From the NCBI GenBank assembly GCA_017508135.1, contig JAFVZN010000106.1:1-48626 (forward strand): a stretch of 48,626 bases of DNA, given 5' to 3'. The position numbers were made by a program, and so were the translations under genes. The notes under the pieces were generated by a model that was not told where the DNA came from, searched no databases, and worked only from the letters and a program-made list of their open reading frames with translations. Of this stretch, positions 1 through 48,626 are shown one piece after another (the first letter of the stretch is position 1; every line of letters begins with the position of its first letter). Source of the DNA: Lentisphaeria bacterium (GTDB lineage Bacteria > Verrucomicrobiota > Lentisphaeria > Victivallales > Victivallaceae).

Positions 1-60
1 CCGCGCAAGCGGCGCACCCCACCACTACTTTGGTCGCCGTCAGGCGACACACACTCCAGT
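1..60 (-). repeat. Dispersed GC-rich palindromic repeat, inverted copy
   Basis: Read on the minus strand, this edge segment matches the start of the repeat island near 32688-32750. It has the same order of blocks: GGAGTGTGTGTCGCC, GGCGACCAA, then TGCGCCGCTTGCGCGG. The blocks contain small hairpins (GCCGC/GCGGC and CGCC/GGCG). The window edge cuts it, so its full length is not visible. No coding potential is evident. Confidence 0.75.
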
Positions 61-144
61 TCTGCTCATAGGCGGTGATATCGCACAGCCGGGCGGGTTT
101 TGCAAGCGAGAAGCGAGGGGAGTGGACTTGCGTCCTCGACCCGA

Positions 145-268
145 GCGGCGAGCGCAGCAAGGCGCGCTCCGGCAAAGCGAGATCACCGCCACTCCCTACT
201 GCGGCGAGCGCAGCAAGGCGCGCTCCGGCAAAGCGAGATCACCGCCCCACCACAGCGAGATCACCGCC
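145..268. repeat. Two 46-bp direct repeats plus a partial third
   Basis: A 46-bp unit starting GCGGCGAGCGCAGCAAGGCG and ending GCGAGATCACCGCC occurs at 145-190 and again at 201-246. The last 14 bases recur alone at 255-268. An inverted fragment (GGCGGTGATATCGC) lies near 71-84. The partial third copy overlaps the stop codon of the SIS-domain gene that ends at 261. The rest of 61-260 shows no gene. Confidence 0.85.
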
Positions 269-1877
269 CCACAAGTATGTGATCCAATGCATACATGACT
301 GCACCGTTGTTTCCCGGCGGCAGCTCCTGCGCCGCTTTGAACAATGCCGTACACGCGGTATGATAATCCACTTTTCCCAGTTCTGAAATCAGGCGGATCG
401 CCCGGTCGATCAGCTTTTTGTTGGATATGGCAACATGGCTCATCCAGTTGCCGCGCACTCTGCCGAGCTTGACCATGGTTCCGGTGGAAATCGTGTTCCA
501 CTGCAGTTTCACCGCCAGATGTTCAAAGATCTTCAGTTTTGTACGCGGCAGTCTGCCGCACGCAGCATCCATCATCCGGAATTTTTTGAAATCCACCGCC
601 TGCACTTTGGCGGCAAACTCCAACTCTGCCGGAACTCCGTTGTAACCGAAGAGGATCGCGGCATCGTGTCCGGTTTCATACCGGCTGGTGAGAAGTTCGT
701 TTCCAACGGGGATCTTTATCAGATCTTCCGCACTGATCTGCGGCGGAGCGTTCACCAGTTTTTCCGGTGCGCGCATGGCGATATAATCCAGCGGTGTCCA
801 CTTTAAACAGCGCAAGTCGCGGTTGCCCAGCGCGCGGCGGATGGCATCGGCACTGGAGTAGAGCGGGTTGCGGACAAACGCCCACGGTTCGGGCATGGTG
901 TCATCATCGATCCGGCGGAACCCCGGCAGCATGAAGGTCGGACTGCGTTCCGTAGTGTCGGTGAAGAGGTCAAGCATATACTCATCGGCAAAATAAGTTA
1001 CTCTGCCGCCGGCGGAGTAGATTTCTGCTTCAAAATCGATGTGTGCGGCAAGTTTTTCCACACAAACATCACTTTCCAGCGCATCCAGCAGCGCGGCGAA
1101 CCCTGCCGCAAACGGGGCAGGGGTGGTGGAATAAATGCGTGCCGCCGCCGTTTCCAGTGCCGCTGAGGCGATGAGCTGTTCGCTGGTCGTTGCCTGCATC
1201 CGGGTGGAACCTGCCAGTGCCATCGGTCCGCAAAAGAGGTCAAGGACGGTTACTTGCGGATTGTCGATCGCCTCCCGGCTCCGCTCCAGATGTTCCCGGA
1301 GCAGTTCAGCCGGGTTGTTGAAAAGCAAAAATGCCTTGCCGCCGTTGCCGGTATGTTCTTTCACCGTTCCGAGAACCGAACTGGTTTCTCCGCCTTCGGT
1401 GATGGCGACCAGCAGATCATCTGCGGTCATTCCCAGATCCCGCACCTGCCGCGCGCCGAATATTGCGTAATCTTCAAATGATTCGACCGATTTTACCAGA
1501 GCATAATCGCCGCCGGTCATAATGCTTTTGACCTGATCGGCGTAACCGGGGCAGGCTTTGCGCCACATCGCTTCCAGAAGTATGCTCAACCGCCCGGTGG
1601 CTCCGCATCCGGAAAAGACCACCGTGTGACCGGAGGTTATGGTTTCGTACACCGCATCGCACAATGCGGTATATTCCGGCGAAAGGAAAACCTTTTCCGC
1701 CATGCGCAGCACGTCACGGTCAACGCTTTGCAGAATGCGTACACCTGCGGTGGTGGAGTTTTTGAATTCCACATCCATCTTTGCGGTCGCCGGATGGGAT
1801 TGTTCTGTCGGCAGAAAACCCAGATGAAACGCGGTTTCATTGAGTTCAAAATTTTTTGCATCGTCAAGGTAAGACAT
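261..1877 (-). CDS. MurQ/GCKR-type double SIS-domain sugar-phosphate protein
   Basis: A 538-residue protein of the N-acetylmuramic acid 6-phosphate etherase / glucokinase regulatory protein superfamily. Visible MurQ-like marks are LPTEQSHPAT near residue 22, the SIS phosphosugar loop GCGATGRL at 90-97 with Glu102, ITEGGETSS, and GSTRMQATTSEQL matching MurQ's GSTRxKAGT. MurQ is about 300 residues. The extra C-terminal half looks like a second SIS module, as in GCKR-type proteins. Family knowledge suggests it cleaves or senses MurNAc-6-P or another sugar 6-phosphate in the cytoplasm; which one cannot be decided here. Start at 1877 is chosen because MSYLDD follows GGGGAGA and longer starts run into the upstream gene's terminator. 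The C-terminus VGR-stop lies in a GC-rich repeat, so it may have been reshaped by repeat insertion. Confidence 0.8.
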   Translation of the reverse strand: MSYLDDAKNFELNETAFHLGFLPTEQSHPATAKMDVEFKNSTTAGVRILQSVDRDVLRMAEKVFLSPEYTALCDAVYETITSGHTVVFSGCGATGRLSILLEAMWRKACPGYADQVKSIMTGGDYALVKSVESFEDYAIFGARQVRDLGMTADDLLVAITEGGETSSVLGTVKEHTGNGGKAFLLFNNPAELLREHLERSREAIDNPQVTVLDLFCGPMALAGSTRMQATTSEQLIASAALETAAARIYSTTPAPFAAGFAALLDALESDVCVEKLAAHIDFEAEIYSAGGRVTYFADEYMLDLFTDTTERSPTFMLPGFRRIDDDTMPEPWAFVRNPLYSSADAIRRALGNRDLRCLKWTPLDYIAMRAPEKLVNAPPQISAEDLIKIPVGNELLTSRYETGHDAAILFGYNGVPAELEFAAKVQAVDFKKFRMMDAACGRLPRTKLKIFEHLAVKLQWNTISTGTMVKLGRVRGNWMSHVAISNKKLIDRAIRLISELGKVDYHTACTALFKAAQELPPGNNGAVMYALDHILVGR

Positions 1878-1902
1878 GATATATACTCTTTCTCCCCGGA
1901 AT

Positions 1903-1929
1903 AAAAACGGGCAGGAATGCTCCTGCCCG
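1903..1929 (-). terminator. Rho-independent terminator of the giant gene
   Basis: A perfect 9-bp stem (CGGGCAGGA / TCCTGCCCG) with a 4-base loop is followed on the minus strand by TTTTTATT. It sits 16 bp after the giant gene's stop and only 26 bp before the start of the SIS-domain gene. That gene therefore needs read-through or a promoter upstream of the hairpin. Confidence 0.9.
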
Positions 1930-1944
1930 GTATATGGTTTCAAC

Positions 1945-4900
1945 TTACTTGCAGTTGAAGGTGATCGCAAACGCCGTATCTCCGGTCTTGCTGTCAGCAC
2001 TCTTGATCTGGAGGTAGTAATCCGTATCCGCCAGCAGAATGTTTTTGGAAACATACTCGCCGAGAGCCGCATCGAAGGTCAACGCCACCGACTTGCCGTT
2101 GACATCCGCCAGCGTCAATGTGATATCCTTGTCGAGCAGAGCTTCGATGGTCGCTTCATTGCTGCCCTGGAAGACGAGAACGCCGTTTTCATCCGTGCGG
2201 ATCTTGAAGACGTCGACCGCATCACCGAAACCGACCCAGTTTTCGATCAGTTCGTTGTTGGAGTAACGGACTGCGGCAGTATCGTTGGCAACCAGTTTCC
2301 ACGTGTCATCGACACTGCTGAAGGTGGATTTGCCTTCGCTGTTAACGCGAACCGAGTTGTTTTCCATCGAAAGTTCATACTGTGAAGCACTGTTTTTGGT
2401 GCTGCTTTCCAGTTTGATGTAGTAAGTTCCGGCGGCGAGTTCCCGCGCCAGTGTCATATCCGCGACACCGGCTTTACCGGAAACCTTCTGCAGCTGCTTG
2501 AAGTTGCCCTTGGCATCCTGCGTACCGATGGAGAAGGTGATCGTTCCGCTGGTTCCGGCAAGGTCAAACATATAGAACCCGCTGGATTCAACAACGATCT
2601 GATAGAAGTCCACCATGTCATCTTTGGTAGTGCCGGTGTTCCACACGGCACTGCTGACGGTGCTGTCGACACTCAGTTTTGTGGCTTTGGCAACAGTGTT
2701 GTCGGCAGTGTCATAATCTTCAAACTTCCAGTTGTTGATGCTGACGGAGTAATCCGTGACTGCACCTTTGTCCGCCTTGGGAGAGACGACTTCGAGCAGA
2801 TAGCTGCCGTTGTCGAGCAGATAGCTGTTGAGGATATCCGCATTCTTGGCGTTGACGGTGAAGCTCTTGATCTTGGTGTTGCTTTCATCGCCGATCCGGT
2901 AGAGCGTGACGGTGATATCTCCTTCGTTATCGCCGAGGGCGAATGTGATATCCGTAGCATCGGTACCGTTGACAGTGAACTTGCAGTAATCAGCGGCATC
3001 ACCGAAACCGACCCAACCGGCGGCGTTGACGTAGCTGTTACCATCGATAACGACCGGAGCTTCGGCTGAATCACCGTCGAACTGAGATTTGACGGTCTGT
3101 TCCAGCGTAACGGTGTAGGAGGTATCTTTCATACCCTTGCCGTCGGCGACCTGGACAGAAACGAAGTATTCACTGCCGGAATTGAGCATCAAACCGGTCA
3201 GCGCACCGGCTTTCGCCTGCGTGGCGGAGACGGTCTTGATCGCTTTGGAGATACCGTCGACCATTTCGTAAACGGTGAGTTTGGCATTGTTGTCAGCGAC
3301 GTTCAACGTGATGTCGTAGATGCCGGTACCGTTGACCAAATCGATCTTGGCGAAGTCGATAACGTCACCGAGACCGGTCCAGCCGCTGTATTCGGAACTG
3401 AAAGTCGGCAGAGTTTCGCTGATGCCGTCATCGTCCATGGCGACTTCACCGTTGCGGTCGATGAGGGTCAAATCGTAAGCGGAATCCTTGGATTTGCTGG
3501 TTCCTTCGAGTTTGACGATGTACTCTCCGGGAGTGGTGAACTCATAGGTGATCGCGGCGGCGGTGCTGTTGGCAGCCGGAGTCAAATTGGCGACCGCTTT
3601 GCCGGTGACGGGATCGATAACGGAGAACTTGACGGCATTGCCGTTGACATTATCAAGTGCGAAGGTGTAGAAACCGGCTTCTCCGATGGTGAGGACGTAA
3701 GAATCGACCTTATCCGCAGGACCGACCTTGCCGGACTTGGTTTCTCCGGCACTCAGCGCGCCGAGGCTCTGGGAGTTGAGAACCAGATCATAGCTGCTGC
3801 TCTGTCCTTTGGCGGTACCGGTGGCGGTAACTTCGACAAAGTAATCGTCTCCGGCGATGAGGGTCATGCCGCTGAGGGCACCGCTGTTCTTTCCGGCGGT
3901 GAGGGTGAGCGTTCCCATTTTCTTTTGGGCGGCATCATAAACGGTGACCTTGACCGGATTGTCGGCATTGCCCGCCACGAGATCGTAGATACCGCTTTCC
4001 GTGACCGTGATCTTGCGGTAATCGGTGGCATCACCCATACCGACCCAGTCGGAAACAGGAACACCGACACTCAATTCCGGCGCGCCGGAGCGGTCATCAT
4101 CGGCGTGGTTGAATCCGGAAATGCTGTTGTTCTGTTCCAGTTTGAACGTGTAATCGGAGTTGGCGGTCTTGCCGTTTGCACTGATCTGGATGATAAAGCT
4201 GCTGTTTGCGGCGGTGACCTCTTCGGCGGTGAACTCGCGGGAGAGGACGAGACCGTTGGCATTTGCCGTTCCGGTGACGTTGGCAAGTTTGACGGTTTTG
4301 CCGCTTTCGGCATCGACATAACTGATGGCAACGGCGATGTTGTTACCGTTGATATTCTCCAGCGTGAAGGTGTAGAGACCGGCTTCGGTGAGGTTGAAGC
4401 TGTAATAATCACTGGCATCACCCATGCCGACCCAGCCGCCAACAGTTCCGTTCAGCGCGACGGCATCGGCGGGCGTATCTGCGCCGGTATCGGGCAGTGC
4501 CAGCTTGTCGGCGATGTTGTAACCGTTGACGTTGATAACATAGTCGCTGTTGAGAGCTTTGGCGGCTCCGGTGGCGGTGACTTCGATGAAGTAAGTTCCG
4601 CCCTTGTCGCCCTTGAGGTAGAGAGAACCGGTGGCGATATCGGCAGCCGTGTTGGCGAGTGTGATGCTCTTGACGGAGCGGAAGCTCTTGGGATTGCCTT
4701 CGGCATCGACTGCGGTCAGCTCATAGATGGTAAGTTTCAACGCTTCATCCGAACCGAGATCGTGGCTGACGGTGAAGTTGTAAACTCCGCCATTTTTGCC
4801 GACTTCGAGACGGTGGAAATCGGTGGCATCGCCGAAACCGACCCAACCGGCGGTTTTTGCGCTGATTTCCGGCGTATCATTGTTCCGCAGATCATCGGCG

Positions 4901-7900
4901 GTGGTGGCGGCGGTGTAGCTTTCGGTCTGTTTGACGTTGACTTCATAGCTGGAACCGAGAGCCTTGCTGCTGCCGGGGGTGACCGCCATGACATACTCTT
5001 TGTTCATGTCGAGGAGCAGTTCTTTGGTGGAAACGCCGTTGAAGCTGCTCTGGTTGGCGGTGACGGAACCCAGGCTCTTGAGTTTTTTGCCGTTATCCAA
5101 CACTTCATAGATGGTAAGTTTGGTGGAAAGCGCGACATCGCTCAAGGTGAAAACGTATTTACCGGAAGCGATGAGGTCAAGGATCTGATAATCTGCCGTA
5201 TCGCCGTAACCGACCCAGTTTTTGGTGGTGGCGAACGCACCGTCGATATTGAAAATATGGTCATTTTCGCGGGCGAGATCAACCGTATCGTCACCGTTGT
5301 AACTGTCAAGTCCGGTCTTGTCGAGGACGAACTCATAACTGGAAACGTTGGCATCGGACTTGGTATTCACCACCTGGAAAGTGTAGGTGGTATTGGAGTT
5401 GAGCAGCAGTTCGCTGAAGATACGTCCGGTATTACTGATGGTGTAGCTCTTCCAGGCTTTGGAGGAGTTTCCTTCATAAATGTTGAGTTTGACGCTCTTG
5501 TTATTGCCGATGCTGATATCGAGATCATCGGCGGTCAAGGTCAACGCCATGCTGTTGGTGGTCTTGATGCAGAAGGTATCGGCGGTATCGCCCTGACCGA
5601 CGGTATCGGCGACGATGAGGCGGCCGTTTGCATCGAAGGACTTGGTAACATCTGTCGCCTGTCCGGATTTGATGGAATCGCCGTACTTGTCGAAGATGGG
5701 TTTGACGGTAACGACTTCATCGTTGGGCCATTCGATACCTTCGTTGCCCTGAGTGTCGACTGCATAGATGCGGAACTCGTAACCGTCGGAACCTTCGGGG
5801 ATACCCTTGAGGATATACTCCGTATCTTTAACTTTTTTAGGATCCTCCCAAGTCGCGGAACCCCTCTTGCGGAACTGGACGACATAATGGTCGATGCCGT
5901 AAGCATCGGAAGCGGCTTCCCAGCGGATGACGAGGTTACAGAATTTATCGTCACCGGCGTTGTCCGGAACGGCGAAATATTCAGTCACGGCAACGCGGCT
6001 GGGGCGGGTGGTATCGAGGATGAATTCGACCTTTTCGCTTTCGGCTTTGTTTCCGGAGGCATCGAAACCGGTGACGGAGAGTTTGTAAGTTCCGTCACTG
6101 ATGGAAACGGTGCTGAGGAAGCGGCGCAGATCGGAGATGGTCAGCGTGCTGCCGGAGATGGAAACACTGTTGGCGATATCGGTACCGAGTTTGTTTTCCA
6201 GATCGAGGGTATCGGCGGTAAAGAGCAGAGTTTTGCCCTTTTCGTCATAAACGTTGACCGCGTATTTGTAGATACCCAACGGGGTATCGGCATCGGTCCA
6301 GGAGACGGCGATAACGCCGGAGTGGACACCGTCGGACATATCGGAGGTATCGACTTTGACGTTGGTGGGGGCGGCGAGTTTGGTATCCAGAACGATGTAC
6401 TTGTCATACTTGTTCTTGAACTCAAAGCTCTGGACATCGCCCTTGCGGTCACTGGAAGCGTTGTACTGGGTGTCGTATGCTTCGACGGTCCAGTAGACGG
6501 TCTTCATATCTTCAAAAATGCTCACCGGGCGGCCGGTGGTATCGCCGCTGAATACCATATACTTTTCACCGGCGGTGGTGGTCCAGAAGGTGTAAGTATT
6601 GGCATCCGGGGAAAGATTTTTGTCGGCGGAAACGGTAACTTTGTAGATGACACCGGAGTCATCCTTGAAGCTGTCGCTCCAGCTGAGGGTGACGGTGGCA
6701 TCGGAAAGGATGGTGGCGACGACTTTTTCGGTGACTTCGACCTTGGGTTGGCCATCTTCCATGACGGGATTGCCCTCTTCATCGAGAACCGGTTTTTCGG
6801 TGACTTCGATAACTTCTTCATAGTTGGCAACGATATCGTGGTTGAACTTGGAGAAGCTGCCGGTGGGGCCTTCGATATCGGTCATGCCGAAGTTGCCGCT
6901 GATGGTATCGGATTTACCGAAGAAGTCATAAGCGACGATCTTGTAATCATAGACCTGCATATCGTAAGCACTGCCGGCGGTCCAGGAGTAATCCAGAACT
7001 TTGTCATCATGGGCGACGGTGTAAACAGCTTCGCCCCACTCTTCGGAACCTTGAGCGCGGACGAAGACGGCGTAATAACGGACACCGAGGTCACCGGCGA
7101 CATCCTGAGCGGCGGTCCAGGAGAGCGTGGGTTTGATGGTGACGACATCGCGTTCGCCATCGTTGACGATCTTGGTTTCGACAGAAACATCGGTCTTGTT
7201 GGAGATGAAGCTGGGGGCACCTTTGTCGGTGATGATGAGGTCGCCGGAAAGGTAGTTGCTGCTCTCGTTGCCGATGTAGTCTTTGGCGTAGATGAAGTAG
7301 GTATACGCGGGATTGGTCAAACCGAGCTGGGCGATGTCGATGGAGTAGCAGATGGCAGCGTTGTTGTGGTTGACCGCAACGGAAGAAACAGCTCCATTGG
7401 CATCGGTGACATCGATATTGGTTCCGATGATATTTCCGTCAGTGAGGATGACCAGATCGCCGTTGGCATCGGCGGTGAAAGATTCACCGTTGACGGTGTA
7501 AACGGCATTGGCGGTGAAACCGGCAAGGGTGATGCGGGTCTGGCAGCTCTTTTCGAGTTCCGCCACGGCGAAGTCGAAGGTCTTTTCAAAGCTCTTGCCG
7601 CCGTTGGTGGAAAGTTTGATGACATAACTGCGGATACCGCTTTCGGCATCGGTGGCACCGTTCCAGATGATGGAACCTTTGAGCGTGGTGCTTTCGAGGA
7701 GGTTTGCCGGGCTGGAGAAGCCGAAGTTCTCTTTGAAAGTGACATCGCCGGTATCGAACAGCGGTTTGGTGATATCGGAATCGAAGGAACCCTGAATGGA
7801 GTTCGTGATATCGACTTCGTTGCCGAAGTAGTCGATCGCGGTGATGTAGTATTTGTAAGAAGCCTTGTTCAAACCGGTGATGACGGCACTGAAATCGAAA

Positions 7901-10797
7901 GTTTCGACAGTGACGTTTTCTGCGGTGATGCCGGTGTTTTGCCATACGCCATCGATGTACTGTTCGATGGTAACGGCACCGTTGATATTCTCTTTGCTGT
8001 TCCAGGCAAGGGAGACGTTGCCGTCTTCGTCGATACGGAGCGCGGCATCGAGGGTGAGACCATTGACATTGACCCGGTATTTGCAGTTCTGGTCGAGAGC
8101 TTTTCCGGTGTCGTTCCAAACGGCGAAGGAGTGGCTTTCCATGGATTCGGAGTTGACTTCGACGACCTTCTTGTTGCCTTTATCATCGGTAAGGGTGATG
8201 ATATAGGCGCGGACACCGCTTTCGCTGTCGGTGGCGTAATTCCAGCCGAGGGTGGCGGAGTAGAGGGTATCCTTGTTTTCGGTATCGGGGGCAGTGACTT
8301 CCAGAGCGGGGAAGTTGAACTGGATGGCGGCACTGCTTTCGGTATCGGAGAAAATCGGATCGGTCTTGTCGTCAGTCGCCCAGACGCGGAAAGTTTCACC
8401 GGCGACCCAGTCGCTCACGTTGCCCTTGGAGTCGATCGCGCGGATCCTCCAGTAGACGAAGGTCTGGTTTTGCAAGTTGGAAACGGCGACCTGAGTACCG
8501 GTCACGAGTTTGGTGTAGTTCATTTCCATGTAATTGGCGATGTAGTCGGAAAGGGAGACGAACTCCTCTCCGGCAGCTTCCATATCGGCGCGCACCTGTT
8601 CGATGGTGAGCTGTTCCGTGAGGGAGCAGTATTCGATCTCGTAGTTGCGGATCGGATTGGTGGAACCGATATTCTTCCAGGAGAGTTCCGCGATAGCGGC
8701 AACGACACCGGTGGTGTTGGCTTTGGGGTTGGCATCGATGACATCGCTGGTCAGCTTGTCAGTGTCAAACTCAAAAGCATTTTCATCGAAGTAGGTGGAA
8801 ATTCCGGGAGCTCCCTCTTCCAGCGGTTTATTGTCGATAATGCGGTAATCGCTCCAGTTGGAAACAGCATTCGCGCTGTTGTCACCGAGGAGGCGCATAC
8901 GGTATTCCAGACGGGTGTTGTTGGCAACGCCGGTGATGTCGAAAGAGTTCTTGCTGCCGTCAAGACGGACGACGATGGATTCGCCGAGCTTATTGTCCCG
9001 GGCATCGTAGAGGAAATATTCGATTTCGTAAGCGGCAACGGAAGCAAGTCCATAGTTGGCGGCAACGACGTTATCCCATTTGATGGTGACGGTTTCTTTT
9101 TCAAAATCGTAAGTTTCGGTGATGGTGGGGTTCTTGGGCTCTTCGACCACATCGTTTCCGGGTTCGGCGGGAGCGACCTCTTCGCCGGGGAGCGGTGCGG
9201 GGGTGTCAACGGTGTAATCCCAAACCAGTTCCGGAGCGGATTCTATGTCGCCGCCGATGGTGACGGAGATGACGGACTGCTTGCCGTCCCAGACGAATTG
9301 GGCGGAGAGTTCCAAAGTGGCTTCTTTGCCGTCGCGGGTGGTGTAGTTGATCCTGGTTTCTCCGGAGAGGCTGTCGGATTTCAGCGAGAGCATCACGTTT
9401 TTGCCGTGGAAGGAGAAAGCGATCTGACGGCCGTTGTCCCAGTATTCGGTGGCATCGAAGTTGTAAGCAAAGAGGTTGTAAGTTCCGGCAGCGGCGTAGT
9501 TGCAGTTGACGGTGAAGGTCATGGAGTCCTTCAAGCTCTTGTCATCATCGTGGGCTTCTTCTCCCCGGGAAGTGATAGCCGCTTTGCCGTCGTTGCGGGT
9601 ATCTTTGTTGAGGTTGAAGAAGAGGTTGACTTCACCGGCACCGGCGATGATACTGCCGTCGATACGGGCGTTGCTGTCAACGGTGATGGTGTTGAGACCG
9701 GCACCGAGGTCGATGTCACCGGAGATGTTGGCAGAACCGGCGATTTCCACGACGTCATCATTCTTGACTTCGGTGACTGTGAATTTTCCGCCTGTCGAAG
9801 CGTGGATGTCGGCATAAATTGCGAAACCATCTTCTTCGATGGTATTGATACTTCCCGAAACCCGGAGGTAAAGCGGACCGCCGCTGATAACACCGTAACC
9901 ATAGGCACTGACATTTCCGGCGATATCGAACATATCACCGGAAACATTGCTCTTGTACTGACCGGTGACGTTGATACCGCCGACAATAGAATCGATCGAG
10001 CCGGTGAAAGCGGAAGCGGTGATATTGCTCGCGTAGATACCGAAGGTGTTGCACTTCATATCGGTGTCGATAACGCCGTCGACCTTCAACACGCCTGTTT
10101 TTATGGCAATAGCACTGGCATCGCTGGTGATTTCGATATCGCCGTACAAGTTGGTCGTACTGGTCAGCGTTGAAGCGTTGATACCGGTGGAGAATTGGGA
10201 AAATGCGCCGGTGTCTTTGGGAGCATTGGATGAAAAATCCATGCCGGTTGCTTTGATGGTGATTTTGCCGTCAAAGTTGGTCAAATTGACCGTGTCGGCA
10301 TTGATACCGTAAACCTGCAATCCGGAACTTTCGATCGAAAGGGAATCTCCGGAGGAGGCATTGATTACGTTGTTGTTGGCGGTGACGTTGATTTCCACAT
10401 CATTGGAAACTTTGCCCAACGTCAGAGTTTTGGCATCGATACCGGCGGCGGTAAGCATGGTGGAGATGGACGCGCTCGCCTTGGTCTCTTTCTGATTGAC
10501 AGCTTTGACCTGGACTCTGTTGTTGGAGAGTGAAACGTTTATGGAAGCACTGACATCAATGGTCCCTTCACCGTCATTGCGGTCATCGGAAACGAGAGTT
10601 CCCATTTCATTGATGGTGATACTGCCTTCGGATTTGATACCGTAGGCACTGATTTCATTGTTGTTGGCACTGGCACTGGTCACGCCGCGTTCGGACGCTT
10701 TGCCGGAGGCGAGGTAGCCGGCACTTGCTATAATTCTGACATTTTCGGTACGCACCGTGATGGTTCCGCCCCAGATGGTGTTGTCGGCGGTGGTCAA
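1945..10797 (-). CDS. Giant repeat protein, main part (FN3-like and PPC-like arrays)
   Basis: About 2,950 residues from a TTG codon. The frame is open back to a TAA at 10858 and continues the upstream 357-residue ORF, so this is probably the larger part of one interrupted gene of about 3,330 codons. Residues 1-520 are Asn/Ile/Gly-rich beta-helix-like repeats (NNNEISAYGI type, SGDIDLGAGLNTI). Residues 550-1700 hold about eight FN3-like units (for example LSWTAAQDVAGDLGVRYYAV). Residues 1730-2950 hold ten units resembling bacterial pre-peptidase C-terminal domains, with the signature WVGxGDxxDY every 105-140 residues near 1736, 1864, 1986, 2126, 2254, 2359, 2475, 2596, 2729 and 2856. No catalytic domain, membrane anchor or sorting motif is recognised. 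An extracellular or surface role is inferred. No Shine-Dalgarno sequence supports the TTG. Confidence 0.8.
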   Translation of the reverse strand: MTTADNTIWGGTITVRTENVRIIASAGYLASGKASERGVTSASANNNEISAYGIKSEGSITINEMGTLVSDDRNDGEGTIDVSASINVSLSNNRVQVKAVNQKETKASASISTMLTAAGIDAKTLTLGKVSNDVEINVTANNNVINASSGDSLSIESSGLQVYGINADTVNLTNFDGKITIKATGMDFSSNAPKDTGAFSQFSTGINASTLTSTTNLYGDIEITSDASAIAIKTGVLKVDGVIDTDMKCNTFGIYASNITASAFTGSIDSIVGGINVTGQYKSNVSGDMFDIAGNVSAYGYGVISGGPLYLRVSGSINTIEEDGFAIYADIHASTGGKFTVTEVKNDDVVEIAGSANISGDIDLGAGLNTITVDSNARIDGSIIAGAGEVNLFFNLNKDTRNDGKAAITSRGEEAHDDDKSLKDSMTFTVNCNYAAAGTYNLFAYNFDATEYWDNGRQIAFSFHGKNVMLSLKSDSLSGETRINYTTRDGKEATLELSAQFVWDGKQSVISVTIGGDIESAPELVWDYTVDTPAPLPGEEVAPAEPGNDVVEEPKNPTITETYDFEKETVTIKWDNVVAANYGLASVAAYEIEYFLYDARDNKLGESIVVRLDGSKNSFDITGVANNTRLEYRMRLLGDNSANAVSNWSDYRIIDNKPLEEGAPGISTYFDENAFEFDTDKLTSDVIDANPKANTTGVVAAIAELSWKNIGSTNPIRNYEIEYCSLTEQLTIEQVRADMEAAGEEFVSLSDYIANYMEMNYTKLVTGTQVAVSNLQNQTFVYWRIRAIDSKGNVSDWVAGETFRVWATDDKTDPIFSDTESSAAIQFNFPALEVTAPDTENKDTLYSATLGWNYATDSESGVRAYIITLTDDKGNKKVVEVNSESMESHSFAVWNDTGKALDQNCKYRVNVNGLTLDAALRIDEDGNVSLAWNSKENINGAVTIEQYIDGVWQNTGITAENVTVETFDFSAVITGLNKASYKYYITAIDYFGNEVDITNSIQGSFDSDITKPLFDTGDVTFKENFGFSSPANLLESTTLKGSIIWNGATDAESGIRSYVIKLSTNGGKSFEKTFDFAVAELEKSCQTRITLAGFTANAVYTVNGESFTADANGDLVILTDGNIIGTNIDVTDANGAVSSVAVNHNNAAICYSIDIAQLGLTNPAYTYFIYAKDYIGNESSNYLSGDLIITDKGAPSFISNKTDVSVETKIVNDGERDVVTIKPTLSWTAAQDVAGDLGVRYYAVFVRAQGSEEWGEAVYTVAHDDKVLDYSWTAGSAYDMQVYDYKIVAYDFFGKSDTISGNFGMTDIEGPTGSFSKFNHDIVANYEEVIEVTEKPVLDEEGNPVMEDGQPKVEVTEKVVATILSDATVTLSWSDSFKDDSGVIYKVTVSADKNLSPDANTYTFWTTTAGEKYMVFSGDTTGRPVSIFEDMKTVYWTVEAYDTQYNASSDRKGDVQSFEFKNKYDKYIVLDTKLAAPTNVKVDTSDMSDGVHSGVIAVSWTDADTPLGIYKYAVNVYDEKGKTLLFTADTLDLENKLGTDIANSVSISGSTLTISDLRRFLSTVSISDGTYKLSVTGFDASGNKAESEKVEFILDTTRPSRVAVTEYFAVPDNAGDDKFCNLVIRWEAASDAYGIDHYVVQFRKRGSATWEDPKKVKDTEYILKGIPEGSDGYEFRIYAVDTQGNEGIEWPNDEVVTVKPIFDKYGDSIKSGQATDVTKSFDANGRLIVADTVGQGDTADTFCIKTTNSMALTLTADDLDISIGNNKSVKLNIYEGNSSKAWKSYTISNTGRIFSELLLNSNTTYTFQVVNTKSDANVSSYEFVLDKTGLDSYNGDDTVDLARENDHIFNIDGAFATTKNWVGYGDTADYQILDLIASGKYVFTLSDVALSTKLTIYEVLDNGKKLKSLGSVTANQSSFNGVSTKELLLDMNKEYVMAVTPGSSKALGSSYEVNVKQTESYTAATTADDLRNNDTPEISAKTAGWVGFGDATDFHRLEVGKNGGVYNFTVSHDLGSDEALKLTIYELTAVDAEGNPKSFRSVKSITLANTAADIATGSLYLKGDKGGTYFIEVTATGAAKALNSDYVINVNGYNIADKLALPDTGADTPADAVALNGTVGGWVGMGDASDYYSFNLTEAGLYTFTLENINGNNIAVAISYVDAESGKTVKLANVTGTANANGLVLSREFTAEEVTAANSSFIIQISANGKTANSDYTFKLEQNNSISGFNHADDDRSGAPELSVGVPVSDWVGMGDATDYRKITVTESGIYDLVAGNADNPVKVTVYDAAQKKMGTLTLTAGKNSGALSGMTLIAGDDYFVEVTATGTAKGQSSSYDLVLNSQSLGALSAGETKSGKVGPADKVDSYVLTIGEAGFYTFALDNVNGNAVKFSVIDPVTGKAVANLTPAANSTAAAITYEFTTPGEYIVKLEGTSKSKDSAYDLTLIDRNGEVAMDDDGISETLPTFSSEYSGWTGLGDVIDFAKIDLVNGTGIYDITLNVADNNAKLTVYEMVDGISKAIKTVSATQAKAGALTGLMLNSGSEYFVSVQVADGKGMKDTSYTVTLEQTVKSQFDGDSAEAPVVIDGNSYVNAAGWVGFGDAADYCKFTVNGTDATDITFALGDNEGDITVTLYRIGDESNTKIKSFTVNAKNADILNSYLLDNGSYLLEVVSPKADKGAVTDYSVSINNWKFEDYDTADNTVAKATKLSVDSTVSSAVWNTGTTKDDMVDFYQIVVESSGFYMFDLAGTSGTITFSIGTQDAKGNFKQLQKVSGKAGVADMTLARELAAGTYYIKLESSTKNSASQYELSMENNSVRVNSEGKSTFSSVDDTWKLVANDTAAVRYSNNELIENWVGFGDAVDVFKIRTDENGVLVFQGSNEATIEALLDKDITLTLADVNGKSVALTFDAALGEYVSKNILLADTDYYLQIKSADSKTGDTAFAITFNCK

Positions 10798-10857
10798 ACT
10801 GGTGTCGGTCCAGATACCGTAGTTGTTGATTTTGTTGTTGTCGGCGTGGGGAGAAGC

Positions 10858-10860
10858 TTA
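10858..10860 (-). other. In-frame TAA splitting the giant gene
   Basis: The codons read GCC GGT TAA GCT TCT on the minus strand. Both sides are in the same frame, and the 20 codons between the stop and the TTG at 10797 look like ordinary passenger-repeat sequence. The stop lies inside a HindIII hexamer (AAGCTT, 10854-10859). Confidence 0.85.
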
Positions 10861-11931
10861 ACCGGCGATGGTGGTTCCGTTTATCGTTATGAAGTCGGGG
10901 TCAGCATCATCGGCATCGATGCTTTCTTCAGAACCGCCGCCGCCCGAGCCGCCGCTGTTTTCCTGTTCTTCTACGAACTCGTAAACTTTCCGGGCATCGC
11001 TGGTGGAGCCGTCCCAATCCGGATCATACCAGTCAGGATTGTAGAAGGGGGCGTTTGGGAGTTCCTTGTCAAGCAGAGCCTGGTCGAGAGTGTTTTTGTT
11101 GTTTCTGACCAGGATATCGGCGCGGAAATTTCCGTCCAGAACGAGGGTGTCAGCTTTGACAGCGGCACCGAGGATGGTGTTGCTGCTGGAATCGTTGCCT
11201 TTGGCAGTTTTATCGCCGGACTTGTAGGTGTAACCGGTGTGGAGCGCGGCAACGTCGGTATCGATGGTACCCGCCAGATCGGAGACAACGGTCAGTTTGT
11301 TGGTGGCGTAGATGGTGTAAGCAATGGTGTCCTTGTAGGGCGCGCCCGGTGCGCCGGAGTTGCCATACACACTGGAAACGTTGTCGCTGTAAACACCGTA
11401 AGCATCAGCTTTGATGCAGATGTTGTCATCGGTCTTGTGAGTGTTCTCTCCGCTTGCCGCGTTGTGGTAGATATTGGCATTCTGCGCACCGTTCTGAGCG
11501 GTGAGAACGAGGGAGTTGCTGCTGCCGTGGAACTTGATGGCACCGCTGATATCAGCGTTGTTGAACTGGACATGGTAGAGGTTGTAGAAGGCTCCAATTC
11601 CAATGGCGTTATCTGTCCACGGATTGGAAACAAAATCATATTTCCAGCCGTTGCGGTAATCCGATGAGGACAAAGCTGTCAGCGAAACGTGTCCGTTGTA
11701 GTTGCCGCCGATGGAAAGTTTTCCGTTTCCGTTACTTCCTTTGACGGAGATACAGAAAGATTCCAGATTGCTGTTATATCCAGCTCCGTCACTCTGACCG
11801 TCGATGGTGATTATCTGTCCGGCAGTTTTGATACCGTTGGCTTCAGGCAGAATAAGAAAATCATACTTCTCGTTATCCGTGATCGTTATAGCCGCGATAT
11901 CATAAAGTTTATCAATGAGCAAAGTCGCCAT
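10858..11931 (-). CDS. Giant repeat protein, N-terminal part, ended by in-frame TAA
   Basis: 357 residues beginning MATLLIDKLYDIAAITITD, with start at 11931 preceded by GGAGG seven bases upstream. The body resembles beta-helix passenger repeats (DNICIKADAYGVYSDN, LVVSDLAGTIDTDVAAL). It ends with an acidic Gly/Ser-rich stretch (GGSGGGGSEE, DADDADPD) and GTTIAG-stop. The reading frame resumes directly after the TAA with ASPHADNNKINNYGIWTD, which matches the repeat style of the downstream part. No N-terminal signal peptide is apparent; if the product is exported, a type I or other signal-less route would be needed, and no such transporter is in the window. It could be a true short protein, one half of a gene broken by a nonsense mutation, or a sequence error. 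Confidence 0.75.
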   Translation of the reverse strand: MATLLIDKLYDIAAITITDNEKYDFLILPEANGIKTAGQIITIDGQSDGAGYNSNLESFCISVKGSNGNGKLSIGGNYNGHVSLTALSSSDYRNGWKYDFVSNPWTDNAIGIGAFYNLYHVQFNNADISGAIKFHGSSNSLVLTAQNGAQNANIYHNAASGENTHKTDDNICIKADAYGVYSDNVSSVYGNSGAPGAPYKDTIAYTIYATNKLTVVSDLAGTIDTDVAALHTGYTYKSGDKTAKGNDSSSNTILGAAVKADTLVLDGNFRADILVRNNKNTLDQALLDKELPNAPFYNPDWYDPDWDGSTSDARKVYEFVEEQENSGGSGGGGSEESIDADDADPDFITINGTTIAG

Positions 11932-11983
11932 GATTTTTCCTCCGATTGGTTATCTTTAATATTAATACACTATTTCGTTACAG

Positions 11984-12012
11984 AATTTAGCACGGAAATG
12001 CTCTGTTGTCAA
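11984..12012 (-). promoter_or_regulatory. Sigma-70-type promoter of the giant gene
   Basis: TTGACA (12007-12012) and TAAATT (11984-11989) on the minus strand are separated by exactly 17 bp, about 55 bp before the ATG at 11931. A run of eleven T on the same strand (12021-12031) lies 8 bp upstream of the -35 box and could act as an UP-element or a slippage-prone tract. Confidence 0.7.
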
Positions 12013-12066
12013 GGTACATTAAAAAAAAAAACGGATATTTTGCACAGATATCCCATGATTCTTCAA

Positions 12067-12090
12067 AAACAGTGTTTTTCGTCACTGTTT
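12067..12090. terminator. Hairpin with T-run, possible terminator
   Basis: AAACAGTG (12067-12074) pairs with CACTGTTT (12083-12090). On the minus strand it is followed by a short T tract, so it could end transcription coming from the deoxyribosyltransferase-like gene before the giant gene's promoter. Confidence 0.4.
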
Positions 12091-12159
12091 ACGCATGAAA
12101 ATTTCTGATTTTCAAAAAGTGATTTTGTCAGATTTTGTAAAGACCGTGCAATCGCTTTG

Positions 12160-12328
12160 AACGCGACCGGCGGATGTATCGTGAGGCAAGATCGGTGGTA
12201 AGTCAAGGCGACGGCAAAGGAGTGTACTCCGGTACTCGACTTTGCCGGAGTCCGCAGACTTGCCGCCAAGATTGCCCGCGAGACGCCGCCGCAGGTTTGA
12301 TTTTTTATGGGATAACTGTAGATATTTT
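12160..12328 (-). repeat. Dispersed repeat element, composite of two modules
   Basis: Two parts are recognisable. One (12291-12328, minus strand) reads CTACAGTTATCCCAT followed by AAATCAAACCTGCGGCGGCG and matches 46627-46663 and 40030-40064. The other (12165-12290) carries GATGTATCGTGAGGCAAG at one end and GCCCGCGAGACGCCGCC at the other, matching the ends of 32965-33062. Between them are inverted repeats (CGGCAAA/TTTGCCG and AAGTC/GACTT). This region plus the leader fills the gap between 11931 and 12363; no gene is seen in it. Confidence 0.7.
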
Positions 12329-12362
12329 GTATAAAAAACTCTGCCGAAAGCGGGAAAGTGAT

Positions 12363-13013
12363 TCAATACAGTCCGGAGGCGGCTTTGTTTTCGATCAGAG
12401 TCTGCAGTTCTCCGTCAGAAAATATTTCTGCTCCAATGGCTTTTTGAGCCGTCAGATATGCTGAAGGCAAGCCGGCGATTTTCAGCCATGAGGGTAAGGA
12501 GGTGACCTTGTCCAGTTTTGCGCAGATCTCCTGCGCGATAAAGTTGTAAAAGTTGTTCAAAAACAAGGCGGTATCAGCGGTTTTGAAACGGTGATAGCAG
12601 AGCATCGCATTGAGGTGGAGAACTTCGGTGCGGGGATAGTGTGAACACATCAGATTCCAGGGTTCGCCGTCGGGAAGTTCGCCGTCTCCGGCATTGCGGA
12701 AATCGGTTCTCACCAGCAGGGCAGGGATGTCCAGCATCTTGGCAAAGCAGAACTCCACCACGGTTCCGGAATCCAGATCGCAGCCGTCAAAGTTGGCAAC
12801 GATCAGATCGCAGCTGAAAAGCAGTCTGAAATCGGCATCCCGTATGCTCCGGGAGGAGCGGGTCACCACTTCGCTTTCGCCATCCTGCGGGAGCAGGACT
12901 TGATAACGGCGGGAAGAACGTTCTTCAATGGCTTTCGCCAGCATGAGATTTCCTCCGAGGTCCTTGGCATCGAAGAGGTCTCCGGCAAAGTATATTTTAA
13001 GCGGACGGGGCAT
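12363..13013 (-). CDS. Nucleoside 2-deoxyribosyltransferase-like protein
   Basis: 216 residues. The N-terminus MPRPLKIYFAGDLFD and the block CDLIVANFDGCDLDSGTVVEFCFAK fit the nucleoside 2-deoxyribosyltransferase fold, with its YxAGPLF start and D(G)xxDSGTxxE active-site region. These enzymes swap bases on deoxynucleosides in salvage pathways, but divergent members can act on other N-ribosides, so the substrate is open. Start at 13013 is preferred over an upstream one because GGAGGAAACT precedes the ATG. The C-terminal 70 residues (ICAKLDKVTSLPSWLKIAG) are not recognised. It stands alone, transcribed away from dnaE, with its own promoter. Confidence 0.7.
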   Translation of the reverse strand: MPRPLKIYFAGDLFDAKDLGGNLMLAKAIEERSSRRYQVLLPQDGESEVVTRSSRSIRDADFRLLFSCDLIVANFDGCDLDSGTVVEFCFAKMLDIPALLVRTDFRNAGDGELPDGEPWNLMCSHYPRTEVLHLNAMLCYHRFKTADTALFLNNFYNFIAQEICAKLDKVTSLPSWLKIAGLPSAYLTAQKAIGAEIFSDGELQTLIENKAASGLY

Positions 13014-13047
13014 AGTTTCCTCCAGTTGTGTTTTTTTGTCGGAGGAT

Positions 13048-13076
13048 ACTATACCGTCAACTTGAAGATTTTTCAA
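13048..13076 (-). promoter_or_regulatory. Promoter of the deoxyribosyltransferase-like gene
   Basis: TTGAAA (13071-13076) and TATAGT (13048-13053) lie 17 bp apart on the minus strand, about 35 bp before the ATG at 13013. Confidence 0.6.
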
Positions 13077-13168
13077 ATGGGAAAAACGTTATTGTCTTGT
13101 TTTTGCAGTGCGCCAGCTCCTCTCCGGCACCTCCTTGCTGTTTCTTTCAAAAAAAACTGGATTCTCAC

Positions 13169-13196
13169 TTGTAAATATCCGGAGGCGTGGTATATT
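13169..13196 (+). promoter_or_regulatory. Promoter of dnaE
   Basis: TTGTAA (13169-13174), a 16-bp spacer and TATATT (13191-13196). The ATG follows 38 bp later after GAGAGGAA. The -10 box matches the form seen at most promoters in this window. Confidence 0.6.
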
Positions 13197-13234
13197 CCTC
13201 TTGAAACAGGAAATATTATTTGAGAGGAATTTTT

Positions 13235-16200
13235 ATGCCGGCAGATTTTGTTCATTTACACTTGCATACCCATTACAGTATGCTTGACGGCGCGTGTACC
13301 GCTTCCGGGCTTATCAAGATGGCGAAAGAGATGGAGATGCCCGGTATCGCCATCACCGATCACGGTTATATGGGCGGTACAGAAGAGTTTCACCGGAAAC
13401 TTACTGCCGAGAATCTCAACCCTGTTATCGGCGTGGAGGCTTACGTTTCCCCCACCACCCGTCAGGATGTCAATCCGGCGGTGGATTTTATCAAAGGTTT
13501 TCACCTTGTGCTGCTGGCGGAAAATCAGAAAGGTTATCACAACCTCTGCAAGATCATGAGTGAATCATGGCGCACCGGATTTTATTACAAAGCCCGCTGT
13601 GACAAGCAGCTTCTGGAACAATATCACGAAGGTATCATCGCTCTCTCCGCCTGTATCGCCGGTGAAATTCCCCGTAAACTCGCCATCGGTGATCTTTCCG
13701 GTGCGGAAAAATCTCTGGATGACTATGTCAATATTTTCGGTCAGGAAAACTTTTTTATCGAGCTGATGGACCACAATATGCCGGAGGAACAGGAGGTCAA
13801 CCCCAAGCTGATCGAACTTGCCCGCCGCCGTAACATCCAGCTGGTCGCCACCAATGACGTGCATTATATGCGCAAAGAGGATGCCGAAGCCCACGAGATC
13901 ATGCTCTGTATCCAGACCGGCGGCAGAATAAACGAAGATCACTTCCGTTTTCCGACTCAGGAGTTTTATTTCAAGTCACCTCAGGAGATGGCGGAAATTT
14001 TTAAAGATACCCCCGATGCCATCACCAATACCCGTCTTATCAATGACCGCTGTGCCGCTGAGCCGGTGAAATTTGACTACAAAACCAACCATTATCCGGT
14101 CTTTTATATGCCGGACGGCAAAGAAGCCGACCGCAAAGTCCTCTTTGATGTCTGCTGTTCCAACTTGCCTATGCGTTATGATTTCTCCTACACCGAAGGC
14201 GCGGAGCTCACCCCGGAACAGAAAAAGATCATGGACCGGCTCAACTACGAACTGAACGTCATCGAAAAGACCGGATTTTGCAGTTACTTCATGGTGGTTT
14301 CCGACTTTATCCGCTGGGGCAAAGAACACGGCATTCCGGTCGGTCCCGGGCGCGGTTCCGGTGCCGGAAGTGTGGTCGCCTATCTGATGTTGATCACTGA
14401 TATCGACCCGCTTCGCTATGAACTGCTCTTTGAACGTTTTCTCAACCCGGAACGTGTCAGTCCCCCGGACTTCGATATAGACTTCTGCGAAAAACGGCGC
14501 AGTGAAGTTATTGAATATGTCCGGCAGAAGTACGGTTTCGATAACGTTGCCCAGATTTGCACCTACGGTCAGCTCAAGGCGAAAGCGGTGGTGAAAGATG
14601 TGGCGCGGGTGTTGAATTTTCCCTTTGAAGAGGGCAATAAACTCACCAAGATGATCCCCGATGATCTCAAGATAACCATTCCCCGCGCGGTCACTGAATC
14701 CGAGGAGATCGCCAATCTGATCGCCACCAATCCCCGTGTCGCCCGGGTCTTTGAATTTGCCCGGATCCTTGAAGGTTTGAACCGGCAGGCCGGCGTTCAT
14801 GCCGCCGGTGTCATCATCGGTGACCAGCGGCTGGATAATCTGGTTCCGCTGTCTCGCAGTGCCACCGGGGATATGGTGGTGCAGTACCCGAAAGAACCTT
14901 GCGAAAACCTCGGTCTGCTCAAGATGGACTTCCTCGGATTGCGGACACTTACCATCATCCGCAACGCGCTGGATATGATAAAAGAGCAGCACGGGGTCGA
15001 TATCAATTTGTCCAAACTTCCGCTGGATGATCCTAAAACTTACGCCATGCTTCAGAAAGGTGATACGGTCGGTGTCTTCCAGCTGGAATCCGGCGGTATG
15101 CAGGATTTGTGCCGCAACCTCGGTGTGGAAACCATCGAACACATCATCGCTCTGGTCGCGCTTTACCGTCCCGGTCCCATGCAGTTTATTCCGCAGTATA
15201 TCGCCCGTAAGAAGAATGAGGAAGTGACCATCTACGACCACCCCAAGATGGAACCCATTCTCAAAGAGACCTACGGCATCATGGTTTATCAGGAGCAGAT
15301 CATGCAGGTGGTGCAGGCTCTTGCCGGATTCAGTCTGGGCGGTGCGGATATCCTCCGCCGCGCCATCGGCAAGAAGAAGGTCGATGTCATGGCGGAACAG
15401 CGGGAAAAGTTCATCGCCGGATGCAAAGCCGCAAGTGATATCGATGCCGATCTTGCCGACCAGATCTGGGAAAAGATCAAAATCTTTGCCGGATACGGCT
15501 TCAACAAATCGCACTCTGCCGCATACGGAGTGGTCTCTTATCAGACGGCGTTTCTCAAAGCCAATTACCCGGTGGAATTTATGGCAGCGGTGCTTACCGG
15601 TGAAATCGAAAACGCCGAAAAGCTCGCTTTCTTCATCAACGAGTGCCGCGAAATGGGTATTGAAATACTGCCGCCGGATGTCAACACCAGCAACATTCTT
15701 TTCTCGGTGGACAAAGGGCGCATCCGCTTCGGGCTGGGCGCGATCAAGGGTTGCGGTGAAGCCGCCGCCAGCAGGATCATTGCCAGCCGTCAGGAGGATG
15801 GACCGTTTACCAGTTTCCTCGATTTCTGCGAGCGTTGCGGCGCAGATATCAACTCCCGCATGATGGAGTTTCTCACCCGTTCCGGGGCTTTTGACTCCTT
15901 CGGTTTGCGGCGGTCTCAGATTCTGGCGGTGACGGAACCGATGATGGCATTCGCCGCTGAACGCGCCCGGGATAAAGCTTTGGGGCAGGGGTCGCTGTTT
16001 GATCTTCTCAGTGAAGAAGATGGTGCCGGCGAAGTCTGTTCCGTGCAGATACCGGATATTCCGGAATTTGACTGGGATGAGATGCTGAAAAGTGAAAAGG
16101 AGCTGTTGGGATTTTACGTTTCCGGTCATCCGCTTCAGCCGCAAGCCAGCTTGCTGCACACCTTTGCCACTCCCATCCACAAGTTGCCCGATTATGCGGA

Positions 16201-16807
16201 TAACACCACCATCCGTATCGCCGGAATGGTGGTGAGTTTCACGGTAAAATACAGTAAGACCACCAACAAACCTTTCGGCATACTGCTGATGGAAGATTTG
16301 GATTCCAGTTGTGAATGTATGGTTTATGAAAAGGGATTGGAACAGTTGAAGAGCAATATGGTCTCCACTGAACCTGGTTCCGGCATCATTCTGGAAGCTA
16401 CCGTCCGGCGCAATCCGGACAGTGAGAAGCCCCGGCTCATCGTGGAACGCATTTTCCCGCTGGATGCGGCACCGGAACACTTTTCCGAAGAGTTGTACAT
16501 CCACCTTTATCAGAATGAGCTTCAGCCCGGCACTGTGCAGGAGATTGCACGGTTGTGCAAAAATGCTCCGGAAGGAAAGACCCGCATCATAGTTTGTGTC
16601 GTCACCGACAAGGGTGAGGTCGTTTTTGTGGAATCCGATCTGCGTCCGATAACGGTTTCGCGCGGATTGCTTCACCGGTTTGATGAAGTTCTCGGCAGTG
16701 ACCGGTACCGTATCAAGCGCACCCCGTGTCAGGATCCGCCGCGCCGCTGGATACCCAAAGACAAGGATAAAGATAAAGACACCGCCGCCGCGCCTGCCAA
16801 CTCATGA
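13235..16807 (+). CDS. dnaE: DNA polymerase III alpha subunit
   Basis: 1,190 residues, the usual size for DnaE1-type replicative polymerases. It extends DNA as the catalytic subunit of the replisome. Order of domains: PHP domain from the start (HLHTHYSMLDG, ITDHGYMGG), polymerase palm with the catalytic PDFDIDF near residues 411-417 and a third Asp in LLKMDFLGL near 566, fingers with YGFNKSHSAAYG, helix-hairpin-helix, and an OB-fold near residue 985 (TIRIAGMVVSFTVKYSK). The tail has a lysine/aspartate run (KDKDKDKD). Start at 13235 is set by GAGAGGAA; an in-frame TTG at 13220 would precede this RBS. The stop overlaps the next gene's ATG by 4 bp, so translation is probably coupled. Confidence 0.97.
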   Translation: MPADFVHLHLHTHYSMLDGACTASGLIKMAKEMEMPGIAITDHGYMGGTEEFHRKLTAENLNPVIGVEAYVSPTTRQDVNPAVDFIKGFHLVLLAENQKGYHNLCKIMSESWRTGFYYKARCDKQLLEQYHEGIIALSACIAGEIPRKLAIGDLSGAEKSLDDYVNIFGQENFFIELMDHNMPEEQEVNPKLIELARRRNIQLVATNDVHYMRKEDAEAHEIMLCIQTGGRINEDHFRFPTQEFYFKSPQEMAEIFKDTPDAITNTRLINDRCAAEPVKFDYKTNHYPVFYMPDGKEADRKVLFDVCCSNLPMRYDFSYTEGAELTPEQKKIMDRLNYELNVIEKTGFCSYFMVVSDFIRWGKEHGIPVGPGRGSGAGSVVAYLMLITDIDPLRYELLFERFLNPERVSPPDFDIDFCEKRRSEVIEYVRQKYGFDNVAQICTYGQLKAKAVVKDVARVLNFPFEEGNKLTKMIPDDLKITIPRAVTESEEIANLIATNPRVARVFEFARILEGLNRQAGVHAAGVIIGDQRLDNLVPLSRSATGDMVVQYPKEPCENLGLLKMDFLGLRTLTIIRNALDMIKEQHGVDINLSKLPLDDPKTYAMLQKGDTVGVFQLESGGMQDLCRNLGVETIEHIIALVALYRPGPMQFIPQYIARKKNEEVTIYDHPKMEPILKETYGIMVYQEQIMQVVQALAGFSLGGADILRRAIGKKKVDVMAEQREKFIAGCKAASDIDADLADQIWEKIKIFAGYGFNKSHSAAYGVVSYQTAFLKANYPVEFMAAVLTGEIENAEKLAFFINECREMGIEILPPDVNTSNILFSVDKGRIRFGLGAIKGCGEAAASRIIASRQEDGPFTSFLDFCERCGADINSRMMEFLTRSGAFDSFGLRRSQILAVTEPMMAFAAERARDKALGQGSLFDLLSEEDGAGEVCSVQIPDIPEFDWDEMLKSEKELLGFYVSGHPLQPQASLLHTFATPIHKLPDYADNTTIRIAGMVVSFTVKYSKTTNKPFGILLMEDLDSSCECMVYEKGLEQLKSNMVSTEPGSGIILEATVRRNPDSEKPRLIVERIFPLDAAPEHFSEELYIHLYQNELQPGTVQEIARLCKNAPEGKTRIIVCVVTDKGEVVFVESDLRPITVSRGLLHRFDEVLGSDRYRIKRTPCQDPPRRWIPKDKDKDKDTAAAPANS

Positions 16808-17766
16808 GTATTTCCGGATATCGCGCTGCAATAACTGCTGTACTGCTGCTGTTGACCTTGCGTTCAGCTGCGGCAGTGCAGGTGATACTGGTTCCGGGGT
16901 GGTATTCGGAATGGGTCCATTACGCCCGTCACCGCGAATTGCTGAACCGGACTTTTCCGGCGGCAGAAGTGGAAGTGTTCAAGTGGAACTCCAACCGGCT
17001 GTGGAAGAATGCCAAAATTTCCGCTTCAGAGTGTGCCGCCGTTCTCGCTCAGAAGTTGAAAGATTCTCCGGAACGGGAAAATACCGTTTTGATCGGTCAT
17101 TCTCTCGGCGGCAGGATCGTGATGGAGTGTGCCGTGATGCTGGCAGCTCAACAGTTGAAGGTGAAGCAGATCATTCTTATCGGATGTGCCGGAGTGCCGG
17201 ATGCCGGAAAAGTTGCGGCTGTGCAGAAAATTTCCCGTGATGCTGTGATAAACATATTCTGCCTTGATGACAATATGCTGAAACTTTACATCGGAAAAGA
17301 GAACGAACTGCCGCTGGGATTTTCCGGGTTCAACAGCCGTATGCCCCACCTCAGACAGTTCCGGATGTTCATTGATGAAAGTGATGTGAAGCTGGGCAAA
17401 GTTACGGTCATCCGCGCTGAAACATTGGAAACCGTGCGGGAGACGATCGCCCATTTATCGGTGAATTATTTGCAGACACTCCATGATGCCGTGACTGGAA
17501 AACTTTCTGAATGTTACCTCGATTACGCCGCGGCGGAAGCGTGTGCCGGAGAACAGCAGGCGGCTCCGGACAAAATTCCCGGTTTCCGGCAGGTCGACAC
17601 CTTTGACAACTGGACACTGGAGAAGCGCACATTCAAGTGCCGTTTCCGGATAACGGCACCTTCCGGACGGCAGTTTTTTTATGATGATGAGCAGACGGCA
17701 AAGAGTGTCTTTGCCGGAATAAAAAAATATATGTCCGCGACCATCGCAAGCAAAGGAAAAAAATGA
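16804..17766 (+). CDS. Exported alpha/beta-hydrolase (lipase-like)
   Basis: 320 residues. The first 24 form a signal peptide-like stretch (AAITAVLLLLTLRSAAA). VILVPGWYSEW then starts the hydrolase core, and VLIGHSLGGRI near residue 100 is the nucleophile elbow, with Ser100 as candidate catalytic serine. The layout resembles DUF676/lipase-type alpha/beta hydrolases. The substrate is unknown. Catalytic Asp and His are not assigned with confidence. It overlaps dnaE by 4 bp (ATGA) and the following GNAT gene by 4 bp, so the three genes form one transcription unit, although nothing in sequence links this hydrolase to replication. Confidence 0.7.
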   Translation: MSISGYRAAITAVLLLLTLRSAAAVQVILVPGWYSEWVHYARHRELLNRTFPAAEVEVFKWNSNRLWKNAKISASECAAVLAQKLKDSPERENTVLIGHSLGGRIVMECAVMLAAQQLKVKQIILIGCAGVPDAGKVAAVQKISRDAVINIFCLDDNMLKLYIGKENELPLGFSGFNSRMPHLRQFRMFIDESDVKLGKVTVIRAETLETVRETIAHLSVNYLQTLHDAVTGKLSECYLDYAAAEACAGEQQAAPDKIPGFRQVDTFDNWTLEKRTFKCRFRITAPSGRQFFYDDEQTAKSVFAGIKKYMSATIASKGKK

Positions 17767-18209
17767 CTTTTCACGAAATCACTGAACTTTCTCAGATCCA
17801 GTATATCCACGACCGGCTGTATGAATATAATCTCCGTAAGACCGGAGCTGAAAAAAAGGAGATAATCCTTACAGATACGCCGCCGCGTTACGGCTGGTAT
17901 GTCAGTTGCGGGGATGACGGTGATATCTCCGGCGGACTGGTTTATCAGCTTTATGACAACGGCGATATGTATGTCGATTTTCTCTGGGTGGACGATTCTC
18001 TGCGGGGGCAGGGGGCGGGAACGAAGCTGCTCGATCTGGCAAAGGCGAAAGCTCTGGAATTGAACCGGCGGGCAATAACGCTCTACACGGCAGCTTTTCA
18101 GGCTCCGGATTTTTACCGCAATTACGGTTTTGTCCTGACCCGCCGGGAGAATGACAGCTTTTTCTACCGCATGGAACTTGACGGTGCCGGAACCAGCGGC
18201 GGCAGATAA
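17763..18209 (+). CDS. GNAT family N-acetyltransferase
   Basis: 148 residues. The acetyl-CoA binding segment is VDFLWVDDSLRGQGAGTKLL (RGQGAG, near residues 80-85), followed by APDFYRNYGF, a typical GNAT C-terminal motif. It would acetylate a small amine or a protein N-terminus; the substrate is unknown. The start overlaps the preceding stop (ATGA) and has AAAGG upstream. Its last 46 bp overlap the 3' end of the convergent yraN gene, so no space is left for a terminator between them. Confidence 0.85.
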   Translation: MTFHEITELSQIQYIHDRLYEYNLRKTGAEKKEIILTDTPPRYGWYVSCGDDGDISGGLVYQLYDNGDMYVDFLWVDDSLRGQGAGTKLLDLAKAKALELNRRAITLYTAAFQAPDFYRNYGFVLTRRENDSFFYRMELDGAGTSGGR

Positions 18210-18577
18210 TCCTCCGTCCGGCGCAGTGATATCAGAAATCCGCGCGAGTAGACCGCTTCGACCAAATCAAAACGGCACTTCAACGGCGGATTGCCGATAA
18301 CTTTCAAATAAACTTTTGCCGCGTTGCGGTTGCGGCGGCGTTGGTGCATGGATAGATTGCCTCCGGGAGTGAAACCGTTTTTCTTCCGGAGGCTTTTTAC
18401 TTCAACGAAAACCAGTTCGAGCCCATCCAGCGCGACAATATCCAGTTCGCCGACGTGACAGCGGTAATTGCGGGCAAGAATGGTCATCCCGTCTGCGACA
18501 AGCAATTTTGCGGCGGCATTTTCGCCGCGCTGTCCCAGCTTACGGGTATGATCCTTGGCACGGAAAGACAGCTGCAT
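18164..18577 (-). CDS. YraN/UPF0102 family nuclease-like protein
   Basis: 137 residues of the UPF0102 (YraN) family, which has a restriction-endonuclease-like fold. Family marks are LGQRGENAAAKLL, ILARNYRCHVGELDIVALDG (the E-x-D of the metal site) and VFVEVKSL (E-x-K). The biological role of the family is unsettled. The start lies 3 bp after the glycosidase stop and lacks a clear Shine-Dalgarno sequence, suggesting coupled translation. The C-terminal tail PLVPAPSSSMR overlaps the opposing GNAT gene. Confidence 0.88.
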   Translation of the reverse strand: MQLSFRAKDHTRKLGQRGENAAAKLLVADGMTILARNYRCHVGELDIVALDGLELVFVEVKSLRKKNGFTPGGNLSMHQRRRNRNAAKVYLKVIGNPPLKCRFDLVEAVYSRGFLISLRRTEDYLPPLVPAPSSSMR

Positions 18578-18580
18578 CGG

Positions 18581-20983
18581 TTATTTGCGTTTGCTCAGAT
18601 CGATACCGGTAGCTTCCCAGAACAACGTGTCTTCCACCGGCTTGTTGTCGATCTCCCAGAAATGGTTCATCACATCTTCCTTGCATTCGCCTGCGGCGGT
18701 GACTGTTTCAAGGTAGGCTTTGAAGTCGGCAAGCGGGATGGCTTTGTCCGTTTCAAAGGCTTCAGGAGTATTGAGCAGTGCTGCAAAGAAGTTTTCTGTT
18801 ACCGGAGCGGAGTTCCATTTGACCCCGCCGAGCGTACAGACGGTCAGCGTGCCGCCGCCGGTGATCTTTAATGAGAAGCAGTGGGAAAAGTTCCGCAGTG
18901 TATCATCGGGAATAAAATCTTTGATATTGTGGATAAGTCCTTTCATCCGGTCACGAACCGGTTTGTCGATACCGCAGATATGTTCCTCCACCGGTACTGG
19001 GAAGTGGTCGAGGTTGACTTTATACGCGCCCTCCAGCAGCGGCTGCATATTTGCTTCAAAGTAACGGTCACACGCCAACGCCTTTTCCAATACGGGGGAG
19101 TTGACGAAGCCGCCGAGGTTGCTGCCCCGGTCCCAGATGCAGGGTTTGAACCGTTCCAAAGCTCCGGGCAAGTAGTAGGTGTTGCCCGGTTTATCCCGGT
19201 GATAAAGGAGGAAAACGTGCTTGTTTGCCTCAAGTTTCTCCAGTACCGTATCATCAAATCTATCGGTGACAAAGATACTGCTGTCCGCCGCTGCCGGAGC
19301 GGGAGCCAGGAACTTCGCCATATCTGCATCGGAAAGTGACACCGCAGGACCGGAAGTTACTTTGACCTGCGGATAAAGCCAGATCTGCCAGGAGTTTTCC
19401 AGCACCAGCTTTTCACTGCGGAAGAGTGCGGAAACGATCACCTTTTCCGGTACGGCGCGGGATTTGAAGTTCAAACTCATTCCGGTCAGTTTCTGGAGGT
19501 TTCCGGCGAGGACGAAGTTGTCACCTTTCCAGAATTCTCTGCCGTTGACCGACACTTCCAGCGAACCTTTGATCTCCGGCTGTTCCAGGAAGTTGGAGAC
19601 AAAAAGCTCCATCTTGACGGGCGTACCGCAGTAAAACACTTCATTTTCAAAACGTGCCAACAGAGCGGCATCGGCGTTGAAAGTGTTCATCCAGCGGGCA
19701 TCGATGTATTTGTCATCATCGAAGAAGTCGACGATACCGTTTTTGTTCTCATACTTGAGACAATCCGCAAACTGCAGCATCTCAAAGCCGCACAATCCGG
19801 AGAGCCGGAGCCGTTCCAGATAGGTTTTGATACCCATTTTTTTGAATATCTGCGAACCTTTGATATAATCCGGCATTTTGGCAGTGAGATTTTTGCGTTC
19901 GATCAGAGCGGGAAGTTCGGTGAGATAACGGGGTTTTTCGATGCCGTTGGCTTCAAGATACTCTTTGCCGACTCTGGCACAGAAGTCATCGAACTTTTTA
20001 TTGAGAGCCGCGTAATCGGGAATATCGATGTAGTGGATCGCCTCATGCGCCAGCACCGGGCGGAGCGGAACCGCTTCCCGGCGGACAGTGAAATCCAGAT
20101 CGCCCGTGCTGCCGTCACTTTCCAGTACTTCATCGTAGGTCGAACCGTTCATGCGCCAGCAGGCATCGGTATCGAACATATCATCGTGGTGTTTGAACGG
20201 ATAATAGTAGGCGATATGCTGGGAGAAGATATCGGCACTGCTGCGGTCAAATTCACCCCAGCCGGAGTTATCCATTATCAGCTTGCCGGGGGCGAGAGCT
20301 TTGCCCCGGTTATAAAGGTTATGCACTTCCGGCTGATGTCCGGATTTGTGCATCTCGTTGCCGATGCAGAAGATCGCGGCGGATGGGCGGTTGCGGTAAC
20401 GGAGGATGGTCTCTTCCCAGCGGGCGTTGTCCATGGAGAGTTTTTTCTTGTTGCCCTGCGAATCGTATTCGTAGGCAAAACCGATCTCCATGTGGATGAG
20501 CATACCCTCTTCGTCGGCGGCTTCAATAAACTCCGGTGTCGGGATCCTGCTGTGGAAACGCACGAGGTTGAAACCGTATTTTTTCGCTTGACGGATATTT
20601 TTTACGGCGGCGGCTTTGAGCGATTCCCCGGTCATATTGGGGTGTTCATGGGCGACGATGCCCCGGATGTAGCCGCGGAGAAATACCGGTTTGCCGTTGA
20701 GCAGGACGGCGCGGTTGTCCAGCGTTTCAAGTTCGCAAAAACCGAAACGTTCGATAATGCCGGTCGCGGTGAAATTGTACAGCACCGGATGGTTGGGGGA
20801 CCAGCACTCCAGCTCGGCCGCATCCAGCACGGTGGTGAATATGCCGTTATTTTCGCTCTCCTTGAGCAGCGGAGTGTTGATGCGGTTGCCGGAACAATCG
20901 CTTACCGCAGGATTTATCAATGCCTTGCTGCTTTCGATAGTCAGCAGTTTTGCCGAAACATCACTCTGGATATAAATGCTCAT
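18581..20983 (-). CDS. Glycoside hydrolase family 2-like protein
   Basis: 800 residues with no signal peptide. The N-terminus enters at an Ig-like GH2 sandwich (CWSPNHPVLYNF, IIERFGFCELE near 60-85), then LLNGKPVFLRGY and a TIM barrel. IGNE (Glu210) fits the GH2 acid/base, and Glu314 in VLAHEAIHY is a candidate nucleophile. The N-terminal sugar-binding domain normally found in GH2 enzymes is absent. The last 220 residues resemble no family known to me. GH2 enzymes cleave beta-galactosides, beta-glucuronides or beta-mannosides; specificity here is not readable. A cytoplasmic location is inferred. It has its own promoter and is followed directly by yraN. Confidence 0.8.
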   Translation of the reverse strand: MSIYIQSDVSAKLLTIESSKALINPAVSDCSGNRINTPLLKESENNGIFTTVLDAAELECWSPNHPVLYNFTATGIIERFGFCELETLDNRAVLLNGKPVFLRGYIRGIVAHEHPNMTGESLKAAAVKNIRQAKKYGFNLVRFHSRIPTPEFIEAADEEGMLIHMEIGFAYEYDSQGNKKKLSMDNARWEETILRYRNRPSAAIFCIGNEMHKSGHQPEVHNLYNRGKALAPGKLIMDNSGWGEFDRSSADIFSQHIAYYYPFKHHDDMFDTDACWRMNGSTYDEVLESDGSTGDLDFTVRREAVPLRPVLAHEAIHYIDIPDYAALNKKFDDFCARVGKEYLEANGIEKPRYLTELPALIERKNLTAKMPDYIKGSQIFKKMGIKTYLERLRLSGLCGFEMLQFADCLKYENKNGIVDFFDDDKYIDARWMNTFNADAALLARFENEVFYCGTPVKMELFVSNFLEQPEIKGSLEVSVNGREFWKGDNFVLAGNLQKLTGMSLNFKSRAVPEKVIVSALFRSEKLVLENSWQIWLYPQVKVTSGPAVSLSDADMAKFLAPAPAAADSSIFVTDRFDDTVLEKLEANKHVFLLYHRDKPGNTYYLPGALERFKPCIWDRGSNLGGFVNSPVLEKALACDRYFEANMQPLLEGAYKVNLDHFPVPVEEHICGIDKPVRDRMKGLIHNIKDFIPDDTLRNFSHCFSLKITGGGTLTVCTLGGVKWNSAPVTENFFAALLNTPEAFETDKAIPLADFKAYLETVTAAGECKEDVMNHFWEIDNKPVEDTLFWEATGIDLSKRK

Positions 20984-21030
20984 ATCGTGCCTTTCACAAT
21001 GTAAAGTTAAGTATGCTTTTCGTAACTCCT

Positions 21031-21058
21031 AATATAGCCTGAAATTAAAAAAATTCAA
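21031..21058 (-). promoter_or_regulatory. Promoter of the GH2-like gene
   Basis: TTGAAT (21053-21058), a 16-bp spacer and TATATT (21031-21036) on the minus strand, 47 bp before the ATG at 20983. Confidence 0.65.
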
Positions 21059-21080
21059 CACGGATATCCGGTAAAATTCT

Positions 21081-21121
21081 TAAAAATACAGGTAACGGGG
21101 CTGCTGCCGTCCCGTTACCTG
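21081..21121 (-). terminator. Rho-independent terminator of the decarboxylase-antiporter unit
   Basis: An 11-bp perfect stem, CAGGTAACGGG (21089-21099) with CCCGTTACCTG (21111-21121), has an 11-base loop and is followed on the minus strand by TATTTTTAAG. It lies 10 bp past the antiporter stop. Confidence 0.88.
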
Positions 21122-21131
21122 CCGGACGGAT

Positions 21132-22532
21132 TTACTTGCCGGAGAGCCGTTTTGTCTCATAGCGGTGATAGAGCCACAGCGGTACGAGGATGAAAAACAG
21201 TGTTCCCAACAGCAGAAAAGCGATGTAAAGCAGTGAGTAATCGTCACCTTTGGCACGCACTCCCGGCGTCGGGATGAAGCCGACGATGATCGCAAAAAGC
21301 GAGGTGAGAAAGGCGATGCCGGAGACCAGCCACATTCCGAATTTTCCTCCGGGCACTTTGTAGGCGCGGGGAACATCCGGTTTGGAGTAGCGCAATTTGA
21401 TCGCCGCCGCAAAGAGCAGCAGATACATCACCATGTAAAGCTGTGCCGTGAGCGCGGACATCATCCAGAATGCACCGCTTATCGTCGGCATAAACAGCAC
21501 CACCAGTGCCAGCAGTGAGGATATCACTCCCTGAATGATAAGGATGTTGGTCGGCATCCCGTTGGCGTTGCGGTACTGCCACATTTTGGGCAGATATCCT
21601 TCTTTTGCCACCTGCAGTACCCCTTTTGACGGACCGAGGACCCAGGTGACGACCATGGTCAGCGCGCCGTAGGAGAGCAAAAAACACATGATCGGGGTCA
21701 TCCACGGAATGCGGAATATTTTGAACATGGCGGCAAATGCCTGATCGGCTCCGGCGGCAAGGCTTATCTCTTCCGGGGGAATGACGAGCGCGATCGCCAG
21801 CGCACCGAGAACACTCAGCAGAATGACCAGGATACAGGCAGTGAAGATCGAGCGCGGAAACTCTTTTGCCGGTTCTTTCATCTCTGTAACGTGGATGGCG
21901 GACATCTCCATCCCGGAGAGTGCGACCATCATTCCGGAGAGCAGCATAAGCTGGTTCCAGTTGCCAAGTTCCGGGATGAATGCTCCGGCGGAAAGAGTTA
22001 TCTGCGGCGTTTTTCCGGCAATCAGATAGCCGATCGCCATCAGAACGATCATCACGCCGGGGATCAGCGTTCCCGCCAGGGCTCCCGAACTGCTCAACCA
22101 TGCCGATAAGCGCATCCCCCGGAAGTTGAGGAATGTTGCCAGCCACAGCATCACCCAGATCGTTATCAGCACGAACCAGCGGTTTTCCGCCCACTCCGGA
22201 TTGAAAACGTAGGCTATGGACGAGGCGACAAAGGTCAGTACCGCCGGAAACCAGGGGAGATTTTCCACCCATTGCATAAAGACGGCGACAAACCCCCATT
22301 TCGGGCCGAAAGCCTCTTTCACCCAGAGGTAGACTCCGCCGTCCTGCGGCCAGCCGGAGGCAAGCTCCGCCGATACCAGTGCCGAGGGGACAAAGAAACA
22401 TATCGCCGCCATGGTGATATAGAATATCACACTGTAACCATATTCCGCTTCTGAGGGCAGATTCCGCAGTGACAGCACTGCCGCCACGGTCAGAAGAGCC
22501 ATGGTCGTTACACTCATTTTACCATTTTTCAT
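21132..22532 (-). CDS. APC-family amino acid antiporter, GadC type
   Basis: 466 residues with about 12 hydrophobic segments. The N-terminal region (VLSLRNLPSEAEYGYS, FFVPSALVSAELASGWP, GGVYLWVKEAFG) closely follows the GadC glutamate:GABA antiporter branch. The chain stops soon after the last membrane segment (LWLYHRYETKRLSGK), so the pH-gating C-terminal plug known from E. coli GadC appears absent. Start at 22532 follows AGGAG. That Shine-Dalgarno overlaps the TAG of the upstream decarboxylase gene, so the two are co-translated. The inferred role is to exchange the decarboxylase substrate for its amine product at the inner membrane; the actual pair could be arginine/agmatine. Confidence 0.85.
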   Translation of the reverse strand: MKNGKMSVTTMALLTVAAVLSLRNLPSEAEYGYSVIFYITMAAICFFVPSALVSAELASGWPQDGGVYLWVKEAFGPKWGFVAVFMQWVENLPWFPAVLTFVASSIAYVFNPEWAENRWFVLITIWVMLWLATFLNFRGMRLSAWLSSSGALAGTLIPGVMIVLMAIGYLIAGKTPQITLSAGAFIPELGNWNQLMLLSGMMVALSGMEMSAIHVTEMKEPAKEFPRSIFTACILVILLSVLGALAIALVIPPEEISLAAGADQAFAAMFKIFRIPWMTPIMCFLLSYGALTMVVTWVLGPSKGVLQVAKEGYLPKMWQYRNANGMPTNILIIQGVISSLLALVVLFMPTISGAFWMMSALTAQLYMVMYLLLFAAAIKLRYSKPDVPRAYKVPGGKFGMWLVSGIAFLTSLFAIIVGFIPTPGVRAKGDDYSLLYIAFLLLGTLFFILVPLWLYHRYETKRLSGK

Positions 22533-22543
22533 AGTTGTTTCTC

Positions 22544-24886
22544 CTATTTTTTTATGCACAAGGTCTGGAACACGGTGCGGTTATCCCGTTGGACCCGGGT
22601 GATGCCGTGGATGTCTCCTTCGTAGCCGGGGAAGACGTTTTCAAACTCCTCTCTGGCGATAAGATAATCCGCAATCGGGCGCGCTTTACTGTTCATCGTT
22701 TCGCCGCCCATCATCACCGGGATGCCCGGCGGATAGGGGACCAGCATCACCGCCGCGATGCGGTTATGCATTTCGGAAACATCGACCTTTTCCACATTGC
22801 CGCGCACGACGGCGTGATAAGCATCCACCGGGAGCATTGCCGGATCGGGGATGACTTCAAAGGCTTTGTGCATAAGTTCCAGAATCCGGTGTTCCCGCAA
22901 ATATGCGTGCATGGAGTCGCAGTGGTGGCGCAGTGTCTCATTTCCGTAACGAGCCGGGTATCGGCGCACCAGTTCCGGAAAGACTTCACTCAAAGGTGCG
23001 TTGCTGTCGTAGAGCTTTTTGAAGCGGAAAAGTGCCGCCAGAAGCGAACCCTGCTTCGCCCGGGTGGTTCCCAGAGAGTTCAACAGCAAAAAGGAGTAAT
23101 AGTCACACTTTTCGCAGACGATATTGTGCTTGATGAGGAAGTTGCTCACGATCGCCGCCGGAATGCCGCAGCCGGATGTAAGGTTCCCGTCCGGGGTGAT
23201 GCCCGGAGTGAGGATGGTGAGCTTGATGGGGTCGAGCATCACATAACCGTCTTCAATGTCGGCAAAGCCGTGCCAGTTTTCCTTGCTGTTGAGTACCCAC
23301 GGTTCCTGTGTGGTGGACAGAAAATCCGCCGGAGCATCGGCAAAGGAGCAGCGGTGGCCGTTGCAGCGGACAGTTTCCGGCTGCCACATACTGAAAAACC
23401 AGTCGCCGTCTTTATGGAAATCCCGTTCCAGTGCCGCGATTTTGCGCCGCAGCTGAACTGCTTCATGGATGATGTCACCGATGATGGATGTACCGTTATC
23501 TTTCATCATCTGCGTTGCGACATCCAGTGAGGCGATCATGCTGTACTGCGGGGAGGTCGAACCGTGCATCATGTATGATTCATTGAAGATGACCGGATCG
23601 ATCTTGCGTTTTGCGCCGTTTTTGATGTGAAGCATGGAGGCTTGAGAGAAGGCGGTCAAAAGTTTGTGGGTGGATTGGGAACAGAAGATCGGCGTGGTGT
23701 TGTTGTCGACCGCCATGCCGTAGTGTCCGCTGTAAAGCGGGTGGAAGTGGGCGTAAGCGTACCATGCTTCATCAAAGTGTAGGTTTTCCACCAGAGAAGA
23801 TTCGGCATACCACGATTCATCCAGACTGCTGTTTTCGGAAAGGTTGCCCAGCATGTTGACGATGGTACGGATATTGTAGCATACGCCGTCATAAGTGGAG
23901 TTGGTCAATGCGCTCATCTGGATCATTTTTTTTGCGGCACTGCCTTTGAGAAAGGGGGAGTTTCCCAGTTTGCGCTTGATCGATGCCGGAGTAAATTCGG
24001 ACAGACGTACCGGTCCGATGATTCCCCGGGCGTTGCGGCGCGGTATCATATAAAGCGGTACGGCGCCGGTGATGACCATGGCGTAGTTGAGCGACTTGTG
24101 GCAGTTGCGGTCGACGAGTGCCGCATCTCCGGGAAGGACCTGACTGCGCCAGATGATCTGGTTGACGGTACTGGTTCCGTTGAGGACGTAACAGGTTTGA
24201 TCTGCGCCGAAAACTTTTGCTGAATTGCGTTCCGCATCTCCGGCGGCACCTTCGTGGTCGAGGAGCGAACCCAGTTCCGGAACTGAAATGGATAAGTCAC
24301 TGCGGAAGGTGTTTTCTCCGAAAAATTTGTACATCGCCACCCCCGCCGGTGCCCGCAGGAAGCCCTGACCTCCGAGGTGTCCCGGCGTGTGCCATGCGTA
24401 CTTGTACTGCTCGGAATATTCGACCAGTCCGGCGAAAAATTCCGGCACGGCGGATTGGACATATTCTCTTATCCAGTTGGCTATACGTCCGGCGATAAAG
24501 TCGATGGTGTCGGCATTTTTCCACAGGCAATCGCTGATTTTGTTCAGCACGCACCCCGGAAGTTTTTCTGTTTCAAGGTGATCGGTCATAAGCATTACCG
24601 GCACCTTGCTGTTGCGGTTGCGCATCCGGGCAAGCAGTATTTCCGGCGGCATCGCTTCGTTCACCGCTTCAAACTCCAGATCCCAGTCGATGATGACACA
24701 GCCGATATCGGCGCGGCTGCTGAAGATTTCCAGAGCATCTTCATAGGTGTGCGACGGAATGACGCAGCAGGACTCTTTTTCCCTCAGCTGGCGCACCAGT
24801 TCTCTCAGCCGGAAGCCGTCATCGCTTTCGGCATTAAACTCTCCCGATACGATAAGTACCGGCCAATCGGAAATATTCATCCTCAT
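22544..24886 (-). CDS. PLP-dependent Orn/Lys/Arg decarboxylase, AdiA-like
   Basis: 780 residues, a typical length for fold-type I biodegradative decarboxylases (arginine AdiA 755, lysine CadA 715). An N-terminal receiver-like wing domain covers residues 1-120. The PLP core begins at YAWHTPGHLGG. The Schiff-base lysine is Lys408 in QSTHKLL, followed by HGSTSPQ. DEAWYAYAHFHPLY resembles AdiA more than ornithine decarboxylases, so arginine is the best guess. Start at 24886 is chosen for GAGGAGGAAAAC just upstream. The reaction consumes a proton, so with the antiporter gene 11 bp downstream it forms a plausible acid-resistance or polyamine pair. A leader of about 130 nt precedes it. Confidence 0.9.
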   Translation of the reverse strand: MRMNISDWPVLIVSGEFNAESDDGFRLRELVRQLREKESCCVIPSHTYEDALEIFSSRADIGCVIIDWDLEFEAVNEAMPPEILLARMRNRNSKVPVMLMTDHLETEKLPGCVLNKISDCLWKNADTIDFIAGRIANWIREYVQSAVPEFFAGLVEYSEQYKYAWHTPGHLGGQGFLRAPAGVAMYKFFGENTFRSDLSISVPELGSLLDHEGAAGDAERNSAKVFGADQTCYVLNGTSTVNQIIWRSQVLPGDAALVDRNCHKSLNYAMVITGAVPLYMIPRRNARGIIGPVRLSEFTPASIKRKLGNSPFLKGSAAKKMIQMSALTNSTYDGVCYNIRTIVNMLGNLSENSSLDESWYAESSLVENLHFDEAWYAYAHFHPLYSGHYGMAVDNNTTPIFCSQSTHKLLTAFSQASMLHIKNGAKRKIDPVIFNESYMMHGSTSPQYSMIASLDVATQMMKDNGTSIIGDIIHEAVQLRRKIAALERDFHKDGDWFFSMWQPETVRCNGHRCSFADAPADFLSTTQEPWVLNSKENWHGFADIEDGYVMLDPIKLTILTPGITPDGNLTSGCGIPAAIVSNFLIKHNIVCEKCDYYSFLLLNSLGTTRAKQGSLLAALFRFKKLYDSNAPLSEVFPELVRRYPARYGNETLRHHCDSMHAYLREHRILELMHKAFEVIPDPAMLPVDAYHAVVRGNVEKVDVSEMHNRIAAVMLVPYPPGIPVMMGGETMNSKARPIADYLIAREEFENVFPGYEGDIHGITRVQRDNRTVFQTLCIKK

Positions 24887-25026
24887 GTTTTCCTCCTCAA
24901 ATTCATGGCGTGCCGTATTCCGCCGCCACGTTTCCGGCAAACGTTCCAGGCACGTTTTCAAACCTCCGGCAACCGTGTGAAAAACGGCAGAGCTGCAGCG
25001 GCAGCCACTCTCCTCTTCGCCAATTC

Positions 25027-25054
25027 AATATAAATGTATTTAAGAATATTCCAA
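25027..25054 (-). promoter_or_regulatory. Promoter of the decarboxylase-antiporter operon
   Basis: TTGGAA (25049-25054), a 16-bp spacer and TATATT (25027-25032) on the minus strand. It gives a leader of about 130 nt with G+C-rich inverted segments. The promoter faces away from the gdhA promoter about 75 bp to the right; the gap 24887-25198 holds only these two control regions. Confidence 0.6.
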
Positions 25055-25129
25055 CTTGAAAAGAGTCTCTATACAGTTTTTTGTGCAGAAAAATTTTCTA
25101 AAAACCTTTTTTTAGCAAGATTTCTCCGG

Positions 25130-25158
25130 TTGAAAAATTTGCCTTAAAATGCTATATT
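25130..25158 (+). promoter_or_regulatory. Promoter of gdhA
   Basis: TTGAAA (25130-25135), a 17-bp spacer and TATATT (25153-25158), 40 bp before the ATG. Confidence 0.7.
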
Positions 25159-25198
25159 AGATGAACGTGTCTGAAGAAAAAACAAAGGAAAACCTGCG

Positions 25199-26542
25199 AT
25201 GAACAATTATATCAAACGTGTTCTCGATGACCTGCAAAGCCGTTACGGTCACGAAAAAGAGTATATCCAGAGTGTTACCGAAGTTCTCGGTTCTCTCAAT
25301 AAACTGATCGACTCCGAACCCAAATATGCGAAGTTCAAAATTCTGGAACGTATCGTTATTCCGGAACGGGTCATCATCTTCAAAGTGCCGTGGATCGACG
25401 ATAAAGGCGATATTCAGATCAATATCGGATACCGGGTCCAGTTCAACAGTGCCATCGGTCCGTACAAGGGCGGATTGCGCTTCCATCCGTCGGTCAACCT
25501 CGGTATTTTGAAGTTTCTCGGATTTGAACAGATCTTCAAAAACAGCTTGACCACACTGCCGCTGGGCGGTGCCAAGGGCGGATCCGACTTTGACCCCAAA
25601 GGCAAAAGTACCCGCGAAGTCATGGGATTCTGCCAGAACTTCATGCGGGAGCTTTACCGTCACATCGGAGCTAATGTCGACGTTCCCGCCGGTGACATCG
25701 GTGTCGGCAGCCGGGAGATAGGTTATCTTTTCGGTCAGTACAAGAGCATTGTAAACTCCTACGACAGCGTGCTTACCGGAAAGGGTATCAACTGGGGCGG
25801 CAGCAAGATCCGTCCGGAAGCCACCGGTTACGGCTGTGTTTATTTCGCCTGCGAAATGCTCAAGACCCGGAAGATGGATCTGGTCGGTCAGCGTGTGCTT
25901 ATCTCCGGAGCCGGAAACGTTGCCCAGTACGCTGCGCAGAAAGCCATCCAGCTGGGAGCGACCGTGCTTTCGCTTTCTGACTCCAACGGAACCGTTATCG
26001 ACAAGGATGGTATCACTCTTGAAAAACTTGAGATGATAAAGGAGTTGAAGAATGTCCGGCGCGGCAGAATAGAAGAGTATGCCAAAATGGTTCCCAATGT
26101 CAGTTACCATGCCAACTGCCGCCCCTGGCAGCTTGTGCCCTGTAATATCGCGCTGCCGTGCGCCACGCAGAACGAGCTTGATCTCGAAGATGCCAAGGTG
26201 CTGGTGAAAAACGGTTGTATCGCCGTTTGCGAAGGAGCCAATATGCCGACAACGCTTGATGCCACGGCATTTTTCCAGAAGCAGGATGTGCTTTTTGCTC
26301 CAGGAAAAGCCTCCAACGCCGGAGGTGTTGCCACCAGCGGTCTGGAGATGAGCCAGAACGCCATCCGTCTCAACTGGCACTCTGCCGAAGTTGATTCGCG
26401 GTTGCAGACCATCATGATCAACATCCACGATGCCGCGCGCCGTGCGGCATCGGAGTTCGGAGAACCTGACAACTATGTGATGGGAGCCAACATCGCCGGT
26501 TTCCGCAAGGTGGCTGATGCGATGATCGACTTGGGAATTTAA
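25199..26542 (+). CDS. gdhA: Glutamate dehydrogenase (NADP-type hexameric)
   Basis: 447 residues, matching the roughly 450-residue hexameric bacterial GdhA class. It interconverts 2-oxoglutarate plus ammonia and glutamate in the cytoplasm. Seen: substrate site PYKGGLRFHPSV with Lys90, catalytic Lys126 in LPLGGAKGG, DVPAGDIGVGSREIG, and a Rossmann dinucleotide site (VLISGAGNVAQYAA). The tail SRLQTIMINIHD is typical of this class. AAAGGAAAAC precedes the start. The gene is monocistronic and divergent from the AdiA-like decarboxylase operon, which may let both respond to amino-acid or pH state. Confidence 0.95.
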   Translation: MNNYIKRVLDDLQSRYGHEKEYIQSVTEVLGSLNKLIDSEPKYAKFKILERIVIPERVIIFKVPWIDDKGDIQINIGYRVQFNSAIGPYKGGLRFHPSVNLGILKFLGFEQIFKNSLTTLPLGGAKGGSDFDPKGKSTREVMGFCQNFMRELYRHIGANVDVPAGDIGVGSREIGYLFGQYKSIVNSYDSVLTGKGINWGGSKIRPEATGYGCVYFACEMLKTRKMDLVGQRVLISGAGNVAQYAAQKAIQLGATVLSLSDSNGTVIDKDGITLEKLEMIKELKNVRRGRIEEYAKMVPNVSYHANCRPWQLVPCNIALPCATQNELDLEDAKVLVKNGCIAVCEGANMPTTLDATAFFQKQDVLFAPGKASNAGGVATSGLEMSQNAIRLNWHSAEVDSRLQTIMINIHDAARRAASEFGEPDNYVMGANIAGFRKVADAMIDLGI

Positions 26543-26591
26543 GTTGTTGTGGAGCATGGTTTTTTACTGCACCGGTGGGATTTTTCTGCCG

Positions 26592-26620
26592 TTGACAAAT
26601 CGTGCTTGCCGTGATATATT
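26592..26620 (+). promoter_or_regulatory. Strong sigma-70-type promoter of the secreted esterase gene
   Basis: A consensus -35 TTGACA (26592-26597), a 17-bp spacer and TATATT (26615-26620), 41 bp before the ATG, which has GGAGG at 26650-26654. Confidence 0.75.
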
Positions 26621-26661
26621 AATTGATATCGTCTGAGATGTGAAAATATGGAGGTTAATAA

Positions 26662-28437
26662 ATGAAGAAGTTGTTGTCTTTACTGATGGCTGGTTCGGCT
26701 ATTGCGTTGTGCGCCGGAATCAGCGATCTGGAAGGCGAGTACCGTAACGGTCAGGTCTTCTTGCGCTGGAAAGAAGATGGACTTGACCCGAAAACCCGGT
26801 TGTGTGTCTGGAGTTCAGATGCTCCCATTACCGAAGCCAATGTCGCCAAAGCGACCAGAATTGCCGCGCATCTCAATCTCAACAGTGCCGTAGACTGGTG
26901 GCTCGACCCGTACTCATTCTTCACCAGGCGGAGCAAAAAGGCAAAAAGCGAGGAGATATTTGCCGGAAATGTTTCCGAAGGCAAACAGAAGAAGACTGTT
27001 CGCGGCTTCGTTATCAAAGAGGGCGGCCGCCCCATTTCCGCCAAAGGCGGACTTCATGTCCACACGCCGAAAGCATCTCAGGAAGGCAAACGTTACTATG
27101 CCGTGACCGCACATAACGGTTTTGCGGATAAGGTAACCGGATTCACTGCGACCAAAGCCGCCGTCACCGTCGGCAAAGGCAAGGCTCTTCCCATCCGGCT
27201 TAACGGCAAACTTACGCAAAATTCCGCCAAAGGTCTGCCCATCATCATCCGTCTGCACGGACGCGGCGGCGGCAGCGGAGTTGCCCGTAACGGCAAGGCG
27301 ATCGGCAGTCATATCCTCTTTTCGGATGACACCTTTGCGTGGCGGGAGGGCATCCCGTTCAAGTTTACTGCGGTGATCCGGCAGGGAGCGTTGAACATTA
27401 TTCTCAACGACCGCATCTGGATAGGAAGAAAGCTCTCCCGCAAAGAGTCCTGGGATTCCCGTGACAATGTTCCTGCCATCGCCACATTCTGGATGGGGTA
27501 CAACACCAATATCGCCAAAAGCAACAGAGGCCCCAAGTTCCAGTGGGACAACTACACTGAACGCATGATCCTTTACGTTGCCCGCTGGGCGCAGGATTAT
27601 CTCGGCGGCGATAAGAACCGCACCTACATCACCGGCGGAAGCATGGGCGGTTCCGGTACGGTTCAGATGGTCACCCATTTCCCGGAATTCTTTGCCGCCG
27701 GACGGGCGATGGTGCCGGTGTACGCCTACACCTGGAAGAAAACCTTGTCTTTCAATCCCTCCTGTATGCGTATGCAGTGCAGTATCGGACCCTTTACAGC
27801 TGATAATCCGGCGGTGATGCCCGATGGGACCAAACTTGAAGATTACGGTGACGGAGCGAAAAATATCGGCAGAGCGGCGATCGATATGCCGCCGCTGCTT
27901 GCGACCAACGGCCGTATGGACGGTTCGATACCGTGGGCGAACAATCCGCCGTTCTACAAAGCGGCGAACGATGCGCGGCAGATGTTCAGTGTCTTCTGGA
28001 ACAACGGTCCGCATGGAATGTCCAAAGATGCTCCGGCAGGATTTATCACGGAAGCTGCCATGCTCCGCTACAAGCTGAATGAAAGTTACCCCGCGTTCAG
28101 CAACTCCAGCGACAACCGCAAATACGGCAACGGTGACAACAAAGATGGTGATCTTGAAGGCTGGATCAACCGCGGGTTTGACTGGAGAGATATCGTTGAC
28201 CGGAAAGATCGTTACGAAATCACGCTTTCCGTAAACTATTCCGGCATCAAATATCCGGTGACCTCCGATGTCACCATCCGCCGCCGTCAGAACTTCAAGT
28301 TCGCTCCCGGAACTCAGATCAAAGTTTCGGTCAACGGCAAAGATTCGACCGTTACCATCGACAAAGACGGTCTGCTCACGGTGGAAAAAGTCACTTTCGC
28401 CGACAATAAACCGGTCAAGGTCGTTTTCAGCAAGTAA
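26662..28437 (+). CDS. Secreted alpha/beta-hydrolase, esterase-like
   Basis: 591 residues with a clear signal peptide (MKKLLSLLMAGSAIALCAG). Residues 20-170 look like an N-terminal beta-rich accessory domain. The hydrolase core follows: IIIRLHGRGGGSG near 195 (oxyanion loop), TYITGGSMGGSGTVQ with candidate nucleophile Ser327, a possible acid in NGRMDGSIPW, and NNGPHGM as candidate His. This resembles carbohydrate-esterase or feruloyl-esterase-type peptidase S9-like hydrolases. The C-terminal 80 residues (ITLSVNYSGIKYPVTSD) look like a beta domain. Acting outside the cytoplasm on polysaccharide-linked esters is inferred from context with the pseudopilin and putative glycosidase genes downstream. 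Own promoter and terminator. Confidence 0.75.
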   Translation: MKKLLSLLMAGSAIALCAGISDLEGEYRNGQVFLRWKEDGLDPKTRLCVWSSDAPITEANVAKATRIAAHLNLNSAVDWWLDPYSFFTRRSKKAKSEEIFAGNVSEGKQKKTVRGFVIKEGGRPISAKGGLHVHTPKASQEGKRYYAVTAHNGFADKVTGFTATKAAVTVGKGKALPIRLNGKLTQNSAKGLPIIIRLHGRGGGSGVARNGKAIGSHILFSDDTFAWREGIPFKFTAVIRQGALNIILNDRIWIGRKLSRKESWDSRDNVPAIATFWMGYNTNIAKSNRGPKFQWDNYTERMILYVARWAQDYLGGDKNRTYITGGSMGGSGTVQMVTHFPEFFAAGRAMVPVYAYTWKKTLSFNPSCMRMQCSIGPFTADNPAVMPDGTKLEDYGDGAKNIGRAAIDMPPLLATNGRMDGSIPWANNPPFYKAANDARQMFSVFWNNGPHGMSKDAPAGFITEAAMLRYKLNESYPAFSNSSDNRKYGNGDNKDGDLEGWINRGFDWRDIVDRKDRYEITLSVNYSGIKYPVTSDVTIRRRQNFKFAPGTQIKVSVNGKDSTVTIDKDGLLTVEKVTFADNKPVKVVFSK

Positions 28438-28463
28438 GATCTGAAACGGTAAACTTTTGATCG

Positions 28464-28512
28464 ACAGCTGATATCTGCGGCACTGCTGCGGATGTCAGCT
28501 GTTCTGTTTTTC
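28464..28512 (+). terminator. Terminator of the esterase gene, overlapping the araC-type 3' end
   Basis: ACAGCTGATATCTGCG (28464-28479) pairs, with two G-T wobbles, with the arm at 28487-28502. A T-rich run (TCTGTTTTT) follows on the plus strand. The right arm and T tract also encode the last codons of the opposing AraC-type gene. Confidence 0.85.
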
Positions 28513-29286
28513 CCGGCAGCGTTTCCGGTAGGCGGCGGGGGAAACTCCGTAATGCCGGGTGAAGCACCGGGTGAAGTAGTTTCTGTCGGCACATCCGATG
28601 GATTCTGATATCGACTCGATACTTGCATCGGTATTGCGCAGCTGCATACCGGCGTGTTCGTAGCGCAGAAGAGAAAGGTAACGGTACGGCGTCGTTCCGA
28701 ATGCGTTCCGGAAACGGAGGGAAAATGTCTTTTCGGTCAGGGCATATTGCTGAGCCAGCTCCACTACTGACAGCGGCGAACCGAGGTTCAGCATCAGTTC
28801 CCGGCGGACAACTTCCATCAGATGATCGTGGCAGTTCCGTCTGCTGTTACCGGCAAGATGGGCATCATACAGCGTGGCGGTTATCAATGAGAACGCCGGG
28901 AAATAACCGTTTCTGTCCATATTTTTCCATGCGTTGACGGCATCGTTGAGCAGAGCTTCAAGCTTCGGGGAGAGGTCGATCTCGATGACTTTGTTTCTGG
29001 AGAAAAATCCCTGCATGTAAAAGTGGCAGTAATACTGGGAAACCTCCTCCGAATCGCAGAAAGTGTACAAATTGGCATTCGGTGGAATTATATATAACTT
29101 ATCCGGCATAAGCTCCTTGCGTTTGCTGCCGATGATTATGCCCGCTCCCGGGGCATCATTCCAGTAAAGACACCAGAAAGTACCGGTCAATATCCCGGTT
29201 TTCCAGTACTGCTGCAGTCGGGTGTGGTTTACCCGGAAGAGTTCGATTTGAAGTGAGTCCGCGAGCTTGTTTGCGCTTTTGTCCAT
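28495..29286 (-). CDS. AraC family transcriptional regulator
   Basis: 263 residues. An N-terminal sensor half (residues 1-150, cupin-like stretch MPDKLYIIPPNANLYTFCDS) is followed by a C-terminal double helix-turn-helix: LSVVELAQQYALTEKTFSLRFRNAFGTTPYRYL and ISESIGCADRNYFTRCFTRHYGVSPAAYRK. Such regulators usually respond to a sugar and control neighbouring carbohydrate genes. The gene lies between the secreted esterase gene (convergent) and the pseudopilin gene (divergent), which are its likely targets. The ligand is unknown. Confidence 0.92.
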   Translation of the reverse strand: MDKSANKLADSLQIELFRVNHTRLQQYWKTGILTGTFWCLYWNDAPGAGIIIGSKRKELMPDKLYIIPPNANLYTFCDSEEVSQYYCHFYMQGFFSRNKVIEIDLSPKLEALLNDAVNAWKNMDRNGYFPAFSLITATLYDAHLAGNSRRNCHDHLMEVVRRELMLNLGSPLSVVELAQQYALTEKTFSLRFRNAFGTTPYRYLSLLRYEHAGMQLRNTDASIESISESIGCADRNYFTRCFTRHYGVSPAAYRKRCREKQNS

Positions 29287-29338
29287 AAAAAAGTCCGTTT
29301 TTTACATTCAGAAATCATTGCAAAAATTACGTTTTATG

Positions 29339-29367
29339 AATATAATATCATCAATGACATTTTTCAA
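29339..29367 (-). promoter_or_regulatory. Promoter of the AraC-type gene
   Basis: TTGAAA (29362-29367), a 17-bp spacer and TATATT (29339-29344) on the minus strand, about 50 bp before the ATG at 29286. No equally good promoter is seen for the divergent pseudopilin gene, which fits activator dependence. Confidence 0.65.
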
Positions 29368-29445
29368 GCAGCAAAATACCGTTACCTGTTTGAAAAAGCA
29401 ATATCGGAACATTAACGGAAACTAAAAAAGGAGCTGAGAAAACTT

Positions 29446-30303
29446 GTGGAGATTTTGAAGCAAAAGAGACACCGGACGGGGATGAAAGGCATCCTGAAAA
29501 GAAACAGAGCTGAAAATGGATGCTGTTCACCTGGTTGCAACCAGGTGAAGCTGTACAGCTTCACCTTGATTGAACTTCTCGTCGTCATTGCCATCATCGC
29601 CATTCTGGCAGCGATTCTGCTTCCCGCTCTGCAGAGCGCACGCGAGCGCGGACGAACCGTATCCTGCACCAACAATATGAAACAGCTGGGTATGGCGAAT
29701 GCCAATTACATGGACGATTACGGTTACTATGTTCCCCGCATGGTAGGAAGTTACAGCTGGCCGCCGCGTTTGTCGATGTATATCGGTGGCGATGTCCGGC
29801 GGAACGATGGCGGTTATCCGCACGTTCCCAAAACTTTTGTCCTTAATTCTGTGTTCCATTGCCCGAGCGCGACGATGCTTTCCGGAGCCGGAGGTTACGC
29901 CTCCGGTACCGGCTTGAACTATACTGCGAACCAGTTTGTTACCGGAAAAGATTTCTGCGAATACAAGGCTGACCCGCATAACGGCGGCTCTGCCCGGGCC
30001 GGTTCCATCAAGCGCAGCAGTCAGGTTTATCTCTTTATGGAACATGCGGAGATCGAAACCTGGTACAGCGGCATTGATGCCTCCGGTCACGGCAGAGTCG
30101 GCTACCGTCACCCCGGTCATAACGGCAAAAAGTTTTATGATGCCGCGAGCAAGGGCAACGATGTCCCCGCCAGTGCCGGTATGAATGTCGCCATGTGTGA
30201 CGGCAGTGTAAAAAATGTCAAAGGCAATATCTGTCTTGACAGCAACGATGACGGCATGTTCAACAATAAAAAGCGCAACTGGGCGGATGTTTACGACCGG
30301 TAA
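29446..30303 (+). CDS. Prepilin-type (pseudopilin) protein with C-terminal DG motif
   Basis: 285 residues from a GTG start with AAGGAG upstream; an ATG at 29482 is the alternative. The class III signal is [18 protein letters not shown], with Phe39 as predicted +1 and the conserved Glu43 at +5. The residue before the cleavage site is Ser38, not the usual Gly, and the leader is long (38 residues with GTG). The globular part ends with [14 protein letters not shown], the DG motif of the large DUF1559-like pseudopilin group abundant in Lentisphaerota and Planctomycetota. Processing by a prepilin peptidase and envelope location are inferred; function is unknown. It is followed 26 bp later by a secreted putative glycosidase gene. 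Confidence 0.88.
29526..29566. repeat. Two overlapping 24-bp perfect palindromes inside the pseudopilin gene
   Basis: 29526-29549 is a perfect palindrome centred on TTGCAA (arms TTCACCTGGTTG / CAACCAGGTGAA). 29543-29566 is a second one centred on GTAC (arms AGGTGAAGCTGT / ACAGCTTCACCT). They share the 7 bases AGGTGAA, so only one of two hairpins can form at a time. They encode the residues just before the FTLIELL cleavage motif. Confidence 0.95.
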
Positions 30304-30329
30304 GAGAAAATTATAGAAAGGAATTTTTT

Positions 30330-32039
30330 ATGAAGCGTATTTTGTCAGCATTATTGGCTTTCTCTGCGGTGGTATTGATGGCGGATGAGTATTACAAGCC
30401 GCCCAAAGTGAAACTTATCCATGATGGATGGGGCTTCCAGTATGAAGGACTTCCTCCCAATACCAAACCCTCCCGCAAGTTACAGATGACTACGCAGTAT
30501 ATCAAAAACAACATCGCCTTGATGGAAGCCTCCATCCCCGGCAGCGGTATCATCATCCGTTTTACCACGCCCGCTGCCAAGTGTGAAGGACAAGCGGTCA
30601 ACATCAACGCTATCTTCGGTAAGCGCAAAATCAAATATGAGTATTTCAAAGACGATATTGCGAATTTGAAAAGTACCAAATTTAAAAAGTTCACTGACAA
30701 CTTCATCGGTCTCACCGTCAGCCCCGGTAATGTGGACTGGTTCGACGATGCCGCATGGGAAGCGGTCTGCCACAACCACAAAGTGATCGCCCGGATCGCC
30801 AAAGAGACCGGCATGGTCGGTTTGAAGTTCGATATCGAAGAATATCACAAAAACACCATGTGGCAGTTCAAGCCGGAAAAAGGCAAAACTCTTGCCGAAA
30901 CTCACGCCAAGATCCGCCAGCGCGGTCAGGAGTTCGGTAAAGCTTTGTTCAGCGAATTTCCCGATATGGAAATGCTCTGCTACTGGTGGTTCTCGCTCTG
31001 CCGTCACAAAAATGACAACTCCCGCCCCGAAGATGCGGAATATATGGTCGCTCCCTTTGTCAACGGTATCTATGATGTGCTGCCGCCGACGGTCAAAATC
31101 CATGACGGCGATGAAAGCTGCGCCTACCGCGCCAACGATGAAGTGGAATTTTACCACCTCGGTATCGATGTGAGAAAGAATTTTACCCGTTTCCTTGACC
31201 CCAAACATCTTGCTAAATACCGGGCGCAGACCTTTATCGCTCCCGGGATCTATGTCGATCCGCACTTCAATCCCCGCTTCAATTACTGGAACAATCAGCT
31301 GCTGCCCGATCTGGAAACTCTCGGCGGTACCCGGTTGCTCAAGCGCAACCTTATCAACGCTATGGAGGTCGCTGACAAGTATGTCTGGATGTGGCACGAA
31401 CGTTTTGTCTGGTTCCCCAGCCACCACCCCGCCAATCCCGTCCTCATTTCCAGCGTTGCGCCCAAAGTCGCCGCTGAACTTGACCTGATCGCCAGCCAGA
31501 ATCAGATCGCGGATGCCAAAAAAGTCATTGCAAAAGATAAACCGCGCAACATCGTCTATAATCCCACTTATGACAAACTGCCGGAAAACGGTCAGAAGAT
31601 ACCCGGTTTCGGCGAATGGCACGGTGCGAAAAATCAGGGACACTTCGCCCGCAAAGTGGTCAACGGCAACGCTGTCGTCGCCGCCGTCAATGTGGAAAAC
31701 GGCTGTATCTACCAGAGCCGCAAAGTCAAACCCGGTGAAATGTATCTGGCACGTTGTACGGCATGGAACATCACTCCGGGCAGCAAAGCCAAGGCTTCTT
31801 TCAGTGTCAAATGGAAACGTGATCTTGTCCGTCAGGGCAAGCCTTTCAATGACCGTTTTGCCGACTATTTGAACAAGCAGCACATCTTCCGGCGGCAGGG
31901 TGACAAACCGGTCACGGTGGAATTTGTTGTGACCGTGCCGGAACACGCCAATTATCTCGAACTGATGCTCAGTGTCGGAAACGGCAAAGGTCAGGAAATC
32001 TACTTTGACAATGTTGAACTTTACAAGGTTATGGATTGA
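30330..32039 (+). CDS. Secreted putative glycosidase with C-terminal carbohydrate-binding-like domain
   Basis: 569 residues, signal peptide MKRILSALLAFSAVVLMA. I do not recognise a named family. Residues 30-430 have the pattern of a TIM-barrel hydrolase: VGLKFDIEEYH with Asp168, Glu170 and Glu171 at a predicted strand end, followed by MLCYWWFSL and KYVWMWHERFVWFP. Aromatic-rich strand ends are typical of glycan sites. Residues 440-569 (ENGCIYQSRKVKPGEMYLA, YFDNVELYKV) resemble a CBM4/9-like jelly-roll. AAAGGA precedes the ATG. Position directly after the pseudopilin and before a GNAT gene suggests one transcript. Glycan hydrolysis is inference. Confidence 0.65.
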   Translation: MKRILSALLAFSAVVLMADEYYKPPKVKLIHDGWGFQYEGLPPNTKPSRKLQMTTQYIKNNIALMEASIPGSGIIIRFTTPAAKCEGQAVNINAIFGKRKIKYEYFKDDIANLKSTKFKKFTDNFIGLTVSPGNVDWFDDAAWEAVCHNHKVIARIAKETGMVGLKFDIEEYHKNTMWQFKPEKGKTLAETHAKIRQRGQEFGKALFSEFPDMEMLCYWWFSLCRHKNDNSRPEDAEYMVAPFVNGIYDVLPPTVKIHDGDESCAYRANDEVEFYHLGIDVRKNFTRFLDPKHLAKYRAQTFIAPGIYVDPHFNPRFNYWNNQLLPDLETLGGTRLLKRNLINAMEVADKYVWMWHERFVWFPSHHPANPVLISSVAPKVAAELDLIASQNQIADAKKVIAKDKPRNIVYNPTYDKLPENGQKIPGFGEWHGAKNQGHFARKVVNGNAVVAAVNVENGCIYQSRKVKPGEMYLARCTAWNITPGSKAKASFSVKWKRDLVRQGKPFNDRFADYLNKQHIFRRQGDKPVTVEFVVTVPEHANYLELMLSVGNGKGQEIYFDNVELYKVMD

Positions 32040-32046
32040 GATAATT

Positions 32047-32526
32047 ATGATAGTTGTCCGTGAATTTCAAGACTGCGATGCCGCCGGTGCCGCAGAGGTT
32101 TACTACGAAAGTTTCAAAACCTATTTAAAAGAACGGATGGGACCGAAGCGTTCAGCGGAATATTGGCAGAATTCGATGAAACGCTTCACGACTGAAGAGT
32201 ATGATAATATCAGTTTCGTTGCGCTGGATGGGGATAGAGTTGTCGGCTGTATCTCCATCGCCGCCGCGCTTGTCCGGCGTTTGGGAACGCTTACGCGTAT
32301 CGGTGTTCTGCCGGAATATGCGGGAAAGGGTATCGGTAAGATGCTTTTTGAGGAAGCTGACCGCTTCTGGCGCGAGCGCAAAATGCGTAAAGTCGCAACG
32401 TGTGTATCTTCCATCAATACGGCAGCGATCAAGTTTTACGAGCGTTGCGGCTTCCATTGTGAAGGAGTGTTGAAAGACCACTTCTTCCCCGGAGTGGACG
32501 AACACCAGCTTGCACTTTTTTACTGA
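32047..32526 (+). CDS. GNAT family N-acetyltransferase
   Basis: 159 residues. Acetyl-CoA site: LTRIGVLPEYAGKGIGKMLF (GKGIGK). C-terminal motif: INTAAIKFYERCGFHCEG, followed by KDHFFPGVDEHQLALFY. The start at 32047 lies 8 bp after the preceding stop with only a weak purine-rich site, so translation is probably coupled. Substrate unknown; similar enzymes acetylate small molecules or protein N-termini. Confidence 0.85.
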   Translation: MIVVREFQDCDAAGAAEVYYESFKTYLKERMGPKRSAEYWQNSMKRFTTEEYDNISFVALDGDRVVGCISIAAALVRRLGTLTRIGVLPEYAGKGIGKMLFEEADRFWRERKMRKVATCVSSINTAAIKFYERCGFHCEGVLKDHFFPGVDEHQLALFY

Positions 32527-32576
32527 GCTTTTTGGGAAAGATCAGACGGCGGCGCGCCCTCGTGCGCGCTGACTTT

Positions 32577-32626
32577 GAAAGTCGGGGGAAACTCGTGAAC
32601 GGAAGTTCACGTCGCCCCCGACTTTC
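32577..32626. other. Nested long hairpin element
   Basis: A perfect 12-bp outer stem (GAAAGTCGGGGG / CCCCCGACTTTC) encloses a perfect 7-bp inner stem (CGTGAAC / GTTCACG) with a GGAA tetraloop-sized loop. No T tract follows on either strand, so it is not a standard intrinsic terminator, though it lies 50 bp after the GNAT stop. It could stabilise a 3' end or belong to the adjoining repeat family. Confidence 0.8.
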
Positions 32627-32687
32627 TTCGTCATCATCGCACGATCATCGCGCCGACTGCGGCGGATAGGTTGGCGGGGCGGATCAA

Positions 32688-32926
32688 CTGGAGTGTGTGT
32701 CGCCTTGCGGCGACCAATGTAGTTGTTGAGTTGCGCCGCTTGCGCGGCTTATGAACGCCTGACGGCGACCGGGGTAGTGTGTGGGGTGCGCCGCTTGCGC
32801 GGCTTATGAACGCCTGACGGCGACCGGGTGTGGGGTGCGCCGCTTGCGCGGCTTATGAACGCCTGACGGCGACCGGGGTAGTGTGTGGGGTGCGCCGTTT
32901 GCGCGGCTTATGAACGCCTGACGGCG
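32688..32926 (+). repeat. Tandem array of a ~55-bp palindromic unit
   Basis: A unit starting TGCGCCGCTTGCGCGGC and containing ATGAACGCCTGACGGCG occurs at 32732-32786 (55 bp), 32787-32835 (49 bp, missing 6 bp), 32836-32890 (55 bp) and 32891-32926 (partial). A diverged lead-in is at 32688-32731. Each unit carries two mini-hairpins. The same sequence occurs inverted at the start of the window. Together with flanking repeats it fills the gap 32527-33075, where no gene is seen. Confidence 0.9.
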
Positions 32927-32964
32927 TCGGTTCGGTGTGAGCGGAGTTGGGCTGGAGTGTGTGC

Positions 32965-33062
32965 CTTGAACTCAAGCGGCAGATGTGTCGTGAGGCAAGC
33001 TCGGGTTTTACGACGGGTACGATGCAGGAGCAAGGCGCGAAAAAAGCCCGTGTGAGACCGCC
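32965..33062 (+). repeat. Dispersed repeat module, related to 12165-12290
   Basis: Begins CGGCAGATGTGTCGTGAGGC and ends GCCCGTGTGAGACCGCCG, matching both ends of the module at 12165-12290 in the same orientation while the interior differs. It ends 14 bp from the stop codon of the permease gene. Confidence 0.65.
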
Positions 33063-33075
33063 GTTCTGATAAGTT

Positions 33076-34092
33076 CTACTTGTCCAGGCGGATACGCGGG
33101 TCTGCTGCCATATAAAGCAGATCGCTGATAAACAATCCGGCAAGCGTGAGCGCACCGGAAAAGGCAAAGAGTGCCATTTGCAGCGGATAGTCTCTGCTTG
33201 AGAGCGAGAGCAATGAAAGCGACCCCATGCCGGGGATGTTGAAGATGTGTTCCACTAACACACTTCCGGCGACCAGAGAGGGGAGGATGCCGCTGAACAA
33301 GGTTATCATGGTGATTAGAGCGTTGCGGAAGGCGTGCTGCCAGAGGATCGTGGTGGGATGGAGCCCTTTGGCGCGGGCAGTGCGGATGAAGTCACTGCGC
33401 AGCACTTCCAGCATACTGGTGCGGGTGTAGCGTGACAGTCCGGCAAATCCGCCGTAAGATAGGCACACTACCGGGAGGAAATAACAACGGACACTTTCCA
33501 GCTGCAAACGCCAGATGGATAGATTTTCCGGATTCTCCGGAGTGATGCCTTTAAGCGGAAAGATGGGGAAGGTGCCGCCTTCACACAGGAGCGATTGCAG
33601 CAGCAGTCCTGCCCACATCACCGGGAGTGAGTAGAGGACAAAGAGACCGAATTCCGCCGCGCGGTCGGCAAAAGAACCCTCTTTCCCGGCGGTGAAAACA
33701 CCGATTGGAATGGCGCATAAATAGGTGATGATGATCGCCCAGACGTTGAGTTTTACGGTAACGGCGAGCCGTTCGCCGATAAGTTCAGTGACCGGTTTTC
33801 CGGGATCGACGGTGGCGGATGTGCCGAAGTCTCCTTTGGTGACGATTTTTTTGAACCAGCGGAAAAATCCGACATGGAGCGGTTTATCGAGATCGAGCTG
33901 TTCCCGGATGGAGATATTGGAGTTGAGCTGATTGTCGCGGGTGTTGAGCATACCGGCACTGTCGCCGCCGCCCATGACATCGCTGCGTGACGGGTCGCCC
34001 GGAGCCAGCCGCAGTAAAGCGTAGCTGGTAAAAAGGATGATGAACAAGGTGAAAAGTGCCAGCACTATCCGTTTGATGATGTAGGTCAGCAT
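33076..34092 (-). CDS. ABC transporter permease, DppB/OppB family
   Basis: 338 residues with about six membrane segments. The N-terminus MLTYIIKRIVLALFTLFIILF and APGDPSRSD are hallmarks of OppB/DppB-type peptide or nickel permeases. The inner-membrane coupling loop is RYTRTSMLEVLRSDFIRTARAKGL (EAA motif), and the C-terminus is DLLYMAADPRIRLDK. Such a subunit works with an OppC partner, ATPases and a binding protein. None of these is adjacent: its 3' end meets a repeat island and then plus-strand genes. The start overlaps the MFS gene by 7 bp, so it is the last gene of the parE-parC-MFS unit. Partners may be elsewhere, or the operon may be truncated. Confidence 0.9.
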   Translation of the reverse strand: MLTYIIKRIVLALFTLFIILFTSYALLRLAPGDPSRSDVMGGGDSAGMLNTRDNQLNSNISIREQLDLDKPLHVGFFRWFKKIVTKGDFGTSATVDPGKPVTELIGERLAVTVKLNVWAIIITYLCAIPIGVFTAGKEGSFADRAAEFGLFVLYSLPVMWAGLLLQSLLCEGGTFPIFPLKGITPENPENLSIWRLQLESVRCYFLPVVCLSYGGFAGLSRYTRTSMLEVLRSDFIRTARAKGLHPTTILWQHAFRNALITMITLFSGILPSLVAGSVLVEHIFNIPGMGSLSLLSLSSRDYPLQMALFAFSGALTLAGLFISDLLYMAADPRIRLDK

Positions 34093-35345
34093 TGGTCGTT
34101 TTCCGGGATTTGGGGTTTATATTCCGGTGATGCCGGAGGGATATCGACTTTCAGCAGTAACAGCGCACCGAGGATAAAGGGGATCATCAGCATGGTGATA
34201 CCGAGTTCAGCTTTGCCGGTTACGGCGGTGGCAAGCAGGATGAACAGCGGGCCGACGATGGTGGTGAATTTGCCGAAGATATTGTAGACGGCAAAGAGTT
34301 CCGCCGCGCGGTCTGCGGGGATGATGCGGCTGAAAAGTGAACGGCTCAGGGATTGGATGCCGCCCTGCGAAGTTCCGATAAGTGCCGCGCAGATGATGAA
34401 TATTATCTGGCGGAGCTTGAGTGACGGACAGAAAGACATCGTTGTCACCAGCAACGCGATGAGGATATAGACTGCGACCGCAGAAATTATCATGGTGCGA
34501 CCTGAAAAGCGTTTGGCAAGTTTCCCGTAAACGATAGTGCAGGGCAGACCGATAAATTGCAATGCGAGAATGGTGATAAGCAAATTGGCGGCGGATATTT
34601 GCAAGCCGTCAGCGAGCGGCGTTGCCGCCAGCAGAATGGTTCCGACACCGTCGATATAGAGGAAATACGAGATCAGAAAGATCAGGATGTTTTTGTTTTT
34701 AAAGATATAGCGGAAAGTTTCGGCAAGATTGCGGGTTTCGGTTCCGGCGGCGCGTTCCCGGACATTTTTACACAGCGGAACAGTACCGAGTGTCCACCAG
34801 AGGGCGGCTATGGCAAAGGCGCAGTAGAATGACCAGGGGGCTTTGAGCAGAAATACCGGCAGCAGACAGAGCAGAAATGAGCCGACTCCCCCGGCATATC
34901 CCCACGCGTAACCGGCAGCAGAGAGCGCATCCCGCTCCTGTACGGTGGCGATACCCGGCAGCAGTGAATCATAAAAACTGTTGGCGATCATGTAGCTCAT
35001 CAAGCCGGTAAAGCTCAAAATCAGCACTGCAAGCGGCATTTTGCCGGGAATCAATATAAATCCGACCGTGGAGAGTACTCCGGTCAGTGTGGCGGCAAGC
35101 ACCATAAAGCGTTTTTTGTTGTTGCGGTCAGCCCATGGGCCGCAGAGGACGGAGATGATTCCGGCGACGATTCCGGCAACACTGGCGCAGATGCTCCAGC
35201 GTGAGGTCACTTGGGATTCCGTATAGATGCCGCCGGCGCAATACCCGAGAAACAACGGGGCGAACACGGTACGCACGATCAACGCATACGCGGCGTTTGC
35301 CGGGTCGTAAAGCAGCCAGGAAAGTTGTTCCTTTGATATTTTCAT
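34086..35345 (-). CDS. MFS transporter, UMF1/Atg22-like family
   Basis: 419 residues with about 12 membrane segments. The start KEQLSWLLYDPANAAYALIV is the signature of the UMF1 (Atg22-like) branch, as is GPWADRNNKKRF in the first cytoplasmic loop. Substrate unknown; bacterial members are predicted exporters or amino-acid permeases. It begins 5 bp after the parC stop with little visible Shine-Dalgarno sequence and overlaps the permease gene, so it depends on the topoisomerase transcript. Confidence 0.85.
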   Translation of the reverse strand: MKISKEQLSWLLYDPANAAYALIVRTVFAPLFLGYCAGGIYTESQVTSRWSICASVAGIVAGIISVLCGPWADRNNKKRFMVLAATLTGVLSTVGFILIPGKMPLAVLILSFTGLMSYMIANSFYDSLLPGIATVQERDALSAAGYAWGYAGGVGSFLLCLLPVFLLKAPWSFYCAFAIAALWWTLGTVPLCKNVRERAAGTETRNLAETFRYIFKNKNILIFLISYFLYIDGVGTILLAATPLADGLQISAANLLITILALQFIGLPCTIVYGKLAKRFSGRTMIISAVAVYILIALLVTTMSFCPSLKLRQIIFIICAALIGTSQGGIQSLSRSLFSRIIPADRAAELFAVYNIFGKFTTIVGPLFILLATAVTGKAELGITMLMIPFILGALLLLKVDIPPASPEYKPQIPENDQC

Positions 35346-35350
35346 TTTAG

Positions 35351-38125
35351 TCAGAAGCCGAACTCCGGCTGAACTATGCCGAAATCTTCATCTTCCGGCG
35401 GTTTGGGTGACGGCGGTGCCGGCGGCGTTTGCGGTTTTTTGCGCGGCTTGACCGGATCGGGGTCGCCGGAAAGCTCCAGTATATCGTCCTGCACCTTCGC
35501 GGGGGCAGTTTCTTCCACCGGGGCAGGCTCTTCCACGGAGGCAGTTTCTTCCACGGGGGCAGATTCTTCCACGGGGGCAGTTTCTTCCACCGGAGCAGTT
35601 TCTTCCACCGGGGCAGTTTCTTCCACCGGAGCAGTTTCTTCCACCGGAGCAGTTTCTTCCACCGGAGCAGTTTCTTCCACCGGAGCAGTTTCTTCCACCG
35701 GGGCAGTTTCTTCCACCGGGGCAGTTTCTTCCACCGGAGCAGTTTCTTCCACCGGAGCAGTTTCTTCCACCGGAGCAGTTTCTTCCACCGGAGCAGGTTC
35801 TTCCACCGGAGCAGGTTCTTCCACCGGAGCAGGTTCTTCCACCGGAGCAGGTTCTTCTTTTTTCTCCTGCTGAGCTGGCATTGCCCGTTTCGCTGATTCT
35901 CTGGCGGCGGCGACTATCGCCATTATCCCTTTGGGAATGGGGATTTTTTCCTCTTTCACTTCCGGAATGTTTTCGACTTCCGCGACTGCTTCTTCGCTGT
36001 CAGTATCCTCTTCAGCATCCCCGGTTTCCGGATTCTCCGGAACCACCAGTGCCGCTATTTCTTCCGGCGTGAGATAACGGGAGTGTACCACTTTGGTCAT
36101 GCTTTTGCTGCCGATGAGGAATCCACGCGCTTTGGGGGCGCGAACCGGAAACTCCATCAAATTGATCTCGCGGGTGGTGACTTTGCCCCGGGCATCTTCT
36201 TCCGTCCACAGATAAATGGCATCCGGACGCGGGGTGAGAAGTTCCAGTTTGCACCCGACCGGGCAGAGCGTGTACTCTTTTTCCAGAATAAAACCGCCGA
36301 TACTGGTGCGTTTGCCGTAATATTTTCCGGTCTTGGTTTCTTTGTAGATGATACCGAACTGCGTGTCGGCATCGTATTTCCGGAAATCATACAGCTTTCC
36401 GATAAAAAGTTTGTCCGGCACCATCGGGATGACCTTGTATTTGCCGCTTTTTTCGATGCAGACCAGACGGTCGTATTCATTACAGACGATGGTGTCATCG
36501 CTCTTGACGGCGGTTCCGACGTAACCGTTTTTGCGGTCCCATCCGACTTTGATATTGTTCAATGCGGCAACTTTGCGGTCGATCTGTTCGATCTTTTCGA
36601 TTTCGGTGCGGCGCGGGAAGCTGGCTCCGTACTTCTTCTTTATATCAGAAAGCACATCGATGGTGTAGGCGATAAGGTGGGAAAGTTTGTACCGTATCTT
36701 CTTGATCTTTTCGTCGATCTCGCGGAGTTCCTGCTGGTTCTTTTCAATATCGAACCGGGCGATACGGCGCACCGGCAGTGCCAGAAGTTTGTCGATATCC
36801 TCATTGGTGACATCGCGCAGCAGCAGATGACGGAACGGTGCCAGTCCGGCATGGACTTCGCGGTATTCCTCCTCCTGACTGCGGCACTCTTCGATCTTCT
36901 TGTAGATACGGTTTTCAAAGAATATCTGCGCGAGCGTTTTGGCATGATGCAGTTCATTCTGGCGGTCGAGGTCGATTTCGAGTTCCTGCTTCAAATATCC
37001 GACCAGTTTTTCCACATTGCGGCGGAGTACCTGACTTACACTCAACTGTACCGGTTTGCGGTCGCATATCACCACGATGCGCGACGATATGGAAATGGAA
37101 CAGTCGGTGTACATATACAACCCCTGCAAGGTCTGTTCCGGCGTGTAACCGCGTGTCGGCGTGACCCGTATATGCACATGATCTGTCGTGAAGTCATCAA
37201 CGCTGGAAATGCGGATCTTATTCCTTTCGGCGGCGCGTTCAATGGATGCCACCAGCGATTCCGATGTGCAGGTGGCAGGTATCTCCCGGATGATAAGGTC
37301 GCGCCCTTCGATATCGATTTTGGCGCGGAGAATGATCCTGCCGTTGCCGTCGTCGTATTCGCGGACATCCATCAACGCTCCCTGCTGGAAGTCCGGGAAA
37401 AGTTCAAACGGTCGGCCTTCAAGAACGGCGATCTCCGCGTCGATAAGCTCGTTGAAGTTGTGCGGCAATACGCAAGTCGACATACCGACAGCGATACCGT
37501 CACTTCCGAGCATGAGCAAACTCGGCAGTTTGGCGGGCAGCACGACCGGTTCCTCCTTCCGTCCGTCATAGTTGGGAACGAAACGGGTGATGTCGTTGTT
37601 GAACATCGTTTCGTAAGCGAGTTTGGTCAGCGCACACTCAGTATAACGTCCGGCGGCGGCGGGGCTGCCGGTAAGGATATTTCCGAAGTTGCCCTGTTTG
37701 GTGATGAAATAGGGGATGTTGAGAAACTCAGTCTTTTCCTGCCCGGTCTTCCGGTCGCGGAAACGGTTTTCGATAACGCCGCCCTTGTTGGCAAGTACCA
37801 CCAGCGCATCTCCGATCGAAGCATCGCCGTGCGGATGATAGTGCATGGTGTTGCCGACGATGTTGGCTACTTTCTGGGTCCTGCCGTCATAAACCTGATA
37901 CAGAGCCCACAGAATACGACGCTGGACCGGTTTCAATCCGTCGTCGACATCGGGGATGGCGCGGGAACCGATGACGTAGCTGGCATAATCGAGGAAGTTC
38001 CGGTCGAACATCTGGCGGAAGTAGTCATTGGTACCCTGTTTCTGTTTGGCAAGGTGGGAGGAATCGTTTTCCTCGTCCGGGATATCGGCGGGATTTTCGA
38101 TTTGGGGATCAAACTCATCACTCAT
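35351..38125 (-). CDS. parC: Topoisomerase IV / gyrase-type subunit A with acidic repeat tail
   Basis: 924 residues. The type IIA breakage-reunion core starts near residue 33 (YASYVIGSRAIPDVDDGLKPVQRRILWAL); the catalytic tyrosine is Tyr161 in AAAGRYTECAL. A coiled-coil stretch lies near 430-480. The C-terminal DNA-wrapping region is unlike the six-blade GyrA propeller, and no GyrA box is seen, favouring ParC. From about residue 757 to 872 there are 19 copies of a hexapeptide, mostly PVEETA, then a Pro/Lys-rich end. With ParE it decatenates daughter chromosomes. The start overlaps the parE stop by 8 bp. The acidic tail is probably disordered. Confidence 0.9.
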   Translation of the reverse strand: MSDEFDPQIENPADIPDEENDSSHLAKQKQGTNDYFRQMFDRNFLDYASYVIGSRAIPDVDDGLKPVQRRILWALYQVYDGRTQKVANIVGNTMHYHPHGDASIGDALVVLANKGGVIENRFRDRKTGQEKTEFLNIPYFITKQGNFGNILTGSPAAAGRYTECALTKLAYETMFNNDITRFVPNYDGRKEEPVVLPAKLPSLLMLGSDGIAVGMSTCVLPHNFNELIDAEIAVLEGRPFELFPDFQQGALMDVREYDDGNGRIILRAKIDIEGRDLIIREIPATCTSESLVASIERAAERNKIRISSVDDFTTDHVHIRVTPTRGYTPEQTLQGLYMYTDCSISISSRIVVICDRKPVQLSVSQVLRRNVEKLVGYLKQELEIDLDRQNELHHAKTLAQIFFENRIYKKIEECRSQEEEYREVHAGLAPFRHLLLRDVTNEDIDKLLALPVRRIARFDIEKNQQELREIDEKIKKIRYKLSHLIAYTIDVLSDIKKKYGASFPRRTEIEKIEQIDRKVAALNNIKVGWDRKNGYVGTAVKSDDTIVCNEYDRLVCIEKSGKYKVIPMVPDKLFIGKLYDFRKYDADTQFGIIYKETKTGKYYGKRTSIGGFILEKEYTLCPVGCKLELLTPRPDAIYLWTEEDARGKVTTREINLMEFPVRAPKARGFLIGSKSMTKVVHSRYLTPEEIAALVVPENPETGDAEEDTDSEEAVAEVENIPEVKEEKIPIPKGIMAIVAAARESAKRAMPAQQEKKEEPAPVEEPAPVEEPAPVEEPAPVEETAPVEETAPVEETAPVEETAPVEETAPVEETAPVEETAPVEETAPVEETAPVEETAPVEETAPVEETAPVEESAPVEETASVEEPAPVEETAPAKVQDDILELSGDPDPVKPRKKPQTPPAPPSPKPPEDEDFGIVQPEFGF
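35511..35852 (-). repeat. 18-bp x 19 coding minisatellite in parC
   Basis: Nineteen head-to-tail 18-bp units (plus-strand core TTCCACCGGAGCAG) spaced exactly 18 bp encode PVEETA with variants PVEEPA, PVEESA and SVEEPA. Unit identity is highest in the middle, and runs of identical units suggest recent expansion. Confidence 0.95.
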
Positions 38126-39950
38126 AATCGACGACCTCCAAATTGTTCATGATGTACTCTTTGCGTTCCGGAGTGTTTTCTCCCATGTAGAATTTCAACA
38201 CATCATGGACCCCGTGCATATTATCAAGCGTCACCGGTGAAAGGCGCATATTTTCGCCGATGAACTCTCCGAAGTCATCGGGAGAAATCTCACCGAGACC
38301 TTTAAAGCGGGTGATTTCGCATTTGCCCAGTTCGGCGGCGGCCTTGTCTCTTTCGGCATCGTTGTAGCAATAGATTATATCGTGACCTTTTTTTATCCGG
38401 AACAGCGGTGTTTCCAGAACATAAAGGTGTCCGGAGAGTACCAGTTCGTTGAAAAACGAGAGGAAAAAGGTCAGCAGCAGATTGCGGATATGAAGTCCGT
38501 CCACGTCAGCATCGGTTGCGAGGATGATTTTATCGTAACGCAGATTTTCAGTAGAATCTTCCACCCCGAGCGCCTGCATGAGGAAGGTGAGTTCCTCGTT
38601 TTTGTAGATCATCTCTATCGTTTCGCCGAAGGCGTTTTTGGGTTTGCCCCGGAGGGCGAATATCGCCTGACAATCGACATCGCGCTTCTTTTCCAGAGAA
38701 CCGGCGGCGGAATCACCTTCGGTGAGGAAGATCATCGTCTCTTTGGGAACGGTTTTGCGCGGCCACTTATCTCCGACATGGTACATGCAGTCTTTCAATT
38801 TCGGGATGCGGAGCCGGGTTTTCTGAACAGTTTCCCGCAACTTCTTCTTTGACTCCATCGTCTGCTTGTGGAACTGTTCGTTGCGCATCACCTTGTCGAT
38901 GACGATCTCGGCGATATCTTTGTGTTTGTGCAGATAATCGGAAACGGCGGCACTGACAGCTGCGACAATGGGACCGCGGACATCGGTGTTGCCGAGTTTG
39001 TTTTTGGTCTGGGATTCAAAGACCGGCTCTTTCACCTTTACGGCGATGGCACCGATCATGCCGTCGCGGATGGCGTCGGCTTTGAAACTTTTTCCGGAAT
39101 ACTCATTTATCCCCTTTAAGACACCCTCTTTGAAAGCGGACAAATGGGTCCCCCCGTCGCTGGTGTACTGACCGTTGACGAAAGAGTAACTGGTTTCGTA
39201 GTTGTCGTTGTGGGTGAGGGCGAACTCCAGCTGCTTGCTGCGGAAGTAGATGATATCGTAAAGCCGTTCATCACCGGTTTCCGTTTCGAGCAGATCGGCA
39301 AGTCCTTTGGCGGAGTAATAACGTTCCCCGTTGAGATGGAGAGAAAGTCCGACATTCAAATAAGCGTACATCCAGATGCGCTTTTCCACATACTCCATCC
39401 TGAATTTGTAATCCGGAAACTTTTCGGCATCGGGGATGAATTCGATATAGGTTCCGTTGCGCTCATCGCAGCTGCCGGAGGTGTCGGAGGTAAGTTCCCC
39501 CCGGGAAAACTCCGCTTCCCGGAATTCTCCGTCCCGGATACTGCGCGCTTTGAAGTAGACCGAAAGGGCGTTGGCGGCTTTGGTACCGACTCCGTTCATG
39601 CCGATGGAATATTGGAAGGCATCGCTGTTGTATTTGCCGCCGGTATTTATCAGAGATACGCAATCCACCAGCTTTGCCAGAGGGATGCCGCGTCCGTAGT
39701 CGCGGACGGAAACTTTTCCGGAATCGACATCGACGGAAATTTCGATTTTTTTACCGGAGCCCATGATAAACTCGTCGATGGAGTTGTCTATGATCTCTTT
39801 CAGCAGGATGTAAATACCATCGTCCTGATGGGAACCGTTACCCAGGCGTCCAATGTACATGCCCGGGCGCAGCCGGATATGCTCCAGCGGAGTGAGGGTC
39901 ATAATGGCATCTTCGCCATAATTATTGGTATTTACAACTTCGTTGCTCAT
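38118..39950 (-). CDS. parE: Topoisomerase IV / gyrase-type subunit B
   Basis: 610 residues, short like ParE and lacking the long GyrB insertions. GHKL ATPase marks: EIIDNSIDEF, VRDYGRGIPL and GMNGVGTKAANALS. Toprim marks: FLTEGDSAAGSLEKKRD and DADVDG. It supplies the ATPase and metal-binding half of the enzyme whose breakage subunit is the next gene. The C-terminus LKFYMGENTPERKEYIMNNL is typical. Start follows GGAAGGA. The 8-bp overlap with parC indicates coupled synthesis. Confidence 0.92.
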   Translation of the reverse strand: MSNEVVNTNNYGEDAIMTLTPLEHIRLRPGMYIGRLGNGSHQDDGIYILLKEIIDNSIDEFIMGSGKKIEISVDVDSGKVSVRDYGRGIPLAKLVDCVSLINTGGKYNSDAFQYSIGMNGVGTKAANALSVYFKARSIRDGEFREAEFSRGELTSDTSGSCDERNGTYIEFIPDAEKFPDYKFRMEYVEKRIWMYAYLNVGLSLHLNGERYYSAKGLADLLETETGDERLYDIIYFRSKQLEFALTHNDNYETSYSFVNGQYTSDGGTHLSAFKEGVLKGINEYSGKSFKADAIRDGMIGAIAVKVKEPVFESQTKNKLGNTDVRGPIVAAVSAAVSDYLHKHKDIAEIVIDKVMRNEQFHKQTMESKKKLRETVQKTRLRIPKLKDCMYHVGDKWPRKTVPKETMIFLTEGDSAAGSLEKKRDVDCQAIFALRGKPKNAFGETIEMIYKNEELTFLMQALGVEDSTENLRYDKIILATDADVDGLHIRNLLLTFFLSFFNELVLSGHLYVLETPLFRIKKGHDIIYCYNDAERDKAAAELGKCEITRFKGLGEISPDDFGEFIGENMRLSPVTLDNMHGVHDVLKFYMGENTPERKEYIMNNLEVVDYE

Positions 39951-39983
39951 AAAAATCCTTCCAATACAATATTACATCTTAAA

Positions 39984-40012
39984 AATATAACGCCATTTCG
40001 GTAAAAAGTCAA
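39984..40012 (-). promoter_or_regulatory. Promoter of the parE-parC operon
   Basis: TTGACT (40007-40012), a 17-bp spacer and TATATT (39984-39989) on the minus strand, 33 bp before the ATG. A dispersed repeat module begins 18 bp upstream of the -35 box. Confidence 0.7.
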
Positions 40013-40029
40013 GTTTCGGAACTTTTTTT

Positions 40030-40064
40030 CACAGCTGTCCCATCAGAAATGACCTGCGGCGGCG
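40030..40064 (+). repeat. Dispersed CACAG-TGTCCC repeat module
   Basis: CACAGCTGTCCCAT, AGAAAT and CTGCGGCGGCG occur in the same order as at 46627-46663 and, inverted, at 12291-12328. A truncated copy is at 47981-48000. Confidence 0.7.
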
Positions 40065-40073
40065 CCTTTTCTC

Positions 40074-40377
40074 CAAAAAATCTCCCTGCGGCGGCGGAAG
40101 AGCCGCCTCGCCGCTCGTGCTTCGCACTCGGCGGTTGCAGTCGATTTTTCGGAGACCTCGCTCTGCGGCATTCCGTGCGGCTTATGCCGTACTCATGCCT
40201 TGAGTATGGTAGTTGTTTAATTCTTCAAAAAATCTCCCTGCGGCGGCGGGAGAGCCGCCTCGCCGCTCGTGCTTCGCACTCGACGGTTGCAGTCGATTTT
40301 CCGGAGACCTCGCCCTCCGTCATTCCGGGCGGCTTACGCCGTCCTCACAACTGCGGGTAAGGTAGTTTTAAAGTTGT
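40074..40377. repeat. 152-bp tandem duplication of a GC-rich element
   Basis: The segment beginning CAAAAAATCTCCCTGCGGC at 40074 recurs at 40226, an offset of 152 bp. Both copies contain GAGCCGCCTCGCCGCTCGTG followed by a TTCGCACTC hairpin loop and GGAGACCTCGC. They differ by scattered substitutions, more towards the end. No convincing gene is present in the gap 39951-40458. Confidence 0.9.
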
Positions 40378-40432
40378 CATAAATCCGGATATCAAAGTTT
40401 CACAAAATTTGAGACATTACCAAAATACATCA

Positions 40433-40451
40433 GGGGAGGATTTCCCTCCCC
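40433..40451 (-). terminator. Possible terminator of the serA-purL-sigma unit
   Basis: GGGGAGG (40433-40439) pairs with CCTCCCC (40445-40451) around a 5-base loop, 7 bp after the sigma gene stop. The following minus-strand sequence (TGATGTATTTT) has only a weak T tract. Confidence 0.6.
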
Positions 40452-40458
40452 GAAAGTA

Positions 40459-41193
40459 TTAAGCGTTGGCGACCATCATTTTGAACAACCGCCGCAGAGC
40501 CTGATTCTGGATCTGACGCACCCGTTCATTGGTACATTTCAACAACTCTCCCACCTGATCGAGGGTTTGAACCGGCGTACCATCCAAACCGAAACGGAGG
40601 CGCAACACCTGCCGTTCCCGGTCGGAAAGTTTATCCAGCAGTTGAAGCAGCTGTTCGATGTCTTCAACCTTTATCATCGCCTGATCCGGAGTTTCGGCAT
40701 CGTCGTCGGCAAAAATATCCTGCAGTTCGACTCCTTCGGAATCGCCGCTGCCGACAACCTCATTGAACGACTGCATATCCACCTGACGGGTGTTACGCAA
40801 CCGTTCGATCGTGACCAGAGGCAGCCCGGTATCCAGGGCGATCTCCTCGTTGGTCGGTTCCCGCTGCAGTTCCAGCGTCAATTTCCGGTTGGACCGCTTG
40901 ATCCTCCGGGCATTGAGCTGGGTACCGACAGGAACCCTGACAGTTTGAGTCTGTTCAGCAATTGCCTGCCGGATCGCCTGTTTGATCCAGTGGGCACTGT
41001 ATGTGCTGAACTTTGCTCCTTTTTCCGGGTCGAAACGGTGTGCCGCAGTCACCAGACCGCGGTTCCCTTCCGACACCAGATCATCCCACGGCAGACCGCG
41101 CCCGAGAAAATCGTTGGCGATTTTCAATACCAGGCGCATATTGTCCTTTATCAGACACTCTGCCTCCAGATTGCGACGTTTCTCCTCTTCCAT
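40459..41193 (-). CDS. RNA polymerase sigma-70 family factor
   Basis: 244 residues. Region 2 covers about 15-85 (NMRLVLKIANDFLGRGLPWDDLVSEG, FSTYSAHWIKQAIRQAI), region 3 about 90-165 and region 4 about 185-240 (LSDRERQVLRLRFGLDG, NERVRQIQNQALRRL). Regions 1.1 and the long non-conserved domain are missing, so it is a group 2-like factor rather than the housekeeping RpoD. It would redirect RNA polymerase to promoters close to the housekeeping type. AAAGGAGAGCG precedes the ATG. It is 56 bp after purL with a GC-rich hairpin between them, and ends the minus-strand serA-purL series. Confidence 0.9.
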   Translation of the reverse strand: MEEEKRRNLEAECLIKDNMRLVLKIANDFLGRGLPWDDLVSEGNRGLVTAAHRFDPEKGAKFSTYSAHWIKQAIRQAIAEQTQTVRVPVGTQLNARRIKRSNRKLTLELQREPTNEEIALDTGLPLVTIERLRNTRQVDMQSFNEVVGSGDSEGVELQDIFADDDAETPDQAMIKVEDIEQLLQLLDKLSDRERQVLRLRFGLDGTPVQTLDQVGELLKCTNERVRQIQNQALRRLFKMMVANA

Positions 41194-41215
41194 CGCTCTC
41201 CTTTGTGTGTTGATG

Positions 41216-41244
41216 TTCCCGGGGACAGTGTGTGTTCCCGGGAA
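41216..41244 (-). promoter_or_regulatory. Hairpin between purL and the sigma gene
   Basis: TTCCCGGGGACA (41216-41227) pairs with TGTTCCCGGGAA (41233-41244) with one mismatch and a 5-base loop. No T run follows. It could reduce read-through into, or protect the 5' end of, the sigma mRNA. Confidence 0.6.
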
Positions 41245-41249
41245 TGATT

Positions 41250-44222
41250 TTATACGCGGTCGAGAGTGGTCTTGTAACTCTTCGCCAGCGCATCAAGCTC
41301 AATGTCGCAACCGGCTCCTCTTCCGGTCACCTTGAGCGACTTACCGTTGGTGACTTTACCCACAGCAGCAAAGACGCTTCCCTCCAGCATCGCTTCAAAT
41401 GCGGCACGGTTCTCCTCGGCTACCGTGGCGACAAAGCGGCTGTTGGTTTCAGAGAACCACGCCTCAATGGCGGAACACTTCTCTTCACAGGGAACAGCAT
41501 CAAGATCGATTTCCATACCCAGCATACCGCCGAGTGCACTCTTGGCACAGGCGACCGCCATACCGCCGAGCGCGGGCGAGATCAGCGACTGCACCAAACC
41601 GGCTTCGCACGCCTGCGAAACTTTGTTGTAGAGCGCGATCGCGGTATCGGCATCGACTTTCGGCACCCGGTTACCGGTGCTGTTGAGCATATTGTAGTAT
41701 TCAGAACCGCCGAGTTCCGCCTTGGTAAGACCGAGAACGTAGACGGTATCTCCGGGTTGCTTGAGTTCCGGAGAAACAGTTTTGCTGATATCATCCATCT
41801 TGCTGATGACACTGAACAGCAATGACGGCGGAATGGATATCTTGCGGCCGCCGCGGGTGGAATCATTCTTCATGGAGTCCTTACCGGAGATACACGGCAC
41901 AAGATATTTTTTGGTGTAATCGTAGATAGCGCGGTTGGCGCGAACCAGCTGGGCAAGCTTATATTCGCCGTCGGGGGTCTTGGCACTCTGCACCGGATCG
42001 GGCCAGCAGAAGTTGTCCAGACCGGCGATCATCTTCATGTTACCGCCGACAGCGATGACCCGGCGCACGGCAAGGTCGATACAGCTTGCCGCCATATCGT
42101 AGGTGTCGATGTCGCTGTAACGCGGCAGAATGGCAGATGCAAGGATAACACCTTCATTGCTCAACGGTTCGATCATCGTCACCGTGGCATCGGCAGCGAT
42201 GTCGCGGTTGACTCCGCCAAAGGGTTTCAATACGCTCAAACCTTTGACTTCGTGGTCATACTGGCGCGCTTTGTATTCGTTGGAACAGATGTTCAAACGG
42301 CCCATAAGTTCGATGGAATCCGCCTTGAGATCGCGGCCGGCAAGTTCCGGTTCCGCAAATTCCGGGCTCTTCCAGCTGGCTTTGAGCTGCATCTTGGGCA
42401 GACCGGAGTGCATGAATTCGATATCGAGCAGGGCAACAGTCTTACCGTTGTAGAGCATGTGGAACTTGCCGTCATCGGTAAATTCACCCATGACCGAAAC
42501 TTCGACGTCGCGTTCCGCCGCCAGAGCTTTGAATTCGTCGATCTTTTCCGGGGGAACGGCAAAACTCATGCGTTCCTGAGCTTCGGAAACCAGGATCTCC
42601 CACGGCTGGAGACCGGCATATTTCAGCGGAGCTTTGGCAAGGTCCATACAGCAGCCGTTGCACTCTTCCGCCATTTCACCGACACTGGAGGAAAGACCGC
42701 CGGCACCGTTGTCGGTGATAAAGCGGTAAAGTCCGCGGTTGCGCGCTTCCATGATGAAGTCGCTCAACTTCTTCTGGGTGATGGGGTCGCCGATCTGCAC
42801 CGCCTGCACGGGGCTGTCTTTGTGCAGCTCTTCACTGGAGAATGTGGCACCGTGGATACCGTCTTTACCGATGCGGCCGCCGCCCATAACGATCAGATCT
42901 CCGGGCTTGATGGTCTTGCTGCTGCCGGGGACACCGTTGATCTGTTTGGGAAGTTTACCGACCGTACCGCAGTAGACCAGCGGCTTGCCGATGTAACGGT
43001 CATCAAAGTATTCCCAGCCGTTGCCGTAGGGAATACCGCTCTGGTTGCCGCCGTCGATAACACCTTTATGCACACCGTCGCGGAGGCGGCGGGGATGCAG
43101 CAGACCTTCGGGAACGTTCTCGTTGGCGGTGAAGGGCGAACCGAGGCAGTAACCCCAGACGTTGATAAGCAGTTCAGCTCCCTGTCCGGTGCCGAGGGGG
43201 TCGCGGTTCACACCGACGATACCGGTCATGGCACCGCCGTAAGGATCCAGCGCGGAGGGGGAGTTGTGAGTTTCGACTTTGTAGGCGACATCACACTTGT
43301 CGTTGAAGTTGATGACACCGGCGTTGTCTTTGAATACGGAAACGAGCCAGGGCACTTTTTCCGCGATCTCTTTGGTACTCTTCTGGATGTAGCTCTTGTA
43401 GCAGGAGGAGATGTGGGATTTTTCCCCGGTTTCGGTATCTTCGTAATCGATTTCGGCACTGAAGATCTTGTGTTTGCAGTGTTCGCTCCAGGTCTGGGCG
43501 AGAACTTCCAGTTCCACGTCGGTCGGGTTGGCGGAAAGACCGTACTCTTCACGACCTTTGGCGGTACGGAAGTAGTTCTGGATAGCTTTCATTTCGTCAA
43601 GCGAAAGAGCAAGGATACCTTTCTGGCTCAATTCGACCAGCGCCTCATCAGAGACTTCCAGATCGTAGTTGCGCACTTCAACGGCATCGCTGTTCTTGAC
43701 AAACGGCAAGTTGGCGGGAACATTTTCCGCTTCGCTGCCGGGGATGACGGTCACGCTGTTGATAAGTTCATTGGCAAGAAGCTTTCTGCCGATGGTTTCA
43801 GCCTGATCGACAGTGAGTCCGGAACCGGAGATCAGATATTCTGTGGAGGAGAAAACATACTCATCCTCCCGCAGCTTTCTGCCGAGGATATCCGCCGCCG
43901 CCGTACGGAAGGTACGGCTGACGTTATCGGTGACACCGGGGCGGAATCCGACGGCGATAAGGTAATCGCAGCTGTCCAGTGCGGTAAAGTTTTCCGAAGC
44001 GGCATCCGCCGTACGCCACATCTGCAGCACCGGATTGCACAGCAGCGCGGCGATCTTCTGCGCTTCGGCAGGGGTGCAATCGGAAACGAGAGTATAAACA
44101 TCGCGGGTCTGCACTTTGTCCAGCTTGATGCTGCTGACGCTTTGCGCCTGAGCGATGACGGCTTCGCCGCGGGCATCGTGCCACATCGGCAGAGTAGTAA
44201 GTTCAATCCGGTAGTTGTTCAT
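41250..44222 (-). CDS. purL: Phosphoribosylformylglycinamidine synthase, PurL with fused PurS-like N-terminus
   Basis: 990 residues. It converts FGAR to FGAM with ATP and glutamine in purine synthesis. Length lies between small PurL (about 740) and the E. coli large form (1,295, including glutaminase). Residues 1-165 look like two tandem PurS-like modules (LTTLPMWHDARGEAVIAQAQ; YLIAVGFRPGVTDNVSRTF). The synthase begins near 225, with WSEHCKHK at 245-252 and the ATP site KVETHNSPSALDPYGGA near 315-331. There is no PurQ glutaminase domain, so a separate PurQ is expected elsewhere. AGAGGT precedes the ATG, 16 bp after the upstream unknown gene. Confidence 0.93.
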   Translation of the reverse strand: MNNYRIELTTLPMWHDARGEAVIAQAQSVSSIKLDKVQTRDVYTLVSDCTPAEAQKIAALLCNPVLQMWRTADAASENFTALDSCDYLIAVGFRPGVTDNVSRTFRTAAADILGRKLREDEYVFSSTEYLISGSGLTVDQAETIGRKLLANELINSVTVIPGSEAENVPANLPFVKNSDAVEVRNYDLEVSDEALVELSQKGILALSLDEMKAIQNYFRTAKGREEYGLSANPTDVELEVLAQTWSEHCKHKIFSAEIDYEDTETGEKSHISSCYKSYIQKSTKEIAEKVPWLVSVFKDNAGVINFNDKCDVAYKVETHNSPSALDPYGGAMTGIVGVNRDPLGTGQGAELLINVWGYCLGSPFTANENVPEGLLHPRRLRDGVHKGVIDGGNQSGIPYGNGWEYFDDRYIGKPLVYCGTVGKLPKQINGVPGSSKTIKPGDLIVMGGGRIGKDGIHGATFSSEELHKDSPVQAVQIGDPITQKKLSDFIMEARNRGLYRFITDNGAGGLSSSVGEMAEECNGCCMDLAKAPLKYAGLQPWEILVSEAQERMSFAVPPEKIDEFKALAAERDVEVSVMGEFTDDGKFHMLYNGKTVALLDIEFMHSGLPKMQLKASWKSPEFAEPELAGRDLKADSIELMGRLNICSNEYKARQYDHEVKGLSVLKPFGGVNRDIAADATVTMIEPLSNEGVILASAILPRYSDIDTYDMAASCIDLAVRRVIAVGGNMKMIAGLDNFCWPDPVQSAKTPDGEYKLAQLVRANRAIYDYTKKYLVPCISGKDSMKNDSTRGGRKISIPPSLLFSVISKMDDISKTVSPELKQPGDTVYVLGLTKAELGGSEYYNMLNSTGNRVPKVDADTAIALYNKVSQACEAGLVQSLISPALGGMAVACAKSALGGMLGMEIDLDAVPCEEKCSAIEAWFSETNSRFVATVAEENRAAFEAMLEGSVFAAVGKVTNGKSLKVTGRGAGCDIELDALAKSYKTTLDRV

Positions 44223-44238
44223 AAATATATACCTCTAT

Positions 44239-44916
44239 TTAGAATTGGATTTTATGCTCAAACGAAACTCCGAACCTGTTCAGCAGAGCCTCATTATGTT
44301 TGACACAGCCCGAATATGCGCGCTCATAGCGTCCGGCATTTTCCGGGCTGAAACTTTTTCCGGCATAAGTACGGTAACGTACCACGCGCCAATGGGAGCG
44401 GTTGAAACTTTCACGCATGATGTTGAGCAGGTCGTGTTCCTCCTCATTGAGAACGCTGATGATCTTCCCGGCTTCATCTTCGTTCAAAGCCCCCATCGCA
44501 TCCCGGCAGGTATCGTTCAAACTCATATTGCGCAACTCAAAAAAGTTGGCAAGCGATGCTCCGAGGCTGTCCATCATCAAAGAGTGGGCGAGCATCCGGC
44601 GTTCCCGGTCACGGGTATCGGGGTTGCTCAGCATAAGCAGGATCTGCCGGGAGTCCCGGCAGGAGTCTTTCAGCAGACGGGAAATCTGCCAGTATCCTTC
44701 AAAACGGCTGGAACCTTCGCAGGAGGCAAGGTCACCGCGGCACACCAGCTGTTCAGCGATATCGAATGCCGCATCCCGCCTGCCCATCAACGGCGGAAGA
44801 TTCAGCTTTAGCAGCCAATCCGCCGGACGGAGCGACATATCACCGGAGCCGGAAATCAATTCCTGCAACCGGCGGTTGCGTCCGCCGACAATATTCTGCT
44901 GCACTGAATCTTCCAT
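44239..44916 (-). CDS. Conserved-context protein of unknown function
   Basis: 225 residues, not recognised. It is predicted largely helical, rich in Arg, Glu, Leu and Ser, with no signal peptide or membrane segment. Notable stretches are LPPLMGRRDAAFDIAEQL, SSRFEGYWQISRLLKDSCRD, LNEEEHDLLNIMRESFNRSHW and a C-terminus FGVSFEHKIQF. AAGGAAAG lies upstream of the ATG at 44916. It sits between serA (30 bp) and purL (16 bp) on the same strand, so it is probably co-transcribed with both. Confidence 0.75.
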   Translation of the reverse strand: MEDSVQQNIVGGRNRRLQELISGSGDMSLRPADWLLKLNLPPLMGRRDAAFDIAEQLVCRGDLASCEGSSRFEGYWQISRLLKDSCRDSRQILLMLSNPDTRDRERRMLAHSLMMDSLGASLANFFELRNMSLNDTCRDAMGALNEDEAGKIISVLNEEEHDLLNIMRESFNRSHWRVVRYRTYAGKSFSPENAGRYERAYSGCVKHNEALLNRFGVSFEHKIQF

Positions 44917-44938
44917 TATAAGCTGATCCGCTTTCCTT

Positions 44939-44971
44939 GTTCAGCTTCAACCGAGAAAGGTGAAGCTGAAC
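44939..44971 (-). other. Hairpin at the serA stop codon
   Basis: An 11-bp perfect inverted repeat, GTTCAGCTTCA (44939-44949) with TGAAGCTGAAC (44961-44971), spans the serA TGA. No T tract follows on the minus strand and the next gene's ribosome-binding site comes just after it. It is more likely an mRNA-processing or translation-coupling structure than a terminator. Confidence 0.7.
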
Positions 44972-46524
44972 GCTTTGGTCGCGTTGACCGCTTCTTTGAT
45001 CTTGGCAACCAGCATCTCAGGAACTTCCACGTTGGTGGTGATGACGCTGAGAGAACGACCGATCTTGAGGTTCTGGGGAGCGCGGATGTCGATGATGTTG
45101 ATATTCTTCTCTCCGAGGATACCGGCAATGCGGCCGATAACACCGGGTTCGTCAGCATATTCGACAAAGAGGTGATGACCGGCAGGGTCAAAATAGAGCT
45201 TGTCGAAGTTGTCCAGACGGGAGATCATAACGGTGTTTTCAGCGATGGTACCGCGGGCACCGGCTTTGACGATGGCATCTCCGGTTCCGACGAAGAGGTC
45301 GATGGTCATGGATTCGCCGTAGTTCTTGGAGTTATCGACCATGCGGTTGATAAGCTCGACACCGGAGTCGCAGAGGTACTGTTCGGCTTCTTTGGGTCCC
45401 TGTTCGACCGCGAAATCCTTGGCAATGGCAGCCACCACCGGCGGAATGAGCCACTTGGCATAGTCAGCAAGCTTGCCGTAGAAGCTGGTTTCAATGCGGG
45501 TGGGGTTGTTGGTATCACCGAGATAAGCGTGGGTGAGAGCCGTCAGAGCATAAGCAAGTTTCTGGTAACCGGCATCCAGACCGTCGGGAAGAGCTTTGTT
45601 GACAACACAGTTGGTAACGCCCTGCTCGAAGTAGGAAATGGTCTGTTCAGCGGCGCGCTTGGCGGCGTTGAAGTTGGCTTCGTAGGTGTTGGCTCCCAAA
45701 TGGGGAAGCATGATGTCAGCGACATCGGCAACACTCTTGGGACCGGCGGCATCTTTGGGATAAACGTCGTTGCAGTAGACGATCTTCTTGGTGGCCTTGA
45801 CGGCGCGGAGATCTTCTTCATTGATGATACCGGCGCGGGCACAGTTGACGAGGATGGCACCGGGCTTCATCATTTCAAAGAAGCGGCGGCTGATCATGCC
45901 GCGGGTCTCATCGTTTTCGGGGATGTGGAGGGTGATGCAGTCGGCTTCGGAGAAGATCTTTTCAACGGAGCAGAGTTCGACACCGATCTTCTCAGCCAGA
46001 GCGGGGGAGAGCATCGGGTCATAACCGAGAACTTTGACATCGAAACCGGAAAGGCGCTTGACGACCAGATTACCGATGTGACCGAGACCGAGGATACCAA
46101 CGGTCTTGCCGGTAAGTTCGTGTCCCATGAATTTGCTCTTTTCCCAGTCACCGGCACGGGTGGAAGCATCAGCAGGAAGCACATGACGGTAAGCTGCGAG
46201 GATCATGGCGACCACTTCCTCAGCCACGGCGTTGCTGTTGGCACCGGGGGTGTTCATCACATCGACGCCGCGTTTGCGGGCATACTTGATGTCGATGGTG
46301 TTGTAACCGGCACCGGCGCGGACGACCAATTTCAGATTGGGCATGGCATCGATGACTTCAGGACCGACCTTTTCACTGCGGACGATGAGAGCTTCGGCAT
46401 CGGAGTGCTGTTTGATAAGCTCCTCCATGGCGGTGGTACCGTCAAGGATCGTTTCGTAACCGCGTTGGGTAAGTAAATCGGCAGCGAATTTGTCAAGTTT
46501 GGTCGGAATAAGTACCTTGGGCAT
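44947..46524 (-). CDS. serA: D-3-phosphoglycerate dehydrogenase
   Basis: 525 residues, the long SerA form (as in Bacillus and mycobacteria) with an intervening domain and a C-terminal ACT domain. It oxidises 3-phosphoglycerate with NAD as the first step of serine synthesis. Seen: Rossmann motif GILGLGHIGN near 143-152, VNCARAGIINEEDL with the catalytic Arg, HLGANTYEA, and the ACT segment EYADEPGVIGRIAGILGEKN near 450-470. Start at 46524 follows AGGAG with a 10-bp gap. It is the first gene of a minus-strand series with the unknown gene, purL and the sigma gene. Confidence 0.95.
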   Translation of the reverse strand: MPKVLIPTKLDKFAADLLTQRGYETILDGTTAMEELIKQHSDAEALIVRSEKVGPEVIDAMPNLKLVVRAGAGYNTIDIKYARKRGVDVMNTPGANSNAVAEEVVAMILAAYRHVLPADASTRAGDWEKSKFMGHELTGKTVGILGLGHIGNLVVKRLSGFDVKVLGYDPMLSPALAEKIGVELCSVEKIFSEADCITLHIPENDETRGMISRRFFEMMKPGAILVNCARAGIINEEDLRAVKATKKIVYCNDVYPKDAAGPKSVADVADIMLPHLGANTYEANFNAAKRAAEQTISYFEQGVTNCVVNKALPDGLDAGYQKLAYALTALTHAYLGDTNNPTRIETSFYGKLADYAKWLIPPVVAAIAKDFAVEQGPKEAEQYLCDSGVELINRMVDNSKNYGESMTIDLFVGTGDAIVKAGARGTIAENTVMISRLDNFDKLYFDPAGHHLFVEYADEPGVIGRIAGILGEKNINIIDIRAPQNLKIGRSLSVITTNVEVPEMLVAKIKEAVNATKAFSFTFLG

Positions 46525-46568
46525 TTCTCTCAATCTCCTGTGTTATAGACAATAAATACCGTCCATCT

Positions 46569-46622
46569 AATATACCATGCTTTCATGATTTTTGCAAGTT
46601 ATTGTCCCATTTCTTGCAAAAA
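46569..46622 (-). promoter_or_regulatory. serA promoter with an overlapping inverted repeat
   Basis: TTGCAA (46592-46597), a 17-bp spacer and TATATT (46569-46574) on the minus strand. The -35 box lies inside a 10-bp perfect inverted repeat, TTTTTGCAAG (46589-46598) and CTTGCAAAAA (46613-46622), spaced 14 bp. This is a candidate operator for a dimeric regulator. Confidence 0.65.
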
Positions 46623-46626
46623 TCTT

Positions 46627-46663
46627 CACAGTTGTCCCGTAAAAATCAAACCTGCGGCAGCGG
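46627..46663 (+). repeat. Dispersed CACAG-TGTCCC repeat module
   Basis: CACAGTTGTCCCGTAAAAAT followed by CAAACCTGCGGCAGCGG. It matches the inverted copy at 12291-12328 almost base for base and the copy at 40030-40064 more loosely. It abuts the 3' end of the decarboxylase gene (46684). Confidence 0.75.
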
Positions 46664-46683
46664 CAGAACCTTCCCGGAGTATT

Positions 46684-47853
46684 TTACGAACGGACAAAGT
46701 AAACCGGAATAGGCGGAAAACCGTTGAATTCGACCGAAGCATAACTTGCCGTATAAGCTCCGCAGCTCAGCCAGTAAACCCGGTCGCCGGGTTTGATGTA
46801 GCTGGGCAGTGGGTTGCGGTAAAATTCATACATGATATCCTGACTGTCACAGGTGGGACCGGCGATAATGAAATCTTCGCAGAATTCGCCGCGGGCTTCA
46901 CTGTAAAGAGGATATTTTATGCTTTCATCCCAGGTTTCAATGAGACCGTTGAACTTGCCGGCATCAAGGTAAAGCCAGCGGTCAAGACCGGTGGAAGATT
47001 TTTTGCTGACCAGAATGACTTCACTGGCGATGACACCGGCTTCACCGACCATGGAACGGCCGGGTTCCAGAATGATCTCCGGAAGGTCGTCGCCGAAATC
47101 CTCTTTGAGATAGCGGGTGATCTCTTCGGAGTAAACATCCATGCTGTTGATCTTGCCGAGATAGTGGGCAGGGAAACCGCCGCCCATGTTTATGAGCTGA
47201 AGTTTGATGCCTTCGTCTTCCAGATAGTTGCAGATGTAGCGAACCTTGGCGATGGCGGAGTCCCAAGTACCGATTTCGCGCTGCTGGGAACCGACATGAA
47301 AGGAGATACCTGCCGGAGTAAGACCGAGATCGCGGGCCAGAAGCAAAAGGTCTATCGCCATATCCGGGTGGCAGCCGAATTTGCGGGAAAGGGGCCAGTC
47401 GGCGGTTTCGCTGCCTTCGGTGAGGATACGGCAGAAGACGCGGGCTCCCGGAGCTTCTCTGGCGATGTTGCGCAAATCAGGTTCGCTGTCGGTGGCGAAG
47501 AGGCGGACACCTTTGTCGTAAAAATATTTGATGTCAGAACGTTTTTTGATGGTGTTGCCGTAACTGATGCGGTCGGGAGAGATCCCGAGAGAGAGGACGC
47601 GATCGAGTTCATAACGGGAGGCGATGTCGAATTTGGAACCGAGGTCGCGCAAAAGTTCCAGAACTTCCACGGCGGGATTGGCTTTCACGGCATAGTAGAT
47701 ACTGGCGAAAGGGAAGCGGGTGTTGAGGTCGCGGTATTTGCGTTCAACGATACTCAAATCAACCACAATACAGGGGGTGGGATGCCTGGAAGTTTCAGAT
47801 TTGATAGCGTTCCACTCAGCAGCAGAATAGTAGTCAAGGATATTCACCGGCAT
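46684..47853 (-). CDS. Alanine racemase-fold PLP decarboxylase (ornithine/lysine type)
   Basis: 389 residues, the length of eukaryote-like ornithine decarboxylases and bacterial lysine/ornithine decarboxylases of fold type III. Lys57 in YYAVKANP binds PLP. SFHVGSQ, LINMGGGFP and EPGRSMVG line the cofactor site. GPTCDSQD has the catalytic Cys335. It would decarboxylate ornithine (to putrescine) or lysine (to cadaverine) in the cytoplasm. Carboxynorspermidine decarboxylase is a related alternative but lacks this Cys-Asp pattern. AAAGGA precedes the ATG. Single gene, on the same strand as serA 159 bp downstream. Confidence 0.9.
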   Translation of the reverse strand: MPVNILDYYSAAEWNAIKSETSRHPTPCIVVDLSIVERKYRDLNTRFPFASIYYAVKANPAVEVLELLRDLGSKFDIASRYELDRVLSLGISPDRISYGNTIKKRSDIKYFYDKGVRLFATDSEPDLRNIAREAPGARVFCRILTEGSETADWPLSRKFGCHPDMAIDLLLLARDLGLTPAGISFHVGSQQREIGTWDSAIAKVRYICNYLEDEGIKLQLINMGGGFPAHYLGKINSMDVYSEEITRYLKEDFGDDLPEIILEPGRSMVGEAGVIASEVILVSKKSSTGLDRWLYLDAGKFNGLIETWDESIKYPLYSEARGEFCEDFIIAGPTCDSQDIMYEFYRNPLPSYIKPGDRVYWLSCGAYTASYASVEFNGFPPIPVYFVRS

Positions 47854-48008
47854 AATTCAGTCCTTTCGTCGTTATACCCTGTTTCGCACAACATTTCGTC
47901 AGTAAAATTTTGTCTGCTGTAAAAAATAACGTATTAAAGGCAGATTACAAGATGCAAAACAAAAAAAAGTGAAAAAATTACACAGCCATCCCGTAAAAAT
48001 TTGAAAAC

Positions 48009-48037
48009 TTGACAAAAAAGAAGATCCATGCTACCTT
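48009..48037 (+). promoter_or_regulatory. Transposase promoter
   Basis: TTGACA (48009-48014), a 17-bp spacer and TACCTT (48032-48037). Transcription would start near 48044, downstream of the left arm of the hairpin at 48020-48030. Confidence 0.5.
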
Positions 48038-48078
48038 TTGCTTTACCACAAGACGAAAGGAAAACCACATGGATCTTC
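48020..48078 (+). promoter_or_regulatory. Start-codon-sequestering hairpin of the IS transposase
   Basis: GAAGATCCATG (48020-48030) and CATGGATCTTC (48068-48078) are perfect 11-bp inverted repeats. The right arm contains the transposase ATG (48069-48071). The left arm lies between the -35 and -10 boxes, so only transcripts entering from outside contain both arms. Confidence 0.8.
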
Positions 48079-48272
48079 AAAAGAGTAATATGACAGTACT
48101 TGCGCAAATTGTCAAGTTAATTCCAGCAAAAATTATTGATTCTCTCGCAGAAAAGTATAAAATTCAAACCAGAGCCTTCAGTCCGAACAGTCATGTGGTG
48201 ACACTTTTGTATGAACACTTGGCACATTCTTTGAGTTTGAACGATGTTTGTGACAGGTTGCGGACATCGTAA
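48069..48272 (+). pseudogene. Transposase N-terminal fragment, DUF4372-type (IS4-like)
   Basis: 67 residues from MDLQKSNMTVLAQIVKLIP. The segment SHVVTLLYEHLAHSLSLNDVCDRLR is typical of the DUF4372 domain that precedes the DDE domain in a group of IS4-like transposases. The match ends at CDRLR; the last two codons (TS) and the stop come from unrelated DNA. AAAGG precedes the ATG. A full enzyme would be about 400 residues, so this copy is inactive. Confidence 0.75.
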
Positions 48273-48409
48273 TTGTTTTCTTTGGCAAAAGCATCGATAT
48301 CGGCTTGATTGTCGGCATAAACTTTGCGATAGTCGTATCCTCCCGTTTCGGCGAGATCCGCGAGGAACTCTTCGGCAGCGGGGGATTTTTTGTTGTAAAA
48401 CCGATTTTT
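48265..48409 (-). pseudogene. Unidentified gene remnant
   Basis: On the minus strand an open stretch reads KNRFYNKKSPAAEEFLADLA then ETGGYDYRKVYADNQADIDA and FAKENNYDV, with natural-looking composition. It is bounded by a TAG upstream (48410-48412) and runs into the IS fragment. It has no start codon or ribosome-binding site. It may be an internal piece of a gene cut by the IS or by deletion. Family not recognised. Confidence 0.4.
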
Positions 48410-48443
48410 CTATGGTTTTTCAAAGAAAATACGCTGAGCGGAC

Positions 48444-48471
48444 TTGACTTTTTTAGAAAAGGTTGTACATT
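48444..48471 (+). promoter_or_regulatory. Possible radC promoter
   Basis: TTGACT (48444-48449), a 16-bp spacer and TACATT (48466-48471), about 50 bp before the ATG at 48521. Confidence 0.45.
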
Positions 48472-48520
48472 TACTTAAGATTTTGAGATTGTGTTGTAAC
48501 TTTATTACGGAGTTTGAAAA

Positions 48521-48626
48521 ATGGCTTTTTCACATGAAAACGCCGGACACCGGCAGCGGTTGAGAGAAAGATTTATCAATGCCGGACTTCCCGCTTTCGC
48601 TCCTCACGAAATTCTGGAACTGCTCC
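48521..48626 (+). CDS. radC: RadC family protein, N-terminal part (cut by window edge)
   Basis: The 35 visible residues (MAFSHENAGHRQRLRERFIN, then AGLPAFAPHEILELL) match the N-terminus of RadC/UPF0758 proteins, where HRxRLRERF is followed by a Y/HExLELLL helix-hairpin-helix. The metalloprotease-like JAB domain expected downstream is outside the window. A GGAG lies 11 bp before the ATG. RadC's role in DNA repair is disputed. Confidence 0.85.
   Translation, partial: MAFSHENAGHRQRLRERFINAGLPAFAPHEILELL

Follow-up and report, generated by a model that had tools for sequence, protein, structure and literature searches.

The window analysed here is a contig of 48,626 nucleotides assigned to an uncultured gut bacterium of the class Lentisphaeria. 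On its minus strand, two large open reading frames follow each other across a single TAA, which raises the question whether they are two genes or one giant gene of ~10 kb that was interrupted and, in the second case, whether the stop is a mutation, a switch or an error of the consensus. The contig belongs to a metagenome-assembled genome (MAG) of medium quality (2.0 Mb in 109 contigs, 72.65 % complete, 4.28 % contamination).

Organization of the interrupted gene

Read through the TAA, the giant gene (11931-1945, minus strand) comprises 3,328 codons and is treated here as one interrupted gene; its features are listed in Table 1. An earlier note, made from the letters of the window, had placed the 357-codon and 2,950-codon ORFs in one frame without giving their strand. 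Through-translation bore this out, with stops at codon 358 and next at codon 3329, both ORFs being on the minus strand. The 20 codons separating the TAA from the first possible restart could be aligned to both orthologues considered (G046 and G009, see below). In a codon-usage scan of all six frames over the 48.6 kb, this TAA was the sole break in the contig with strongly coding same-frame sequence on either side, the second match of the scan being an antisense shadow of the giant gene itself. A second lesion was sought in the 8.9 kb after the stop and none was found.

Table 1. Features of the giant gene and its start region (window coordinates)
Feature	Position	Strand	Remarks
Sigma-70-type promoter TTGACA-17-TAAATT of the giant gene	11984..12012	minus	Scan, 10/12 matches; conserved in G046
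Shine-Dalgarno CGGAGG of the true start	11939..11944	minus	Sequence; also CGGAGG in G046
ORF1	11931..10858	minus	ATG start; 357 aa; TAA at 10860..10858
N-terminal piece, 357 codons	10858..11931	minus	Without Pfam match; N-terminal rungs of predicted right-handed beta-helix and low-confidence linker (from the fold of the G046 orthologue with homologues)
In-frame TAA, codon 358	10858..10860	minus	Conserved sense codon in the same column of the nearest orthologues
20 codons (60 bp) from TAA to first possible restart	10798..10857	minus	Gap-free alignment to the G046 orthologue
TTG, first possible restart codon	10795..10797	minus	Without Shine-Dalgarno
ORF2 as called	10797..1945	minus	TTG start; 2,950 aa
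Remaining 2,970 codons	1945..10857	minus	Rest of the beta-helix, followed by fibronectin-III-like and repeated C-terminal domains; ends in TAA 1947-1945

Homologues and distribution of the family

Six homologous copies spanning the site were found in five other genomes (G046, G009, G042, G117 and, with two copies, G048), each of them as one frame without a stop. They lend good support to the earlier proposal of one gene split by an in-frame stop and speak against two genes in series, a reading that was rejected. The closest comparison was offered by G046, a congener represented by the roe-deer caecum Lentisphaeria MAG RGIG4094 (locus G046:C110, L046; JAFTRX010000003.1). Its orthologue is a single stop-free frame of about 3,340 codons (3,346 from stop to stop) that aligned straight across the TAA, with protein identities of 53-91 % per 200-column block over the whole length and similar values on both sides of the stop site. 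On the same strand, its neighbours are a GKRP/SIS-type gene on the downstream side and, upstream, a nucleoside deoxyribosyltransferase gene. The two loci thus display the same neighbours, promoter block and ribosome-binding site, and lengths within about 10 codons of each other, but the G046 orthologue, unlike the window copy, is one open frame with no stop at or near the position. The G009 copy is more distant (about 32-54 % identity) and likewise consists of a single frame, of 3,238 codons.

All site-spanning homologues displayed a sense codon or a gap at the stop column. The comparison of this codon with homologous giant genes, which had been suggested earlier as a check, returned a sense codon that is conserved in the nearest copies and differs from TAA at more than one base. 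A search among the relatives for homologues that consist of two genes, with a separate ribosome-binding site for the second, found none. With a profile placed over the junction, 12 of the 137 genomes of the order gave a match, and only the window copy contained an internal stop (one TAA). A single-gene organization of the giant family in relatives is well supported by these alignments. Since the nearest relatives carry a conserved sense codon and none of the relatives a stop, the interruption is confined to the window copy, as far as the relatives compared show, no second strain being among them. For annotation this calls for caution: automatic gene callers would report the first 357 codons as an orphan and, as an unrelated gene, a stretch of 2,950 codons that begins at a false start, although the locus holds one interrupted gene.

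Counting this genome, seven of the 34 that were searched in the genus carry the family; because of this low incidence the family is probably dispensable, with a patchy distribution between species. Its frames span about 2,300-6,600 codons. Homologous giant frames of 6,633, 6,046 and 4,350 codons were observed at G042:C10 (L028, L048), G117:C45 (L043) and G048:C109 (L026), respectively. Among public genomes, a search with the window protein alone gave no match, and the profile retrieved six loci, all from Lentisphaeria/Lentisphaerae MAGs, four of the loci bearing a roe-deer caecum or sheep colon label. Viral contigs gave no match, and no paper on the family was found among the literature matches listed. 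The locus reveals the existence, in gut Lentisphaeria, of a family of giant beta-helix proteins.

Predicted fold

The first 357 residues displayed no Pfam match, and NCBIfam returned nothing of use; the N-terminal domain of this patchy family is covered by no Pfam or NCBIfam model. Fibronectin III domains were matched by Pfam in later parts of the protein. No known anchor or autotransporter barrel was detected by Pfam in the pieces tested, and no PDB sequence was matched by the C-terminal part. Folding the 357-residue piece as a single sequence gave no usable model (pLDDT 34). Residues 1-619 of the G046 orthologue, modelled from a seven-row alignment, were predicted to form a right-handed beta-helix, a stacked parallel-strand solenoid (mean pLDDT 65.8). 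Confidence was low at residues 289-359, a linker, and mostly reached pLDDT 70-97 after about residue 360, where the helix resumes; the stop column falls just at this resumption.

The best structural neighbour of the model was Cthe_2159 (PDB 4peu; Z 17.5, rmsd 3.2 over 221 residues), followed by pertactin, tailspikes and alginate lyases/epimerases; Foldseek alone yielded no match at E <= 0.001. The predicted fold is therefore that of the right-handed parallel beta-helix proteins, which include the polysaccharide-lyase-like Cthe_2159 as well as adhesin and autotransporter passengers, although the sequence identity is only 16 %. The beta-helix and the fibronectin III matches make the surface-type character proposed earlier plausible, but no classical signal peptide was seen at the N-terminus (by eye and hydropathy) and no known anchor in the pieces tested.

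Start signals

The Shine-Dalgarno sequence of the giant gene lies seven bases 5' of the ATG at 11931. Within about 160 codons past the stop there are seven in-frame ATG, GTG or TTG codons, and none of them displayed a Shine-Dalgarno match of more than three nucleotides. The TTG 60 bp past the TAA had been described earlier as devoid of such a site, and it indeed reaches a match of at most three nucleotides, against CGGAGG at the true start. As no early restart codon exceeds this limit, the sequence gives no sign that the distal part is a gene of its own.

The G046 orthologue keeps the block from TTGACA through TAAATT and about 25 bases beyond. The block common to the window and G046, TTGACAACAG..ATTTCCGTGCTAAATTCTGTAACGAAATAGT.TATTAATAT (11959-12012, minus strand), extends well past the promoter hexamers and may hold an operator. 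Eight bases upstream of the -35 hexamer, the minus strand carries a T11 tract (12021-12031), the longest homopolymer of the window; near the equivalent spot, G046 displays A and T tracts of eight to nine bases that are arranged differently. A change in the length of T11 could alter the strength of the promoter.

Selection and age of the lesion

Compared with G046 (dS = 0.56), dN/dS amounted to 0.31 ahead of the stop, 0.27 in the 199 codons directly past it and 0.24 over the whole distal part, so that no relaxation was seen, a result to be expected whether the lesion is very recent or an error. With G009 as outgroup, residues unique to one lineage numbered 17 (window) and 26 (G046) in the proximal part, and 91 (window) and 83 (G046) in the distal part, without acceleration. 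Over the 199 codons that follow the TAA, the 14 unique residues of the window exceeded the six of G046, but this small excess lacks significance (p about 0.12 in a two-sided binomial test). A random substitution in the distal part has a chance of about 3 % of making a stop; the clean distal frame therefore limits neutral divergence after the event to roughly 1.1 % per site, or to 0.2-0.4 % per site on the assumption that a further 5-10 % of mutations are frame-shifting indels. Given this bound and the unrelaxed dN/dS, the lesion is recent, or it is a consensus error and not real.

Origin of the stop codon

The earlier note had left the choice between a nonsense mutation, a reversible off-state and a sequence error. 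The interruption of the giant gene is best read as a nonsense lesion, recent and of an ordinary kind, or as an error of the consensus, with the lesion as the favoured reading: a recent nonsense change probably broke the gene at codon 358, which reads as a stop in the assembly consensus, and the weight of about two thirds that we give to a real change is a matter of judgement. An ancestral single gene of 3,328 codons would have been hit at this codon, and the strain would now make a 357-residue stub, probably useless, predicted to consist of the first beta-helix rungs without the remaining ~2,970 residues. The 2,970 codons downstream would be an untranslated remnant that has not yet decayed, and the lesion may have reached fixation in the strain or may represent one allele where the population is mixed. 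Against a single recent step stands the difference of more than one base between TAA and the codon of the nearest homologues, so that such a step would have to start from an intermediate sense codon. In bacteria, genes for large repetitive or surface proteins that a nonsense change has recently turned into pseudogenes form a general category; the window copy resembles them in its single premature stop, intact start signals and otherwise clean frame, but its stop is a putative one, called in a MAG consensus.

A consensus or assembly error, by which the TAA would exist in no real cell or would blend strain variants of the metagenome, is possible, if clearly on the unlikely side. The fragmentation of this medium-quality MAG into 109 contigs, a flanking frame otherwise perfect over about 10 kb and the similar selection on either side of the stop would all agree with it. 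It is opposed by the same codon difference, since one miscalled base cannot give TAA if the immediate ancestor had the codon of the homologues. Moreover, the site shows no homopolymer, repeat or step in composition that would mark a join, and the 48.6 kb contain no other same-frame coding break. One particular artefact, a cloning join at HindIII, had been proposed earlier because AAGCTT overlaps the stop. The overlap is real (10854-10859), but such joins are not to be expected in a contig assembled from a metagenome; this, the ordinary number of sites (seven in the window against 10.8 +/- 3.3 expected) and the equal similarity to the orthologue on both sides ruled it out. A change of the genetic code was ruled out as well, dnaE, gyrA/parC, gyrB/parE, purL and others being read normally with all three stops in use.

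A regulated stop at codon 358 is unlikely. The stop could be polymorphic or reversible, being present in part of the population and lost by reversion or by recombination with an intact allele, as a source of variation for a costly giant protein. The preserved promoter, ribosome-binding site and downstream frame fit this idea, but a recent plain mutation accounts for the same facts, and no relative carries a stop anywhere in the matched region. Marks of phase variation were likewise not found, with no simple repeat tract at the stop, no inverted repeats in 10700-11050 and neither a duplicate cassette nor another copy of the region elsewhere in the genome, which leaves the reversible off-state unsupported and improbable. 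Readthrough of the stop or restart of translation, giving both parts, would explain why no decay is seen past the stop, yet TAA is normally a tight stop and also terminates the giant gene and several of its neighbours, the early restart codons all lack a Shine-Dalgarno sequence, and the site is not a conserved recoding site because homologues carry no stop there. We regard this possibility as very unlikely, and are just as sceptical of the view that the population keeps the TAA as an off-switch that is reversible or partly read through, with only some cells making the costly protein.

Antisense and downstream frames

A stop-free frame of 2,367 codons was observed on the plus strand (3070-10170), antisense to the giant gene; the longest antisense frame at the same place in the G046 orthologue has 1,162 codons. 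The frame of the window is most likely a codon-usage shadow and not a gene. Directly downstream of the giant gene, in the window as in G046, lies an ORF for a GKRP-type SIS protein (261-2072, minus strand, in the window). As called, it overlaps the end of the giant gene, and its true start is therefore probably further in.
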